64,000 bases of DNA. Origin: Gemmatimonadota bacterium. GTDB taxonomy: Bacteria; Gemmatimonadota; Gemmatimonadetes; Longimicrobiales; Gaopeijiaceae. Below the pieces are notes generated by a model. It did not search any database. It was not told the DNA's origin and saw nothing but the letters and a program-made list of their open reading frames with translations. This document shows, in pieces, positions 1 to 64,000 of this stretch (positions are counted from its first letter, which is position 1; each line of letters begins with the position of its first letter). The stretch is from positions 1 to 64,000 of the forward strand of contig DQPL01000100.1 of the NCBI GenBank assembly GCA_015664885.1, in the 5' to 3' direction. The translations under genes and the position numbers were made by a program.

Positions 1-500
1 AGGCACCGGGTCGAAGGGCCATGCCAACGGCAGAAAAAAGCTGGGATCGGTCCAACAGCGGCAATATCTTCCGCCTGCACACGATCCGCAACGTATCCAC
101 GGGCCGCCTAAGGAGAGGGCGCCCGCCGGCCGACCCGGCACTCAAGCCTCCGAACTCGTTGCACCTCATGACCATCGTGCCGTAGCGGGTATGTACGGCG
201 GGAGGCTCCCAAAAGCAGGTGCGCTACCGAAGCGACAGGGATTCCTGCTCCCGCTCATGCAGCGTGCGGTCCCCAGGCTCCAAGGGCCGGTACGTGGAAG
301 TGTTGCTGCAGGAGCAGCGTAGGGAACCTGGACGGGAAGTGCCTGTTGCCGCCGTGCCCTACCAGAAGCGGCCTTGGGAGGTGCGAGCGTCCCAACATTC
401 GTCCCAACATCCCCTCCTCAGGACCCTCTCTCGTACCAGCTCCACACCCCCCTTTTGGGTACCAAGAAGCCCCCCAGGCCAGTGACCTGGAGGGCGAAGA
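1..500. other. No gene recognised
   Basis: Open frames here are short and none resembles a protein family. I compared the stretch with SRP RNA, tmRNA and RNase P RNA hallmarks from memory and found no convincing match. A GCTGC/GCAGC hairpin near 312-325 is visible, but no tRNA T-arm occurs before 510. It may be leader or trailer sequence of the tRNA cluster. Confidence 0.4.
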
Positions 501-582
501 CGGAGCGCGAGGGATTCGAACCCCCAAGCCCTTTCGGGCGCTCGCTTTCGAGGCGAGTGCAATACCATTCTGCCAGCGCTCC
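501..582 (-). tRNA. tRNA-Ser(CGA)
   Basis: Type II tRNA with a 7-bp acceptor stem, long variable arm and T-loop TTCGAAT. The anticodon loop CTCGAAA gives CGA, decoding UCG. The discriminator is G, as usual for serine tRNAs. CCA is not encoded. It is the promoter-distal end of the minus-strand cluster. Confidence 0.95.
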
Positions 583-702
583 AAACAGCAAAGCCCGGCT
601 ACCCGAGGGCAGACCGGGCGGAAGCCTCCGCGCCTCGAGCTCGAACAGTGCGTTCGAATCCGGGCGATATCAAGAAACCGCCGCCTCCGGCGGCACTACC
701 AA

Positions 703-776
703 TCGGGGCGCCCGGATTCGAACCGGGGACCTCTGCGACCCGAACGCAGCGCTCTACCGGACTGAGCCACGCCCCG
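703..776 (-). tRNA. tRNA-Pro(CGG)
   Basis: Perfect 7-bp acceptor stem CGGGGCG/CGCCCCG and anticodon loop TTCGGGT, so anticodon CGG decoding CCG. Discriminator A. The complete cloverleaf is visible on the minus strand. Confidence 0.95.
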
Positions 777-799
777 GAACCAACTCGGGTCAATCAATG

Positions 800-950
800 T
801 ACGGACGGGTTGAATTGACCTCGCTTCGCTCGGTCGTCTCGCGGAAGTGCCTTCCCGGGCATCTCCCTACCCACTTTTGCCGCTCGACCCGAACCCACTT
901 GGTGATCTTCTGCGAAGATCACGTGGGTTCGAACGCTTTCGGTTATCAAT
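800..950. repeat. tRNA-Ser-associated palindromic repeat, copy A
   Basis: About 125 nt (810-934) are shared with a second copy at 1088-1214. Both contain CGCTCGGTCGTCTCGCGGAA on the left and a long imperfect palindrome on the right. In this copy the palindrome spans 890-931: CGAACCCAC, spacer, GTGATCTTC, TGC loop, then the complementary arms. The arms include the tRNA T-arm core GGGTTCGA. The element lies between a degenerate copy of the 3' end of the adjacent tRNA-Ser(GGA) (ACGGACGGGTTGAATT, from 801) and the true 3' end (from 952). It therefore looks like an insertion or duplication at a tRNA 3' end. Confidence 0.75.
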
Positions 951-953
951 CAA

Positions 954-1037
954 CGGACGGGGTGGGATTCGAACCCACGCGGGCGTGAGCCCACACGATT
1001 TCCAATCGTGCGCCTTAAGCCACTCGGCCACCCGTCC
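954..1037 (-). tRNA. tRNA-Ser(GGA)
   Basis: Type II tRNA with acceptor GGACGGG/CCCGTCC, anticodon loop TTGGAAA (GGA, decoding UCC/UCU), long variable arm and G discriminator. Its 3' end abuts repeat copy A. Confidence 0.95.
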
Positions 1038-1076
1038 ACGACCCTTGGTGCCGCGGAAAGGGCAGCAGACTACTTC

Positions 1077-1241
1077 AGCGGAGGGAGTGGAATGGACCTC
1101 GCTCCGCTCGGTCGTCTCGCGGAACAACCTCTTGGGATCATTCCGCTCCCGATCTGCCGCTCGACTCGAACCCACTCTGTGATCTTCTGCGAAGATCACG
1201 TGGGTTCGAACCCCATAATCATTCTTGCTTCGTGCTTTCAG
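1077..1241. repeat. tRNA-Ser-associated palindromic repeat, copy B
   Basis: Second copy of the element at 800-950. The shared left block is at 1088-1124 and the palindrome at 1167-1208, with a perfect GTGATCTTC/GAAGATCAC inner stem, TGC loop and CGAACCCAC/GTGGGTTCG outer arms. It is flanked by AGCGGAGGGAGTGGAAT (from 1076) and by the matching 3' end of tRNA-Ser(GCT) (from 1240). The copy thus sits between a partial and a complete tRNA-Ser 3' end, as copy A does. The middle segments of the copies differ, while the palindrome loop-side arms are identical, which suggests selection on structure. Confidence 0.75.
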
Positions 1242-1325
1242 CGGAGGGAGTGGGATTCGAACCCACGCGGTGTTGCCACCAACGCCTTAGCAGGGCGCCG
1301 CCATAAGCCACTCGGCCATCCCTCC
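1242..1325 (-). tRNA. tRNA-Ser(GCT)
   Basis: Type II tRNA with acceptor GGAGGGA/TCCCTCC and anticodon loop CTGCTAA (GCU, decoding AGC/AGU). It has a G discriminator. Its 3' end abuts repeat copy B. Confidence 0.95.
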
Positions 1326-1350
1326 AAGCGGAGGCAGGAGCCTCCTGTAA

Positions 1351-1423
1351 TTGCCCCGCTAGGGATCGAACCTAGACTCTCCGGAACCAGAATCCGGCGT
1401 GTTGCCAATTACACCACGGGGCA
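1351..1423 (-). tRNA. tRNA-Gln(CTG)
   Basis: Acceptor TGCCCCG/CGGGGCA starts with U1-A72, as is typical of bacterial tRNA-Gln. The anticodon loop TTCTGGT gives CUG. The T-arm CTAGG/CCTAG closes a TTCGATC loop. Discriminator A. Confidence 0.93.
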
Positions 1424-1428
1424 ATAAG

Positions 1429-1501
1429 AGCCACCAGTCGGATTTGAACCGACGACCCCGTCATTACGAGTGACGTGCTCTACCAACTGAGCTATGGTGG
1501 C
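1429..1501 (-). tRNA. tRNA-Thr(CGT)
   Basis: Acceptor GCCACCA/TGGTGGC, anticodon loop CTCGTAA (CGU, decoding ACG) and T-loop TTCAAAT. A full cloverleaf is present. Confidence 0.95.
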
Positions 1502-1512
1502 GATCCCGTAAA

Positions 1513-1585
1513 TGGAGCCGAGGGGAATCGAACCCCTGACCTCAGCGTTGCGAACGCTGCGCTCTCCCAACTGAGCTACGGCCCC
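1513..1585 (-). tRNA. tRNA-Ala(CGC)
   Basis: Acceptor GGGGCCG/CGGCTCC contains the G3-U70 wobble pair that is the alanine identity element. The anticodon loop TTCGCAA gives CGC (GCG codon). Discriminator A. Confidence 0.95.
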
Positions 1586-1597
1586 CCTTGTTCTCCA

Positions 1598-1671
<74 letters not shown>

Positions 1672-1698
1672 GATCCTTCGAAACCCAGAGTCCGTTAA

Positions 1699-1772
1699 CG
1701 CGCCCGGAGGGATTCGAACCCCCGACCTCCTGGTCCGTAGCCAGGCACTCTATCCAGCTGAGCTACGGGCGC
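1699..1772 (-). tRNA. tRNA-Arg(ACG)
   Basis: Acceptor GCGCCCG/CGGGCGC and anticodon loop CTACGGA. The genomic anticodon is ACG, whose A34 is normally deaminated to inosine by TadA to read CGU/CGC/CGA. Discriminator G. Confidence 0.95.
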
Positions 1773-1817
1773 TCACAGCAAAACCAACCTGCATCCCTCG
1801 CCAGGTGCGGCGAAGAG

Positions 1818-1901
1818 TGCCCACGACAGGACTCGAACCTGTACGCCGTTTCCGACACTGGTCCCTCAAACCAGCCTGTCTACCAATTCCAGCACGTGGG
1901 C
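1818..1901 (-). tRNA. tRNA-Leu(GAG)
   Basis: Type II tRNA with long variable arm, acceptor GCCCACG/CGTGGGC, anticodon loop TTGAGGG (GAG, decoding CUC/CUU) and discriminator A. Confidence 0.95.
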
Positions 1902-1940
1902 GACACCGAGACCGTCCAGACCGCGCAGACGGACCAGCAA

Positions 1941-2025
1941 TGCTCGAGGAGGGACTCGAACCCTCACGGGGTTAACCCCCACAGGGTCCTGAACCCTGCG
2001 CGTCTACCAATTCCGCCACCCGAGC
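1941..2025 (-). tRNA. tRNA-Leu(CAG)
   Basis: Type II tRNA with acceptor GCTCGGG/CTCGAGC (one G-U pair), anticodon loop TTCAGGA (CAG, decoding CUG), a strong variable-arm hairpin and discriminator A. Confidence 0.95.
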
Positions 2026-2055
2026 GCAGCACGGGCCTACCGACCCGGTCCAACA

Positions 2056-2128
<73 letters not shown>

Positions 2129-2195
2129 CGCACACACGACCTGGAAGCCGACACCTTTACGGCACCTGCCGACTTCATATGTCAATCAACTCCAG

Positions 2196-2269
2196 CGGGG
2201 CTGACGAGACTCGAACTCGCGACCTCCGGTGTGACAGACCGGCACTCTAACCAACTGAGCTACAGCCCC
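2196..2269 (-). tRNA. tRNA-Asp(GTC)
   Basis: Acceptor GGGGCTG/CAGCCCC, anticodon loop CTGTCAC (GUC), T-loop TTCGAGT and discriminator G as expected for aspartate. Confidence 0.95.
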
Positions 2270-2307
2270 TACGTGTCCTGCTGTTCTACATGACCTCCAC
2301 CTGCGCA

Positions 2308-2379
2308 TACCCCGGCGGGGAATTGAACCCCGATTACCAGGTTGAAAACCTGGCGTCCTGACCATTAGACGACCGGGGC
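2308..2379 (-). tRNA. tRNA-Glu(TTC)
   Basis: Acceptor GCCCCGG/CCGGGGT, with a wobble pair at 1:72, and anticodon loop TTTTCAA (UUC). The D-arm GTCT/GGAC is typical of tRNA-Glu, as is the short variable loop. Confidence 0.93.
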
Positions 2380-2393
2380 TCTCATCCGATCGA

Positions 2394-2466
2394 CAGGCCC
2401 GGAGGGAATCGAACCCCCAACCGCCGGTTTTGGAGACCGGTGCTCTACCAATTGAGCTACGGACCT
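2394..2466 (-). tRNA. tRNA-Trp(CCA)
   Basis: Acceptor AGGTCCG/CGGGCCT, anticodon loop CTCCAAA (CCA) and discriminator G. It is a complete cloverleaf with a canonical tryptophan body. Confidence 0.95.
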
Positions 2467-2509
2467 ATTCTTTAATCTCGCTCAAGTCAGCCTTGCCCAC
2501 GAGCGAAAA

Positions 2510-2582
2510 TGGCCAGGGGCAGAATCGAACTGCCGACACCATGATTTTCAGTCATGTGCTCTACCAACTGAGCTACCTGGCC
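2510..2582 (-). tRNA. tRNA-Phe(GAA)
   Basis: Acceptor GGCCAGG/CCTGGCC, anticodon loop CTGAAAA (GAA) and discriminator A. A terminator-like hairpin with a U6 tract ends only five nucleotides before its 5' end. Confidence 0.95.
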
Positions 2583-2587
2583 CAGAC

Positions 2588-2623
2588 AAAAAACCCGCCC
2601 AAGCCTTAGAGGGCGAGGGCGGG
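2588..2623 (-). terminator. Intrinsic terminator between tRNA-fMet and tRNA-Phe
   Basis: On the minus strand a perfect 7-bp stem CCCGCCC/GGGCGGG (2617-2623 with 2594-2600) is followed directly by six U residues (2588-2593). It would end the transcript that carries the initiator tRNA. It leaves almost no room for a separate promoter in front of tRNA-Phe. Confidence 0.75.
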
Positions 2624-2781
2624 AAGCTGCGAGAGGAGCCGATGCTACGGCGCCCCCGCTCCCGCCCGCCTTCGCGGGCTCCACGTATCAGTGACCGTCC
2701 AGATACTCGATGTCAGCACTACATCTCCTGGGTCATCCTAACGTGGGAAACGCCGCCCGACGGCGGCGCTTCGCGAGCCTA

Positions 2782-2855
<74 letters not shown>

Positions 2856-3059
2856 ACAGAGATGAGGAAGTTATACGACCGCCCAACCGGCGGTCAACCC
2901 GCTTGTGCGGTCGCACAGGCAGTCATCGGATACGCCCTTTCACAGGACAACATCGGCGCATGGGGCCACTCTCCTTAGCACAACATTCGCGGTTCTCAAG
3001 ACACTTCTCACGGGCTGGAGTTGAGGGCGCCCCGACCCGCGTATACCTTTGGCTCCCTT

Positions 3060-3133
3060 CGGGACGTGGCGCAGCCCGGTAGCGCACTGCAATGGGGTTG
3101 CAGGGGTCGCCGGTTCGAATCCGGCCGTCCCGA
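3060..3133 (+). tRNA. tRNA-Pro(GGG)
   Basis: This is the only plus-strand tRNA of the region. It has acceptor CGGGACG/CGTCCCG, anticodon loop ATGGGGT (GGG, decoding CCC/CCU), T-loop TTCGAAT and discriminator A. A strong terminator follows 14 nt later, so it is a single-gene unit. Confidence 0.95.
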
Positions 3134-3146
3134 TAGATGGAAGGTG

Positions 3147-3190
3147 AACTCCCTCAGCGCTTTAGGGCTCTGGGGGAGTTTTCTCTTTTT
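3147..3190 (+). terminator. Intrinsic terminator of tRNA-Pro(GGG)
   Basis: An 11-bp stem AACTCCCTCAG/CTGGGGGAGTT (one G-U pair) closes a 12-nt loop. It is followed by the U-rich tract TTTCTCTTTTT. Confidence 0.85.
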
Positions 3191-3869
3191 GGAGCTCCAA
3201 TACGTAACTCCAATACCTTGGGCGGTAATTGGGCCGATTTCCCTCGGATTGGGGTGCCGGGATGGGCGGGTCGTGGGCCTGGGCAGGGCTATGGGGGATG
3301 CAGCCCCCGCCCGGGGGATCGAGTCAGCAGAGGCAGAGGGCTCTGTCTATCCAGACAAGCTGAGCCATTCGGCCGCCTCGGCCCGCCCGCCTGAACATCT
3401 CCGCGTCCCACTCCACCTTCGTGGCAGCACCCTCGCATCGCGCCGCCACCCACGATCGGACCCAGCCCAAGGCCCCCACCTCCGTGTCCCACCCACGACA
3501 CGTCCCGCACCGATTCCTACGCCCAAAGGGTCGTTGGAATCGCTATCTGTACCGCATCAGACCAGTGTCAGTTGTCCGATCGAGTCGCTGTCCAGTTGAT
3601 CGTAAACTGCTGCTGTCCCACCTCGAACGTGCCGGTCCCGGACGGACGTTGGATCGCGTATGCGTCAGAAGAAAGCGGCAGGGGTGAGATTTATGTGAGG
3701 TCGTTTCCGGATGGTGAGGGGGCGAGTTCGGTGTATGGAGACGTCGGCCTATACGGCTTCCGCCGAGAGATCGAACTCGGATTGGGTGCGTGATCTCAGC
3801 CGCGTCCCCTGATGGGCACGTTTCGGAGTAGCACTCGACTCACGGGCCTACTCCTCCCACCCGACACGA
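3191..3869. other. Region without an intact gene
   Basis: Apart from the short propeller remnant at 3632-3724 no coding signal is convincing. Frames are short and lack family motifs. The sequence 3420-3560 is C-rich and of unusual composition. I read this as degraded sequence between the tRNA block and the first intact gene. Confidence 0.4.
3632..3724 (+). pseudogene. Remnant of a TolB/PD40-type propeller
   Basis: About thirty codons encode PDGRWIAYASEESGRGEIYV followed by RSFPDGEG. This is the diagnostic blade of TolB/PD40 propellers, commonly found C-terminal to bacterial serine/threonine kinases or in S9 peptidase relatives (pattern SPDGRWIAY..N.SG..E.YVR.FP). Nothing recognisable precedes or follows it and there is no start codon context. 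It is therefore a fragment of a lost gene, not a small protein. Confidence 0.6.
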
Positions 3870-4727
3870 CTACCTCACGGGTTCCTTGCTCTGCAAGCCG
3901 CTCGCCTGGAAGACCCGGTACCGGTACGCCACGAGCCCGCGCTTCAAGCACTGGCGCAAGGCGTTGCTCCCCAGATAGCTCTCGAGTATCGCGTTCATCG
4001 AGGCAAGAGGCCGTGTGAGGGCGATGAGTAGGCCAAGCGCCCGATCACGGGAGCGGTCGAGCTTGAGAAACGGCGTCAAATCTAAGTCTTCCACGAGCTC
4101 GAAACCGTTCTCCACAGCGAGGGCATCCAGGGCCTCGGGCCGCAGGAGCGAGCTCAAACGCCACCCTTTGCGGAACTCTCGCACCCACCGATCATCTTCG
4201 GCCCCCGCGAGAAAGTCATCGCACAGCACCAGGTACCCGTTCGCCGCAACCACCGTCGCGATGTTGGCAACCAAAGCTTCCGCGTCTGCAGCCTGGACGA
4301 AGGACTCGATCCCGAAAGCGAGATCCACTGGGCCGGGCAGAGGGTCCGAGCAGAAATCGAGCTCGAGGATCGTGGCCCGCGCTCCAAGTCGCGTACGCGC
4401 GAGCTCCGTGTGAACCCTGCTATTAGTGACTCCGATACCCGCGACCTCTGTCCCGTGGAGCACATGTTCCAGGCTCGCGCCGACGCCACAGCCGAGGTCG
4501 AGTATACGGCGGGCGCCGCTCTCGGCGATGCGGGCCCGCAGTAGATCGTGCACGAAGTGAAAGGCCTGTTCGCGGCTGCCGATGCCCTCACCCCAAACCG
4601 CTCGGTGAATGGTGCCTTGCGCACCGCCTTGGCCATGGGCGAGAAAGTTCGTGGTGTTCTGGTCATAATAGCGCGCCACGTCGGCGCTCTCGAACCTCAC
4701 TAGGCGGACGCTAGGAACGGGGGACAC
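3870..4727 (-). CDS. Class I SAM-dependent methyltransferase
   Basis: The glycine-rich SAM motif I, RILDLGCGVG, lies near residues 74-83 of the 285-residue form. It is followed by an acidic loop and the motif DLAFGIESFVQ, where methyltransferases of the small-molecule type bind substrate. Upstream, YYDQNTTNFLAHGQGG and IHRAVWGEG resemble methyltransferases acting on isoprenoid or sterol-like substrates, but the substrate cannot be named. I prefer the GTG at 4727 because the family-like sequence begins just after it. The frame stays open to 4847 through sequence that looks non-coding. It is a single gene, divergent from the CMD remnant. Confidence 0.75.
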   Translation of the reverse strand: MSPVPSVRLVRFESADVARYYDQNTTNFLAHGQGGAQGTIHRAVWGEGIGSREQAFHFVHDLLRARIAESGARRILDLGCGVGASLEHVLHGTEVAGIGVTNSRVHTELARTRLGARATILELDFCSDPLPGPVDLAFGIESFVQAADAEALVANIATVVAANGYLVLCDDFLAGAEDDRWVREFRKGWRLSSLLRPEALDALAVENGFELVEDLDLTPFLKLDRSRDRALGLLIALTRPLASMNAILESYLGSNALRQCLKRGLVAYRYRVFQASGLQSKEPVR

Positions 4728-4888
4728 ATGGTGCAGACTCTCTCTGGATCGTTGGAAGGGCGGCCTGACATCTTTCGGTTCCTGCGCGGCCAATCTGGTC
4801 ACCGAACCAGGCACGCGCGAGCCGCAAGGCGAGTCCTTCGGACCCACCCACCTCTTTCCGCGACTGCAGCAATCGCTTGTTAGATAGC

Positions 4889-5236
4889 TTGGAGGTACGC
4901 TGACTCGACATCGGCTCTGCCGTCGGCAGAGGACACGGACTAAGTGATAAAAAGCTCATGGGCCTGGCGGACTATCGGGAAAGCGAGGTGTACAGCGATC
5001 TCGAGAAGCTCGTCCTCGACTACACCGTCGCCCTGACCCGAACTCCAGCCGAGGTCCCCGACGCACTCGTGGAAGACCTGCGCGAGCACATCAGTGAAGA
5101 AGCGCTGGTAGAACTAAGCGCATCGATCGCCTGGAAGAATTTTCGCGCGCGGTTCAATCGCGGCTTCGACATCGAGGCCCAGGGATTCTCGCAAGGGGCG
5201 TGCTGTCCTTTGCCGGAGGGACCCAGGCAAGTCTGA
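4889..5236 (+). CDS. AhpD/CMD-like protein, 5'-truncated, UGA (probable Sec) at active-site Cys
   Basis: The carboxymuconolactone decarboxylase (AhpD) family uses a CxxC pair for peroxide or thiol redox chemistry. Frame 3 reads UGA at 4901-4903, then LDIGSAVGRGHGLSDKKL. Next come LEKLVLDYTVALTRTPAEVP (near 5000) and the family end IAWKNFRARFNRGFDIEAQG. In relatives the residue directly before (L/I)DIGSA is the second cysteine of CxxC, so UGA takes its place. A 7-bp hairpin follows 18 nt after the UGA (separate entry). Upstream of the UGA the frame stays open to about 4800 but family similarity stops, and no start with a ribosome site is visible. ATG 4958 would give only 92 residues and lacks a Shine-Dalgarno. 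I read it as the 3' two-thirds of a selenoprotein gene, probably a remnant. TTG 4889 is only a nominal start. Confidence 0.65.
4901..4931 (+). promoter_or_regulatory. Candidate bacterial SECIS after UGA of the CMD-like gene
   Basis: UGA 4901-4903 is followed by CTCTGCC (4915-4921), loop GTC (4922-4924) and GGCAGAG (4925-4931), a perfect 7-bp stem. The apical loop begins 18 nt after the UGA and starts with G. Both fit the published bacterial SECIS rules (loop 16-37 nt from UGA, G in the first two loop positions). The coding sequence uses TCT and AGA here, which are uncommon in this GC-rich context, as expected if RNA structure constrains codon choice. Confidence 0.6.
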
Positions 5237-5240
5237 ATCG

Positions 5241-7307
5241 TTAGCGCACCCCCATCGCCGCCAGACCGCTCAAGAGCTGGATGAGGATGATTTGCTGGCC
5301 CTCGTGCACCCAGCTCGACATGCCGTAGCGGGTCGCACCAGGAAGCGGCACAGTCCCTATTCGCTCGCCAGTTCGCTTGTCGATCGAGAAGAGACTCTGC
5401 GCTCCGTCGGCCGTCTGGCCGGAGGCGATGAGCAGATCCGGTGTCACGACCATTGCCGCATGGCCGGGACGTCCGCGGTTCACCTCCACGCCCTCGACGC
5501 CCTGCAGCAGCGGGTGGTTTCGGATCATGTCTTGCTGCTGCTGCGGCGCGTCACCGTGGGGGATCGTCCATAGATGATCTCCCGTGTTCATGTCGATCGC
5601 GACCAGTCGACCATCCGGCCCCTTCCAGATCGGGAGACCGTCGAGCGTAGCCCGCCCTCCTCCACCCGCCGTCGTGCCGCGAGCCGCCCAATCGGAGTGG
5701 GTCGTTCCCGACTGGTTCGGGCCCTCGAGCGGCGCCTCGACACCGGGCACGACCACCAATCGGAAGCAGTTGCTATGGGACGTGAAGAACATGATGCCCT
5801 GCACAGGGTCCGCCACCGGAGGGCCGGTGATGTTGGTCCCGCCTGCACCACCCGGGCAGTTCCAAGCGGGTCCGGCCGGGTCACCGACGTGTGTCGGCGG
5901 ATCGAACAGCGCGTTGAAGAAGTTGCCTTCTTGCGCGACCTGTAACGCCGCCTGGTAGATCTCGGGCGTGTAGTCGATCAGGTGATCCGGAGTACGGCCC
6001 TGGAGGTCGTATGGCGCAGGTCTCGTCGGGAAAGGCTGAGTGGGTGACAGCTGCTCGCCAGGCACCCTCGACGCGGGCACCGGTCGCTCCTCGATCGGCC
6101 AGATCGGCTCACCGTTCTCACGGTTGAGCGCGTACACGAATGCCTGTTTGCTCGCCTGGAAAAGGCCCTTGATCTCGCGACCGTCCACGGTCACGTCCAT
6201 AAGGATGGGGGCGGTAGGCGTGTCGTAGTTCCAGATGTCGTGGTGCACCATCTGGTAGTGCCAAGCGCGTTCACCCGTCTCGACGTTCAGCGCGATGATG
6301 CTCGTGCTGAACAGGTTGTCCCCAGGATGGAAGCCGCCGTAATAGTCGATCGTCGTGCCGTTCGTCACGATATAGACGAGGCCGAGCTCCGGGTCCGCCG
6401 ACATTGGGGCCCACGAGGAGATGTCGCCGGTCCACTGCCACGCATCGTTCTCCCACGTGTCGTGGCCGAACTCGCCCGGCCGCGGGATCACGTTGAACCT
6501 CCACTTCAAGTCACCCGTGCGCGCGTCGTAAGCCAGAATGTCGCCCGGCACGTTCTCCATGCGCGTCTGGTTGTAGCCCTGCTCGGCCGAGTTGCCGACG
6601 ATCACGACATCGTTCACCACGATGGGGGGCGAGGAGGCCGTGATGTAGCCGATCTCCAACGGGATGCCCATATAAGGATCGTATTCCCGATTCAGGTCCT
6701 CCCAGGGGCCCCAACCCTCGATCAGGTCCGCCACCAGGTCCACGCTGCCAGACGACGGGAATCCAGGGATCGGCACGCCCTCACCCCAGCCCTCGAGCGG
6801 CAGGCCGGTGTCGGCGTCCAGCGCGTGCAGGAAGAACGCGGGCGTCGTGATGTAGACGACACCCCTGCCGTCGATTTCTCCGTACGCGATCCCCTTCCCG
6901 TAGCCCTGGCGCATCGAGTACTCCCACCGATGCGTGTTCGGCTCCGTAAAGCTCCACAGTACTTCACCAGACGCTGGATCGAGCGCGACCACGTGCCTGC
7001 GGTAGCCGGTCACCGTGATCAACTTGCCGTCGATCAGGCTCGGCGTCGCACGGTTGGTGCTCGGGCCGAAGCTCCCCGCGTCCCACTCCCACAGCACTTC
7101 GAGGTTCTCGAAGTTGGCCGCCGTGATCTGGGTTGAGGGGGTGTAGCGTGTGTGCCACGCGTCCCCACCCAGGAACGTCCACAGACCGTCTTCGGTGCCC
7201 GGTCCCTGCGCCATTAGCGCCAACGGCGCCGACATCAGCACGCCTAGCACGAGCGTAAGCCTAAAGATGGAAAACGGGCGCACGCGTGGACACGTGTTGT
7301 TCGTCAT
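5241..7307 (-). CDS. PQQ-dependent dehydrogenase (quinoprotein)
   Basis: This 688-residue protein begins with a signal peptide (hydrophobic [20 protein letters not shown]). It then shows the eight-bladed quinoprotein propeller with repeated W-type docking motifs such as [43 protein letters not shown] and [19 protein letters not shown]. The last resembles membrane glucose or alcohol dehydrogenases of the quinoprotein class. It should oxidise an alcohol or sugar in the periplasm with PQQ and pass electrons to the respiratory chain. There is no C-terminal cytochrome c motif. ATG 7307 is chosen because it is preceded by a GAGAGAAG ribosome site and starts the signal peptide; the frame extends further without support. 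It is followed closely upstream by the proline-racemase-family gene on the same strand. Confidence 0.9.
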
Positions 7308-7406
7308 GATCGGCTTCTCTCTCGGGTTGCAACCGCTGGACTGCGGGTCAGCCCACATCGTGACCGCTCGGTCCGGCACGCGCAAGTTGCGGTATGGCCG
7401 ACGGAT

Positions 7407-8441
7407 CTAACCAGGCCAGGTGTCCCCCAAACGATACCCTTCCGGCCACGGGTCATCCGGATCTAGCGTGTGTTGGTGTGTCCCGGTGATCCACGCACGC
7501 CCGGTGATCGACGGAATGATCGCCGGTTTCTCACCGACCGTAGCCTCCGATTCGATCTGGCACTGGAACTCGGAACCGATGATCGAGCGCGCGATGTATC
7601 GGTCGCCGATGCCCATCTCGCCCCGCGCGTGGAGCACGGCCATGCGCGCCGAGCATCCGGTGCCGGTCGGCGAGCGGTCGATCTTGCCCGGCCGAATGGC
7701 GACCGCGTTACGCCCCCGGAGCTCTTCGCCCTCTCTGACCAAAGGCTGCGCGAATTGGCAGAACGAGATGTGGTCCCAATCCGGATTCGCAGGATGGTGG
7801 AACCCGAGTTGCTCGTTCGCCGCAGCCGTGATCCTCACGCCCAGCACCGACAGCTCGCGCGCATTGGCAGGTACGATTTCGAGCCCTGATGCCTCGGCAT
7901 CGACGATCACAAAACTATCGCCTCCGTAGGCGGTATCGACGCTCAGCGTGCCAAGCCCCGCGACCTCGAGCGGCGCAGCGAGTCTGCCTGCAAACGAGGG
8001 CACGTTGGTGATGGTAATGCGCTCGACCCTGCCATCCTTACAAACAGCCCGCACCTCGACGAGCCCGCCGGGCGCCTCGAGCACCAGGCGCGTCTCGGGT
8101 TCTTCCATCGGGATGATGCCGGTCTCGAGCAGCACGTTCGCGACACAAATCGAATTCGATCCCGACATCGGCGGCGTATCGGCCGGCTCCATGATGATGA
8201 AGCCCATCTGTGCGCGCGCATCGATGGGTGGCACGAGCAAGTTCACGTGGCGAAAGACGCCACCGCGCGGCTCGTTGAGGACGAAATTGCGCAGGGTCTC
8301 GTCGGATGCGATCCAGGCGCGCTGTTCCCAGAGCGTCGCCCCCGGAGGAGGCGCAACGCCGTCCACAATGACATCGCCGACCTCGCCCTCGGCGTGGCAA
8401 CTAACAACGTGGATGGTCTTGGAGCTACGCATCTTGGCCAT
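7407..8441 (-). CDS. Proline racemase family enzyme (hydroxyproline epimerase/dehydratase-like)
   Basis: The 345-residue protein has the complete fold of the proline racemase superfamily. It opens with [19 protein letters not shown]. The first active-site loop is [19 protein letters not shown] and the second is [21 protein letters not shown]. The first catalytic position is serine, not the cysteine of true proline racemases, whereas the second keeps cysteine. A Ser/Cys pair occurs in 4-hydroxyproline epimerase or trans-3-hydroxyproline dehydratase members, so hydroxyproline catabolism is likelier than proline racemisation. Which reaction applies is not decided. ATG 8441 or ATG 8432 could start it. 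It lies nine bases downstream of the SDR gene, presumably one operon. Confidence 0.88.
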
Positions 8442-8453
8442 CAACCGTTCCGC

Positions 8454-9053
8454 CTATAGCACCCGATACACCCGACCAGTTTGGGCGCCCTCGACGCTCT
8501 TGGCGAACGCAAGCGCGGCACGAGCGGCAGGCACGGGCTCAAAACCTCGGAAGAACGGCGCGTAGACCTCCATCGCTTCTTCGATAACTCCCGGACTGAC
8601 GACGTTGATGCGTTGCCCCCGCGGCATCTCGATTGCCGCTGCGGCGACAAACGCGTTGATCGCGCCATTCACCATTGAGGCTGATGTGCCCTGACGAATC
8701 GGATCGCTGTCCAGAACGCCGGTAGTGAGCGTGAAGGACCCCCCGTCCGATAGGTAGTCGAGACCGATCAGGACGAGATTGACCTGTCCCATGAGCTTGT
8801 CCTGCAATCCGATCTCGTAGTCTTCTGCTTCCATGTCTTCGAAGGGAGCGAACTTGACCTTCCCGGTAGCGGAGACCAGAGCATCAACCGAGCCGGCCTT
8901 CTCGAACATCGTCCGAATCGCCTCGCGATCGGTGATGTCCGTCTGCAAATCGCCGGACGACCGGCCGGCCGTGACGACCTCATGACGCTGGCCTAGCTCC
9001 GCGACGATTGCGCGCCCGATCGTCCCCGATGCTCCCACAACCAAAACTCTCAT
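8454..9053 (-). CDS. Short-chain dehydrogenase/reductase (SDR)
   Basis: A short 199-residue SDR starts at ATG 9053 behind a strong GGAGGGA ribosome site. The nucleotide-binding motif is VGASGTIGRAIVAELG at residues 5-20. The usual acidic or basic cofactor-selecting stretch TAGRSSGDLQTDITD follows, and then SATGKVKF and NVVSPGVIEEAM. The canonical YxxxK is replaced by a TSASMVNGAINAFVAAAA stretch lacking the tyrosine. This is seen in small atypical SDRs, so activity on a conventional alcohol/ketone substrate is uncertain. It is divergent from the M28 peptidase with about 120 bp of shared upstream sequence. Confidence 0.85.
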   Translation of the reverse strand: MRVLVVGASGTIGRAIVAELGQRHEVVTAGRSSGDLQTDITDREAIRTMFEKAGSVDALVSATGKVKFAPFEDMEAEDYEIGLQDKLMGQVNLVLIGLDYLSDGGSFTLTTGVLDSDPIRQGTSASMVNGAINAFVAAAAIEMPRGQRINVVSPGVIEEAMEVYAPFFRGFEPVPAARAALAFAKSVEGAQTGRVYRVL

Positions 9054-9174
9054 CAGATCCCTCCAATCAATGCGTCCTTGATGCCCTCTCAGGGCAGAGG
9101 CTTGATGTCTCTCCCCGGTGTTGCACTTACCTTGTGAACCCGACCGCAGCAAGACGATCTCACATCGGATCAAG

Positions 9175-10734
9175 ATGAAGAAACAGAACTGGAGCCTAGC
9201 CATTTCGACTGCGCTGCTGCTCGTCCCGCTGGCCGCCGAAGCACAAGAGCCGGTCTACTGGGACGTAGTCGATCGTATCCGGACCGAGGGGTTCGAAAAC
9301 TCTCAGGTCATGGAAAACGCCGGCTACCTGGCCGATGTGATCGGTCCACGGTTCACCGGATCGCCCAACATGCGCGAGGCTCAGGATTGGGCTGTGTCCC
9401 GCATGAACGACTTCGCTTTGTCGCGGATCGAGACGGAGCCGTGGGGCGACCAGACGGTCGGCTGGGAGGTGCAGCGCGTCTCTGTTCACATGACCGCACC
9501 CGACTACCAAATGGTGATCGCCTACCCGCTAGCGCTCACCCCCGCTACTCCGGGCCCGGTCATCGCCAACGCCGTCATCGCCACGATCCAAACCCCGGAC
9601 GACCTGGATCGTTACAGGGGCCTTCTCGATGGCGCGATCGTCTTGGCCACGCCACCCATGCTGACGAGTCCCCGCTTCGTGCAGGATGCTTTCCGGCACG
9701 GAGAGGAGTCGCTGCGTGTCTTCGAGACCGAAGGAAACGACCTCCTCATCGGTCGCTATGCTCGGGGCCAGCCGGAGCAATCGACGTTCCGGCGTCAGGA
9801 AATCTCCGCGGCCGAGGTGGAGGAGTTCTACAAGTCCGAGGGAGTCGCCGTCGTTCTAACGGCCAGCATCGGCAGTGACGGGACCGTCTATGCGACCGGC
9901 CACTCGACGACCAGCAGTGCGAGGACGAGAGAGAGTGTCGAGAATGCGCTTCCCACCCTCGCGGTGGCCAGCGAGCACTACAACCGCATTTATCGGATCC
10001 TCGAGCGAGGCGTCCCGGTGACGATGGACGTCGAAGTGCGCGTCGCGCTGGATGAGTCTGATCAGAGGGGATACAACGTCATAGCAGAGATCCCCGGGAC
10101 CGATCTCGCGGATGAAGTAGTGATGATCGGGGCGCACATGGATTCCTGGCACAGTGGCACCGGGGCAACGGACAACGCGAGTGGTGTCTCGGTCATGCTC
10201 GAGGCGATGCGCATTCTCCAGGCGATCGATGCGAACCCACGGCGCACGATTCGGATCGCACTGTGGAGCCACGAGGAGGGCGGGCTGAGAGGGTCTCGCG
10301 GCTACGTGCGCAACCACTTCGGCAGCGCGCCAGAGGGAACCGCGACCGCGGCCCACGCCGCCTTCTCAGTGTACCTCAACATGGACAACGGAACAGGACA
10401 GTTCCGCGGCGTACATTTGCAGGGCAACCGCCAGGCGTCGCCGATCTTCGAGGCATGGATGAAGCCCTTCGCAGATCTCGGATTGCAGACGCTTTCCCAG
10501 TTCAGCAACCGGGGAACGGACCACCTGTCGTTCAATGAGGCCGGCCTCCCGGGCTTCCAGTTGCTCCAAGACAGGATCGACTATCGAGCGCGCTCGCATC
10601 ACTTCAACATGGATACGTTCGACAGGCTTCTGCCAAGGGACCTGATGATCAACTCTGTGGTGATCGCCAGCTTCGCCTACCACGCGGCGATGAGAGACGG
10701 AACGTTCCCACGGCCACCGGCACCCGAGGGCTAG
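9175..10734 (+). CDS. Secreted M28 family metallopeptidase
   Basis: The 519-residue protein starts with MKKQNWSLAISTALLLVPL and an AEA-Q signal cleavage site. A PA-like insert of about 100-260 residues precedes the M28 catalytic domain. Zinc ligands are visible in GAHMDSWHSGTGATDNASG (near 318-335) and SHEEGGLRGSRGYV (near 366), with further ligands in NMDNGTG and a late HHFNMDT. The layout resembles carboxypeptidase Q/aminopeptidase-type exopeptidases acting on peptides outside the cytoplasm. It ends exactly where the antisense S9 peptidase remnant is cut off. ATG 9175 begins the signal peptide; a longer frame to 9118 is unlikely. Confidence 0.9.
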   Translation: MKKQNWSLAISTALLLVPLAAEAQEPVYWDVVDRIRTEGFENSQVMENAGYLADVIGPRFTGSPNMREAQDWAVSRMNDFALSRIETEPWGDQTVGWEVQRVSVHMTAPDYQMVIAYPLALTPATPGPVIANAVIATIQTPDDLDRYRGLLDGAIVLATPPMLTSPRFVQDAFRHGEESLRVFETEGNDLLIGRYARGQPEQSTFRRQEISAAEVEEFYKSEGVAVVLTASIGSDGTVYATGHSTTSSARTRESVENALPTLAVASEHYNRIYRILERGVPVTMDVEVRVALDESDQRGYNVIAEIPGTDLADEVVMIGAHMDSWHSGTGATDNASGVSVMLEAMRILQAIDANPRRTIRIALWSHEEGGLRGSRGYVRNHFGSAPEGTATAAHAAFSVYLNMDNGTGQFRGVHLQGNRQASPIFEAWMKPFADLGLQTLSQFSNRGTDHLSFNEAGLPGFQLLQDRIDYRARSHHFNMDTFDRLLPRDLMINSVVIASFAYHAAMRDGTFPRPPAPEG

Positions 10735-10965
10735 TCGGTCGCGCTCCACGTACATGTTCTCCAGGTCCTGGGCCCTCACCATGTAAGCGACCCAGGCCCC
10801 ATCCGGGCTGACGCGTGGACCGCCCACGTTCTTCAGGGCGAAGTAGTCGTCGACCCGCAGTGGACGGAGCGCTGGGGCCTGCTGCGCCGAGACCTGCGTC
10901 CCCGAACCCGCACCGACCAGCAGCAACGCGAACAGAGTGAGCTCGATCCAAGAACATGTTCTCAT
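10735..10965 (-). pseudogene. S9 family peptidase, only the N-terminus remains
   Basis: The first 77 codons encode a signal peptide (LTLFALLLVGAGSGTQVSAQ) followed by LRPLRVDDYFALKNVGGPRV, SPDGAWVAYMV and RAQDLENMYVERD. This is the canonical start of a prolyl-oligopeptidase-type S9 propeller (normally 650-900 residues). Similarity stops at the stop codon of the oppositely oriented M28 gene; beyond it the frame is merely antisense to that gene. The ATG overlaps the stop of the upstream propeller gene (ATGA at 10962-10965), so an intact S9 gene once formed an operon with it. A deletion or rearrangement removed the catalytic part. Confidence 0.8.
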
Positions 10966-13900
10966 GGCGACCTACCTCTCTGGCTAGCCTCTTCGTCGAT
11001 GATCTGGTTCAGGCGGGACCGTTGGACCTCGAAGCGTTGCGAGAGATCCGCGAATACCGCGTACATCGCTTCCGTGGGTCTGGCGTCGGCCGCACCAACA
11101 GCGCCCGAGAGCGTGCTCAGCTTTTCGGTCAAACCCGGGGGACCCCACATCATGGGATGGGCCGGGGACCCCATCTCAATCGCGAGAACGCTCTCGATCT
11201 CCTTCAGCCGCTCCAGGACCCCGTCGGCCTCGGCCCTGGATCCCTCGGGCGACGCGGCGCGACGCTCCTCGAAGCGAGCTCGGACTTCTCTGCTTCTGAT
11301 CAGGGCGTCGGCGACTTCGGAAAAACGATCCCGGAGGTCCACCATGAGCTCGAACTGGGCACGGAGATCGGCGTCGCTGGCTCGTACGCTCGGATCCTTT
11401 CGAATCTCGAAAGGCTGCTCGTAGTCCTGTCCGTCCACGGAGAGTCGGACCAGGTATCGCCCAGGAACCGCTGTCGGTGGTGCGGGCGGTGAGTGGTCGA
11501 CGCTCTGGAAGCCGCCCAGCGCTCCGGCGGGCGGGGGTAACTCGGCACGCGGATAGCGCATGTCCCAAACGAATCGGCTGGCCCCTGCCTCGGCGGCGAG
11601 GCTAAGGCGGCCCTCCAACGCGCTCGAGAACCCCCGGACGACCTCGCCGGCCCCATCCATAATGGTGAGCGTGACATCACCGGCAGCTTCTTCGGCGAGG
11701 TAGTATTCGATCACCACGCCCCTCGGTGGGTTATTCGCAGCATCTCCTGGGCCCGGCTGCGTCCAACCCCTCCCGCCCCGCAGTTGACGGAAGGCGGGGG
11801 CTACCTCGAACAGATGCGCCGGGGCCGCGGCGACTTCGGGAGTGATGTTACGCAGGGACGAGATGTTGTCCATGATCCAGAAGCCCCGCCCATGGGTCGC
11901 GACCACCAAGTCGTCGTCCTTCACGAGCATCTGCATGACCATCACCGGCGGCAAGTTGCGCTGCAGGGGCTGCCAGGAGTCCCCGGCGTCGAAGGAGACA
12001 TAGGCGCCGGTTTCTGTTCCTGCGTAGAGCAGACCCGGCCGCACCGGATCCTCCCGGATGACCCACGAGTAGTCGTTTTCCCGGATCCCCGATGTGATCC
12101 GCTGCCAGGTGCTGCCGTAGTCCGTGGTTTTGTAGAGATGCGGCGTGCGATCGCTCACCCTGTGCCCCTCGCCGGAGATATAGACCGTTCCGCGCCGGTG
12201 CGGAGATACGTCTATGGCCGTAATCGTCGTCCACTCCGGGAGGTCCGGCGGTGAGACGTCCAGCCAACTCCCGCCACCATCTCGCGAGAGTTGCACCGTA
12301 CTGTCGTCGGTGCCAACCCAGAGCTCACCCTCCTCCAGAGGAGACTCGGCGAGGGTTCGGATGAGGCTCGAGTAGAAGAGCGAAGAAGCGTTGGAGCTGA
12401 TGGGCCCTCCAGACAACTCGCCCATCACTTCCCGGCGGTTCCGCGTGAGGTCGGGACTGATCTGGTCCCAGGACCTGCCTTCGTCAGTAGACCTGAAGAC
12501 GTATTGGGCGGCGGTGTAGAGAACGCCAGGATCGTGCGGCGAGAGCAGCACCGGGAAGGAGTAATAGAAGCGGTACTTCACGTCCTCGAGGGCCGTGCCA
12601 AACTCCACCTCGGGCCAAACGCTGACGTGCGAAGCCTGCCCGGTTTCGCGGTCGAACCGGACCGTCCTGGTCCTGTCATTCGCATAGACTACGCTGCCGT
12701 CGGGCTTCACCGCCGTCTGCCCGCCTTCGCCGGCTGGAAGGGGAACGTAGTGCGACCAACCGATCCCTGAATCGAGGGTTCGACTGGGAATCGCGATGTG
12801 ACCGTTGTCGTTCTGAGCGCCGTAGATCCAGTAAGGCTCCTGGTCGTCCACCGCCAGACTGAGGAGGTCCGCAGTCGGTTGGTTATAGAGACTCGACCAG
12901 GACTCACCTCCGTTCAGCGTCACAGCAGCTCCCCCGTCCCCTCCGTTGATCATTCGGCGAGGGTCGTTCGGATCGATCCAAAACGCATGATGGTCCCAGT
13001 TCTCGTTGCGTTGGGATTCGAACGTCCGGCCCCCGTCCGTGGATTGGAAGAGGCCGCTGATGGGCAGGATATAGACGACGTCGGGATCCTGGGGGTGGGC
13101 GGTGATATGATTGTATGAATTCGGGATTTCCATCTTGCCCGGGTCTTGATGCGTCATCTGCCAGGTGGATGCGCCGTCATCGGAAACGTAGATGCCGCCT
13201 TCGCCTGCGTCGGCTTCGATGAACGCGTACACGCGGCTGGAGCGCGCTGGTGAGATGGATATGCCGATCTTTCCGATCAGCCCCCCTGGCATACCCGGGT
13301 TGCGCGTGATGTCCGTCCAGGTGTCCCCACCATCCGTGGTCTTGAAGAGGCCGGACGTGGGGCCGCCGCTCTCCTCGTCCCACGGGTACGTCACGTGGTG
13401 GTTCAGAGCAGCGATGAGCACCCTCGGGTTCGCGGGGTCAATCGTCAAGTCCACGGCGCCTGTGGTCTCGCCCCTATAGAGGATGCGTTGCCAGGTCTCG
13501 CCTCCATCCGTGGTTCGATAGATGCCGCGATCCGGATTGGGGCCGAACATGTCCCCCATCGCCGCTACATAGACGATGTCGGGATTGGTCGGATGAATCA
13601 GAAGTTTGGCGATGTGCCGGGTCTCTCGAAGTCCGACGTTGGTCCACGTCTCTCCAGAGTCCGTGGACTTGTAAACCCCATCTCCGGGCGAAATGAACTG
13701 CCGTTGCAGCGCCTCGCCCGTTCCCGCGAAGACTACATCGGGATCCGATCGGGACACATCGAGGGCACCCACCGCAGGGAATTCGAAGAAGCCGTCCGAC
13801 ACGTTCCGCCAATTCCCCCCGGCGTCGGTGGTCTTCCACACTCCGCCGTGGGCAGCCCCGAAATAGAAGACGAGGGGGTCGTCGGGATGTCCCGCCACCG

Positions 13901-14093
13901 CCACGACACGCCCTCCCCGATACGGCCCCACGAACCGCCACTCGACGGCCGCAAGAAAGCTGGCGTCCACCGTGGGATACGTGGCTGGGGCCATCTCGTT
14001 TGGGCCGCTGCATGCGTACCAGATGAGGAGGGCAACAACCACACTGGACAGCCTGCTCGGGCCGACACGGGTGACGATGCGAATCGCATTCAT
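10962..14093 (-). CDS. Sortilin/VPS10-like BNR-repeat protein, putative lipoprotein
   Basis: This 1043-residue extracytoplasmic beta-propeller is of the type often annotated as glycosyl hydrolase. Asp-box motifs recur along the chain: TTDAGGNW, STDSGETW, TTDGGETW, TTDGGDTW, STDGGRTF, STDEGRSW, TTDYGSTW and SFDAGDSW. A C-terminal part with VVIEYYLAEEAAGDVTLTIM and GASRFVWDMRYP forms a beta-sandwich like that of its relatives. A helical tail (DLRDRFSEVADALIRSREV) follows. The N-terminus is hydrophobic and ends in a lipobox-like IWYAC. ATG 14093 follows GGAG by six bases; in-frame ATGs at 14099 and 14105 are alternatives. No enzymatic function is established for the family. It overlaps the S9 remnant by ATGA and has a paralogue at 60681. 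Confidence 0.88.
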   Translation of the reverse strand: MNAIRIVTRVGPSRLSSVVVALLIWYACSGPNEMAPATYPTVDASFLAAVEWRFVGPYRGGRVVAVAGHPDDPLVFYFGAAHGGVWKTTDAGGNWRNVSDGFFEFPAVGALDVSRSDPDVVFAGTGEALQRQFISPGDGVYKSTDSGETWTNVGLRETRHIAKLLIHPTNPDIVYVAAMGDMFGPNPDRGIYRTTDGGETWQRILYRGETTGAVDLTIDPANPRVLIAALNHHVTYPWDEESGGPTSGLFKTTDGGDTWTDITRNPGMPGGLIGKIGISISPARSSRVYAFIEADAGEGGIYVSDDGASTWQMTHQDPGKMEIPNSYNHITAHPQDPDVVYILPISGLFQSTDGGRTFESQRNENWDHHAFWIDPNDPRRMINGGDGGAAVTLNGGESWSSLYNQPTADLLSLAVDDQEPYWIYGAQNDNGHIAIPSRTLDSGIGWSHYVPLPAGEGGQTAVKPDGSVVYANDRTRTVRFDRETGQASHVSVWPEVEFGTALEDVKYRFYYSFPVLLSPHDPGVLYTAAQYVFRSTDEGRSWDQISPDLTRNRREVMGELSGGPISSNASSLFYSSLIRTLAESPLEEGELWVGTDDSTVQLSRDGGGSWLDVSPPDLPEWTTITAIDVSPHRRGTVYISGEGHRVSDRTPHLYKTTDYGSTWQRITSGIRENDYSWVIREDPVRPGLLYAGTETGAYVSFDAGDSWQPLQRNLPPVMVMQMLVKDDDLVVATHGRGFWIMDNISSLRNITPEVAAAPAHLFEVAPAFRQLRGGRGWTQPGPGDAANNPPRGVVIEYYLAEEAAGDVTLTIMDGAGEVVRGFSSALEGRLSLAAEAGASRFVWDMRYPRAELPPPAGALGGFQSVDHSPPAPPTAVPGRYLVRLSVDGQDYEQPFEIRKDPSVRASDADLRAQFELMVDLRDRFSEVADALIRSREVRARFEERRAASPEGSRAEADGVLERLKEIESVLAIEMGSPAHPMMWGPPGLTEKLSTLSGAVGAADARPTEAMYAVFADLSQRFEVQRSRLNQIIDEEASQRGRSP

Positions 14094-14154
14094 GGCCATC
14101 TCCATGGACAGTGGGCGGAGCCTCGGCTCAGCGTGCCACCTCAGCGCCGCAAAC

Positions 14155-14913
14155 TCAGCGGCCCGCGGTCGAGCCGCCATCAATCGCAAGCGCGGCACCC
14201 GTAACGAAACGTGCCTCGGATGAGGCCAGATAGAGGACCGACTGGCTGCTCTCGGCCGGCATGGCGATGCGCTTCAGCGGCGCATACTCGATCATCCTCT
14301 GCTCTGCGGCAGTGGGGTCGTTACTCTTGTCGATGCTGTCACAGCGGATCATGTCGGTATCCACGTAACCCGGGCACACGCAGTTGACGCGCACGTCCGG
14401 CGCGACCTCCACGGCCATGGCGCGGGTCATGTTCACGACTCCGCCCTTCGAAGCGCAGTACACTGTGAGCCCCGGCACCCCCATCAGGCCCGCATCCGAA
14501 GCGATGGTGACGATATTGCCAGTGGATTTGCGCAGTTCGGATAGCGCCGCGCGGCTGCAGAAGAACGTCCCCTTGAGATTGACGTCGGTGTGGAGGTCCC
14601 ACATCGCCTCGTCGGAGTCTTCGATTCGCCTGCCAGAACCGATGCCGGCGCTGTTCACCAGAATGTCGAGGCCACCAAAGGCGTCGGTGGCGGTCTCTAC
14701 CGCGGACTCGCATCCGGAAACGGTTCCGATATCGCCGGGCGCCGCGACCCGGCAGTCACCCTCGCCGAGGGCGGCGATCGCGGCGGCGACGGAATCGTCC
14801 GTTCTGCCATTGATCGCAACGTGCGCGCCAGCGTCGATGAAGGCGTTTGCAACACTGAAGCCGATTCCCCGACTCCCGCCCGTAACCAGAACTCGCTTGT
14901 CAGTGAAATCCAT
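14155..14913 (-). CDS. SDR family oxidoreductase
   Basis: A classical 252-residue SDR. The cofactor motif is VTGGSRGIGFSVANAF at residues 8-23 and the NSAG motif is LVNSAGIG. The active-site serine lies in NIVTIASDAG, the catalytic YxxxK in YCASKGG, and PG in CVCPGYVDTD; the C-terminal EARFVTGAALAIDGG is also typical. The AINGRT stretch after the second strand suggests NADP(H) use. Start ATG 14913 has AGGA seven bases upstream. It lies 17 bases after the aminotransferase gene and both are probably co-transcribed, which suggests an amino-acid or keto-acid catabolic pair. Confidence 0.9.
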   Translation of the reverse strand: MDFTDKRVLVTGGSRGIGFSVANAFIDAGAHVAINGRTDDSVAAAIAALGEGDCRVAAPGDIGTVSGCESAVETATDAFGGLDILVNSAGIGSGRRIEDSDEAMWDLHTDVNLKGTFFCSRAALSELRKSTGNIVTIASDAGLMGVPGLTVYCASKGGVVNMTRAMAVEVAPDVRVNCVCPGYVDTDMIRCDSIDKSNDPTAAEQRMIEYAPLKRIAMPAESSQSVLYLASSEARFVTGAALAIDGGSTAGR

Positions 14914-14930
14914 GTCGTATCCTGTGACGG

Positions 14931-16064
14931 TCAATCGAAGAGCGGTCGCATTCGTGCGACACCCTCACGGATGTCGTCTTCGCCGTAGTGGGCAAAGGAC
15001 AGGCGCAGGAAGTTGCTGAGCCCTCCGTCGCTGGAAAACTTGGATCCGGGCTGAAATCCCGTTTGCAGCTCCGCTGCCCTCACGCGAAAAGACCCGGTAT
15101 CGACGTCGTCACCGAAGCGCAGCCAAAAAAAGTAGCCGCCGTCGGGCCGCTGCCAGGTCGCCAGGTCGCCGAAGTGTGCCTGTAGTGAATCCTGCATCGC
15201 CTCGACACGCTTCCGGTATTCGCGCTTCAGCTGCTCGACATGTGCGTGTTGCAGCCCGAGGTCAATCACGTGCCGGACGATATGCGATGAGTAGTGGTTG
15301 ATGCTGCCACCACTAACGACGAAGCCGTTTTCGATGAGCCGGTCGCGCAACACCGGGCTTGTCTGAATCCAACCGAGACGGAGCCCCGGAGCGAGGATCT
15401 TCGAAAACGAGCCGAGCGATAAAACCGTGTCGCTCTCGATCATCGTGCCCAACGCCGGCGGCGGCCTGTCGTAGTAGTAGAGCAGCTGGTACACCTCGTC
15501 CGCGACGATCAGAAAGCTATGCTGTCGGCTTAGCTCTATCAGCCGCCCGCGACGCTCCGTTTTCATGCAGCATCCGGCCGGATTGTGGTAACCGGGGATC
15601 GTGTAGACGAAAGCCGGGCTGTGTTCGTCCAGCAGAGCCTCGAGCGCATCGATTCGCATGCCGTCGCCATCGATCGGTACGCCGACCACTTTCAATCCGT
15701 GATCGCGAAATATCTGAAAGGCCAGATAGTAGCTCGGCTCTTCGACGAACACGGTATCGCCCGCTTTGCTGAAGACCGTCGATATCAAGTCCAAAGCTTG
15801 CGAGTTACCTCCGGTAACGAACAGCGACTCGGGCCTGACCACAGCGTCGTATCCTTCGGCTAGATATCCCGCCAGCGATTCCAGAAATCGCTCGTCGCCC
15901 TCAAGAACGCCGTAGTTCAGCTCGAACGGGTGGGCCTCGTCGAGGAACGACTCGCTGGCTTGGCGAACCAGGTCTACGCTCAACAGGTCGGCTGAAGGCT
16001 GGCCTACGCCCATGTCGATCGTACCCGGTGGTGGCGCGCCGTCATAGGTCACGCTGCCGCTCAT
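14931..16064 (-). CDS. PLP-dependent aminotransferase, 2-aminoadipate/MocR type
   Basis: Fold-type I aminotransferase of 377 residues. Visible landmarks are DMGVGQPSADLL near the N-terminus, LFVTGGNSQALDLI, YTIPGYHNPAGCCM, IVADEVYQLLYY, and the PLP lysine in LSLGSFSKILAPGLRLGW (near residue 222). The C-terminal arginine for the substrate carboxylate is in LSNFLRLSF. Such proteins transaminate aromatic or 2-aminoadipate-type amino acids. There is no N-terminal GntR domain, so it is an enzyme and not a MocR regulator. Start ATG 16064; the following SDR may process the keto product. Confidence 0.9.
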   Translation of the reverse strand: MSGSVTYDGAPPPGTIDMGVGQPSADLLSVDLVRQASESFLDEAHPFELNYGVLEGDERFLESLAGYLAEGYDAVVRPESLFVTGGNSQALDLISTVFSKAGDTVFVEEPSYYLAFQIFRDHGLKVVGVPIDGDGMRIDALEALLDEHSPAFVYTIPGYHNPAGCCMKTERRGRLIELSRQHSFLIVADEVYQLLYYYDRPPPALGTMIESDTVLSLGSFSKILAPGLRLGWIQTSPVLRDRLIENGFVVSGGSINHYSSHIVRHVIDLGLQHAHVEQLKREYRKRVEAMQDSLQAHFGDLATWQRPDGGYFFWLRFGDDVDTGSFRVRAAELQTGFQPGSKFSSDGGLSNFLRLSFAHYGEDDIREGVARMRPLFD

Positions 16065-16122
16065 GGTGATGTCGCTGTCGTTTTCACTGGGTTACCTGGA
16101 GGTCTCTGATCGGGGAATCAAT

Positions 16123-16287
16123 ACCGGTATCAACCGCGAAGGATACGACTGCGGCACGGTCCCCTCGAACCCTGTGAACCTCTTCGACGCAATGGTGGCC
16201 CTGCGCGTCGGCATGGCCGACGCTGCAAGTATCATCTTCCTCGTATTTCTCATCGGCGGCGCCTTCACCGTCGTGGACGAGTCCAGA
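16123..16287 (+). pseudogene. Fragment of a YfcC-family transporter
   Basis: About 55 codons read REGYDCGTVPSNPVNLFDAM and then ADAASIIFLVFLIGGAFTVV, which matches the region before and into the third transmembrane segment of YfcC/arginine-ornithine antiporter-like carriers (pattern GTF..V.SNPQGL.D...AP..GM.DAADII.F.L.IGGAF). The frame then runs into unrelated sequence. Neither the N-terminus nor the remaining helices can be found nearby, so this is debris in the 425-bp gap between the divergent aminotransferase and the cytochrome gene. Confidence 0.6.
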
Positions 16288-16489
16288 ACTCCCTTGCCCC
16301 GAGATCACCATGTGTCGACTCGCTTGGTTTCCGTGCAGGGGAGTCTGGCCCCTCCCCGACATCGCCGTGCTGCGACGCGTAAGAATGCCGTAGTCAAATG
16401 CCGCGCGCGACCCTGAACGCAACACGATTGACGCAACTGGTAGAGTCTAGGTATTCTCGAAGAGGCTCGTCCCCAAGGAGTATTGCACG

Positions 16490-17884
16490 ATGCGACGTCT
16501 AACGATGTGGAATTCCGTCGTCGGAACCGCGCTGGCCGCCTTTACAGCTGTCGCCTTTACCGTCCCCGCCCCCGTCACTGCCCAGGAAAGTGCCTCCATG
16601 GAGGTGACATTCACCAAGGACATCGCGCCGATTCTCCAGCGTAGCTGTCAGCAGTGCCATCGCCCGGGCGGCGTGGCTCCGATGCCGCTCGTCAGCTACG
16701 CGGACGTGCAGCCCCATGCGCTGAGGATCATGCGCCGCACCGGTATTCGGGACCGCCAGGGCACGATGCCGCCATGGTACATCGAGAAGGACGTCGGCAT
16801 TCAGCACTATAAGGACGACCCGTCGCTGAGCGACGAAGAGGTCGCAGCCATCGCCTGGTGGGCCCGCAACGGCACTCCCGAGGGTGATGCGGCAGACATG
16901 CCACCGGCCTTGGTTTTCGATGAAGCGGTCGGCTGGAGGCTGGGTGAGCCGGACCTGATCGTATCGACGCCCGAAATGCTCGTGAAGGGTGACGCTCCCG
17001 ATTGGTGGGGCGGCATCGAGAGCGTTGAGATACCCGGTCTCACGGAAGACCGGTACGTGGCCTCCGTCGAGATCAGGGAGATCAACAACGTCAAGGAGCA
17101 AGGCGGGCGCGACCGGGAGACGGTCGGCGGCCTCTACGTCTTCCACCACTTGCTCTTCAGCACGAGAGCGCCCGGCCAAAGACCTACGACCTGGCCGGTG
17201 CACGAAGTCGGTCGCAACCCCGACATCTTTGACAAGGACTCAGGTCGTCTGCTAAGGGCCGGCTCGACCCTCGAGTCCAATTCAATCCATCTGCACTCGA
17301 ACGGCCAAGATACGCGAGGTCATCTCGAGATCGGGTTCAAGTTCCATCCCGTGGGCTACGCGCCGAAGTACAGGGAGGCGCCCTACATCGTAGCCAACGG
17401 TGCCGATATCGATATCAGGCCTGAGGAGAAGGATCAGGAGCTGCACGCTTACACGGTGCTGCAACAGCACACGAAGATCGTGACCTTCGAACCGCACCTG
17501 CACGCACCCGGGGACCGCATGTGCCTGGAAGCGATCTGGGGCTTCAACGTCGAGACGCTCGTCTGCTCCGGATACGACCACAACTGGGTCCGAGGCTACG
17601 CGTTCGCCGACAACTACCAGCCGTTGCTACCGAAGGGCACGATCCTGCACATCACCGGTTTCATGGACAACACGGCAGCGAACCGCAACATCCCCGACCC
17701 CAGGAACTGGCAGGGGGCCGGCAATCGCTCCGTGGCCAACATGTTCATCGACCTCGGCATGAAGCTCACGATGAACGACGAACAGTTCGTGGATGAGATG
17801 GCCGCGCGGCGTGAGGCTCTCCAGCTCGGGGTCAACGATCACGTGGTCGGATGTCCGCTATGCATGGTGATACCGGGGAACTAG
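16490..17884 (+). CDS. Cytochrome c / copper type II monooxygenase-like protein
   Basis: A secreted 464-residue protein (signal peptide ending VTAQ). Residues 40-130 form a cytochrome-c-like domain, KDIAPILQRSCQQCHRPGG, with a single CxxCH haem site. The C-terminal half resembles the copper-binding domains of peptidylglycine/dopamine-type monooxygenases: FEPHLHAPGDRMCLEAIWGF (near 330), then GYDHNWVRGYAF and the closing signature NTAANRNIPDP. Haem and copper centres in one chain suggest an oxidase or monooxygenase receiving electrons through its own cytochrome. The substrate is unknown. SD AAGGAG lies ten bases before ATG 16490. The next gene begins two bases after its stop. Confidence 0.85.
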   Translation: MRRLTMWNSVVGTALAAFTAVAFTVPAPVTAQESASMEVTFTKDIAPILQRSCQQCHRPGGVAPMPLVSYADVQPHALRIMRRTGIRDRQGTMPPWYIEKDVGIQHYKDDPSLSDEEVAAIAWWARNGTPEGDAADMPPALVFDEAVGWRLGEPDLIVSTPEMLVKGDAPDWWGGIESVEIPGLTEDRYVASVEIREINNVKEQGGRDRETVGGLYVFHHLLFSTRAPGQRPTTWPVHEVGRNPDIFDKDSGRLLRAGSTLESNSIHLHSNGQDTRGHLEIGFKFHPVGYAPKYREAPYIVANGADIDIRPEEKDQELHAYTVLQQHTKIVTFEPHLHAPGDRMCLEAIWGFNVETLVCSGYDHNWVRGYAFADNYQPLLPKGTILHITGFMDNTAANRNIPDPRNWQGAGNRSVANMFIDLGMKLTMNDEQFVDEMAARREALQLGVNDHVVGCPLCMVIPGN

Positions 17885-17886
17885 TC

Positions 17887-18849
17887 ATGCGCAAACAAAG
17901 CTCTCGGCGGCAGGGGTCGACTGGAGTCGTCTGGTTCGCATCACTCGCGCTGGCTGTCTTGGTGACGTGTCAGCCGGCCAGCGCCCAAGTCGCGTTCCAG
18001 ACCGGTCAGAACGTTTCGCCCGCGTTCGAGGGATGGGAGGAGAATGACGACGGCTCCTTCAACCTCGTGTTCGGATATATGAACCGGAACTGGCGGGAGC
18101 AGCTCGACGTTCCTATCGGCCCCGGCAACAACATCTCGCCAGGATCAGCCGATCAGGGCCAGCCGACGCACCTGCTTCCGCGCCGTAACCGGTACGTGTT
18201 CAAGGTTCGAGTGCCGGCAGACTTCGGCGACAAGGAGCTGGTCTGGACGCTGACCACCGCGGGCAAGACCGAGGCGGCCTACGGGACACTCCGGCAAGAC
18301 TATCGGCTCGACTACATGGTGATCGCGTCGGAGACTGGGGCACTCGGTATCGGTGTGAGCACCGAGGAGTCGCGGGCGAATGTTCCGCCAACCATCACTC
18401 TGGTGGGAGATCCGATGAGAAGGGCCATGGTCGGGCAGCCGGTGACGCTGGTGGCACGCATCACCGATGACGATCTGCCACGATTTCGCCCTCGCACTGC
18501 GCGCCCTCCGGGTGATGGGCCACCGAAGCTGAGCGCGATGCAGCTGCGGCCACCCATCCGCTTCACCGTCGCCAAGGTCAATGGGTTGCACTTGTCGTGG
18601 TTCGTTTTCAGGGGTGAAGGCGAAGTGGGGTTCGATCCGCCGCAGATCAAGACCTGGGAGGACACTCGGACCGGCGCCAATTCCCCGTGGTCCCCGCTTT
18701 TCAGCATGCCCGCTCCGCCGGAGGACGGCGAGTGGACGATTCAGGTCACGTTCGACCAGCCGGGGACGTACATGCTGCGCGGCCGCGCGGACGACGGTGG
18801 ACTTTATCACGACACGGACGTGACGATCGTCGTGGCGCCGATTTCGTGA
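17887..18849 (+). CDS. Secreted conserved hypothetical protein, partner of the cytochrome/monooxygenase
   Basis: A 320-residue protein with a signal peptide (VVWFASLALAVLVTCQPASAQ). No catalytic motif is recognised. Two beta-rich parts are apparent. One around residues 30-140 contains FNLVFGYMNRNWREQLDVPI and the phrase NISPGSADQGQPTHLLPRRN. The other, towards the C-terminus, is an immunoglobulin/PKD-like domain with GEWTIQVTFDQPGTYMLRGRADDGG. Its ATG lies two bases after the preceding stop, so it is co-translated with the haem-copper protein and probably works with it in the periplasm. Confidence 0.8.
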   Translation: MRKQSSRRQGSTGVVWFASLALAVLVTCQPASAQVAFQTGQNVSPAFEGWEENDDGSFNLVFGYMNRNWREQLDVPIGPGNNISPGSADQGQPTHLLPRRNRYVFKVRVPADFGDKELVWTLTTAGKTEAAYGTLRQDYRLDYMVIASETGALGIGVSTEESRANVPPTITLVGDPMRRAMVGQPVTLVARITDDDLPRFRPRTARPPGDGPPKLSAMQLRPPIRFTVAKVNGLHLSWFVFRGEGEVGFDPPQIKTWEDTRTGANSPWSPLFSMPAPPEDGEWTIQVTFDQPGTYMLRGRADDGGLYHDTDVTIVVAPIS

Positions 18850-18893
18850 CGAGGTGCAGGTAAGCTAAGAAACTGACAGTGGCTGAAACGTCG

Positions 18894-19517
18894 TCAGTGC
18901 AGGCGCGCTGGATCATGGTCTTCACTTTGGTCTAGCGAGCTTGCCGTGCTGCCGTGCGACAACACTGGTGGCCGCAAACGAAACTCGCGAGCCCGCGGCA
19001 GTGCCTCTTGCTGACCACCGGGGCCGAGGACGAACCTGTGGACCAGAGCACAGGCCACTAGAGTGACTCCGCCCATCAGGGCAAGCGTCCAGTTGCCTAA
19101 CAGCACACCGGCCCCGCCAAGAACGATCGCCGGCCCCAACACACGACGCATCACTCGGCCTCGCAAGGCGCGTTGCACTTCAGCGGCGGCAGCGAGATCC
19201 GCCTCTCGAAGCAGGGCTTCAGCAGGGTCGTCGAGATCTGCTGCGCCAGGCAGCGCGACCGGTGCTCGTTTTACCGTGAACATCGTTCGAGACCGCCTGA
19301 ACGAGAGCCAAAGCGTAGGCAGGATAAAGGCAGCGCCCACCCAGATCGCGTTGACCTCGCCCAGGAACGCGAACGCTGATGCGAACCCAGCGAGTCCAAG
19401 AAGAGGCGCGATCAGGCCGAGCACATTCCACCAGGAGGAGCCCTTTCTCCGTGCGAACACCGCCGCAAACGCGGCCCCAGCTACCGAAACGCCCAGCAAC
19501 AACTCAAAAAATCCCAT
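18894..19517 (-). CDS. Membrane protein of unknown function
   Basis: A 207-residue protein with three or four predicted membrane segments. FELLLGVSVAGAAFAAVFA lies at the N-terminus, VLGLIAPLLGLAGFASAFAF follows, and IWVGAAFILPTLWLSF comes third. A late pair around GPAIVLGGAGVLLGNWTLAL is the fourth. A soluble acidic stretch (DLDDPAEALLREADLAAAAE) separates the halves. No family is recognised. ATG 19517 has GGAG upstream at good spacing. It lies downstream of the broken GspF-like gene on the same strand. Confidence 0.6.
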   Translation of the reverse strand: MGFFELLLGVSVAGAAFAAVFARRKGSSWWNVLGLIAPLLGLAGFASAFAFLGEVNAIWVGAAFILPTLWLSFRRSRTMFTVKRAPVALPGAADLDDPAEALLREADLAAAAEVQRALRGRVMRRVLGPAIVLGGAGVLLGNWTLALMGGVTLVACALVHRFVLGPGGQQEALPRAREFRLRPPVLSHGSTASSLDQSEDHDPARLH

Positions 19518-19593
19518 GTCACTCCATACAACCCATTCGCAGCGTAGGTCCGGCTTCTGGACTCGCTGCTAGGCTCCTTGCGGTCTCAACGCA

Positions 19594-20419
19594 TCAGAAG
19601 CCGTCATCGTACAGATCGGCGAGCCGTTTGAGGGTATTCGTGTAGTCACCGGTCTCGTCCGCGACACCGAGCACTTGCTGCATATCCGGCGTTAGGCGGC
19701 TCCATCCAGCGAGGGTGTCGGCCAAGGTCTGGTTCGCCCTGGCCGCCGCAGGGAGCCGGGCCAGGTGCTCAGTGAGCGACGCGTCATCGGCTGCCTGTAA
19801 GCCGAGATCGACGACGCGATCCATGGGAAGCCCTGCCTCCACCGCAATGGCAAGCGCTCGGCAGAGGCGCGCGCGCACGACCTTGGGACGGTTTCGGTAG
19901 TGGCGAGCGACGATACGCAGCAGAGCCCCACCAAAGGCCATCGCCAGAACCAGCTCGATTCCAACGGTCGTGAAATACCGAACCGCGTCGCCGAAGAAGA
20001 GCACGGGGAATGGAGCGATGCCAATGCCGGCCAACACGTTCATCATGGGATACGACATCTTCTTCTTGACCCACAACATCCGCTTGTGCTCGGTCTCGAA
20101 GTAGCGGCCCAGCAGCCCCAGGTTCTCCTCCAGGCCACCCGACTCCTCGCCGAGCTTCAGGAAGCCCAGCTTCGAAGGGCACGAAGTGCTCCGGCGCGCG
20201 GTCGACGCCGTCGGACAATGCCTCGCGTTGCTCGGCCCCCTCGAGCAAGAGTCTTCGCATCCCCTCGACGGTCCGGGATCGATCGAAGGCCCCCATGCTG
20301 GCGAAGACCCGTCCGTGAGGGAGTCCCGCGCTGTAGCCGACCTGCCACATGCGGTAGAACTCCGTCTTGTGGCGGGCGACGTCCAACTCCATCCAAGCGC
20401 CGACGAGGGTGTAGCTCAT
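19594..20419 (-). pseudogene. GspF/PilC-domain membrane protein with frameshift
   Basis: Two frames together encode one protein with two type II secretion F (GspF/PilC) domains. From ATG 20419 the first frame gives EFYRMWQVGYSAGLPHGRVF and ends coherently at HFVPFEAG. The second frame then gives FLKLGEESGGLEENLGLLGR, YFETEHKRMLWVKKKMSYP, a membrane region, a second domain beginning LCRALAIAVEAGLPMDRV and the closing LGVADETGDYTNTLKRLADL. Removing one C near 20165 restores a continuous 275-residue reading frame. It lacks neighbouring pilin or ATPase genes, so its role as an orphan membrane platform protein is unclear. The shift could also be an assembly error. Confidence 0.7.
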
Positions 20420-20518
20420 GCGTGTAATCTAGCCTGAGGAAGTCGTGGCTCTTGGAGCGAAGCCAGTCGGAGTACAGACTCCAACGGAGCGGACCACAAC
20501 CCAGAGGGAGCCACATTC

Positions 20519-21313
20519 ATGCCCGACCTGCTAATCGACGTCGCCGACGGTGTCGCTACGCTCACCATGAACCGGCCCGAGGCGCGCAACGCCTTCTCAC
20601 CGGAGATGCGCTCGGGGCTGGACGCAGCCTTCCACCGTTTCGAGAACGACGAGGAAGTGCGCTGCGTCGTGCTGCGCGGCGCTGGCGAGCATTTCATGGC
20701 CGGCGGCGACGTAAAGAGCTTCGCGGGCATCTTGGCCGACGAAGACGTCGACATTCGTGATCTCTTGCTACATCGGATCCACACGCTGCACAGTATCATG
20801 TTTGCTATGCGGAGGCTGCCGAAGCCGATCGTGGCATCGGTCCGGGGGGCCGCCGCAGGTGCTGGAGTCAGCCTGGCGGCGTGCTGCGACCTCATCATCG
20901 CCTCTGAAGACGCATTCTTCACGCTCGCCTACACGCGTATCGGCACGAGCCCGGACGGCGGATCGACCTACGCGCTGCCGCGCGCCCTCGGGGTCAAGAA
21001 GACGATGGAAATGGCGCTCTTGGGCGACCGCCTGGACGCCGAAGCCATGGCACGCTTCGGCCTCGTCAATTTCGTGGTGCCTACCGACGATCTCGACGCG
21101 GAGACGGCGAAGCTCGCGCAACGACTCGCGTCGGGCCCGACACGCGCACACGGACAGGCGAAACAGCTCATCTACGGCTCGCTCGAGAACCAGATGGAGC
21201 GACAACTGCAGATGGAAGCCGAGGCCTTCGCCGACTGCGCGACGACGGAGGACTTCCGGGAAGGCGTCACCGCCTTCGTCGAAAAGCGGCCCGCGGTGTT
21301 TCAGGGGAAGTGA
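20519..21313 (+). CDS. Enoyl-CoA hydratase/isomerase (crotonase family)
   Basis: A 264-residue crotonase-fold enzyme. The oxyanion-hole segments are EHFMAGGDVKSFAG (near 60) and VRGAAAGAGVSLAACCDLII (near 108). The usual second catalytic position lies in YTRIGTSPDGGSTYALPRALG, where Asp replaces the second Glu of true hydratases, as in many isomerase-like members. It therefore acts on acyl-CoA thioesters, but hydratase versus isomerase cannot be fixed. ATG 20519 is preceded by GAGGGAG. It converges with the acetyltransferase gene, leaving three bases between the stops. Confidence 0.9.
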   Translation: MPDLLIDVADGVATLTMNRPEARNAFSPEMRSGLDAAFHRFENDEEVRCVVLRGAGEHFMAGGDVKSFAGILADEDVDIRDLLLHRIHTLHSIMFAMRRLPKPIVASVRGAAAGAGVSLAACCDLIIASEDAFFTLAYTRIGTSPDGGSTYALPRALGVKKTMEMALLGDRLDAEAMARFGLVNFVVPTDDLDAETAKLAQRLASGPTRAHGQAKQLIYGSLENQMERQLQMEAEAFADCATTEDFREGVTAFVEKRPAVFQGK

Positions 21314-21316
21314 GGG

Positions 21317-21805
21317 CTACGGCGCCTGGGACGTCAGTGAGAGGTGGAGCTTCAGGCCATCGTGGGTCGCCTTGAAACCGAGTCGTAGGTAGAACTTCAG
21401 GGCCTCCAGCCGGCGTCGATCGGTCGTGAGCTGCACTAAGTGACACCCCTTTCTCTTCGCTCGCGCGATCGCCTCGTCGAAGAGGGCCTGGCCAACTCCA
21501 CGCGAGCGGACCTCTTCAGCAACGCGGACTCCCTCGATCTGAGCCCGCCACCCCCCTTTGTACGTGAGGTGCAGGATGAAGGACAGCTGGAGCACCTCTA
21601 CCACATAGCCCTCGATGTCGGCCACGAGCAGATCCTGGTTGTCGTCGGCGGCGGCGATCGCTTGGAACGCGGTTCGATAGTCGGAAGCGAGTTCTTCACT
21701 GGCGTCCTCGCGACGGGCTCCCAGCGGGTCGTCAACCAAGAGCGCAACGATGGTCGGTAAATCCGCCTCCTCTGCCGAGCGAAGCTCGAGTTCCGTTTCT
21801 GCCAA
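21317..21805 (-). CDS. GNAT family N-acetyltransferase
   Basis: A complete 162-residue GNAT. The acetyl-CoA pyrophosphate loop is VRVAEEVRSRGVGQALFDEA near residues 92-111, followed by the typical QLTTDRRRLEALKFYLRLGF end. The segment WRAQIEGVRV and the opening LRSAEEADLPTIVALL match the stand-alone GNAT subgroup acting on small molecules or antibiotics. Substrate unknown. No operon partner is evident. Confidence 0.88.
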   Translation of the reverse strand: MAETELELRSAEEADLPTIVALLVDDPLGARREDASEELASDYRTAFQAIAAADDNQDLLVADIEGYVVEVLQLSFILHLTYKGGWRAQIEGVRVAEEVRSRGVGQALFDEAIARAKRKGCHLVQLTTDRRRLEALKFYLRLGFKATHDGLKLHLSLTSQAP

Positions 21806-21978
21806 GCCCTTGCCCTCCTACTGAAGCTTTGGGTGTTTGCGGCAGCTCTTGGCGATTCTTCCGCGCGACAAGAATGGTGATGGTCAGCGAAGCGCGCGAC
21901 CTCTGGTCGCCTAACGACGCATACGACGATAGTCTCACCGCTTCGAAGCACTCGTGCAGATCGAATCCAGCGGCATAC

Positions 21979-22506
21979 ATGCGCAATCCGCCCTTTCGTT
22001 TAGGAAGCATCGTTCGGTCCCTCGGCGTTCTGATTTACCTGTTCGGATCTATCTCACCGCTCCAAGGGCAACGAAGTGAACCGAGGTCCGCGACCGATCT
22101 CTGTGGCCGGGCACCGTGGACGCCGGAGCAGAGCATCGAGCTTCGAGTCACGAGTCCACCCGGTGTGACGCCGTACGACGATGGTCCCGAGATCGTTTTA
22201 CAGCCGGGCGATGAGCTGCATCTGCGCTGGACCGCGCGGGCGATGAACTTCTCGAGCGAGATCCTGCTCGAAGTCTCCTTCACCGAAGCAAACGGCGAGA
22301 GAACCGTGGTGCATTGGAGCGGGAACCCGCCCTACGAACGGTACATCCAGGACGACTATCAGGCGGAGTTCCTAGAGGTCGCGCAGGCACCAAGCTACAT
22401 GGTACGCATGAGCGCGCGCACCGTCCGCCGCCCACGAGAAAATGAAGGCGTTTCGGGGGCGGCGACGGTCTGCTGGCACATCGTGAGAGGTGCGGCGTCC
22501 TTCTAG
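21979..22506 (+). CDS. Hypothetical secreted protein
   Basis: A 175-residue frame starting at ATG 21979, with a hydrophobic stretch LGSIVRSLGVLIYLFGSISP that could be a signal peptide or anchor. The mature part is beta-rich (PGDELHLRWTARAMNFSSEI, SYMVRMSARTVRR) and contains two cysteines at either end (TDLCGRAPW and TVCWHIV) that may form a disulphide. No family recognised. Codon use and lack of competing frames support coding. It overlaps the end of the converging hydrolase remnant by four bases. Confidence 0.5.
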   Translation: MRNPPFRLGSIVRSLGVLIYLFGSISPLQGQRSEPRSATDLCGRAPWTPEQSIELRVTSPPGVTPYDDGPEIVLQPGDELHLRWTARAMNFSSEILLEVSFTEANGERTVVHWSGNPPYERYIQDDYQAEFLEVAQAPSYMVRMSARTVRRPRENEGVSGAATVCWHIVRGAASF

Positions 22507-22860
22507 CTACCGACCAGCCGATCTAGTCGAGCGATCATCTCTGTGACCGCGGCCTCAGTCGCCCGCGCAGCGTCGTCTCCACCGGCATTGGTGACAGCGA
22601 ACAGACCCAGGTCTCGCTCCGGGGCTAACCAAACCGAGGCATACCAGACCGTGTTGGTGCCGATGTGGGCCAGAACACGGCCGTCGGCACAAGTCTCTTC
22701 GAGCGTCTCCCATCCTAGGGCGTAGTCGGCCCCAGCCGGCGGTGTGTGCAGTCGGGAATATGTAGCGCTCGAGATCAGTCCTCCCGTGCCGCGCGCACCC
22801 GCGACGTGTGCCAGCATGTATCTGGGGTATCGTGAGTAGATCATCGTGTGCGCGCGAGCC
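22503..22860 (-). pseudogene. C-terminal remnant of a beta-lactamase-fold serine hydrolase
   Basis: Only the C-terminal third is present. It includes the segment YMLAHVAGARGTGGLISSAT, RLHTPPAGADYALGWETLEE, then IGTNTVWYASVWLAPERDLG and LFAVTNAGGDDAARA. These match the region containing the third (HxG-like, here HIGTN) motif of class C beta-lactamase-like hydrolases. The SxxK and YxN motifs are absent and the sequence upstream belongs to a PadR-like fragment. It is therefore a broken gene and cannot be catalytic. Confidence 0.7.
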
Positions 22861-22879
22861 GAACTGTGGGCAGGAACCA

Positions 22880-23098
22880 CTATTGAGCCTCGGGAATCGG
22901 TACTCCCCTCCACATTTCGTCGATCGCCATGCGTGACTCACGCAGGGCTTCAAGACCCGCCGCCACCAACTCGATGTAGCGGCGTGCCTTCCCGCCCCGT
23001 TCCGGAGTCGGGTCACCCATCCAACTGGAGATGAGTCCCTTTTTCTCCAAGCGACGAATGGTCACGTAGACGGCCGTCCGGGACACGGTCCGGCCCAT
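22880..23098 (-). pseudogene. PadR-family regulator lacking its N-terminus
   Basis: Seventy-two codons give GRTVSRTAVYVTIRRLEKKG, then LISSWMGDPTPERGGKARRY. This is the recognition helix and wing of PadR regulators that normally sit beside ABC-transporter permease genes of the macrolide-exporter type. The first two helices of the winged-helix domain (about 35 residues) are missing, and the frame is closed by a stop just upstream of 23098. An ABC permease remnant lies 6 kb away, which hints that a regulator-permease locus was dismantled. Confidence 0.65.
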
Positions 23099-23301
23099 GC
23101 GCCTCCACGATGTCCTTCACGGCGTCGAGCGCTTCGAACGTGACATTGGAGCGCACCTCCGTCTTCTGCGGGCGCACATGCAAGTGTCAGCACCGCCAAA
23201 ACGCCGCGAGTCTTCGTCCGCTCCCTCCACCCCACCCGTCCATGACTCACATCGACTTCTCCCCAATTCTCATGATCCCGACCCTGCGACGTACGCTCAG
23301 G

Positions 23302-23973
23302 CTACTGGCCCGCTTCCTTCTCCCGGAAACCGAAGCGGTAGTAAGGGTTCACCACGCTGGTCGCAACATTCTTGATATGGGCACTCACGCGCTTCAGGAA
23401 GCGCAGGTACAGCGCTACGGTGGCCGCTTGCCCGGAGCGCCCCACCAGCGCCTCTCCCAAGATCAGCGAGTGGATGTGCTTGTCGACCTTCTCGGCGATC
23501 ACGCCGTGCGAGGAGATGATCGCGCGCGCGCGGGTCTCGTCGGACTCCTCGAGCGCCGGCACGATATCGCTGAACATCTTGCCGAGCATACCTTCGATCA
23601 AAAGCACCTCGTCGTGTAGTTCCAGTCCATCGAAGGGTCCTTCGACCGCTGACGCGAGCTCAACGATGTTCTTCGTGTAGTCGCCGATGCGCTCGATATC
23701 GATGACGATCGCCGTGAGCACCAGACCGAGGTTGATGTCGGGTTTCGACGAAACCGACATGTGCGTCACGATCTTCCGACGAACGCTGCGCTCGTACTTG
23801 TTGATGCGACGATCCCGACCGTAGATGTCCGTCTCCATTGTGCCCTCAGCGTGCAGCGCGGCCACGGAGTCGTCGAACATGCTGCGCGAGGCCACAAGCA
23901 TCAGAATCGATTCGTCATAGGCTTCCTGCAGCGCGCCCTCCGACCTGAAGAGACTGACAATTTCCTTCCACAT
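23302..23973 (-). CDS. PhoU-like protein
   Basis: A helical 223-residue protein of the PhoU class. It has the usual repeated acidic helical motifs (YERSVRRKIVTHMSVSS, VIDIERIGDYTKNIVELA, and later DKHIHSLILGE with VALYLRFLKRVSAHIKNVA). ERIGDYxxN is the hallmark of PhoU three-helix bundles that bind metal clusters. It starts six bases after the Na/Pi symporter gene, and PhoU-domain proteins commonly regulate or are fused to NptA-type phosphate symporters, so it probably controls phosphate uptake. Confidence 0.88.
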   Translation of the reverse strand: MWKEIVSLFRSEGALQEAYDESILMLVASRSMFDDSVAALHAEGTMETDIYGRDRRINKYERSVRRKIVTHMSVSSKPDINLGLVLTAIVIDIERIGDYTKNIVELASAVEGPFDGLELHDEVLLIEGMLGKMFSDIVPALEESDETRARAIISSHGVIAEKVDKHIHSLILGEALVGRSGQAATVALYLRFLKRVSAHIKNVATSVVNPYYRFGFREKEAGQ

Positions 23974-23979
23974 GGCTAG

Positions 23980-25149
23980 TTACCTCTTTGCCGACCAAAT
24001 GATGTACATGAGGGGGATTACGTGAAGTGCTATGTAGACCGTGAGGACCCCCGCGGTGCTCGCCTTCGATCGCGCCGCCAGCCGTCCCCAACCCGTCGCC
24101 AACCACAACGGGAGGGCCTTGAGTGGATAGTAGATCGCGATGGCGAACAGATTGAACGACAGGTGTGCCAGGGCCACCGTGACCGCCGCGGGGTTGCCCG
24201 TCGTGAAGGAGGCCAAGATCGCAGTGATCGTGGTACCGATGTTGGCACCGAGCGTATACGGGAACACCTGACGGAGGCTGAGCACTCCGGTACCCGCCAG
24301 TGGCACGATGAGCGAGGTCGTTGCCGAGCTACTTTGTACCGCGGCCGTGGCCACTACACCCAGGGAGAAGCTGGCCGCGTCGTTGCGGAAGAGCACACGA
24401 TCGAATAGGCCCTCCATTCGTTCGAGCACAGTCCCATGCATGATCTTCATCATGCCGCGCAGAGCCACGAAGAGCAGCGCAAGCGCAACCAGAACCAACG
24501 GGATCGTGCTCGGCACCCAACCTGTGACGAGGTCCGAGAGCGGGCGTGTGAGCGCCTTGAGTGGGCTCGCGAGGCCCATGCCACCGGCCCCGGCGAAAAG
24601 GCCCTGCAAGAAGACCGCGGCCCTCTCCACCGGATGGAATAGGATCTCCAGCGGGAGGATGGTGAACGCCGCAAGCAGGTTGAAGAAATCGTGCACGGTC
24701 GACGCTGCGAACGCCCGCTCGAACTCGGAGGGACGCGTCACGTGCCCGATCGCGACGATCGTGTTGGTCGTGGTCGTGCCGATATTCGTGCCCATGATGA
24801 TGGGCACGGCCAGTTGAATCGTCAGAGCGTCCGAAGCGACGAGTCCCACGACGATGGTCGTCGTCGTGGACGAACTCTGGATCAGGCTCGTCGCGAGAAA
24901 CCCGATCAAGAGACCCGCGACGGGATCGGACGCCATGGTGAGCAACTGCTGCGCCAAGCCGGCACCGCTCATCTTGAACGCGGCGCTCATCAGCTCGATG
25001 CTGGAAAAGAACAGGTACAGCATCACGAGGAAGGACACGACAGAGACAAGCGTCGCGAGTCGACTGGACTCGCTCTTAGCCATCAGTGGTGCCGAGTCGG
25101 TCACCGGGAGAGATCCTGTGCGGGTCATCACCGACGAGCGCGCAAACAT
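23980..25149 (-). CDS. Na+/phosphate symporter (NptA/SLC34-like)
   Basis: Polytopic membrane protein of up to 389 residues with the two inverted QSSS repeats typical of sodium-phosphate cotransporters. These are FLATSLIQSSSTTTTIVVGL (near 75-95) and VVATAAVQSSSATTSLIVPL (near 255-275). Each is followed by a GTNIGTT or GANIGTT helix break. It should import inorganic phosphate with sodium. The start is uncertain: ATG 25149, 25128 and 25083 are in frame and none has a clear ribosome site. It forms an operon with the PhoU-like gene. Confidence 0.92.
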   Translation of the reverse strand: MFARSSVMTRTGSLPVTDSAPLMAKSESSRLATLVSVVSFLVMLYLFFSSIELMSAAFKMSGAGLAQQLLTMASDPVAGLLIGFLATSLIQSSSTTTTIVVGLVASDALTIQLAVPIIMGTNIGTTTTNTIVAIGHVTRPSEFERAFAASTVHDFFNLLAAFTILPLEILFHPVERAAVFLQGLFAGAGGMGLASPLKALTRPLSDLVTGWVPSTIPLVLVALALLFVALRGMMKIMHGTVLERMEGLFDRVLFRNDAASFSLGVVATAAVQSSSATTSLIVPLAGTGVLSLRQVFPYTLGANIGTTITAILASFTTGNPAAVTVALAHLSFNLFAIAIYYPLKALPLWLATGWGRLAARSKASTAGVLTVYIALHVIPLMYIIWSAKR

Positions 25150-25210
25150 ACCGAACTCGAACAGATCGGAAAGACTTGCTACGAGGTGACCGGCCCTGCA
25201 AGGTCGAGTT

Positions 25211-26383
25211 TCAGTCTCCCGCGGTGATGCTGGCGATTTCCTGTTCGGAGTACCCTAGCTCCGCTAGCACCTCTACCGTGTGCTCTCCCGCCATGGGAGG
25301 CACGCTTCGCGTTCCCGGCCGCACCCCGTCGAACTGCAGAGGGAAGGCGACGTCCCGGTATCCGGGAATCCTGGGATGCTCGACAGGCTCCAGTAACTCG
25401 TTGGCGCGCACCTGCTCGTCATCGACGACCTCCGAGACATCCCTGATCGGAGCACACGGCACACGGTGCTCGTCCAGGAGCGCTCGCAACTCCTCTGTGC
25501 TCATTCGCGCTGTCTTCACCTCGATGAGTGCGTGCACCGCGTCCCGATTCGCGACTCGCGTCGGGTTGTCCCGAAATCGCTCGTCGTCGAGCAGTTCCGC
25601 GAGGCCGAGCGACTGGCAGAGCCTCGAAAAGATCCCGTCGTTGCCGGCCGAGATCATCAGCTCCCCGTCTTCGGTCCGAAACGCCTCATAGGGCGCGATC
25701 GAAGCGAGACCGGTGCCCATGCGTCCCGGAACCTCCCCGCTGGCCAGGTAACCCTGTATGTGATAGGAGACCCACCCCAGGGACGTAGCCAGCAGTGAGG
25801 CTTCGACGTGCGTGCCCTTCCCAGTTTTGTCTCTCTCCCGTAGCCCTGCCAGAATGCCGAGCGCCGTCAGGATGCCCGTGCCGACGTCCACCACGGAGCC
25901 GCCCACGCGCGCGGGTGGACCGTCGGGATGGCCCGTCAGCGACATCACGCCCGTGTACGCTTGGATGAGCGGATCGTACCCCGGGCGTTCTTTGAGCGGG
26001 CCCCGCGAGCCGTAGCCGGTCACCGACGCGTAGATGATGTCCGGTCGTCGCTCCCGCACCTGCTCGTAGGCGAAGCCGAGCTTCTCGATAACGCCCGCCC
26101 GGTAGGCCTGAACGAAGACGTCCGCCGAGTCGATGAGGCGCCATAGCACGTCGCGCCCGCCCTCGGATTTGAGATCCAATACGACGCTGCGCTTGTTACG
26201 GTTGTAAGACAGGAAGAGTGGCGGCTCACCCTCCCAGAACGGGGGGCCCCACGAACGCGTCGGATCTCCGCCGGGCGGTTCGATCTTGATGACGTCGGCG
26301 CCGAGGTCGCCCAACGTCTGCGTGCTGTGCGGGCCGGCAATGTTCTGAGTCACATCGATGACGCGGATCCCCTGTAGGACGTT
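25211..26383 (-). CDS. CoA-transferase family III (CaiB/BaiF)
   Basis: A roughly 390-residue family III CoA-transferase or racemase. It opens with LQGIRVIDVTQNIAGPHSTQ and LGDLGADVIKIEPPGGDPTR, has the NRNKRSVVLDLKS segment, and the catalytic aspartate region is GGSVVDVGTGILTALGILAG. Proteins like this move CoA between carboxylates or epimerise 2-methylacyl-CoA. I prefer GTG 26383 because LQGIRVIDV is the usual family beginning; the frame extends to 26446 inside the upstream gene. It follows the DUF2911 gene directly. Confidence 0.9.
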   Translation of the reverse strand, partial: NVLQGIRVIDVTQNIAGPHSTQTLGDLGADVIKIEPPGGDPTRSWGPPFWEGEPPLFLSYNRNKRSVVLDLKSEGGRDVLWRLIDSADVFVQAYRAGVIEKLGFAYEQVRERRPDIIYASVTGYGSRGPLKERPGYDPLIQAYTGVMSLTGHPDGPPARVGGSVVDVGTGILTALGILAGLRERDKTGKGTHVEASLLATSLGWVSYHIQGYLASGEVPGRMGTGLASIAPYEAFRTEDGELMISAGNDGIFSRLCQSLGLAELLDDERFRDNPTRVANRDAVHALIEVKTARMSTEELRALLDEHRVPCAPIRDVSEVVDDEQVRANELLEPVEHPRIPGYRDVAFPLQFDGVRPGTRSVPPMAGEHTVEVLAELGYSEQEIASITAGD

Positions 26384-26387
26384 CACG

Positions 26388-27251
26388 TCAGCGCCCGACC
26401 TTTTCACCAATGCCGAACACTTCGCCCTCCCAGAGGAACTCGGCACCGGTGCTCACGCCGTTCTCCACCAGGATGCGCAGCGTCATCTCGTCGGCGACGT
26501 CGAAGAGGTCACCATTTCTCAGGAACCCGATCATGAACTCGGCGGGCCCGGCGGGAACCAAGGCGATGGCGCCCCGGCCCCAACGGCCGACGATGCGGCC
26601 GTCCTCCTCTAGTACCGTGACGGTCAGCCTCATTGGGCCGCCCGTGGTAGGGTCGTTGGTATCGAAGGCATAAGAGCCCAGGTAGCTCGCCCGCTCGGCC
26701 GCCGGGAGCGGATCCCAGGTGTATGGCTCCGTCTCGATGTCGAGCTCGACGAAGGTCGGGCCCCAGTGCATGCGCAACGTGGCAGTGCGGGAGCTGATGG
26801 CCTCGACGTACCAGTTGAGCGCCTCCATGTGCGCGCCCTGCTCTGGGAAAACCGGGAACGTGAGCACGACATCGTCGGCGGGGAACGGGCTGTCGTGATA
26901 AAGGCGCCATTGGCCGTTCAGCAAGAAGGTCCAGAAGCCGTCCTCGCGCGGCTGCAGCCAAACGGAATACTTCCCGGGCTCAACGCGGTGTCCCTCCACC
27001 AAAATCGGACGGTCGACCTCGAGGGTGGTCGCCCAGTTCGCGCCAGGAGTCCAGGTCTCGCCCCAGTGGATGACGCCACCGAACAGGTTCTCGCGACCGC
27101 GTGCGACGGGACGGGCAAAGTCGAGGGTGAGCGTCGTGCCGTTCACGATCTGCGTCATCGTGCTGCGTTCGGAGCCACGAGGCTGAGCCGGCGCACCGGG
27201 CGCGAAGAGTAGTAGCGCGGCTGCCGCAGCGAGCAACGGACTGGACTTCAA
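26388..27251 (-). CDS. Secreted DUF2911 protein
   Basis: A 287-residue secreted protein (signal peptide ALLLFAPGAPAQ). Residues 30-160 match the DUF2911 domain: TLDFARPVARGRENLFGGVI, then WTPGANWATTLEVDRPILVE, EPGKYSVWLQP and a WTFLLNG segment. A C-terminal beta domain (TGGPMRLTVTVLEEDGRIVG) of lipocalin-like appearance follows. The domain is widespread in secreted proteins of Bacteroidota and Gemmatimonadota but has no assigned activity. Confidence 0.85.
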   Translation of the reverse strand: MKSSPLLAAAAALLLFAPGAPAQPRGSERSTMTQIVNGTTLTLDFARPVARGRENLFGGVIHWGETWTPGANWATTLEVDRPILVEGHRVEPGKYSVWLQPREDGFWTFLLNGQWRLYHDSPFPADDVVLTFPVFPEQGAHMEALNWYVEAISSRTATLRMHWGPTFVELDIETEPYTWDPLPAAERASYLGSYAFDTNDPTTGGPMRLTVTVLEEDGRIVGRWGRGAIALVPAGPAEFMIGFLRNGDLFDVADEMTLRILVENGVSTGAEFLWEGEVFGIGEKVGR

Positions 27252-27334
27252 GACGACCTCCCCTGAGTGGACGATCCGCCAAGATGTCAGAAGTGCGGAT
27301 GATTCAACAGGACGAGAGGCGATCCCGGCCGCGG

Positions 27335-28882
27335 CTAGCGGCTGTGGCTGTCGAACCAGTCGAAAGCCTGCGCCATTACCTCGGCTACGATCCCTACGTG
27401 GCCCGTGCCCGGGTTCTCGACGTATTCCAGGTTAGCCATGCCCAGTTCCTGCGCGGCCTCGTAGAAGGCTCGGGCAGATTCGACGGGCACCAGCGCGTCC
27501 TCACCGCCCTGAGCCATGAACAGCGGCATCTCGGGCGCCTTGGCCAGGTCCTCGACCGAGCCGTATCCTGCGATGGTTGCCACCGCCGCAAATCGCTCGG
27601 CGTTCTCGAAACCGAGCCGGACCGTGCCCGCGCCTCCCATGGAATGGCCCATGAGGCACGTGCGGTTCTCGTCCACGGAGTAGACACGCTGGATGAGGCC
27701 GAGCACGTCCAACACGTCTCGGGCGCTGTCGCCACGATAACCCCCGTAGGGGCCCCGTCCGTTCACGGATGCAGCGATGTAGCCGCGTTCCGAGGCGTTT
27801 GCCTTGAACGTGCCGTCGAAGCTGTCCATAAAGGTGTTCTCGTCTCCCCCCGCACCGTGGAGCGCCACCACCAACGGATACCGCTCCCGCGGGTTGTAGC
27901 CCTCTGGCACCAGAATGCGGAACGGTACCAGCTCACGGTCGGCGCCTGAGCGGTACGCCAGGCGCAGGTCGCCTCGCATGGACCGGAGAGGGTCGCGCCC
28001 TCGACTGAGCGCGCTCACGAATTCCTCGGCCTGCTCGAGGCGACCGCCGAAGTCCATCGCCTCCACCATGAGCGTTCCCTGCTCGAAGATGGAGTTCAGG
28101 ACGACGGGATACCCCATGTACGCGCCACCAATCCACTCGGACCGAGCTCGCTCGTATTGCTCCAAATACCAGAGCACGGTTGTGCTCGCCAACGCACGTG
28201 ATTGGGACCTGGCGCCTCGCCGGTTCGCGGCGCGGCGGTTTTCGAACTGCAGCGCTGCCAAGCGTTCCTCCAACGCCTCGATCACATAGATCGACCGCCC
28301 GGTCGACACGATGGGCTCCGCCGCGTCGGCCCGAGACAGCGCATAGCGCACGACATACCGGCCTGGTGCCGCGTCACCCGGCACGACCACTTGCCCCGAC
28401 ATCGGCGCAAGCGAGTCGAATTGCATGGGCTCGGACTCGTAGATCGCGGCGCCGCCCGGATCGATCAGATCGAGCTGGATGGAGTAGAGAGCGGCCAGAG
28501 GCTCGTCCCGTTGGTACAACGGCGCGATACGCACCGGTACGCGGTCGCCCGGCTCGTACGTCTTGGCGGAAAGATCGACGTCGAGGATGGACGCCACCTC
28601 GGCACCTTCGTCCCACAACCCGAGGGACATGCGCGCCAGCCCCTCGATCATGGCCTTGTACCGCTCGACCGGATCGCCCTCAGGCCCCAGCTCCGAGACA
28701 CGCAGCACGATGGATGCGAGCTCAGGGTTCCCCTGCGTCTCGCTGAACGGCACGAAACGGTTCCTAAAAACGAGGCCGAGCATGGTCAGGTCGCCGTCCG
28801 CGACCTGCGCGGCCGCGGGTGCCACGCCCAAGGGGATCACGTAGAGGGCGACGAAGAGCATCGCCACGAATCGCACTCTCAT
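27335..28882 (-). CDS. Secreted alpha/beta-hydrolase (esterase/depolymerase-like)
   Basis: A 515-residue protein with a signal peptide (FVALYVIPLGVAPAAAQ). An N-terminal beta region of about 300 residues has no known family. It is followed by an alpha/beta-hydrolase domain of the esterase D/PHB-depolymerase type: YPLVVALHGAGGDENTFMD provides the oxyanion loop, CLMGHSMGGAGTVRLG the nucleophile serine (near 413), QGGEDALVPV the acid and GTGHVGI the histidine. It should hydrolyse an ester outside the cytoplasm. It is not closely linked to an operon partner. Confidence 0.88.
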   Translation of the reverse strand: MRVRFVAMLFVALYVIPLGVAPAAAQVADGDLTMLGLVFRNRFVPFSETQGNPELASIVLRVSELGPEGDPVERYKAMIEGLARMSLGLWDEGAEVASILDVDLSAKTYEPGDRVPVRIAPLYQRDEPLAALYSIQLDLIDPGGAAIYESEPMQFDSLAPMSGQVVVPGDAAPGRYVVRYALSRADAAEPIVSTGRSIYVIEALEERLAALQFENRRAANRRGARSQSRALASTTVLWYLEQYERARSEWIGGAYMGYPVVLNSIFEQGTLMVEAMDFGGRLEQAEEFVSALSRGRDPLRSMRGDLRLAYRSGADRELVPFRILVPEGYNPRERYPLVVALHGAGGDENTFMDSFDGTFKANASERGYIAASVNGRGPYGGYRGDSARDVLDVLGLIQRVYSVDENRTCLMGHSMGGAGTVRLGFENAERFAAVATIAGYGSVEDLAKAPEMPLFMAQGGEDALVPVESARAFYEAAQELGMANLEYVENPGTGHVGIVAEVMAQAFDWFDSHSR

Positions 28883-28928
28883 GCTCGCAGACTAGGACGA
28901 CAGAGCGCGCCTGGCGAGTGCCAACCAG

Positions 28929-29790
28929 CTAGTCGGCCCGCAGGACCTCCACCGGGTTCACCCGAGTGGCGCGCCGGGTCGGCAAGAGCGTGGCCGCCAC
29001 AGCGACTGCGAGCACGGAGAGGGAGATCAGACCGTATGTGAGCGGATCCGTCGCGGTCACTCCGAACATGAAGCCCTCCACCAAGCGGGATAGACTGTGC
29101 GCCGTAAGCACGCCCACGCCGAGCCCGAGCAACACCGGTAGCACCATGCCGCGGGAGATGCCGGTGAGCACGGAAACCTTCGTTGCCCCCAGCGCAACGC
29201 GCACGCCGATGTCGCGGGCCTGCCGGCTTACGGCGTACGCGACGACGCCCGCGATGCCGACCGCGGAAAGCACCAGTGCCAGCAACCCGAATACGCTCAG
29301 CAGCGCTGCACCTAAGCGCTGAGGCATGAGCACGTCCGCGACCATCGTCTCCATCGAACGCTGATAGCGCAGGGACAGTTCCGGCTCGATGGCTCGGACG
29401 ATCTCGCGCACAGCAACAAATGACGCGTCTGTGTCTCCCACGGTCCGCACCCCGAGCGTCAGTGAGCTCCCGGCCACCCGGGGCGACTGCACGAGTGGCA
29501 GGTACAGATCGTTCGTTACCTCGTCGGAGAGTCCGAACCAGGTCACGTTCTCCACGATCCCGACGACGCGCACGGGCGCCCGGCTCATAATCACGGTTCC
29601 TCCCAGCGCCCGGCCCTCGGGCCGATAGCGCTCGGCCATCGACCGGTTGATGATGGTGACGCCCTCGCCACCAGCATGATCACTCGCGTGGAAGGAGCAC
29701 CCCTCGAGCAAAGGTTGCCTGAGTGTCTCGACCAAGCCTGCCGTCGTGAACACCACATCGACCCGGAGCTCTTCGTCTTCTGCCGCTGCG
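28929..29790 (-). pseudogene. ABC-transporter permease (MacB/ADOP type), C-terminal half
   Basis: About 285 codons encode the distal part of a FtsX-like permease. They include the periplasmic MacB-PCD segment (VDVVFTTAGLVETLRQPLLE, INRSMAERYRPEGRALGG, VRVVGIVENVTWFGL) and the last three membrane helices with LSAVGIAGVVAYAVSRQARD and IGVRVALGATKVSVLTGISR. Full ADOP permeases have about 800 residues and start with a PadR-linked N-terminal domain plus a first FtsX unit, all absent here. The frame remains open to about 29790 but then meets an oppositely oriented methyltransferase fragment, so the gene was cut by a rearrangement. Confidence 0.75.
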
Positions 29791-29794
29791 TACC

Positions 29795-30082
29795 GTGTCC
29801 TCGTTCCCTGCGGGCAGCATGCTCGCGTTCGACTACTTCGCCCGGCAGCTGGTCAAGGCCGAGCCGCCGCTGCGCCTGATGGGCATGGTGGCCACGGTGA
29901 GCATTCGTTGGTTCTACGGCGACAACATGATATTCGGCTTCGACATGGAGCCCCCGGCGAAGGACAAGATCGCAGCGCGGTTGAGCGATCACGAGCTCGA
30001 CCTACTCGACTACGAGATCCTGGGGGGCGAAGAGAAGGGCAAGATCGCGCTCTACGCCTTCGCGCTGGCCTCGCCGTCCTTC
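29795..30082 (+). pseudogene. C-terminal fragment of an LCM/PPM1-type methyltransferase
   Basis: The plus-strand segment gives GSMLAFDYFARQLVKAEPPL, RWFYGDNMIFGFDMEPP and LLDYEILGGEEKGKIALYAF. This is the C-terminal part of SAM-dependent methyltransferases of the leucine-carboxyl-methyltransferase family, where GS.LAFDYF follows the SAM domain. The SAM-binding half is missing because the sequence to the left belongs to the antisense permease fragment. It ends against the stop of korB on the opposite strand. It is a relic without function. Confidence 0.65.
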
Positions 30083-30083
30083 C

Positions 30084-31139
30084 CTAGCGCCACTCCGCCT
30101 GCAACTGATCCAGCGCCGCACTGCCGGGACATAGGGTCTCGTACGGTATATCGACCAGCGGCTGGTCCACCGTGCCTTGGAAGCCGTGCATGTCCGCACC
30201 CGCCGCCTCCAAGAAGAGAAGCCCCGTGGCGATTTCACCTCGCGACCTGGTCTCGGACAGATAGTCGACCACGCCGCTCCGGTCATTGGGGTCGTACTGC
30301 TCCGTGACCTTGCGCAGCTTGACCACGCTACCGTCATGCATCGTGATCGCCTGCACGGACCCGTCGGCATAGTCGGTCTTGATCTCGGCCCGCAGCGGAA
30401 CGAAGTCGGTCTCGATCACCTCGTGCATGTTGTCGCGCGTGTAGGCATAGCTCTTGGTCGAGCCTTCGTGGTCGTTGAAGGTCACGCACGGGGAAATAAC
30501 GTCGACGAATGCGAAGCCGTTATGCGCCAGGCCGGCTTTGAGAATGGGCACGAGCTGCGCCTTGTCTCCCGAGAACGAGCGCGCCACGAAGGTCGCGCCT
30601 AGCGAGAGCGCCAGGTTGACCGGATCGATCGGTTCCTGCTCGTTCACCTCGCCACGCTTCGAGGTGGTGCCGATGTCGGCCGACGCCGAGAACTGGCCCT
30701 TGGTGAGGCCGTACACGCCGTTGTTCTCGAGTACGTAGAGCATATTCACGTTGCGACGGATCGCGTGGCAGAACTGGCCGAGCCCGATGGAAAGCGAATC
30801 GCCGTCTCCAGAGATGCCGACGTAGAGCAGGTCTCGGTTCGCCGCATTCGCACCTGCGGCGATCGCGGGCATGCGACCGTGCACGCTGTTGAATCCGTGT
30901 GCCTCGCTCACGAAATACGCCGGGGTTTTCGAAGAGCAGCCGATCCCTGAGAGCTTCGCGACCCGGTGCGGCTCGATGTCCAACTCGAAGAAGGCCTGAA
31001 CCAGTGCGGCTGTGACTGAATCGTGACCGCAGCCGGCGCACAACGTCGACATGGAGCCTTCATAGTCCCGAACAGTGAGACCGACTGCGTTGCTCGGGAG
31101 CCTGGGGTGCCTGGCCGACGGCTTGGTGATATAGCTCAT
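30084..31139 (-). CDS. korB: 2-oxoglutarate:ferredoxin oxidoreductase, beta subunit
   Basis: The 351-residue thiamine-diphosphate subunit of a 2-oxoacid:ferredoxin oxidoreductase. CAGCGHD (residues 34-40) supplies cysteines of the beta subunit. The ThDP motif is GISGDGDSLSIG, followed by ENNGVYGLTKGQFSAS and ISPCVTFNDHEGSTKSY. With the alpha subunit it converts 2-oxoglutarate, CoA and oxidised ferredoxin to succinyl-CoA and CO2, or runs in reverse. ATG 31139 overlaps the stop of korA by four bases, so the subunits are co-translated. The KorB type is supported by its size and the linked korA with an N-terminal gamma domain. Confidence 0.92.
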   Translation of the reverse strand: MSYITKPSARHPRLPSNAVGLTVRDYEGSMSTLCAGCGHDSVTAALVQAFFELDIEPHRVAKLSGIGCSSKTPAYFVSEAHGFNSVHGRMPAIAAGANAANRDLLYVGISGDGDSLSIGLGQFCHAIRRNVNMLYVLENNGVYGLTKGQFSASADIGTTSKRGEVNEQEPIDPVNLALSLGATFVARSFSGDKAQLVPILKAGLAHNGFAFVDVISPCVTFNDHEGSTKSYAYTRDNMHEVIETDFVPLRAEIKTDYADGSVQAITMHDGSVVKLRKVTEQYDPNDRSGVVDYLSETRSRGEIATGLLFLEAAGADMHGFQGTVDQPLVDIPYETLCPGSAALDQLQAEWR

Positions 31140-32962
31140 GAAACCTCCACGGCGAGCGCTTCCAGATAGGGCGCGAGACCCTCGAGAACCACTCCCTTGC
31201 TAAGGGGCTGCCCACCATAGTCGGTGATGGACTCCAGCTTCTGTTTCACGCAGTTCGTCTCCAGCAGCAGCAGCTTCCTGAGCTGCTCGTCCCGGTTCTG
31301 CTCCACCACGACGACGACATCGTGCTCGTCGATGAACCGCTCGACCGCTGAGCTGAAGGGAAAGCCCCGCACGCGCAGGTAGTCGACCTGCACCCCGTCC
31401 CGCAGGAGCTGGTCCCGGGCTTCGAGTACCGCCCAGTGGCAGCCACCGATCGAGATGAGCCCGAGCCGTGAGCCGCCCTCCACCGTGTGCAGCTCAGGAG
31501 CGGGCACGGCATCAGCGGCCGATTCGACCTTCTTCAGCAGGCGGTCCATCACCTCGACATACTCGTCCGAGTCTTCGGTGTAGCGCCCGTACTTGTCGTG
31601 GCCCGACCCGCGCGTGAAGTACGCCCCTTTCCCATGCACACCGGGAAGCGTGCGCGCCGCAACGTGGTCCCCGTCGACGTCCAGATACCTGTAGAAGCGC
31701 TCCGCCTGCTCGAGCTCCTCCGCGGAGAGCACCTTGCCTCGATCCGGCACGAAATCGTCGTCCCACTCGAGCTTTGGAATCATCCAATCGTTCATTCCGA
31801 TGTCCAGATCCGAAACCACGAAGGTCGGGGTCTGAAAGCGCTCGGCGAGATCGAAGGCGGCGACCGCAAACTCGAAGCACTCTTTCGGATCCCCTGGAAA
31901 GAGCACGATGTGTTTGGTGTCCCCGTGCGATGCATAGACACACAGCAGCAGGTCGCCCTGCTGCGTACGCGTGGGCATGCCTGTCGACGGGCCTGCGCGC
32001 TGGATGTCGAAAAAGACGCTCGGGACCTCTGCGTAGTACGCGAGCCCGATGAACTCGGTCATGAGCGAGATGCCGGGTCCGGCGGTCGGCGTGAACGCCC
32101 GCGCTCCCATCCAGCTGGCACCGATCACCATACCGGCCGCGGCAAGCTCGTCCTCGGCCTGTATGATGCAGAAGTTCTTCTTGCCAGTCTCTGGATCGAT
32201 CCGGAAGCGATTGCAGTATTCGGTGAAGCCGTCCATGACCGACGTCGCGGGCGTGATCGGGTACCAGGCACCGACCGTCGCGCCCGCGTAGACACAACCC
32301 AGAGCGGCCGCGGCATTGCCTGTGACCATGACGCTGTCCTTGGTCGCATCCACGGTCTCGAGCCGGATCGGCAGTGGGCAGTCGAAGTGCTCTAGCACGT
32401 AGTCGCGGCCGAGCTCGATCGCGATGAAGTTCGCTTCCATGAGGTGCTGCTTAGTCGCGAACTTCTCCTGCAGCATCCCCTTCACCACATCCATGTCGAT
32501 GTCGAGCAGTGCGACCAGCGCCCCCACATACGTGATGTTCTTCATCAGGATGCGCGTGCGCGATCCGTCGAAACGAGTGACGCACAGGTCGGCGAAGGGC
32601 ACACCGATGAAGGTGACGTCGTCGCGCTTGAACTCCTCAGACAACTCGCGACTGCTGTCATACAGAATCCAGCCGCCGGACACGACCTCCTCGATGTCGC
32701 GCGCGTAGCTCTCCGGGTTCATCGCCACCACGAGCTGGAAGTCGGGGCTGCGTGCGGTGTACCCGTCCGCGTTCACGCGGATCTCATACCAGGTGGGCAA
32801 TCCCTGGATGTTCGACGGGAACACGTTCTTGCCCGACACGGGGACGCCCATACGGAACAGCGCCTGCAGCAGTAGTCCGTTCGCGCTGGCTGACCCGGTC
32901 CCGTTGACCGTGGCGATCTTTAGGCCGAAGTCGTTGACGCCGTGGCTGCTGTCGTGGGCCAA
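31136..32962 (-). CDS. korA: 2-oxoglutarate:ferredoxin oxidoreductase, fused gamma-alpha subunit
   Basis: The gamma domain comes first: VNDFGLKIATVNGTG near the start, then LLLQALFRMGVPVSGKNVFP and the PTWYEIRVNADGY signature. The alpha (pyrimidine-binding) domain follows, with GNAAAALGCVYAGATVGAWY, PITPATSVMD and IIQAEDELAAAGMVIGASWM. A C-terminal beta region (LISIGGCHWAVLEARDQLL) completes the subunit. I propose TTG 32962, which has AGGA four bases upstream and gives about 608 residues. It lies inside the end of the upstream flavoprotein gene (43-base overlap). No ATG suits the family start, and the frame to 33040 runs through antisense-like sequence. Confidence 0.9.
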   Translation of the reverse strand: MAHDSSHGVNDFGLKIATVNGTGSASANGLLLQALFRMGVPVSGKNVFPSNIQGLPTWYEIRVNADGYTARSPDFQLVVAMNPESYARDIEEVVSGGWILYDSSRELSEEFKRDDVTFIGVPFADLCVTRFDGSRTRILMKNITYVGALVALLDIDMDVVKGMLQEKFATKQHLMEANFIAIELGRDYVLEHFDCPLPIRLETVDATKDSVMVTGNAAAALGCVYAGATVGAWYPITPATSVMDGFTEYCNRFRIDPETGKKNFCIIQAEDELAAAGMVIGASWMGARAFTPTAGPGISLMTEFIGLAYYAEVPSVFFDIQRAGPSTGMPTRTQQGDLLLCVYASHGDTKHIVLFPGDPKECFEFAVAAFDLAERFQTPTFVVSDLDIGMNDWMIPKLEWDDDFVPDRGKVLSAEELEQAERFYRYLDVDGDHVAARTLPGVHGKGAYFTRGSGHDKYGRYTEDSDEYVEVMDRLLKKVESAADAVPAPELHTVEGGSRLGLISIGGCHWAVLEARDQLLRDGVQVDYLRVRGFPFSSAVERFIDEHDVVVVVEQNRDEQLRKLLLLETNCVKQKLESITDYGGQPLSKGVVLEGLAPYLEALAVEVS

Positions 32963-34737
32963 GGTTCCTGTCCCGCGTAGGGGTTGAGTAGGTCGAACTG
33001 CATCATGTCCCAAGCTGCGGTTGGGCACCGTTCCGCGCACAGGCCGCAGTGCACACAGAGGTCCTCGTCCTTGAACATGATGCGCGCAGTTTGCGGGAGG
33101 GCCTCGGAAGCAAAGAGCGCCTGCTCCGTATTCTCTGCCACCGCCGTGAGTCGCTGGCGGACCTCGTCTTCCTCACCGTTGTGGGTCATCGTGAGACAGT
33201 GCGTCGGACACACGTCGATGCACGCATCGCACTCGATGCACAAGTTGGCCGTGAAGTCGGTCTGAATATCGCAGTTGAGGCAGCGCTCGACCTCGCGCAC
33301 CGTTTCCTTTAGGTCGAAGCCCAACTCCGCTTCCACGAACATGTCGGCGAGCCGCGCTTCCAGATCCTCGTAGCGCATCTCGGTCCGCAGATTCGCATCG
33401 TAGTCGTTCGAGTAGCGCCATTCGTGCAGGCCCATCTTGGTCGAAACAAGGTTCATACCCTGCGGGGGTCGATCGTTGACCGACTCGCCCTGGCAGTACT
33501 GGTGGATCGAGATCGCAGCTTGATGACCGTGCTCCACCGCCCAGATGATGTTCTCGGGGCCCCACGCCGCGTCTCCGCCGACGAAGACCCCCTCGAGGGT
33601 GGTCATGAACGTGGCGCGATCGACCACGGGCATGTCCCAATCGCCGAACTCGATGCCGATGTCTTTTTCGATCCACGGGAACGCGTTGTCCTGGCCAATC
33701 GCCAGGATGACATCGTCGGCCTCGATGAACTTCTCACCGAGCTTCTTGCTGACCAGCCGACCCTTCTCGTTCCCTTCCCACTCGACGAGGTCGAAGACCA
33801 TGCCCATCAAACGGCCGCCCTCGACGACGAACTTCTGCGGCGAGTGGTTCACCAGAATCTCGATCTCCTCGCCCTCGGCGTCGTCGAGCTCCCAGGGTGA
33901 CGCCTTGAAGTACGGTCGGGACTTGCGCGCCATGACCTTGATATCGTTGCCGCCCAAGCGCCTGGAGGACCTGCAACAGTCCATGGCGGTGTTGCCCACG
34001 CCGATAACCAGAACGCGCTCGCCCACCGAGTCGATGTGGCCGAAGTGGATGGACTCCAGCCAGTCGATGCCGATGTGTACGTTCGCGTCGGCCTCCTGGC
34101 GCCCCGGAATGTCGAGCTCCTTGCCCTTGGGAGCGCCGGTGCCGACGAAGACCGAGTCGAACCCCCCAGTGTCGAGCAGTTCCTTGAGAGATTCGATTCG
34201 GTGGTCGTAGTGGATCTCCACGCCCATGTGGAGGATCATGTCGATCTCTTCCTCGAGCACTCCGACCGGAAGGCGGAACGACGGGATATTGCTGCGCATG
34301 AGGCCACCGGCCTTGGGCAGCGCCTCGAAGATCACGCACTCATAACCAAGCGGCAGGAGGTCGTTGGCCACCGTGAGCGACGCGGGGCCAGAACCGATCA
34401 GCGCGATGCGCTTGCCGTTCTTGGTCTCGGCTGCCTTCGGAAGCAAATGATCGATGTCACCGCGCAGATCCGCCGCGACACGCTTCAGGCGACAGATCGC
34501 AACCGGTTCGTCTTCGATACGCGTGCGGCGGCACACCGGCTCACAAGGTCGGTCACACGTCCTGCCCAGGATGCCGGGAAAGACGTTCGATTCTCGGTTG
34601 AGCATGTACGATTCGGTGTACTTCCCGTCCGCGATCAGACGGATGTACTCCGGCACATTGGTGTGCGCAGGACAGCCCCACTGGCAGTCGACCACCTTGT
34701 GATAGTAGTCGGGGTTCCGCGTATTGGTCGGTTGCAT
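32920..34737 (-). CDS. GltD-like FAD/NAD(P) oxidoreductase with ferredoxin domain (Kor-associated)
   Basis: A 605-residue flavoprotein. The N-terminal di-cluster ferredoxin-like part has cysteines in VDCQWGCPAH and GRTCDRPCEPVCRR. The FAD motif is IALIGSGPASLTVANDL near 110-126 and the NAD(P) motif is VLVIGVGNTAMDCCR. The late GGDAAWGPENIIWAVEHG motif is typical of GltD. The C-terminus carries two 4Fe-4S motifs, CIECDACIDVCP and CVHCGLCAERCP. It probably moves electrons between ferredoxin reduced by KorAB and NAD(P)H. ATG 34737 starts it. It is the first gene of the korD-korA-korB operon. Confidence 0.88.
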   Translation of the reverse strand: MQPTNTRNPDYYHKVVDCQWGCPAHTNVPEYIRLIADGKYTESYMLNRESNVFPGILGRTCDRPCEPVCRRTRIEDEPVAICRLKRVAADLRGDIDHLLPKAAETKNGKRIALIGSGPASLTVANDLLPLGYECVIFEALPKAGGLMRSNIPSFRLPVGVLEEEIDMILHMGVEIHYDHRIESLKELLDTGGFDSVFVGTGAPKGKELDIPGRQEADANVHIGIDWLESIHFGHIDSVGERVLVIGVGNTAMDCCRSSRRLGGNDIKVMARKSRPYFKASPWELDDAEGEEIEILVNHSPQKFVVEGGRLMGMVFDLVEWEGNEKGRLVSKKLGEKFIEADDVILAIGQDNAFPWIEKDIGIEFGDWDMPVVDRATFMTTLEGVFVGGDAAWGPENIIWAVEHGHQAAISIHQYCQGESVNDRPPQGMNLVSTKMGLHEWRYSNDYDANLRTEMRYEDLEARLADMFVEAELGFDLKETVREVERCLNCDIQTDFTANLCIECDACIDVCPTHCLTMTHNGEEDEVRQRLTAVAENTEQALFASEALPQTARIMFKDEDLCVHCGLCAERCPTAAWDMMQFDLLNPYAGQEPWPTTAATASTTSA

Positions 34738-34901
34738 CAACCTGTCTCATCCCCTGAAAAAGCTGTGCCATGGCACGCTCCACTCACTACCCGGTCGCGG
34801 GCGGAGTCGGCCCATCATGTCCGTAGCCTCCGCACTCCGCAAGAACCGCCTTTGGCCGTAAACCGTTGCGTCGGTCGGGTTCCGCTGGGATCATTGGCGC
34901 C

Positions 34902-35351
34902 ATGGAATCTGCCAGCTCCCCGAACCACCTCGACGGCGACCTGATTCTCGGGTTGGACCCGGAGCGGATTGTCGACACGATCTCGAAGCTCGAGCGTCGC
35001 ATCGGGGAGCGATTCCCCGGCGCCAGCCTGTCCAAGGTGTGCGGACGCCTCGCTGGTATCACAGAGCAGACCGTGAGCCGCCTGGACCAGGTGGCCAAGC
35101 CGATTCTTTAGCTGCGCGCCGGCAGTTGGATGATGGCCGGTCTCGTGGTCGTCGGCACCGAACTCGCGGCGGCCAACTTCGGGGTGGTAGAGCCCGAGGT
35201 CACGGGCCTTCTTCCCCTGCACGACTTTGTGCACATACGAGCTCATCTCGGCTACCGCATCGTGTACGGCGTCGAAGATCTCCCCCAGGTTGAGCCTGAA
35301 CATCTACGCGGCGCAACACTCACCCTCTCGCTCTCGCTGGGGCCCTTCTAG
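34902..35351 (+). pseudogene. Hypothetical gene with in-frame UAG
   Basis: From ATG 34902 one frame gives LDGDLILGLDPERIVDTISK and RIGERFPGASLSKVCGRLAG. It reaches UAG at 35109-35111 and continues in the same frame as LRAGSWMMAGLVVVGTELAA, PEVTGLLPLHDFV and onward to a stop at 35351. Similarity to small membrane proteins that begin with an ERRI.ERFPG..L..VC helix and then two membrane helices suggests the UAG is a nonsense mutation (for example from UGG). The helices after it are degraded. The opposite-strand frame is less convincing. Confidence 0.4.
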
Positions 35352-35370
35352 ACGCAAAAGCTGGTAAGGG

Positions 35371-38300
35371 CTACGAAAGGCGGTCGGCGAGCGCGGACAA
35401 TTCGCGTGTTGTCACCGAGATCGCAGCGAATCCCGGTGCTTCTTCGCCCTGCAGCTCCTCGATGATGTCCATGAAGCGTTCGACGTCACGAGGGTGCGAG
35501 CGCAACAACTCGCTGGTAGCCTGGGACGGATCCGTCGCACCCGCGGTCTTCTTGAAGGCCGCGGAGACGAGGCGACTGTGAGCCCGGGACACGATCGCTG
35601 AGAGAACCTGTGCGGCGCGTTGTTCCCACTGATCGTCGCCCGCGGCAGCAAACGTACTGCGGCGTAACCAGGGCACGTGGAAGGCCGCGGAGATCTGGTA
35701 GTAGATTCGGCCGGTGTCGAGCGTGCTCGCGTCGGTGTCGCGCGCGATCTCGAGGATCTCGAGCAGTTGAACCAGAAAGCGAAGCGTGGTCAGCCGCTGG
35801 GAAAACGCCTCGTCGGCGCCGACCTCACGAACCTCATCCACGCGGGCCTCGAAAAGCACACGGTCTTCTCCGGTGACGATCTCACCAAACGAGTTACGCA
35901 GGATCGCCAGTCCTTCGAGATTCTGCTCGACGATGCGCGCAGGCGATACATCGGCATCGACGTTGCCCAAGACCCATCGAGATGTGCGCTCCAGCACCCG
36001 TGCCAAGCCGAGCAGCCAGCGATACATGACACGTGAGTTCATGCCCTGGGCGCTCATTTCGCTCAGCAACGCCCGATGGTCGGCCAGCCGCGAGGCGACC
36101 AACCAAGCACGCGCGATCTGCTCGGAGCTGCGGCCGGTATCCCGGACCAGACGGTGCATGAAGGTGGCCCCCATCAGGTCCACGAGATCGTTGGTGAGCT
36201 GGCTCGCGATGATCTCGCGACGCAGTCGGTGCGACGCGAGATGGTCGCCGCCGGCGGCGACCATCGCAGCCGGGGGGAAGTAGCCGAGCAGATAGCTCTC
36301 GGTCACCGGGTCGTCCGGAAGGCCGCTGCGCAGCAGCCCGCTCATCAAGGACAGCTTGGAATAGGCGAGCAAGACGCACAGCTCAGGACGCGCCAGCGTC
36401 TGCCCAACTTCTCGCCGCTCGTCGAGAACGTCGCCGGTCGGCAGGCACTCAGAGCCTCGGTCCAACTCTCCGGTCTTCTCGAGCGCGAACATGAGGTCGC
36501 GGAAGTCATCGGCCCCTTCCTTCGCCCTCCGTGCATCCAGAGAGATCGCGAGACTCTGCGTCCGGTTGTTGGCGAGCACGAGGTCCGCAACGTCCTCGGT
36601 CAGTTCTTGCAGTAGCTCGTTGCGGCCATCGTCGCTCATGCTGCCGTTCGCTACGGCAGGCGCCAACAGGATCTTGAGATTGACCTCGTGGTCGGACATG
36701 TCGACGCCGGCCGAGTTGTCGAGGGCGTCGGTGTTGATGCGGCCGCCCTTGAGGGCATACTCGATACGTGCTCGCTGGGTGAAGCCTAGGTTGCCGCCCT
36801 CGCCCACGACTTCGCAGCGGAGGTCGGGAACGTCGATTCGCACTTCATCGTTCGAGGAATCGCTGACATCGGCGTGGCTCTCGGAGCTCGACTTTACGTA
36901 GGTGCCGACGCCACCGTTCCAGAGTAGCTCGGCGGGTGCCTTGAGCACCGCACGGACGAGGGCCTCCCCCTCCATGACGTCCGGAGCATCGTCCGGCAAA
37001 GCGAGCGAGCGGCGGACCTGAGGAGTCAGCTCAACCTCCTTTGAGCCGCGCGGCACGATCATACCACCTTCGCTGAGCAGGCTAGTGTCATAGTCCTCCC
37101 AGCTCGACCGTCCGAGCTCGAACACGCGCCTCCGCTCGGCAAACGTCGTGGCGGGATCGGGGTCCGGATCGATGAAGATGTGCCGGTGGTCGAACGCCGC
37201 GATCAAGCGGACTTGCTCTGAGAGCAGCATGCCGTTTCCGAAGACATCGCCGCTCATGTCACCGATGCCCACCGCGCTGAACGGCTCGCTCTGGATATCC
37301 TTCCCTTTCTCGTGGAAGTGACGCTTTACGCACTCCCACGCACCACGTGCCGTTATGCCGACGACCTTATGGTCATAGCCGTTCGAACCACCTGATGCGA
37401 ACGCATCGTCGAGCCAGAAACCGTACTCCGCCGAGATTGAGTTGGCGAGGTCCGAGAAGGTCGCGGTGCCCTTGTCCGCGGCCACCACGAGGTACGGATC
37501 CGACGCGTCGTAAGCGAGGACACCGTCCGGCGGTACCGGCTTGCCGTCCTCGAGGTTATCGGTGAGGTCTAAGAGTCCACGCATGAGCGTCTGGTACTGA
37601 GCGCGTCCCTCGTCCCACCGCTGTTCGGAGTCGGACGGCACGAAGCGCGTCACGAAGCCTCCCTTCGAGCCGCCGGGAACGATCACCGCGTTCTTCACCA
37701 CCTGCGTCTTCACCAGGCCGAGCACTTCCGCGCGGAAGTCGTCGGGCCGGTCACTCCAGCGGATACCTCCTCGGGCGACGCTCGAGCCACGCAAGTGAAC
37801 GCCTTCCATGCGGGGCGAGTGCACCCACACCTCGTAGCGGAGCCTTGAGCGGCGCAAGAATTCCATCTCTCTGCAGTCGAACTTGTAGGAGATGTAGGGC
37901 ACGCCGCCGGAACGGAACGTCGGCTCCTTGCCACCGTGTTTGTAGAAGTTCGTACGCACCGTCGCGCCAATGAGCTCCTCGACCCGGCGTAGCGCCCGGT
38001 CGTCCGGCAACGCGCCCACGCTCCGCAACGAACCGTTGAAGAGGGCCCGGATGTCACCGATCGCGGAAATCCGTTCCTCTTTCGAAACGCCAGTCGACGG
38101 ATCGAACTTGGTTGAGAAAAGGTCGAGCAGTTCCTTGGCGATACCGGGGTATTTCACGAGCGCCGAGGGGATCGACTTACGACTCGGGACGACTCCGATC
38201 TGGAACGCCGACGCCGCGTATGCGCGCAGGACAGCGACCTCTCTCCAGTGCAGTCCCGCACTCACGACCAGTGCGTTCAATGGGTCGCTGAGGGCATCGC

Positions 38301-40278
38301 CGGAACGCACTGCAAGGATGGTCTCCGACAGGGTTGCGCCCCGATTCTCCACGTCGAGCAGCTCTTGCTCGGAGTTCTGAACGGCGAAGACGTAGATCGT
38401 CGCACCGTCCGACACCGACCCGCCTACCTCGAAGGGCTTCACCGCGATCACCCGCAGCCCCGTGTGCTCCAGGATGGGCATGAAGTCCGACAGAATGAGG
38501 CGCTCGCCCTGCAGAAAGACCTTGAGTTCAGTCGCTCCTTGCACGCCCGCGACCGAGACCTCCTGGCCCCGGTTTGCGAGCGCGATCGATATCGTATGCC
38601 CGTTGGCGGCCAACGCCTCGAGCTCGAGCACATCGACGACCGCGATGTCCGGGTCGGTCGCCGCCTGGTACTCGGCCGTGAGCATCGAGCCGTAGAGGGC
38701 AGCCAGCCTGCGCGCCTCGTCCGCCGACTCCAGCACGGTCTCGAGCCCCTCTTGCAGGCGATCGACCCAAGTACGTGTGAGCAGGGCCACCCGGCGCTCG
38801 ATCTGCTTCGCGTCGATCTGTTCGAGCCGCTCACTCTTGGCGCCAATGTAGAAATGGAGGCGGGCCTGATCCCCCTCGCCCATCGCGAGATGGTAATTCA
38901 GGACCTCGCCCTGAAGCTCCTCCACCAGCGCGGCTTCGATCTCCTTGCGGACGGTCCCCGAGAAGCGATCTCGAGGGATGATGACCATGACCGCGGCACC
39001 GCGCTTGAGTGGGTCCTCGCGCAACGTGGCACGCACGCCGGACGTCTGATAAGCGTTGAGCACGGTCCGGATGTCGCCGCCGATCTCCGCAGCCGAAGTG
39101 AGGAAGAGCTCCTCCTTGGGCAGCGAGTTGAAGATCGTGATGATCTCCTTGTAGTCGTACGACCCCTCGACTGCCTCGGCCGCGATCAGGATCTGCGCGA
39201 GCTTCTGACGCAGGATCGGGATGTTCTCTGCGTCCTCGGAAGAAGCCTTGGAAGTGAACAGGCCCACGAAACGATGCTCGCCGGTGGCGGTTCCGTCGGG
39301 CCTGAGTTTTTTGACCCCGACGTAGTCCATGCGCACACGGCGGTGGACCGTCGACTCCGAGTTCGTCTTGTTGATGATCAGGACCGGGCCGTTCACCACC
39401 AGATCGCGAACGCCATCATCCAGTTCGGACAGCGGGACGGGCCCGGCATAGCGCGACTGGCCTTCATTACGAAGAACGCCGAGTCCGGAGCCGGGCTCCA
39501 CCAACACGCAGCGCTCTCCACCGGCGTCGTCGATCAGGTCATATGCGCGATACCCAAGGAATACGAGCCCGCCATCCCTCAGCCAGTGCAGGAAATCCTG
39601 GATCTCTTCGATTTCCTCGCGTCGGTCCTCGAGCTCCCGACCGTGTTCCGTGAGTTCTGCCACTACAGAGTTCACCGCGTCGATCATGGGACCGAAATCG
39701 TCGGTCACCCGCACCACGTCCTGGAGACGGCTGCTCAACTCCCGCTGGATATAGTCGAGCCTTTCCGGATCATCGACTCGAGCTACTTCGCAGTGTACGA
39801 GCGACTCCTTCGACGCGCCGTCTCCCGGCGGCCGCACCGCAGTCATATGTCCGTGCTCGTCGCGGTCGATCTCGAAGAGAGGATACACGATCTGCGAGAT
39901 CAAGAGTTGCTGCGAGTGCAGGAACTCGCGGATCGTGTCAACGATGAAAGGGCGCTCGCTGACGTTGGTTCGCACCGTCGTGACCGGAGCACGGTCGCCA
40001 TTGCCGTCGGGGTCGGCATTCGACACGACGACGTCAACACGGTCCGGCCGCGCCTCAGCGAAGAAGCGGTATGCCCCCACAACCATGTGCGTCAAATCGA
40101 GGGTACTGCGCTCCTGCAGCAACTCCTGCGGGGCTCTGGAGAGGAAGATCTCGGCGAAGTCGACCGCCAGGTCGGTCTCGGGGCCGCCGATGATCTGCTC
40201 GACCTGCTCGCAGACGGCACGGACAGCGGGGGAATCCTCTCGGAGTCGGCGATCAGCCGTTTCCGTCGTATCGCTCAT
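35371..40278 (-). CDS. gdhB: NAD-specific glutamate dehydrogenase, 180-kDa type
   Basis: A 1635-residue protein, the size of the large NAD-GDH class. The N-terminal half has ACT-like segments (VRTNVSERPFIVDTIREFLH and LRDGGLVFLGYRAYDLI). The catalytic domain near residue 830 shows VARGGIRWSDRPDDFRAEVL and TQVVKNAVIVPGGSKGGFV, with the glutamate and 2-oxoglutarate binding lysines. The NAD domain follows with GIGDMSGDVFGNGMLLS. A long helical C-terminus ends at SALADRLS. It oxidises glutamate to 2-oxoglutarate and ammonia. ATG 40278 begins MSDTTETADRRL; the frame upstream to 40458 is not supported. It stands alone but near the kor operon that uses its product. Confidence 0.95.
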   Translation of the reverse strand: MSDTTETADRRLREDSPAVRAVCEQVEQIIGGPETDLAVDFAEIFLSRAPQELLQERSTLDLTHMVVGAYRFFAEARPDRVDVVVSNADPDGNGDRAPVTTVRTNVSERPFIVDTIREFLHSQQLLISQIVYPLFEIDRDEHGHMTAVRPPGDGASKESLVHCEVARVDDPERLDYIQRELSSRLQDVVRVTDDFGPMIDAVNSVVAELTEHGRELEDRREEIEEIQDFLHWLRDGGLVFLGYRAYDLIDDAGGERCVLVEPGSGLGVLRNEGQSRYAGPVPLSELDDGVRDLVVNGPVLIINKTNSESTVHRRVRMDYVGVKKLRPDGTATGEHRFVGLFTSKASSEDAENIPILRQKLAQILIAAEAVEGSYDYKEIITIFNSLPKEELFLTSAAEIGGDIRTVLNAYQTSGVRATLREDPLKRGAAVMVIIPRDRFSGTVRKEIEAALVEELQGEVLNYHLAMGEGDQARLHFYIGAKSERLEQIDAKQIERRVALLTRTWVDRLQEGLETVLESADEARRLAALYGSMLTAEYQAATDPDIAVVDVLELEALAANGHTISIALANRGQEVSVAGVQGATELKVFLQGERLILSDFMPILEHTGLRVIAVKPFEVGGSVSDGATIYVFAVQNSEQELLDVENRGATLSETILAVRSGDALSDPLNALVVSAGLHWREVAVLRAYAASAFQIGVVPSRKSIPSALVKYPGIAKELLDLFSTKFDPSTGVSKEERISAIGDIRALFNGSLRSVGALPDDRALRRVEELIGATVRTNFYKHGGKEPTFRSGGVPYISYKFDCREMEFLRRSRLRYEVWVHSPRMEGVHLRGSSVARGGIRWSDRPDDFRAEVLGLVKTQVVKNAVIVPGGSKGGFVTRFVPSDSEQRWDEGRAQYQTLMRGLLDLTDNLEDGKPVPPDGVLAYDASDPYLVVAADKGTATFSDLANSISAEYGFWLDDAFASGGSNGYDHKVVGITARGAWECVKRHFHEKGKDIQSEPFSAVGIGDMSGDVFGNGMLLSEQVRLIAAFDHRHIFIDPDPDPATTFAERRRVFELGRSSWEDYDTSLLSEGGMIVPRGSKEVELTPQVRRSLALPDDAPDVMEGEALVRAVLKAPAELLWNGGVGTYVKSSSESHADVSDSSNDEVRIDVPDLRCEVVGEGGNLGFTQRARIEYALKGGRINTDALDNSAGVDMSDHEVNLKILLAPAVANGSMSDDGRNELLQELTEDVADLVLANNRTQSLAISLDARRAKEGADDFRDLMFALEKTGELDRGSECLPTGDVLDERREVGQTLARPELCVLLAYSKLSLMSGLLRSGLPDDPVTESYLLGYFPPAAMVAAGGDHLASHRLRREIIASQLTNDLVDLMGATFMHRLVRDTGRSSEQIARAWLVASRLADHRALLSEMSAQGMNSRVMYRWLLGLARVLERTSRWVLGNVDADVSPARIVEQNLEGLAILRNSFGEIVTGEDRVLFEARVDEVREVGADEAFSQRLTTLRFLVQLLEILEIARDTDASTLDTGRIYYQISAAFHVPWLRRSTFAAAGDDQWEQRAAQVLSAIVSRAHSRLVSAAFKKTAGATDPSQATSELLRSHPRDVERFMDIIEELQGEEAPGFAAISVTTRELSALADRLS

Positions 40279-40429
40279 GAGGAAGGGGGTGTGCGCTTGG
40301 GCACGACGCTCCGGTAACCGACGGTGAGCGCGAAGTGGATATTGAGTCAAGGATACCCGTGAACCTGTTGGCGGGGAACCCGCATTGGCGAGGGACTGCC
40401 TATCACCATGCAAGTATCGGAAGCGACAC

Positions 40430-40750
40430 CTAGGGCCTAAACGAGCAAAGACCTCCACCCTGGTTCCTCACCGCCACAACGACCCGCAAGAAACCGAGGC
40501 TCGCGAGGTGCTCCGGGACCGACTCTGACGGGTATTCGCCGCATTCACCCTCGAACTCGTCAGGAACGTTGAACCAGACCGCTACGTGCCCCGCGCCCCG
40601 CGCTTCGAAGAACACATCGGGGTCCAGGTCCGAGAACGCCTGCACGTACGCGGCGCGCGCCGATTCTGCCGCCAGGGTCTCTTCCTCGGTAACGGGTGGG
40701 TCCACGAACAAGGTGGCGACAATGAGTGACAGGACGCTGCCGACCACCAC
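40430..40750 (-). CDS. Small membrane-anchored hypothetical protein
   Basis: A 106-residue frame starting with GTG 40750 and an N-terminal membrane anchor (VVVGSVLSLIVATLFV). A soluble domain follows (YVQAFSDLDPDVFFEARGAG and VAVWFNVPDEFEGECGEYP). No family recognised. It starts about 20 bases after the stop of the zinc-ribbon membrane protein on the same strand, so the two may be co-transcribed. The start is weakly supported. Confidence 0.5.
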   Translation of the reverse strand: MVVGSVLSLIVATLFVDPPVTEEETLAAESARAAYVQAFSDLDPDVFFEARGAGHVAVWFNVPDEFEGECGEYPSESVPEHLASLGFLRVVVAVRNQGGGLCSFRP

Positions 40751-40771
40751 GGTCCCGATCGTCGAAAAGTT

Positions 40772-41074
40772 CTAATAGCGGCGGATCACCGACGACAGGC
40801 CGCCGGCCAGGGCGATGAAGAGCCCTATCCTGAAGGTCGAGCCGATCGCCGTCAACGGGCCACCCAAGATCAGCCCCACGAGGAAAATGCTGTCGGAGCG
40901 AGCCTTCTCCCACCAGATGCGCCTAAACCTGTCGTCGACGCCGCGGTTTGCGTCTTCAGCGGCTTCGTGCAGCAGGGTGCCGCACTGCCCGCAGACGTTC
41001 GGACGGCCGTAATACGTAAAGCTGCAAAACGCACAAGTGCCGAATCCCGGGTCGTTCTTGGCGCGCTCAGTCAT
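40772..41074 (-). CDS. Zinc-ribbon membrane protein
   Basis: A 100-residue protein from ATG 41074, preceded by GGGA. A four-cysteine zinc ribbon (GTCAFCSFTYYGRPNVCGQC at residues 12-31) is followed by an acidic linker. One or two membrane helices complete it (SIFLVGLILGGPLTAIGSTF and RIGLFIALAGGLSSVI). Such small proteins are frequent in bacteria and lack known functions. It is divergent from the SbcD-like gene. Confidence 0.65.
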   Translation of the reverse strand: MTERAKNDPGFGTCAFCSFTYYGRPNVCGQCGTLLHEAAEDANRGVDDRFRRIWWEKARSDSIFLVGLILGGPLTAIGSTFRIGLFIALAGGLSSVIRRY

Positions 41075-41145
41075 CGTCCCATCATAGCCAATCGCAGGCC
41101 CACGGAGCGAATTCCCAGGCATGGGAGTTTGCTCTAGCTTCTGCC

Positions 41146-42402
41146 ATGCGTTTCGTCCACCTGGCCGACGTCCATCTCGACACCTCCTTCGCCGGCCGTT
41201 CAGCGACCGTGCGACGTCGACTCCGGGAGGCGTCACGGGAGGCCTTCCGCCGCACCGCTGACCTCGCGATACGAGAGGACGCCAACGCGCTCCTGATCGC
41301 TGGCGACCTCTTCGACGGCGATCGGCTCTCCTTTCAGACCGAGCGTTTTCTCCTGGAGCAGATGCGACGCCTGGAGCAACATGGTGTCGCCGTGGTATAC
41401 GCGACGGGCAACCACGACCCGGGGTCGCCGCTCTCGGGCCCGCGCGCCCTGGATTGGCCGGGCAACGTGCATGTCGCCTGGGACGCCACCCCCAAGCGTA
41501 TCCTCATTCACGACCGGGAAGGCGAGCCCGTGGGTTATGTGTCGGCCGCGGGCCACGCCAGCGACCAGGAGAAGAGGGACCTCTCTCGACTTATTCCCGC
41601 GCCCAAGGGCGACCTACCAGAAGTGGCGCTGCTGCACACTCAGGTGCATTCATCCCTCGGTGCAGAAGAGCATCACGCCTACGCGCCTTCGGAGCTCACG
41701 TATCTCATCCGTTCCGGCTTCGACTACTGGGCGTTAGGCCACGTGCATGTCCGGCAGGAGCTCAGCCTGGACCCTCCCGTCGTGTATGCAGGAAGCCTCC
41801 TGGGCCGTACGCACACCGACACGGGAGCGCGTGGAGCGCTCTTGGTCGACGTCACCGACCGGGAGGCTCCGGAGATCTCTTTCCGGGCGCTGACGCCGAT
41901 CCGGTGGGAGACGATCACGGTCGACCACCTGGAGGGGGCCGACTCCCTCGACCGGCTCGAACAACGCGTCGCAATCGTGTGGCGCTCCTTCCGCGACGGT
42001 CAGGCGGCTGCACCTGAAGTCGAGTGGATGCTTCGTGTACAGCTGGCCGGTCCTTGCCCTCTGTGGAAGGAGCTCCAGGACGACGAGAACCGGGACGTAT
42101 TGGCTCGGGAGTTGGCAGAGGTGCTGGCTTGTCTCGACGTCGTGATCATGGCGGAACGGGTGCACCCGGTCATTCCCATCCACGAGCATCGCATCCGCAC
42201 CGACGTGCTGGGCGAGACCCTACGTCTCAGCGAATCGATCCGTCGGGGTGAAGCGCGGCTGACCGCACTCGAGGCCGGCACGCTCGCGGGCGTCACCTCC
42301 GAGGACCCGGCGGCCGTCGACGCATACGTGCGCGAATTGCTGCGAGACGCGGACGGAGAGCTCGCTGCGCGGCTGCTCGGCTCCGAGGGCGACGCGCCGT
42401 GA
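41146..42402 (+). CDS. SbcD/YhaO-like metallophosphoesterase (DNA exonuclease subunit)
   Basis: A 418-residue calcineurin-like phosphoesterase with all five metal motifs in order. They are FVHLADVHLDTSF at the start, LLIAGDLFDGDRL near 50, YATGNHDPGSP near 88, LLHTQVHSS near 163 and YWALGHVHVRQEL near 193. The size and the adjacent coiled-coil ATPase mark it as the nuclease subunit of an SbcCD/Mre11-Rad50-like pair, closest to the YhaO/YhaN branch. The pair would process DNA ends or hairpins. Its stop overlaps the GTG start of the ATPase gene (GTGA), so production is coupled. Confidence 0.9.
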   Translation: MRFVHLADVHLDTSFAGRSATVRRRLREASREAFRRTADLAIREDANALLIAGDLFDGDRLSFQTERFLLEQMRRLEQHGVAVVYATGNHDPGSPLSGPRALDWPGNVHVAWDATPKRILIHDREGEPVGYVSAAGHASDQEKRDLSRLIPAPKGDLPEVALLHTQVHSSLGAEEHHAYAPSELTYLIRSGFDYWALGHVHVRQELSLDPPVVYAGSLLGRTHTDTGARGALLVDVTDREAPEISFRALTPIRWETITVDHLEGADSLDRLEQRVAIVWRSFRDGQAAAPEVEWMLRVQLAGPCPLWKELQDDENRDVLARELAEVLACLDVVIMAERVHPVIPIHEHRIRTDVLGETLRLSESIRRGEARLTALEAGTLAGVTSEDPAAVDAYVRELLRDADGELAARLLGSEGDAP

Positions 42403-45086
42403 GGATCGAGCGCGTCCAAGTGCGCGCATTCGGGCGACTCAACAACTTCGACTCGGGCGCAGCTGCCCTGCCCGGACTCGTCGTGGTGCTGGGCCCGAAC
42501 GAAGCCGGCAAGTCGACGCTCTTCCACTTCCTCACCACGATACTCTACGGGTTTCACCCTGCTTCCAGCGAGGGGAACCCCTACCTGCCCTGGAACGGTG
42601 AAGACGCAGGTGGCAGCGCACGCCTGCGCCTGGACGGAGAGGGTTACGCCGAGGTCGAGCGCCATTTGCGTTCCCAGCCGGGGGGAAGCCTCACGATCGA
42701 CGGGCGGATCGATGAGCTACGCAACCGTGCCCTCCCCTGGGTCGATCACGTGCCGCGCTCGGTCTTCCGGCAGGTCTTCGCTGTCACGCTCCGGGATCTC
42801 GCGGGCCTGGACTCCGAGACGTGGGCGCGCATTCAGGATCGTATCCTCGGCTCGATGGGAGCCACCGACCTATTGCCCGCACGCAGCGTCGCGGACGGGC
42901 TCGAACAGGAGGCCGGCGCGCTGTGGCGCCCGCACCGACGCGGGAATCAGCGTGTCAGAAAACTGCAGGACCAGATGCGCGCCCTGCGTTCGCAGGGCCG
43001 GCAAGCACTCGAGCGCGACAGGGACATCAGGGCGCTCGCCGAGGAGCTCGAGCGCACCAGGACCGAGCTGTACGCAGCTCGTGAGACAAGAGAGCGAGAG
43101 CGCGTTGCGGTGGAGCGCGTGCAGACCCTGGCTCCCGTCCGAGCCCAGCTAGTGCGCATCGCGACGCTTAGGGAGGAGGGAGGGGCACGGGCGGCACTAG
43201 AATCGCTGCCGTCCGACCCTGTGGCACACCTCCGGGCGCTCGAGGCCCGAGTCGCCGAGTTGGCGGATCGGACGGCGGAGATCGACCGGGACCTGCAAGA
43301 ACCGGAAGCCGGCGTCGCGATGTACGACGAGCGAGCCCGGTCGCTGCTCGAGTGCTCAGAGGAGGTCGAGTCCTTCCTGGCCCTCGCGAGCGGCACGCTC
43401 TCGGATCGCGCGCGCCGCCAGGAGCTGCAGCAAGAGACGAGCGACCTCACGCGTCGGATCGAGGAGTTGGGCGGGGAACTACTGGCGGCTCCTCTCGCCG
43501 AGGCTGCGCAGGCAGCGATCTCGGTGCTGTCCGCGCGGGCGCTGCGCGCCCGAGTCCGAGATGCTCACCGCGCCCGCGACGAGCGACGCTTGCTCGATGG
43601 CGTCGATCCCAAAACCGCAGACGCCGGGAGGAGCACGCCCGCCGTAGCCATGCTGATGACGTTGTTGGGGATCGCCCTGGTGGTGTCAGGCTCGCTCTCG
43701 GACCTCGACACGTTGACGGCGCTCGGCGCGGCAGGAGCTGCAATCGGGCTCACCCTGTTGATTCAGTGGCAGAGAGCCCGAACCGCCGCCGCGGCGGCAG
43801 GGGCTGGTGCCAATCCCGACTCGGCACTCGCTCGGGCGCGGCATCACCAACGGGAAACCAAGGAACTCGTTCTCGAGCTTCTGAAAGACATCCCCACTGA
43901 GCCCGCTTTGCTCGACGAGCCGTCGGAGGGCCTCGCCTCCGACTTCGAACGACTTCAAGGGCTCCTGAGGGATCAAACCGAGCGGTCCCGTGAGAGAGAT
44001 GAGCTAGAGCAGCGCGTCGACCGCGTAGATGCGGAGGCGACTGCTCTCGCCCGGAGTCTCGGGCTGGAAGCGCCGCTCGGCGCCGAGGCCCTGACCCACC
44101 TTCTCGACAGAGAGCTGCGCCGCGCGGAGCGACTCCGGGAGGGCGCAGCGGCGGCCGACCGCGAACTGCGACGTCTGCGCCGCGAGCAGGTGCGACTCGC
44201 GACGGAGCTGGAGGAAACGGATGCCGCGCTGGCGGCGTTCGCCGACTCCATGGTCGCTCTGGGAGGAGGCGAACTGCAGCGGGGGGTCGATGCCACCACC
44301 GCACGACTCGCCGCACACACGCGAGCCGACGAACTCGAGGACGAGCTGGAGCGCTCACATCCGGATCTTGGCGACCTGCGCGGCCGCATCGCAGCCTCTG
44401 AGGAGGCCGACGAGTCGTGGACTATGGACGAAGACGACCTCGCAATCCGCCGCGCAGGCGTCGAGCAGCTGAGTGAGCAAATAGAGCTCCTGGCCACCGG
44501 CGCAAAGGGGCTCGACCGCGACATCGCACACCTTCAGGAAGAGGAGACCGTGGACGCCGTCGACGGCGAAATCGCCAGCCTCCAGGATGAGGAGGCGCGA
44601 CTCGTGCGAGAGCGCGACCGGCGCTGGGTGCTAGCCCAAGTCATCCGTGACGCCGATCGGCGCTTCCGTGAGGAGCACCAGCCAGACCTGATCCGGCGAG
44701 CCGGTGCGTATCTGAAGCACCTCACGGGGGGACGCTACGACCGCATCCTCGTCAACGAGGCAAGCGCCGGTGACGTATTCCAGGTGCTCGGGCCGGGCCT
44801 TCCGGCGCCGGTAGCGCTCACTCCGCCCGTCTCCACCGGCACGCTCGAGCAAGCGTACCTCTCGCTACGACTCGCAATCGTCGACCATCTCGATCAGGGA
44901 GGCGAGCGACTTCCCCTTTTCGTCGACGAGGTCTTCGTCAACTGGGACCGGGAGCGCCGCAGCAGAGGCATCGAGGTTCTGGGCAGCCTCTCGCGCAGCC
45001 GGCAGCTATTCGTCTTCACCTGCCATCCGGAGCTGGCTGAGCAGTTCAGCGGCTGCGGGGCGGTAGTGCTCGAGTTAGAAGCCTGA
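42399..45086 (+). CDS. SbcC/YhaN-like AAA ATPase
   Basis: An 895-residue SMC-like ATPase. The Walker A motif GPNEAGKST is at residues 32-40 and is followed by NPYLPWNGEDAGGSARL. Long coiled-coil segments cover about 190-400 and 490-760. Two adjacent hydrophobic helices near 417-457 (VAMLMTLLGIALVVSGSLSD and ALGAAGAAIGLTLLIQW) suggest membrane attachment, as in YhaN. The C-terminal signature is TGTLEQAYLSLRLAIVD and the Walker B is LPLFVDEVFVNWD. It pairs with the preceding nuclease, whose stop it overlaps. GTG 42399 is the start. Confidence 0.9.
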   Translation: MRIERVQVRAFGRLNNFDSGAAALPGLVVVLGPNEAGKSTLFHFLTTILYGFHPASSEGNPYLPWNGEDAGGSARLRLDGEGYAEVERHLRSQPGGSLTIDGRIDELRNRALPWVDHVPRSVFRQVFAVTLRDLAGLDSETWARIQDRILGSMGATDLLPARSVADGLEQEAGALWRPHRRGNQRVRKLQDQMRALRSQGRQALERDRDIRALAEELERTRTELYAARETRERERVAVERVQTLAPVRAQLVRIATLREEGGARAALESLPSDPVAHLRALEARVAELADRTAEIDRDLQEPEAGVAMYDERARSLLECSEEVESFLALASGTLSDRARRQELQQETSDLTRRIEELGGELLAAPLAEAAQAAISVLSARALRARVRDAHRARDERRLLDGVDPKTADAGRSTPAVAMLMTLLGIALVVSGSLSDLDTLTALGAAGAAIGLTLLIQWQRARTAAAAAGAGANPDSALARARHHQRETKELVLELLKDIPTEPALLDEPSEGLASDFERLQGLLRDQTERSRERDELEQRVDRVDAEATALARSLGLEAPLGAEALTHLLDRELRRAERLREGAAAADRELRRLRREQVRLATELEETDAALAAFADSMVALGGGELQRGVDATTARLAAHTRADELEDELERSHPDLGDLRGRIAASEEADESWTMDEDDLAIRRAGVEQLSEQIELLATGAKGLDRDIAHLQEEETVDAVDGEIASLQDEEARLVRERDRRWVLAQVIRDADRRFREEHQPDLIRRAGAYLKHLTGGRYDRILVNEASAGDVFQVLGPGLPAPVALTPPVSTGTLEQAYLSLRLAIVDHLDQGGERLPLFVDEVFVNWDRERRSRGIEVLGSLSRSRQLFVFTCHPELAEQFSGCGAVVLELEA

Positions 45087-45142
45087 AGACCCAGGAGCTT
45101 CCCCTTCACGTAGAGGCGCTCGGCCTGGAGCCCGCGCCCGAC

Positions 45143-45922
45143 GTGGACGCGGTGCTCATGATCCACGGTTATGGGGCTTCCGCCTTTTCTTGGCGCTATT
45201 GGGCACCTCGGCTCGCGCAGCGTGCCCACGTGGTGCTCGTCGACCTCAAGGGGTCGGGAGCGGCACCCAAGCCGGACGACGGGGAGTATCGACCAGAGGA
45301 CCAGGCCGAGTTGCTCCACCGACTGGTCGTGCAAAGAGATCTCCGGCGACTCACGATCGTTGGCCATTCGCTCGGCGGCGGAATCGCTCTACTGTTGGCT
45401 CTGCGACTTCAAGACGAGGACGAGGGGAGACTTTCGCGACTCGTGCTCGTGGCCAGCGCTGCGTACGAACAACGACTGCCACCCTTCGTTGGCCTGGCGC
45501 GGTTTCGCTGGCTCGGAGTAGCGCTATTCCGACTCTTCGGCGCACGCCTCGTGATCGAGAAGGTCTTGCGCTCCATCATGTACGATCCGCGGGCAGTCTC
45601 CGCCGAGCAGGTCGAAGGGTACGCGGCTCCGCTCGATGACGCCCCGGCGCGGCGTGCATTGATCGACTCGGCGCTCAACCTCGTGCCCGAGGAAATCGAC
45701 GCACTAAACGCGCGCTTCTCTGAACTTGCCGTGCCCGCACTAATCCTCTGGGGACGACACGATCGCGTGGTCCCGCTGTGGGTCGGAGAGCGGCTGTGCG
45801 AAGCATTGCCCAAAGCGACCCTACACGTCTTCGAAGCGTGCGGACACCTGCCCGCTGAGGAGATCCCTGAAGAATCGCTTGCGCGCCTCACTGCCTTCCT
45901 GGACGAGACCGTGGCGAGATGA
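45143..45922 (+). CDS. Alpha/beta-hydrolase
   Basis: A 259-residue alpha/beta-hydrolase: LMIHGYGASAFSWRYWAPRL supplies the oxyanion loop, LTIVGHSLGGGIALLLALRL the nucleophile (near 76), LILWGRHDRVVPLWVG the acid and FEACGHLPAEEIPEE the histidine. Substrate unknown; the short cap suggests a small ester or lactone. GTG 45143 is a nominal start. The same frame is open to the end of the ATPase gene and carries family-like sequence (LHVEALGLEPAPDVDAVL), so the true start is probably a non-ATG codon near 45083-45110. It converges with the glycosyltransferase remnant. Confidence 0.85.
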   Translation: MDAVLMIHGYGASAFSWRYWAPRLAQRAHVVLVDLKGSGAAPKPDDGEYRPEDQAELLHRLVVQRDLRRLTIVGHSLGGGIALLLALRLQDEDEGRLSRLVLVASAAYEQRLPPFVGLARFRWLGVALFRLFGARLVIEKVLRSIMYDPRAVSAEQVEGYAAPLDDAPARRALIDSALNLVPEEIDALNARFSELAVPALILWGRHDRVVPLWVGERLCEALPKATLHVFEACGHLPAEEIPEESLARLTAFLDETVAR

Positions 45923-45925
45923 GGG

Positions 45926-46460
45926 CTACCTGAGCCGCTCGCGAGCGAGCGTATAGAACATCTTCGCTCCGACCTGGAGCGAGGTCGCGAGATTTCCTGA
46001 AATCTTCGAAACGCCCTCGCTTCGACGCCGGTGGCTCACCTCGACCTCGACGATGCGCAGCCCCGCGCGCACCGCCCTGATCTGCATCTGCAACGTCCAG
46101 CCCCAGTTGCGGTCGTCCATGCGCAGCGCCAACAGCTCGGGGAACGCGACAGCACGAAACGGGGGCAGGTCGGTGAAGAAGTGGCCGAACAACGCGCGGG
46201 TAAGCCCGAGTACGAGATGGTTGCCAAAACGAGCGTGCGGTAGGATCGTCCCCAGGTCACCATCGATGCCACGGCGAACGCCGAGCACCATGTCGGCCTC
46301 GCCCTTCCGGATCGGAGCGACCACATCGGCTATCTCGTTCGGATCGTCGGCTCCGGCCGGACAGCAGGAGCAGCAGCGTCCGGTGAAACGCAAACGGGAC
46401 CAGGAACGCCAGAACCCCCAACATGAGGACGATGACGAGCAGTGCGACGGTATCTGACAT
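45926..46460 (-). pseudogene. Glycosyltransferase family 2 with internal deletion
   Basis: ATG 46460 begins a membrane helix, MSDTVALLVIVLMLGVLAFL, ending near 46355. Another frame then supplies the C-terminal half of a polyprenol-phosphate-type GT2: DDPNEIADVVAPIRKGEADM, FTDLPPFRAVAFPELLALRM, GWTLQMQIRAVRAGLRIVEV and RRSEGVSKISGNLATS. The nucleotide-sugar-binding N-terminal region with the first DxD is missing. The remaining parts are thus the N-terminal anchor and the C-terminal half of one or two genes joined by a deletion, with a frame change. Catalysis is not possible. Confidence 0.65.
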
Positions 46461-46502
46461 GCGACCCCCCAATCCCCCTTCACAGCAGGCGGTTCCGAGC
46501 TT

Positions 46503-47936
46503 CTAGATCGAGCACTCCGCTCGAGCTTCACCATACTCGAATTCGTGGACAGGTAGCCCGCTCGGCACCGACAGCGGAATCAGGCTTCGCAGCTGATCGG
46601 GATGCGCATCCGGGTCCGCCAACGACTTCGCCACAAAAGCGATGATTTGGCTGATCTCCAGCTCGGAGAGGATCTGCGGCTGAGCGATGAGTCCCGTCGC
46701 CCGGTCCAGCATCGCTGCGTACGGACCAGGCGAACCCTGCAAGCCCACATCCAGGGCCTCTTGCGAATAGCCCTCCACCATCTTGTATACATTGAGGTGG
46801 TGTCGGACCGCCTCGCTCAAGCAGACGTAGGCGCCATTATGCATGAACGTCGGCTGGTAGGCCACGTTGCGCAGCGGCGACGTCCGGAACTTGTACCGGT
46901 CCGACGACCTTCCCGTGTGCTGCTCCAGCCCGTAGTCCTCATCGCCTGCGCCATCGAACGGCTTGTTCCCGAATGCTGGCACGACCTGAGGCACCGCGAG
47001 CACGTGGGCCTCGAAGTCACTGAACATCTGGTTTGCATACCCGCGCACGATGTGGCACTCCGCGCACATCGCCTCGTCGAAGAACAACCTTCCGCCGGCT
47101 TTTTCGTCGTAGCTCAAGGCACTCAGGTCACCACGCACGTACCTGTCGAGCGGAGCATCGGCCCGTACCAGCGTGAACTCGAACTCGGCAATCGCCGCAG
47201 CTAGGTGCTCATACCGAATCTCGCCTCCCGCCTCGATGACCTCGAAAGCATCGGCAAAGCGCGAGCGATACTGGACAACATCGACGACCCTGCGGAGGAC
47301 CTCCGCCCTCATGGCATCGTGGTCGCCCACGAACTCGAACCCGGCCATCTCGACCCGGGCGACCACCGGTGTGAACGCCTGCGCGCCCAGCAGGTGGTCC
47401 ATTCCCGACAAGGACAGCCCCTCCGGATCGGGAAATGCGAACCCGCCGGAATTGTCGAATGGATCCAGCGAGAGCGCCTCGAAGCGCGAGTCCCACATCA
47501 GGCTCGGATAGAACACCGCGTTCACCACGGTCGGGGCCCGTCGTTGATTGTGCGGGCCACGGCGTCCGAGCCCCACCACTCCGTTGTTCTGCACACCGAT
47601 GGCGATCGAGTTTCCATCGTTGAACGCCGAATTGGGTCCGTGGCAGCCCGAGCAGCTATTGTCGCCCGTCAGAGAGATGATGGGGTCGAAAAAGAGCAGG
47701 CGTCCTAGCTCCGCGCGCGCCTGATGGATCGGCCGTCCGAGACGCTCCAGCAGCCTCTCTTCGATCCTGCCGTCGAACTCGCGCTCCTTGAGGTCCGCTT
47801 GAAGCCACCAGTCGATGTACGCTTCGCTCAGCGTCTCGGGTTCCGTGGATGCGTCCGGGCGCAGCAATGCGTCGTCGCAGCCTGTAAGCAGGACGCCGAA
47901 TCCGGCAATGAAGACAGCGGTGCGGATTTCGATCAT
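46503..47936 (-). CDS. Di-haem cytochrome c peroxidase / MauG-type lipoprotein
   Basis: A 477-residue di-haem protein. The N-terminus has a lipobox (FGVLLTGC, Cys20). Haem 1 site is CSGCH (95-99) and haem 2 site CAECH (291-295). Family landmarks GRLLFFDPIISLTGDNSCSG, RRAPTVVNAVFYPSLMWDSR, LFFDEAMCAEC and FRTSPLRNVAYQPTFMHNGA are all present, the last with the distal methionine region. It reduces peroxide or oxidises a partner protein in the periplasm. The lipobox implies membrane tethering. It lies 48 bases downstream of the serine hydrolase pseudogene on the same strand. Confidence 0.92.
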   Translation of the reverse strand: MIEIRTAVFIAGFGVLLTGCDDALLRPDASTEPETLSEAYIDWWLQADLKEREFDGRIEERLLERLGRPIHQARAELGRLLFFDPIISLTGDNSCSGCHGPNSAFNDGNSIAIGVQNNGVVGLGRRGPHNQRRAPTVVNAVFYPSLMWDSRFEALSLDPFDNSGGFAFPDPEGLSLSGMDHLLGAQAFTPVVARVEMAGFEFVGDHDAMRAEVLRRVVDVVQYRSRFADAFEVIEAGGEIRYEHLAAAIAEFEFTLVRADAPLDRYVRGDLSALSYDEKAGGRLFFDEAMCAECHIVRGYANQMFSDFEAHVLAVPQVVPAFGNKPFDGAGDEDYGLEQHTGRSSDRYKFRTSPLRNVAYQPTFMHNGAYVCLSEAVRHHLNVYKMVEGYSQEALDVGLQGSPGPYAAMLDRATGLIAQPQILSELEISQIIAFVAKSLADPDAHPDQLRSLIPLSVPSGLPVHEFEYGEARAECSI

Positions 47937-47984
47937 GGACCGAAACTCGTGCCCACAATCTGACGCCGCAACGGCCCTATCGCG

Positions 47985-49094
47985 TCAGCGGACGAAGACC
48001 GGGAGCAACTCGTCCTCCACGAGTTGCTTGCGGGACGGGCGGTTCTCGAAATTGCCCGCTGTCATTACGGCGACGATGCCGAGCGATGGCATCAATACGA
48101 TCTCCTGACCGCCCTATCCGGTAGCGAACGTAACGGTGACAGCCTCACCGCCCGCCCGGTACTCGTCGATCCACCAGAGGTACCCGTAGTCGCGGCCATT
48201 GCTCGTCGAGATGTGCGACGTCGTGGACGCCCGGATCCAATCCTCGTCGAAGACGCAACGCTCGCCCCAAAGCCCTTCGTTGAGCATCGCCTGGCCCAGC
48301 TTGATCATGCCGCGCGGTGTCATGAAGAACCCACCCGCCGTATTGAGACGGCCATCGCTTTGATAGACCGGCTGGATGTCATCGTTCGTAAGCAAGCCGT
48401 CCATCACCTCTGCGATCAGGTTCTCGGCGTCGAGGCCCATCGCGTTCAAGGCGATCTCGCCGAGCACCGTGACCCCGCCGCCGTTGTAGACCCACCGTTC
48501 GCGAGGAGTGTGCTCGAGCCCCCGGCCCAGTACGAAGGCGACGCCGTCGTCACTGTCGATCTCCTGCCGGCGAAGGTTGGCGGGGTCCGTGTGGGGAGGA
48601 TCCGACTCGTTCCAGTCGAGACCAGAGCTCTTGGTGAGTAGGTGTTCGATCGTAATCTGCTCCTTGCCACCGACCAAGAGGTGCTCGTATCCGGGTAGGT
48701 ACCTGGAGATCGGGTCGCGTACGCTGCCAATCCATCCCTGTGCGATCGCATGACCGACGAGCAGAGACGTGATGCTCTTGCTCACAAATTGCACCTCGTG
48801 GAGATCGGTGCCGGCCCATCCCTCGAAGTACTCCTCCAGCACCAGCAGGCCGTCCTTCATGATGAGCAGGCTGTGCTGGTCGCCCCATGACCCTGCCAGG
48901 AACTGGCCGACCAGTCGCTCTGTCTGAACGCGGTCCCCTCCCACCTGCTCGACTCTTGCTGTCGAAATCCCGTCCGCAAGGGCCACCGGCATCCGATAGT
49001 CGTAGTCCGCCACCGCGAGGCTCCCGCACGCCGTAGCGGCGAGCAGGGTGGCGAACACGACAGTGAGCGCCGGTCGAATGGATGTTCTTCTCAT
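47985..49094 (-). pseudogene. Beta-lactamase-fold serine hydrolase with Ser to Phe and in-frame UAG
   Basis: From ATG 49094 (lipobox LLAATAC) the frame encodes a typical class C-like hydrolase with HEVQFVSKSITSLLVGHAIA, ITIEHLLTKSSGLDWNESDP, WVYNGGGVTVLGEIAL and GGFFMTPRGMIKLGQAMLNE. Two defects are seen. The SxxK nucleophile position is Phe103 (codon UUU, one change from UCU). A UAG at 48114-48116 then interrupts the last stretch, which continues in frame as GGQEIVLMPSLGIVAVMTAG and ends at 47985. The ATG overlaps the stop of the aspartyl-protease-like gene (ATGA). Catalysis is very unlikely. Confidence 0.75.
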
Positions 49095-49864
49095 CGAACA
49101 CACATCCGCATTTCCTGGTGGGCCCAACTGAGTGCGAGCGCGCAGTCATACACGATTGGGGCGCCGATGATCACGAACCCTCCGCTGCCCACGATGAAGC
49201 CTCCGAGATCGAGCTCGCGCATGAAGACCGGCACGTCGGTGAGCGTCGTGTCGCCGAAGCGCAGCGTGGTGCGATCGTCATCGTCGAGGCCGGTGTCGGC
49301 TTGTACGCGCTGGTTGGCCACCACTGTCGGCGTACCGAGATCCAGAATCGCCTGGTACGCGTTGCCGTCCAACTCGACGCTCAGCCAGACCTCCACTCCG
49401 TGCATGATTCGCAGGTCAATAGGCTCGGACAGGGTCATGCCCTCCCACTCGACGACTCGCGCGGTCGGCTTCAACACGAGTCTTCCGCCCGGAACATCGA
49501 TGAGCACGTCGAACCGACTGAGCGTGTTTGGGCCGACCACACCGGCCAATGTCGTGCCATCGATGGTGAGCATGGAGTCGGGGTACGTCGACAACTCATC
49601 GGGCGGAATCGCGATGCCACCCAAAGTGAGCTCGGGATCGTCGCCAAGCCGGGTCGCCGTGGACGCCGTGAGGCCGGTGGGCCAGCCCGTGCCCAGCAGG
49701 AACTCCATGGAAGTGCTGTCGTCCGCCTCGATGGGGACGAACAGGCGACCGCGATGCACGTGAAGCTCGACCTCGACGGGCTGCACCGCGGCCGTCTGAG
49801 CCGCGGCGGATGATGCCACCGCCGCCATCAACGCGGCCGCAGCCATTGTCAGGCGCCTCGCCAT
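49091..49864 (-). CDS. Retropepsin-like aspartyl protease homologue lacking one catalytic Asp
   Basis: A 257-residue secreted protein (signal peptide AAALMAAVASSAAAQ) with two pepsin-like lobes. The first lobe has FLLGTGWPTGLT where retropepsin-like proteases have (L)DTG; the aspartate is Gly58. The second lobe has AILDLGTPTVVANQ, keeping its Asp. Other family segments are VVGPNTLSRFDVLIDVPGGR and GSGGFVIIGAPIVYDCALAL. With one Asp lost it may be inactive or bind rather than cut peptides. It is translationally coupled to the serine hydrolase pseudogene. Confidence 0.75.
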   Translation of the reverse strand: MARRLTMAAAALMAAVASSAAAQTAAVQPVEVELHVHRGRLFVPIEADDSTSMEFLLGTGWPTGLTASTATRLGDDPELTLGGIAIPPDELSTYPDSMLTIDGTTLAGVVGPNTLSRFDVLIDVPGGRLVLKPTARVVEWEGMTLSEPIDLRIMHGVEVWLSVELDGNAYQAILDLGTPTVVANQRVQADTGLDDDDRTTLRFGDTTLTDVPVFMRELDLGGFIVGSGGFVIIGAPIVYDCALALSWAHQEMRMCVR

Positions 49865-49917
49865 AGTGCTCTCCTAGTTTTCCCTCTGCCGCCACGAATA
49901 TCGCATGGACTTCATTC

Positions 49918-50075
49918 TCAGGCCTGGCGAATCTGTTCTAGGACGTAGAACGTACGGGCTGGAGTCATGGACGATCCCCGGAGGAATACCGAGTGGACTG
50001 GGACGGAATCGGCAGGTTGCCGTGAATGTCGTAGATCGCAGCGACGCGCCCGGCGGTAGCGACCGAGTCGCTCAT
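49918..50075 (-). pseudogene. Metallophosphoesterase remnant (both ends, middle deleted)
   Basis: ATG 50075, overlapping the stop of the metallo-beta-lactamase-fold gene (ATGA), begins MSDSVATAGRVAAIYDIHGN followed by LP. DIHGNL is the first metal motif of calcineurin-like phosphoesterases. After some 21 residues similarity breaks. In another frame the sequence PARTFYVLEQIRQA leads to a stop at 49918 and resembles the C-terminal end of the same family. About 200 codons are therefore missing and the two ends have been joined. Confidence 0.65.
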
Positions 50076-51196
50076 CTACGATAGGCCTTGGTGAATCCGT
50101 TTCTGCCATTGGATACGGTGAACAAGCCGTCGGCCTGTGCCGATACCTTGATCCAGTACGCCTGACCGTTGTGGACCGGCCGCGCCGGGGCGCCCTGTCC
50201 ACGAGTGTTGGTCAGCGGGGCGATCGGCATGGCGGCCTGCACATCGTCCACAGTGTTCGCGATGAACAGACCGGGCACTGTGTACTCCTGGCCGCTCAGC
50301 TGCGAGAAATGGAGCTGCCAAAGGTCCTCCAGGCCCGGAGCGGAAAAGAGAACCTGCATCGCCTCGGGCTGTCCGCCTTTGCGCGTGCCGTTGTTCATGA
50401 TCGCCACACGCGCTTCGATGGCATGAACGAGGACCTCCGCATTCGACGTCGGCTGCCCATGATGGGAGACGACGGACAGATCGACGGTGCCAATCGGATT
50501 GTTCGGGCACATGAGCTCGTACTCGGTGTTCGCCGTCAGATCGCCCAGGTGGATGACGCGGAAGTCACCGAACTCTACGACGATGCCCACCGACTGGGCG
50601 TTTTCACCGTTGTCTTCGCGCTGTGCTACGAAATCGGCGCAGTAGCGGTTGCGTACGCCTCTGCCCCTCAACGGCCGGCGCAGGACCTGCTTCGCGGACG
50701 TAACGATCGTGACGTCGATGCCGGCCAGGGCAATGCGATCCCCGGGTGTTACAACCGTGTGGCGAGCGCCTCGGTGCAGCGCAGCGTACGTCGTGTTGAG
50801 AAACTCGGTCACCCCGGCATTCGATTCGATGCTGGGACCGTGGTCGATGAAGTGGCGCACCGGAACCCGTCCGGCGAGTTCCTCCATCGCTCCCCAGTGG
50901 TCGCCGTGCCAGTGCGTCGTGATCAAGTGGTCGATCTCGGCGACTGATGCGTCCCTCATGGCAGCCATGATGCGACCTGCATCTCGCGCGGCGTTCTGTC
51001 CGCCGTTCCCGGTATCGATCAGCAGTGATTCACCGGCCGGTGAGACGAACAGGGTGGCGCCCCCGCCTTCCACGTCGATCAGGTAGATCTCGAGCGTCTC
51101 CTGCGCCTGCGCAGTGGCTGCGGAGACGCCCAGCAAGAGGGCTAGCGAGATGGCCGAGAAGAGCTTCGAATGGGCCGACGATTCGCGCTGCGTCAT
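50072..51196 (-). CDS. Secreted metallo-beta-lactamase-fold hydrolase (ComEC C-terminal type)
   Basis: A 374-residue MBL-fold protein with a signal peptide (LALLLGVSAATAQAQ). The order of motifs is LLIDTGNGGQNAARDAG, LITTHWHGDHWGAMEELAGR with the metal ligands (near 93-101), IHLGDLTANTEYELM and VVSHHGQPTSNAEVLV. This is the arrangement of the C-terminal nuclease-like domain of ComEC and stand-alone secreted relatives, possibly phosphodiesterases. A long C-terminal beta region is added. ATG 51196 follows GGGAGGA. The downstream phosphoesterase remnant overlaps its stop. Confidence 0.88.
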   Translation of the reverse strand: MTQRESSAHSKLFSAISLALLLGVSAATAQAQETLEIYLIDVEGGGATLFVSPAGESLLIDTGNGGQNAARDAGRIMAAMRDASVAEIDHLITTHWHGDHWGAMEELAGRVPVRHFIDHGPSIESNAGVTEFLNTTYAALHRGARHTVVTPGDRIALAGIDVTIVTSAKQVLRRPLRGRGVRNRYCADFVAQREDNGENAQSVGIVVEFGDFRVIHLGDLTANTEYELMCPNNPIGTVDLSVVSHHGQPTSNAEVLVHAIEARVAIMNNGTRKGGQPEAMQVLFSAPGLEDLWQLHFSQLSGQEYTVPGLFIANTVDDVQAAMPIAPLTNTRGQGAPARPVHNGQAYWIKVSAQADGLFTVSNGRNGFTKAYRR

Positions 51197-51380
51197 GGCA
51201 CGGTCCTCCCTGGTACGTCCGGTGTCCTTTGCTTGTGGGCGAAACGTAGGCGAGTGATAGGATCGGGGCATGTGGCGAGAACTCGTTCCACCTAGGCCTT
51301 GGTTGCTCGCAGCCGGACACCCCACCTACGATGCGTCGGTGAGCTATTGGCTCAACCATGATCTGCGCTCAGGAGACCGC

Positions 51381-53009
51381 ATGAATCCGCGTGCCCTTCC
51401 GGTTGTTTTGCTCCCGATGGTTCTCGCGGCCTGTGGCGACAGGACGTCCCCCATCCTGGAGGAGCTCGCGATCACCGCAAACGCCAACCCCTCCGCACCT
51501 TTGGCGGCATCGGTCCTCGTCCGCACCAACGAACCGGCGACCGTGACCTTCCGTATCGAGGGCGACGGCGCGCAATGGGACGTCGATCCGGGGGTCGACT
51601 TGGCTACCGAGCACCGCATTCCTATGCTCGGACTCCGGGCCGGTACGAATCACCAAATCGTGGTCGTCGCCACCGACGAAGCGGGCAACGAGACCGCATC
51701 CGATGCAATCGAGCTCGGTACCGATCCCCTGCCTGAGGACTTCCCGCGCTTCGTGCTCAAGCAATCCAACCCCGAGCGTATGGAACCGGGCGCGACTCTG
51801 TTCAACCTGATAAGGTGGCCCGAGGAGGGAGCCGACAATGATTTCGGGGCGATCGTCATTGTCGATGCACAGGGTGAGGTCGTCTGGTACTACGTGGCGG
51901 ACCACGACATCCTGGATGCGCGACTACTGGCCAGCGGAAACGTGCTCTACCAGTCCGGCCGTGAGCGCGGTGTGGAGATCGACATGCTCGGCAATGTCGT
52001 CGCGCAATGGCACGCCACCGGCACACCGGAGGAGATGCCCGAAGGCAGCGTCGGAGTCGAGACGGAGACGTTCCACCACGAACTTCTTGAGATGCCCTCC
52101 GGACATCTGCTCACCGTGAGCACCGAGGTGCGCGACTACGAGGAGTATCCATCGAGCACCTTCGATCCTGAGGCACCAACACAAGTCGCGAGCGTCGTTG
52201 GGGACGTGATCGTCGAATTCTCACGTGATGGTCGAGTGCAGCGAGAACTCAAGCTGCTCGACATTCTGGACCCCTTCCGCACGGGCACGGGAACAGGGCT
52301 CGGCGGCGGGTTTTGGCAGGAGCTCTACGGAGAGCGTGTCGAGGGGACGTTGATCGACTGGGCCCACGTCAACGCCGTCTTTTTCGACCCGGCGACCAGC
52401 GCGTTCATCGTCTCTTCGCGTGTGCAGGACGCCGTAGTGAAGATCGACGCGGAGTCGGGAGAGCTCGTCTGGATTCTCGGGCAACACGACCGGTGGTCGG
52501 GTGCCTGGAGCGAGTACCTGCTCTCGCCGCAGGGTGAACTCGAATGGCAGAACCATCAGCACGCGCCCATGGTCACGCCGCAAGGGACCGTGCTGATGTT
52601 CGACAACGGCACCAACCGAGATGGGCCGGCCGAAGAAGGAGCGCCGGCGTCGGAGAAATACAGTCGAGCTGTCGAATACGAGATCGATGAGGAAGTGATG
52701 GAGGTGCGCCAGGTCTGGGAGTATCGCGGTGGCGCCGACGAACCGTTCTACTCTTTCTTCGTCAGCGATGCGGATTGGTTGCCGGTGACGGAGAATGTGT
52801 TGATCACCGCCGGAGGGCTTATCGCCGATACCTCAGGAGTCGCGACCGCTGCAGCGGCCGGACGCAGGTCGGCTCGAATCATGGAGGTCACCCATGAGTC
52901 GCCGGCAGAAAAGGTCTTCGAGTTACTCGTGGAAGCCGACTGGGACGCAGGCGGTTGGCATGTGTTCCGGGCTCAGAGGATCCCGAGCCTGTATGGAGGC
53001 GGAGGCTAG
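51381..53009 (+). CDS. Arylsulfotransferase (ASST) family lipoprotein
   Basis: A 542-residue lipoprotein (lipobox VLAAC, Cys18) starting at ATG 51381 after AGGAG. A fibronectin-like N-terminal domain (EELAITANANPSAPLAASVL) precedes a propeller of the arylsulfotransferase class. Candidate active-site histidines occur in TETFHHELLEMPSGHLLTVS, IDWAHVNAVFFDPATSAFIV and WQNHQHAPMVTPQGTVLMFD. Others in the family transfer sulfate between phenols without PAPS. The actual substrate is unknown. It is divergent from the MBL-fold gene with a 184-bp intergenic region. Confidence 0.85.
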   Translation: MNPRALPVVLLPMVLAACGDRTSPILEELAITANANPSAPLAASVLVRTNEPATVTFRIEGDGAQWDVDPGVDLATEHRIPMLGLRAGTNHQIVVVATDEAGNETASDAIELGTDPLPEDFPRFVLKQSNPERMEPGATLFNLIRWPEEGADNDFGAIVIVDAQGEVVWYYVADHDILDARLLASGNVLYQSGRERGVEIDMLGNVVAQWHATGTPEEMPEGSVGVETETFHHELLEMPSGHLLTVSTEVRDYEEYPSSTFDPEAPTQVASVVGDVIVEFSRDGRVQRELKLLDILDPFRTGTGTGLGGGFWQELYGERVEGTLIDWAHVNAVFFDPATSAFIVSSRVQDAVVKIDAESGELVWILGQHDRWSGAWSEYLLSPQGELEWQNHQHAPMVTPQGTVLMFDNGTNRDGPAEEGAPASEKYSRAVEYEIDEEVMEVRQVWEYRGGADEPFYSFFVSDADWLPVTENVLITAGGLIADTSGVATAAAAGRRSARIMEVTHESPAEKVFELLVEADWDAGGWHVFRAQRIPSLYGGGG

Positions 53010-53019
53010 CTGCGGACTC

Positions 53020-53924
53020 TCAGACGATGAGAACACTGCTCGTGGGCGGAAGGCCGTCGGCGAGACGATCCCAAGTACGGCCGCCGTCTGTCGACACATA
53101 GACGTTCCCAGCCTTGTCGGCGATGGCGAGCGCTGAGGCGCGAGTGGCGATGCAGCCTGTGTCGGCGATGCCGTCGAGCCATCTCGGCAGAGCGCCACCC
53201 AAGTGCACAAGCGGATCACCAGCATCCAGCGGGCGTCGATACACCGCGCCTTTCGTAGCAAAGTGGTCGGTGGCGGCGGAAACAAGAATGTCGTCGCCTG
53301 AAAACGCTACCGCGGAGCAATACGACGCATGCAGGCCGGCATGCTCGACCGTCCAAGTGGCGCCAGCATCCACGCTCACGCAGAGGCCGATCGCCGCTGC
53401 CGCAGTCACGACGCCCGGACGTGTGGGGTGCGCGCGCGCACCTCGTGCACGTCACTCTCGACGTCGATGGTGGGTTGCCACGTCTCACTGCCGTCCGTGG
53501 ACCTCGAAATACCCCCGACGTGAACGTTGGCAAGCAACACGCCCCCGTCCGAAGTCGCGGTCATCGAGCGCATCGCCAGCGGCGGACCGAGCAGTTGACC
53601 GTCCACGAGTACCGAACCCGCGTAGCACGATTCTCGGCCCGGCGCGGCGTCGAAGCCGGCGAGCCGCTCAACCTCACCGCTCCCGTGGATGCGCAGGAGG
53701 TGTGCATCCTCGGTGCCGACGTAGATGACGTCCCCCACGGCCACCGAGCATTCCAGTTGAAGCTCGCTCGTGGCGACGCAACTCCACTCGCCTTCGGAGT
53801 TGCGACGATAAAGAGAGTGGCCACCAACGATGGCGAGCGCGCCTCCCCGTCCGTCGGCCGCGAGCTCTCCGACTGCTTCACCAGCTAACTCGTGGCGGCG
53901 GCCCCCTTCCGTGAGCACGAACAC
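53020..53924 (-). pseudogene. BNR/sortilin-like propeller gene with frameshift
   Basis: Two overlapping frames form one propeller protein. The distal frame gives VATSELQLECSVAVGDVIYV, GGISRSTDGSETWQPTIDVE and SDVHEVRARTPHVRAS before UGA. A GUG in the shifted frame (53409) continues as TAAAAIGLCVSVDAGATWTV, YCSAVAFSGDDILVSAATDH and AIADKAGNVYVSTDGGRTWD. Asp boxes STDGSETW, SVDAGATW and STDGGRTW lie in series, as expected for one chain of about 300 residues. A one-base shift near 53408 separates the parts. The N-terminus is closed by UAG at 53934-53936, so the start is also lost. Confidence 0.6.
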
Positions 53925-54186
53925 GCCATGGTCCTAGGTCGCTGCAAGTACTGTCGGGGGCGTCATCATGGACCATGTGATACGAAGGACGGCCACGCTT
54001 GGCTATGCCCTCAATGGATTGCAGACGTGCACAGCGTCGACGATCCGTGGCACGTCATCCCCAGGCAATCTCCACAGGACTACATAATGGACAAATACCC
54101 GCTTACCCCCCCATGTACCTTTGGCGTTCGTGATAGGTCGTTCAGCAAGAGAGCACCAACGTTTCGATAGCAGGGAAGGGTATCGC

Positions 54187-54651
54187 CTAGGCCGCCACGA
54201 TATCCGCCGTCCACGTAATCTCCACCGAATCCTTGATGCTCTGCGCCGTCGGACACTTGCTCACGTGCGTCTCCAGAGCACGATCCACCTTGTCCCGCGG
54301 TGCATCTGCGGGCAGACGCAGCGTGTAATACACATGGATCTTCGTCAGCAAGATGATGCGGTCTACGACCTCATTCGTGCCCTCCGCTGTACAGCTGATG
54401 GCGTCGTTCGCTACCTGAATCCCGCGCACTTCCAGTGCGCCGTTGAGAGTCCCGAGTAGTCAGCCGGCTGCGGCTGCGACCAGGTAGTCAACCGGAAGCG
54501 GTAGGTCGGGCTGCGAGTCGAGTCCGTAGTGGGCCTTGATCGGCCCATGCACGCCCATCTCAAGGGCGGTTCCGTCCTCGAGCGTCGCCCGCCGATGGAG
54601 GCCGTCGATCTTCGCGACCGTCGACCGAGTGGTGTACAGCGCCTCACTCAT
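54187..54651 (-). CDS. OsmC-like peroxiredoxin with in-frame UGA (candidate selenoprotein)
   Basis: Reading UGA 54462-54460 as selenocysteine gives one 154-residue OsmC-family protein, the family's usual length. The N-terminal part runs MSEALYTTRSTVAKIDGLHR to PVDYLVAAAAG, then residue 64 (U), then LLGTLNGALEVRGIQVAND. The second family cysteine follows in HVSKCPTAQS (Cys133). In OsmC/Ohr proteins the residue after the AAAAG helix start is the peroxidatic cysteine, so UGA replaces exactly the catalytic residue. A SECIS-like hairpin follows (separate entry). ATG 54651 has GAGGAG six bases upstream. The second half has no start of its own with a ribosome site. It would reduce organic peroxides in the cytosol. 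It ends an operon with yfiH and a small cysteine protein. Confidence 0.8.
54424..54440 (-). promoter_or_regulatory. Candidate bacterial SECIS after UGA of the OsmC-like gene
   Basis: On the minus strand UGA 54462-54460 is followed after 19 bases by the perfect stem GCGCACT/AGTGCGC with apical GGA. The loop begins 26 nt after the UGA and its first base is G. This satisfies the spacing and loop rules of bacterial SECIS elements, which recruit SelB during translation. The hairpin lies wholly within the coding sequence GALEVRG. Confidence 0.7.
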
Positions 54652-54660
54652 GGCATCTCC

Positions 54661-54885
54661 TCAGTCTGTGTCTTCAGCATATCGCGTCCAAGGATCGGCC
54701 CCACCGGGCTCATAGCCCTTGCAGTCGATCACCGGGAGCGGTGGGTACTTCGGGAACTGTGCATCGTCCTTTGCTCGGCCACAAAGATAGAAGCGCGATC
54801 GTTTTCTGTTTCCGGTCACCCTGTGATGCAGGCAGTCCCGGCATTGGCCGACCGAGTCGAAGTCGCTGATGTCACCGGGCTTCAT
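54661..54885 (-). CDS. Small conserved cysteine-rich protein
   Basis: A 74-residue protein with a likely zinc or redox site: CRDCLHHR near residue 15, FYLCGRAKDD near 33 and VIDCKGYEP near 53. The phrase FPKYPPLPV is characteristic of a small conserved family of unknown function found in several phyla. Its ATG overlaps the stop of yfiH (ATGA) and the OsmC-like gene starts nine bases after its own stop. Three proteins are therefore made from one transcript. Function unknown. Confidence 0.75.
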   Translation of the reverse strand: MKPGDISDFDSVGQCRDCLHHRVTGNRKRSRFYLCGRAKDDAQFPKYPPLPVIDCKGYEPGGADPWTRYAEDTD

Positions 54886-55634
54886 GCGCGGATTCCTATG
54901 TATCCAACCTGCCGTTCACGGTCGCCGCCGCGATGCGAGAACAGCCCGCTCTCGCCGCAGCGAGTGCAGTGTTCGGACACCGTGATCTGGTCCTGCGCAA
55001 CGCCAGCATCCACCGCTCTCTGAGCGAGCACGGCGCGCAGGTCGATCGGCGCGGGATTGGCGGGCACTGGTTGCTCCAGTGCCTCGAACACTTCGCTTCC
55101 TACTTCGTAGCAGTCCCCGCAGATCGCTGGGCCCAGATGCAGGTGAATACGAGCCGGGTCCGAGCCGACACTCTCCTGCATGACCTCCAGACCCCGTTCG
55201 AGCACGCCTGATGCGGCTCCGCGCCAACCCGCGTGCAACGCGGCCACCGCGCGCTTCTTCGGGTCGACGACGAAGATCGGCACGCAGTCAGCGGTGCTCA
55301 CGCCGACGAGTACGCCGGCCTCAGCAGTCACGTGCCCGTCACAAGTCTCGCATATGTGCAGACCCGGCGGCCCCGGTAGGTGGAAGCGCACGTTAGCACC
55401 ATGTACTTGCTGCGCGTGCACGACGCGCGTCTGGCCAGTGGCTGCGCGGAGGCGCTGCCAATGCTCGAGCACGTGTCGGGCCGGTGAAGCGTCGCTGAAG
55501 AGACCCAGGTCGAACGGCCGCTCCGGTTCGGGCCCCCGGGTAGTGCACCCCTGGATCAGCCAAGGAAAAGCCGCCCTCCAAGGCGCATGCACGAGGGCGG
55601 GCGGCGCGTCGATAGAGACCTCGCGGACCTTCAT
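54882..55634 (-). CDS. pgeF: Laccase-domain purine nucleoside phosphorylase (YfiH/PgeF)
   Basis: A 250-residue YfiH family protein with the three zinc-site motifs VSTADCVPIFVVDP, VAALHAGWRGAASGVLERGL and LGPAICGDCYEVG. The family signature CTRCGESGLFSHR lies near the end. Members act as broad purine nucleoside phosphorylases or correct peptidoglycan errors. ATG 55634 follows AGGAG. It heads an operon with the small cysteine protein and the OsmC-like UGA gene, divergent from sucA. Confidence 0.9.
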   Translation of the reverse strand: MKVREVSIDAPPALVHAPWRAAFPWLIQGCTTRGPEPERPFDLGLFSDASPARHVLEHWQRLRAATGQTRVVHAQQVHGANVRFHLPGPPGLHICETCDGHVTAEAGVLVGVSTADCVPIFVVDPKKRAVAALHAGWRGAASGVLERGLEVMQESVGSDPARIHLHLGPAICGDCYEVGSEVFEALEQPVPANPAPIDLRAVLAQRAVDAGVAQDQITVSEHCTRCGESGLFSHRGGDRERQVGYIGIRA

Positions 55635-55703
55635 ACTCGCACTCCTACGCGCCCGCCATTTACGGTAGTTTCTGGGTCCCCGACTAGAGCGGATTACCTG
55701 ACG

Positions 55704-58520
55704 ATGGACAACCCACTCTTCGACAGTCTGAACACCGCCTACGCTCAGGCGATGTTCGAGGAGTACGCGCGTAACCCTGAAGGGGTCCCGCCGGAGTGGC
55801 GCACGCTTTTTGAGACGCAAGGCACGCAGGCGGTCGCGGAAGGGCTATTCGTACCCGACGAATTGAACGGCCACCGGGCCAGCGCCGTCGAGGACTCCGC
55901 GACGCCTCAGACGTCCCCGACTTCGAGTGCGGCCGACCACCTTCGCAATGCGTTGCCGGTCGTGTCTCGCGCGACCGCGTTGGTTCAGGCCTTCAGGGAC
56001 CACGGACACCAGCTCGCTCGTATCGACCCGCTGGGCAGCGAACCCGTCGGACACCCCCAGCTGACGCCAGCCTTCTTCGGGACCTCGATGGAGGAACTAG
56101 CCGAGCTACCCGCCTCGCTCGTGATGGACGAGAGCGATGAGGGCCGCTCGGTCGCGGATGCGCTTTCCGACCTCAAGCACATCTACGCGGGCAGCATCGG
56201 CTACGAGTTCGAGCATCTCGACGACCACGTGAAGGTGGACTGGCTTTGGCAGCAGGTGGAATCACGGAGCCACCTGCCGGAGATGAGCCCCGAGGAAAAG
56301 CGCGCGCTGCTCCGTCGTACCTGGGAGACGGAAGGCATGGAGCAGTTCCTTCACCGCGCCTACCTGGGCCAGAAGCGCTTCTCCCTGGAGGGGAACGACG
56401 CGCTGGTGCCCATGTTGGACCTGGCTATCGAGCTGGCCGCGCGTAAGGGCGGCCGTGAGGTCGTGCTCGGCATGGCGCACCGGGGCCGCCTCAACGTGCT
56501 CACACACACGGTCGGCGTCTCTTACGGCGAACTGCTCGCGGAGTTCGAGGGCCCGTCCTACAAGGGCGGACAACTAGACATCGCAGGCACAGGCGACGTG
56601 AAATACCACCATGGCGCCCAGAACGAGAGAGAGATCGACGGGGTCGGTACCATCCTGGTTCGTTTGGCTCCGAACCCGAGCCATCTCGAATTCGTGAACC
56701 CCGTTGTCGCGGGAATGGCACGCTCGCAGCAGTTCGAGAGCGGCAGCAAGGACGCCGAGCCCGACTTCCACGCTGTGCTCCCGATCCTGATACACGGAGA
56801 CGCGGCCTTCGCCGCCGAGGGCGTAGTCGCTGAGACGCTGAACATGGCGCGGCTCAAGGGATACAGCGTGGGCGGCACGCTCCACATCATCGTAAACAAC
56901 CAGGTCGGCTTCACTACTGACCCGCATGATAGTCGCTCGACTGTCTACTCGAGCGACCTGGCCAAGGGCTACGGAATCCCCGTCGTACACGTGAACGCCG
57001 ATGATGCCGAGGCGTGTCTCGCAACGATCCGGCTCGCCATGATGTACCGCGCCCACTTCCAGGATGACTTCCTGATCGACCTCGTCGGGTATCGCCGGCA
57101 CGGCCACAACGAAGGCGACGAGCCAGCGTATACGCAGCCGCTCCAGTACAAGAGGATCGCCGCGCACCCAACCGCTGGAACGATCTACGCGGACCAGCTG
57201 GAGGCGGAAGGAGTCTGCAGCGCGGCGCAGACGCAGACCATGCACGAAGAAATCGCCAGTCGTCTGCGCGAAGCTCAAGATCAGGTGCGCGATTACGAAC
57301 CGGTCGGCGACGACGGGCCCGACGACGAACGTGAAGTGCCCGTGCTGCCAAAGAGCACAGGCGTCGACCTGGAACTGCTCTCGCGAATCAACGACACGAC
57401 GGTGGAGCTGCCCGAGGGCTTCACGCCCCATCCGAAGCTGTGGAGGCAGCTGGAGCGCCGCGCCAAGGACTTCGGACTCGAGCGCACGCTCGACTGGGGC
57501 CACGCGGAGACTCTGGCGTTCGGTTCTCTGCTCGCAGCGGGGATACCGATTCGCTTCACGGGCCAGGACATCCAGCGCGGCACGTTCAGCCATCGGCATC
57601 TGGTGCTGCACGACGTGGAGACCGGCGAGCAGTTCACCCCGCTGCAACAGGTCTCGGACGCGCGACTAGAGCTCTACAATTCGCCGCTGACCGAGACCGC
57701 AGTTATAGGCTTCGAGTATGGCTATTCTGTCGCAGCAGACACCGACGTCGTCCTGTGGGAGGCCCAGTTCGGGGACTTCGTGAACGTCGCCCAAGTCATG
57801 ATCGATCAGTTCCTGTCGTCCGGGCGTGCGAAATGGGGACAGTACTCGCGGCTTACACTGCTTCTGCCGCACGGGTACGAAGGCCAAGGACCAGAGCATT
57901 CGAGCGCGCGCCTAGAGAGATTTCTGCAGATGTGCGCCGAGGAAAACATGCGGGTCACCTACCCGACGACTCCGGCCCAGTACTTCCACCTTCTCCGCCG
58001 CCAAGCGCTGCGACGCCCCGAGCGCCCGATGATCGTCATGACTCCGAAGAGTCTCCTGCGACACCCCATGGCATCCTCGACCGTCGCTGAGCTCACGGAG
58101 GGTGGATTCCAGCACGTCCTGGACGATCCGACCGTGGCGGACCCGAATGCCATCGAGCGGGTCGTGCTCTGTAGCGGGAAGATCTACTACGATATCGAAT
58201 CCCACGAGCGCCGCGCCGAAGCGACCTCGACAGCGGTGACTCGGCTGGAGCTGCTCTACCCGTTCCCGGAAGACCCTCTCACGGAGCTGCTCGCGCGCTA
58301 CCCTGGTCTCAAAGAGGTGATCTGGACCCAAGAGGAGCCCCGCAACATGGGCGGACTCACCTTCGTTGGCCCACGGCTGCGAGCGGTGGTCCCGCGCAAA
58401 GTGCCGCTCAACTACGTCGCCCGCCCCGAACGAGCCAGCCCCGCCGGAGGAAAAGCCAAGGACCACGCTTCGGAACAAGCCACCCTGGTATTGGACGCCC
58501 TAGGGTTAAGCGAGAAATAG
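55704..58520 (+). CDS. sucA: 2-oxoglutarate dehydrogenase E1 component
   Basis: A 938-residue thiamine-dependent E1. The N-terminal FLNxx-type segment NPLFDSLNTAYAQAMFEEYA suggests direct anchoring to E2. The active-site landmarks GMAHRGRLNVLTHTVG (near 255), LIHGDAAFAAEGVVAE (near 363) and HIIVNNQVGFTTDP are in place. The distal domain has GQDIQRGTFSHRHLVLHD and LPHGYEGQGPEHSSARLERF, and the family end RNMGGLTFVGPRL is intact. It feeds succinyl-CoA into the TCA cycle. No sucB or lpd follows. ATG 55704 is preferred; the frame upstream lies in the promoter region shared with yfiH. Confidence 0.93.
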   Translation: MDNPLFDSLNTAYAQAMFEEYARNPEGVPPEWRTLFETQGTQAVAEGLFVPDELNGHRASAVEDSATPQTSPTSSAADHLRNALPVVSRATALVQAFRDHGHQLARIDPLGSEPVGHPQLTPAFFGTSMEELAELPASLVMDESDEGRSVADALSDLKHIYAGSIGYEFEHLDDHVKVDWLWQQVESRSHLPEMSPEEKRALLRRTWETEGMEQFLHRAYLGQKRFSLEGNDALVPMLDLAIELAARKGGREVVLGMAHRGRLNVLTHTVGVSYGELLAEFEGPSYKGGQLDIAGTGDVKYHHGAQNEREIDGVGTILVRLAPNPSHLEFVNPVVAGMARSQQFESGSKDAEPDFHAVLPILIHGDAAFAAEGVVAETLNMARLKGYSVGGTLHIIVNNQVGFTTDPHDSRSTVYSSDLAKGYGIPVVHVNADDAEACLATIRLAMMYRAHFQDDFLIDLVGYRRHGHNEGDEPAYTQPLQYKRIAAHPTAGTIYADQLEAEGVCSAAQTQTMHEEIASRLREAQDQVRDYEPVGDDGPDDEREVPVLPKSTGVDLELLSRINDTTVELPEGFTPHPKLWRQLERRAKDFGLERTLDWGHAETLAFGSLLAAGIPIRFTGQDIQRGTFSHRHLVLHDVETGEQFTPLQQVSDARLELYNSPLTETAVIGFEYGYSVAADTDVVLWEAQFGDFVNVAQVMIDQFLSSGRAKWGQYSRLTLLLPHGYEGQGPEHSSARLERFLQMCAEENMRVTYPTTPAQYFHLLRRQALRRPERPMIVMTPKSLLRHPMASSTVAELTEGGFQHVLDDPTVADPNAIERVVLCSGKIYYDIESHERRAEATSTAVTRLELLYPFPEDPLTELLARYPGLKEVIWTQEEPRNMGGLTFVGPRLRAVVPRKVPLNYVARPERASPAGGKAKDHASEQATLVLDALGLSEK

Positions 58521-58818
58521 CCAACCCGCGCCCCAGGCGAAGCCAACGGGCGAAACACCCCCACAGCAATCCAGGCAGTGACCACCCGCATACCCGCCCC
58601 ACATGGCACACGAACGTCCAGGGACGACCACAACAGGCACTCCAACCCAGTGCCACAAGTCCCGGGGGGACACGCGGCGTTCCCCATCGTGGGTATCCGG
58701 CGTCGGCATAGTTCGTCCGGCCCGACGCCGCTAAGCGCAGCCTCAGCCCGCCTGTAGCCAAGAACGGCACTGGCGGAGCGGCCCACGAAGGGGAACGCCG
58801 CGCGTCTCCCCGGGAACC
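58521..58818. other. Noncoding gap with a strong hairpin between converging genes
   Basis: This gap separates sucA from the converging quinone oxidoreductase. It is C-rich and has no family-like frame. A 9-bp stem CGGCGTCGG (58698-58706) with CCGACGCCG (58722-58730) could slow both polymerases, but no U tract follows on either strand. Confidence 0.4.
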
Positions 58819-59811
58819 TCACCCCCACTCCAGCAGGATCTTCCCGAAGTTCCGGTTCGACTCCATGTAGCGATGGGCGTTGGAGGCCTTGGCGGCCGGG
58901 AACACCGTGTCGATGACGGGCTGCAGCGCACCGTCGTCGAAGCCTGGCAGCACCTGCGTCTCGAAGGCTCGGGCGAGAGCGGCTTTCTCTTCCACGGGGC
59001 GGGCGCGTAGCACGGTGCCTCGGATCGACCCACGACGGCCCATGAGTGCTCTCAGGTCGATCTCGGCCTTGAGGCCACCCGGGACGCCCACCACGATGTG
59101 CCGGCCGCGCTGCGCGAGTACTCGCTGGTTCCCAGCCAGGTAGGGTCCTCCGACCAAATCCAAGATGACGTCCACGCCCCGGCCGCCGGTGAGCTTCATG
59201 ATGAGTTCCGGCCAGCCCGGCTCGGCCACGACCCCGTGCGTGAGACCGAGCTCTGCCGCGCGCTCGAGCTTCGCGGGTGTCCGGGACGTGCCGATTACGG
59301 TGACCCCGGCCCGAGAGCCTAGCTGCAGCGCCGCAGTGCCCACGCCGCTTCCCACCGCGTGCACGAGCAGGGTCTCATCCTTGAGCAGGCCCTCCTGAAC
59401 GAAGGCGGCGTCGAAGGCGGTCATGAAGACCTCGGGAACGGCGCCTACTTGAACAAGATCCAGGTTTGCGGGCGCCGCGACCGCGGTGCTCGCGCTCTCG
59501 ACGACGAACTCGGCGTACCCACCCCCGCCGGTGATGCCCATGACCGCATCGCCGACCGCGAAGCGATCGACCCCATGCCCCACAGCCTCGACCGTGCCCG
59601 CGTACTCCAGGCCGAGGACCTGCTCGCTGTAGCCAGCGGGTGCCGGGTAGCGGCCTTCGCGTTGCAGCAAGTCTGCGCGGTTCACGCCTGACGAAGCGAC
59701 GCGTACGAGCAAATCTCCATCGCCCGGTGCGGGTCGCTCGACCTCTTGCATCTCGAGAACGTCTGCGTCGCCTGGTTCGCGCATGACGATCGCGCGCATG
59801 GAGTCACTCAT
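58819..59811 (-). CDS. NAD(P)H:quinone oxidoreductase (MDR, QOR/PIG3 type)
   Basis: A 330-residue medium-chain reductase without zinc ligands. The beginning MRAIVMREPGDADVLEMQEV is followed by the family segment VNRADLLQREGRYPAPAGYS and the quinone-oxidoreductase motif VLGLEYAGTVEAVGHGVDRF. The NADPH fold is LLVHAVGSGVGTAALQLGSR. It ends with SNRNFGKILLEWG. It should reduce quinones or enones. ATG 59811 or an ATG 12 bases later starts it. It diverges from the exonuclease gene. Confidence 0.92.
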   Translation of the reverse strand: MSDSMRAIVMREPGDADVLEMQEVERPAPGDGDLLVRVASSGVNRADLLQREGRYPAPAGYSEQVLGLEYAGTVEAVGHGVDRFAVGDAVMGITGGGGYAEFVVESASTAVAAPANLDLVQVGAVPEVFMTAFDAAFVQEGLLKDETLLVHAVGSGVGTAALQLGSRAGVTVIGTSRTPAKLERAAELGLTHGVVAEPGWPELIMKLTGGRGVDVILDLVGGPYLAGNQRVLAQRGRHIVVGVPGGLKAEIDLRALMGRRGSIRGTVLRARPVEEKAALARAFETQVLPGFDDGALQPVIDTVFPAAKASNAHRYMESNRNFGKILLEWG

Positions 59812-59859
59812 GGAAACACTGTAGTCCTTACCAGGCCGGCCGACTACCTTGGCGGTCCC

Positions 59860-60684
59860 ATGAAACTGCCCTTCGAGCTAGTCCAGCCCCTCGTCTTCTT
59901 CGATCTCGAGACCACGGGTCTCGACGTGAAGAACGACCGAATCGTCGAGCTCGCGCTCATCAAGGTCACGCCCCAGGGAGACGTGCTCGAGCGCGTGAGA
60001 CGGTACAATCCGGGCCTACCGATTCCCCCCGAAGCCACCGCCGTACACGGCATCACCGACGCCGATGTAGCCGACGAGCACCCGTTTTGCCGAACCTCCA
60101 GGAGCCTCAACGACGAGCTGCTCGCTGGCTGCGACCTGTGCGGGTTCAACATTCGACGCTTCGATCTGCACATGCTCATCGCTGAGTTCAAGCGCTGTGA
60201 CATTCGCTTCACCCTGGACGGCCGTCGCGTGCTCGACATGCAAAACATCTTCCACCGAGAGGAGCCACGAGACCTCTCCGCCGCAGCCCGATTCTATCTG
60301 GGCCGCGAGCACGAAGAAGCGCACAGCGCTCTGGGCGATATCCGGACGTCGGCAGCGGTGCTCGGTGCCCAGCTCGAGAGGTATCCGCACCTACCGCAGG
60401 ACCTGGACGCGCTGCACGCCTATTGCGACGAGTTCTCTCCCTTCCGCACGGAGCTCGACCGCTGGTTCGGCACCGCCGAGGAGGGACATGTCTTTCGGCG
60501 TGGCAAGTACAAAGGCGAACCACTGGCGCAGGTCGCGGCCAAGTCGGCGGACTACTTACGCTGGATGCTCGGCGTCGACGACATGGACGAGGACGTGCTG
60601 TCGCTCGTCCAGGAAGCAGTCGCAGCCCGCGCCCCACCCGAATTGCCGCTTTCAGACCCGACGAACGGGAGTGAATCAGCATGA
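59860..60684 (+). CDS. DnaQ-like 3'-5' exonuclease
   Basis: A 274-residue DEDDh exonuclease. ExoI is FFDLETTGLD (near 14), ExoII FNIRRFDLHML (near 98) and ExoIII HEEAHSALGDIRTSAAVL (near 150). The C-terminal region ends with the KYKGEPLAQVAAKSADYLRW motif, a putative-quorum-sensing/exonuclease-linked segment common in stand-alone DnaQ homologues. It probably trims DNA or RNA 3' ends. ATG 59860 suits the fold. Its stop overlaps the ATG of the next gene. Confidence 0.88.
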   Translation: MKLPFELVQPLVFFDLETTGLDVKNDRIVELALIKVTPQGDVLERVRRYNPGLPIPPEATAVHGITDADVADEHPFCRTSRSLNDELLAGCDLCGFNIRRFDLHMLIAEFKRCDIRFTLDGRRVLDMQNIFHREEPRDLSAAARFYLGREHEEAHSALGDIRTSAAVLGAQLERYPHLPQDLDALHAYCDEFSPFRTELDRWFGTAEEGHVFRRGKYKGEPLAQVAAKSADYLRWMLGVDDMDEDVLSLVQEAVAARAPPELPLSDPTNGSESA

Positions 60685-63647
60685 CCGAAATGAGCCGTCT
60701 CCCCAGCACCCTGCTAGCCTGCGTCGCGCTCGCTTCCACCTCTCCATCGCTATCGGCCCAGACACCGATCACGAGCGAGGACATGGTCAACTTCCACCCG
60801 CGCTCGATAGGTCCGGCGGTAACCGGGGGACGTGTGCACGACGTGGAGGCAATCCCGGACGACCCCTCTACGATCTACGTGGCGTCCGCCTCGGGTGGCC
60901 TCTGGAAGAGCGTCAACCGCGGTCAGACATGGATCAACGTCTTCGAAGACAAGCCGGTGAGCACGTTCGGAGACGTGGCACTCGCTCCCTCCAATCCCGA
61001 GATCATTTACGTAGGGACCGGCGAGCAGCAGAACCGGCAGAGCACGTCGTACGGAAACGGCGTGTACCGCTCAGACGACGGCGGCGACTCTTGGCGGCAC
61101 CTCGGGCTCGAGGAAACGCGGCACATCGGAAAGGTGCGCATCCACCCCACCAACCCCGACGTCGCTTACGTGGCCGCTCTAGGCAACCTGTGGGCGCCGT
61201 CCACGGAGCGTGGCGTCTTCAAGACCACCGACGGCGGTCGCTCGTGGAACAAGGTCTTGTACATCGACGAGCACACGGGTGCGGTGGACCTCGTGATGGA
61301 CGCCTCCGACCCCAACATACTGTACGCCGCGACCTATCAGCGTCAGCGGCGTGCGTGGGGCTTCAACGGTGGCGGGCCTGGCAGCGGCATTTACAAGACG
61401 ATCGACGGTGGAGCCAACTGGAACGAGCTCGGCGGCGGTCTGCCCGCGGGTGACAAGGGTCGCATCGGCATCGCGATCTCGGAGTCGAACCCGCGCGTGC
61501 TCAACGCGCTCATCGAGCACGCCGACAGGGATCTTCAAGGCACCTACCGCACGGAGAATGGCGGACTCACCTGGGACCGCGTGAACGCTCTCAACGGCCG
61601 CCCCATGTACTACTCGCACATCTTCATCGACCCCAACGACGAAGACCGAGTCTACGAGCTCGCGACGGACTCCTATGTGAGCCGTGACGGCGGCCGCACC
61701 TTCACGGAGATCGCCCGACGACCCACCTACGATGTCGGTATGCACGCCGACCACCACTCGCTTTGGATCGATCCGAACGACTCGGAACACCTCTACCTGG
61801 CCGGCGACGCAGGCCTGCACGAGAGCTACGACGGAGGCACCAACTTCCAGCGGATCAACAATTTCCCCATCGCCCAGTTCTACGCACTCGCGGTCGACAT
61901 GCGTGATCCGTATTGGGTGTATGGTGGGCTCCAGGACAACCACTCGTTCATGGGACCTTCGCAGACGCGCCGTTGGGCCGGCATCCTCAACGACGACTGG
62001 ATGCAGTCCGGCTTCGGCGACGGCATGTACTGGGCAGCCGACCCACGGGACTCCCGATACTCCTACGGCAGCTCCAACGGCGGCAGCTACTTCCGCTACG
62101 ATACCAGGACCGGCGACATACTCGACATCTCGCCCATCGAGCCGCCCGGAGAGAACTACCGCTTCGACTGGACGTCGCCGATGATGCTCTCCCAGCATGA
62201 TCCGGACGTGCTCTACGTGGCCGGCAACCGGCTCTTCATCTCGCACAACCGCGGCTCTTCGTGGCAGCGCACGGAGGACCTGAGCCGCCAGATCGACCGC
62301 GACGAGCTCGACATAATGGGGGTCAAGGGTCGCGACATCACGATCTCGAGAAACGACGGCACCGGCAGCTTCGGAGAAGCCGTGACCTTGGACGAATCAC
62401 CCATCGACCCGAGCGTGCTGTGGGTGGGGTTCGACGACGGCAATCTGCAGGTGAGCCGCGACGGGGGAGCGACTTGGAGCGAAGTCTCCCGCAACGTTAT
62501 CGGAATCACCGACGGCACCTACGTGAGTCGTATCACGGCCTCGTATCGTTCGCCGGGCACCGCGTATGCCGCGTTCGACGGCCACCGCGACGGGGACTTC
62601 GCTCCCTATGTGTTCCGCACCGAGGACTTCGGCGGATCGTGGCAGCCGATTCAGTCGACGCTGCCCGAACTCGGCGTCGTGAACGTGATCGTCGAGCACC
62701 CCGACAACCCCGACGTGCTCTTCCTCGGCACCGAGCACCACGCGTTCGCGAGCACGGACGCCGGCGCGAGCTGGGCGCAGATCCCCAACCTACCGACCAC
62801 CCACTACGACGACATGCTCATCCACCCGCGCGAGAAGGACCTGGTGCTCGGTACTCACGGTCGGTCCTTCTGGATCTTGGACGACACGCGTGCGCTCGCC
62901 GAGTGGGGCAACGCCTCCGGACCCGTGACGGTCTTCTCGGCGGACCGGAGCACGATCCAGGTCTACCGCAAGGACACCTCGTACCGCGGCCAGGCCGCGT
63001 TCGCAGGCACGAATCCGGTCGATGGCGTCGAGATCACGTACAAGTTGGGCGCCGGTGGCGGTGACGCCACGCTGAGCGTCACCAACGCCATGGGCACGAC
63101 CGTGCGCGAGATGCGCGTCCCGTCCTCGGCGGGCACACACAGGGTCAACTGGGACCTGCGTCACCCCGCTCCCGGCAGCGCCGACACCTGGCAGCGCTTC
63201 ATGAACCCCGAGCTCGCGCGTTCGATTGCGGATCGCGGTCCGTGGGTCTCACCCGGTACCTACGTGGTCACGGTGAACGCCCGTGGCGCCACCGCCTCCA
63301 CTCAAGTGGTAGTACGAGGCGACCCGGAAATGCCCATTACGGTAGCGATGTACGAGTCCCGTGAACGCTTCATGCTCGAGGCGCTGGCACTCACGGACGA
63401 AATCAACACGTACAGGAGCGAGAACGGCTTCGGCGGCGGCGGCAGGGGCCGAGGGGGCCGAGGTGCGCGTCTTCCGATCGATACACCGGCGGGCAAGCTG
63501 GCAGCGGCGGCCCGGACGGTTCAACAGGTATACAGCGCGCTCAACGGCGGTGGTGTACGACCTGGGACCCTGTATCCGCCAACGGAGAGCCAACGTGCGG
63601 CCGTCCAGAATGCGAGGGCGCTGTTCGAAGAAGTGCGGGGAGGCTAG
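60681..63647 (+). CDS. Sortilin/VPS10-like BNR-repeat secreted protein
   Basis: A 988-residue secreted propeller with a signal peptide ending LSAQ. Asp boxes recur along it: SVNRGQTW, SDDGGDSW, TTDGGRSW, TIDGGANW, TENGGLTW, SRDGGRTF, SHNRGSSW, SRDGGATW and STDAGASW. The section LAVDMRDPYWVYGGLQDNHS is typical of the family. A C-terminal beta domain (DGVEITYKLGAGGGDATLSV, GTHRVNWDLRHP) and a helical tail with a glycine/arginine-rich linker follow. The same architecture is seen at 10962-14093. The role is unknown; peptide binding or polymer degradation have been proposed for relatives. The ATG overlaps the exonuclease stop. Confidence 0.88.
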   Translation: MTEMSRLPSTLLACVALASTSPSLSAQTPITSEDMVNFHPRSIGPAVTGGRVHDVEAIPDDPSTIYVASASGGLWKSVNRGQTWINVFEDKPVSTFGDVALAPSNPEIIYVGTGEQQNRQSTSYGNGVYRSDDGGDSWRHLGLEETRHIGKVRIHPTNPDVAYVAALGNLWAPSTERGVFKTTDGGRSWNKVLYIDEHTGAVDLVMDASDPNILYAATYQRQRRAWGFNGGGPGSGIYKTIDGGANWNELGGGLPAGDKGRIGIAISESNPRVLNALIEHADRDLQGTYRTENGGLTWDRVNALNGRPMYYSHIFIDPNDEDRVYELATDSYVSRDGGRTFTEIARRPTYDVGMHADHHSLWIDPNDSEHLYLAGDAGLHESYDGGTNFQRINNFPIAQFYALAVDMRDPYWVYGGLQDNHSFMGPSQTRRWAGILNDDWMQSGFGDGMYWAADPRDSRYSYGSSNGGSYFRYDTRTGDILDISPIEPPGENYRFDWTSPMMLSQHDPDVLYVAGNRLFISHNRGSSWQRTEDLSRQIDRDELDIMGVKGRDITISRNDGTGSFGEAVTLDESPIDPSVLWVGFDDGNLQVSRDGGATWSEVSRNVIGITDGTYVSRITASYRSPGTAYAAFDGHRDGDFAPYVFRTEDFGGSWQPIQSTLPELGVVNVIVEHPDNPDVLFLGTEHHAFASTDAGASWAQIPNLPTTHYDDMLIHPREKDLVLGTHGRSFWILDDTRALAEWGNASGPVTVFSADRSTIQVYRKDTSYRGQAAFAGTNPVDGVEITYKLGAGGGDATLSVTNAMGTTVREMRVPSSAGTHRVNWDLRHPAPGSADTWQRFMNPELARSIADRGPWVSPGTYVVTVNARGATASTQVVVRGDPEMPITVAMYESRERFMLEALALTDEINTYRSENGFGGGGRGRGGRGARLPIDTPAGKLAAAARTVQQVYSALNGGGVRPGTLYPPTESQRAAVQNARALFEEVRGG

Positions 63648-63660
63648 CCCGGCGCAACCG

Positions 63661-64000
63661 CTACCGGCGTCTCCCGGAAGGCCGCTTGGTCACGACCTCG
63701 ACCGCTCCCAAGCGACCAGCATCTCCGTAACGGAAGAACGCATCGGTCGGCGTGAGCACGCGAATGCTCTCGATCTCGTTCGGATTCTGGTTGAGTAGCA
63801 TATCCGCTACGTCAGCCGGAAGCGTCGGCGCCACGTCGGCAACGAAATCGCTGGTGGAGGGGGGCGCATAGATCACCACGCCATCCATCACCAGCAATGC
63901 CGGGTGACACCCGCTGCCGAGGTCCCTGAGTTCCTGGATCGATGGGCGCCGCCGGCTCGATTGGATGCAGAACTGCATGCCGCCCCTGCCGTTCTGCTGG
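63661..64000 (-). CDS. Partial TonB-plug-like protein
   Basis: A frame open to the window edge. It shows CHPALLVMDGVVIYAPPSTS, then NPNEIESIRVLTPTDAFFRY and GDAGRLGAVEVVTKRP. This is the end of a plug-like domain in which a designated xVDGV strand is followed by IE.I.VL...A..RYG..G..G.V.V.T. It occurs at the C-terminus of carboxypeptidase-regulatory proteins and in TonB-dependent receptors of Gemmatimonadota and Bacteroidota. The N-terminus lies beyond 64000. Confidence 0.65.
   Translation of the reverse strand, partial: QQNGRGGMQFCIQSSRRRPSIQELRDLGSGCHPALLVMDGVVIYAPPSTSDFVADVAPTLPADVADMLLNQNPNEIESIRVLTPTDAFFRYGDAGRLGAVEVVTKRPSGRRR

Follow-up and report, generated by a model that had tools for sequence, protein, structure and literature searches.

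The minus-strand locus at positions 54187 to 54651 raises the question of whether a UGA codon lying between two halves of an OsmC domain ends translation or is read as selenocysteine (Sec). Such genes are easily lost in annotation, since UGA is taken as a stop. The original prediction for the window (the whole 64,000-nucleotide stretch of DNA analysed here) described two OsmC halves in the same frame split by UGA only. This was borne out: the UGA is the sole interruption between the ATG and the TAG (Table 1), and translation with TGA read as U gives a 154-residue product in which a single PF02566 domain runs across the codon (residues 50-147, 50.9 bits against a cut-off of 27.5). The ribosome site proposed for the upstream half and the intact second Cys were also found. 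In the alignment to 1vla and 1ukk, residue 64 corresponds to the first catalytic Cys of the fold and Cys133 to the second, and two further OsmC proteins of the same genome (L001 and L002) carry Cys at the residue-64 position, so that the placement of the UGA at the catalytic Cys holds. The PF02566 score, the predicted fold (1ml8, 1nye) and both catalytic positions (U64/C133) place the product in the OsmC/Ohr superfamily. Among the other UGA-interrupted ORF pairs listed in the window, inspection by eye revealed no second candidate.

Table 1. Features of the predicted OsmC-type selenoprotein locus (positions in the window)
Feature	Position	Strand	Description and basis
Predicted OsmC-type selenoprotein gene	54187..54651	(-)	154 codons followed by a TAG stop, with a single in-frame UGA; start ATG at 54651, stop TAG at 54189-54187, from sequence
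GGAG ribosome site	54657..54660	(-)	5 nt 5' of the ATG; from sequence
UGA, predicted Sec, residue 64	54460..54462	(-)	first catalytic Cys position; homologue conservation and Cys alignment
Cys133 codon	54253..54255	(-)	second catalytic Cys of the OsmC fold, KCP motif; 1vla/1ukk alignment, invariant in alignment A1
Predicted SECIS hairpin	54424..54440	(-)	stem 54440-54434 / 54430-54424, loop 54433-54431; fold, synonymous freeze, covarying pairs
74-codon ORF with four Cys	54661..54885	(-)	directly upstream of the predicted OsmC-Sec gene

A scan of GTDB genome contigs recovered 43 homologues with 50-82% identity, nearly all titled Gemmatimonadota, and TGA was present at the site in 43/43 (the codon-by-codon table covers 42 of them; L030, outside the table, also has the UGA). 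Unrelated residues at position 64, which would have spoken against the original prediction, were thus not found in close homologues. In a profile search of 395 Gemmatimonadota genomes, the window family was detected in 115, with exactly one in-frame TGA in 150 of the 150 matches listed. These matches form two score groups, A (the window type) and B (the type of a second OsmC gene, on contig C109), often with two copies in one genome, and a recheck of the six genomes with the weakest matches found TGA in each again. A TGC or TGT form of the window branch was absent among the homologues examined, and Cys homologues all fall outside it, including L147, a distant full-domain match without a stop whose genome lacks a strong tRNA-Sec. 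No relatives were detected in viral, plasmid and phage collections. Two copies encoding an identical protein (L047 and L049) are located in a MAG titled Deltaproteobacteria (RHO3_bin_65), which is probably a misnamed or mixed Gemmatimonadota bin.

These data bear directly on the idea that the locus is a pseudogene, or a sequencing error, with the UGA as a nonsense mutation in an OsmC gene. A domain left intact apart from one in-frame stop does have the look of a young pseudogene, but all 43 homologues, drawn from many assemblies, share the stop at this codon, each of the listed phylum matches has one TGA, and the downstream half is conserved as protein, with an invariant KCP motif. Because the UGA is conserved across genera and families, this explanation can be set aside as having practically no chance of being correct.

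The presence of selA, selB, selC and selD elsewhere in the genome, proposed earlier as a check, was confirmed for all four. The assembly (3.96 Mb, 99.3% complete) contains selA (545 bits), selB (327 bits), selD (381 bits) and a tRNA-Sec of 93 nt with anticodon UCA (68 bits). The selD gene (L022, contig C51) has its own in-frame UGA, in the motif GTGUACK, and the SelD of this genome is therefore predicted to be itself a selenoprotein. Since the window gene, SelD and the second OsmC gene all carry UGA, the organism would have at least three UGA selenoprotein genes. Across the phylum, a strong tRNA-Sec match (E 1e-9, a threshold chosen for this analysis) was found in 108 of the 115 genomes that carry the gene versus 172 of the 280 that lack it (Fisher p 5e-12, a value that ignores relatedness). 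The seven genomes with the gene and no strong tRNA-Sec match are drafts, and the missing tRNA is plausibly explained by assembly incompleteness.

The hairpin downstream of the UGA was evaluated separately. Its geometry is as originally described: a perfect 7-bp stem (GCGCACU/AGUGCGC) that begins 19 nt past the UGA, closed by a GGA loop at 26 nt. This satisfies the bacterial SECIS model of a 4-16 bp stem and a loop of 3-9 nt whose first two positions include G, located 16-37 nt after the UGA (PMC13188914). The fold z-score is only -1.3, and an Rfam scan of positions 53900-55000, down to E 1, returned no SECIS family. In this GC-rich DNA, 22 of the 1547 window TGAs (1.4%) are followed by a stem of at least 7 bp under the same spacing and loop rule; the presence of a hairpin alone is therefore weak evidence, and its rarity was rejected as a sole argument.

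Comparison among relatives is far more informative: the hairpin is conserved and its pairs covary, which places it far above chance. Codons +7 to +13 past the UGA (GGC GCA CTG GAR GTG CGC GGG) exhibit synonymous change at 0.064 of expectation, the lowest rate among 139 gene windows, for which the median is 0.85. The family consensus is a 6-bp stem with the loop UGGAR, and in the counted set, which excludes nine of 70 extra loci that escaped the search pattern, the UGG loop start is always kept; of 76 distinct sequences, 56 have A-U at stem pair 5, 17 have G-C and one has G-U. The change from A-U to G-C at this pair occurs in both branches and in several families, and within the window branch a G on one side pairs with a C on the other (p 9e-7, ignoring relatedness). 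In L067, Ala-Leu-Glu-Val has become Val-Leu-Glu-Ala, that is, Ala72 and Val75 are swapped, two stem pairs are replaced and the stem is intact, a neat example of a protein sequence dictated by the structure of its RNA. This stem is not kept in register in two distant B-type paralogues (L100 and L102). Judged from these substitution patterns, the hairpin is under selection at the RNA level.

This selection also weighs on the proposal that UGA is reassigned genome-wide to another amino acid, or read through without selenium, either of which would fit a frame that is open when UGA is counted as a residue. Nevertheless, the full Sec pathway is present, including a tRNA-Sec with anticodon UCA, the 74-codon ORF upstream of the gene terminates at UGA, and the in-frame UGA aligns precisely with the catalytic Cys, which, together with the constraint on the hairpin, makes this proposal very improbable, if slightly less so than a pseudogene.

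UGA conservation, the genomic machinery and RNA-level selection thus support the candidate selenoprotein proposed for this locus, and the probability that the product is a redox protein of the OsmC fold, with selenocysteine inserted at UGA 64, is put at about 95%; the case is strong because of the comparative data and not because of a hairpin in a single sequence. For such a protein, ribosomes would start at the ATG, SelA would make Sec-tRNA-Sec from selenophosphate supplied by SelD, and the hairpin, about 20-38 nt past the UGA, would tether SelB with GTP and Sec-tRNA-Sec, leading to insertion of Sec in place of termination. Like OsmC proteins in general, the product would probably form a dimer; Sec64, which sits on the long central helix, would make the attack and Cys133 would resolve, in a route passing through a selenenic acid and then a Se-S bond. 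The likeliest chemistry would be the thiol-dependent reduction of a peroxide or of another electrophile.

An AlphaFold2 model built with 19 homologues (pLDDT 93.8) has as its closest solved structures YhfA of E. coli (1ml8), OsmC (1nye) and Ohr proteins, the lowest E-value being that of 1ml8, the E. coli crp-region protein. An OsmC fold that pairs Sec64 with Cys133 points to a reductase that depends on selenium and forms a Se-S intermediate, and peroxide is a plausible substrate for it. Of the earlier claim of a functional peroxide-reducing selenoprotein, the fold and both catalytic positions stand, while the peroxide-reducing part is weakened by the residue at the position of the Ohr catalytic Glu. 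In Ohr proteins, the residue ten positions before the peroxidatic Cys is a catalytic Glu. This Glu is missing from its usual place here, the alignment to 1ukk putting Val54 there, and peroxidase activity is therefore uncertain. The adjoining residue, Asp55, is an invariant acid, also placed so in two Cys proteins of this phylum, L002 and L147, an arrangement that resembles COG1765/YhfA-type proteins. To our knowledge, the substrates of proteins of this type are unsettled.

These observations open an alternative that concerns function only and overlaps with the preferred reading, namely a true selenoprotein that is not a peroxidase, in which a YhfA-like OsmC protein would act on another thiol, a persulfide or an electrophile. 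In addition to the Val54/Asp55 arrangement and the best fold E-value, it is favoured by the filing of a catalogued OsmC selenoprotein under COG1765 YhfA (PMC9312934). However, a Sec at this site would suit the reduction of peroxides well, and an Arg of the N-terminal strand, Arg20, is invariant in alignment A1 and could act as the Ohr Arg, although the region lies outside the alignment to known Ohr proteins. A non-peroxidase function is accordingly a substantial possibility, somewhat short of an even chance.

OsmC selenoproteins as such are not new. The statement in the original prediction that they had been reported from marine metagenomes was confirmed: three Sargasso Sea sequences with the motif UxxT, known since 2005 (PMC1088965), and five from the GOS survey (PMC2398784), and the group stands in recent catalogues (PMC9312934 and PMC13188914), whose main texts make no mention of Gemmatimonadota. 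The marine proteins (PF02566/COG1765) resemble the window protein in having Sec within an OsmC domain and, immediately past the UGA, a predicted bacterial SECIS, but the window branch has UxxG (ULLGT or UMLGT) instead of UxxT, belongs to Gemmatimonadota and has no Cys form found. The Ohr/OsmC hydroperoxide reductases (1ukk, 1nye and 6eb4) match the predicted fold with TM-scores of about 0.7-0.8 and share the two catalytic Cys positions, whereas the window protein has a predicted Sec for the first Cys, Val54 at the position of the Ohr Glu and an identity of about 12-20% to them. The closest curated model, NCBIfam NF041052 (OsmC_like_Se), has the same fold and aligns over residues 50-148, but the window protein scores 36.4 bits against a cut-off of 95, which none of 150 phylum genomes reaches, and the model is a better fit for different OsmC proteins in the phylum, most of which have no stop. 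Branches A and B therefore lie below the cut-off of the OsmC selenoprotein model, even though 115 of the 395 genomes searched in this large environmental phylum carry them. Standard annotation may, as originally suggested, split such a gene in two. The kind of protein is known, and the Gemmatimonadota branch looks separate, uncovered by the model and set apart from the marine proteins by their described motif.

The second OsmC gene of the genome (L004:1348-1812 (+), contig C109, protein P0002) has a UGA at the matching position (U65) and a GC-only variant of the window hairpin. Genes of its type constitute a separate paralogous branch in many Gemmatimonadota. A third clade (C) surfaced in the NF041052 search, with members L155-L159 in genomes G076, G111, G145, G114 and G077; these have UGA at the same site, in the context U-T-S-M or U-M-S-M, and their hairpin is conserved. 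Two-Sec OsmC genes were considered in G076 and G111 and rejected, the second TGA lying at the C-terminal end of the domain and being taken as an ordinary stop. In a tree of 30 proteins, rough because of its long branches, clade C groups with the Cys proteins L151 and L002, apart from A and B (99/99). Since clade C groups with Cys proteins, the use of Sec has probably been gained or exchanged more than once in the OsmC superfamily within this phylum. The fuller scenario, to which we give even odds, is that A and B form a Sec-only OsmC branch, fixed wherever it is found in Gemmatimonadota and made up of two old paralogues with no surviving Cys form, that clade C arose from a Cys relative by a separate gain of Sec, and that the substrate may not be peroxide. 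The lack of a Cys form of A and B suggests that sulfur is a poor substitute for selenium in these branches.

The four-Cys ORF directly upstream of the window gene had no Pfam match, and it was found directly upstream in part of the relatives and not upstream of others. It is likely a co-transcribed partner of the OsmC-Sec gene, possibly an electron or metal partner. A fusion of the two through a second UGA was rejected, as the ORF lies in another frame in several relatives and runs over the start of the OsmC gene in L034. Elsewhere in the window, positions 499-3134 contain a cluster of 18 tRNA genes, 17 of them on the minus strand.
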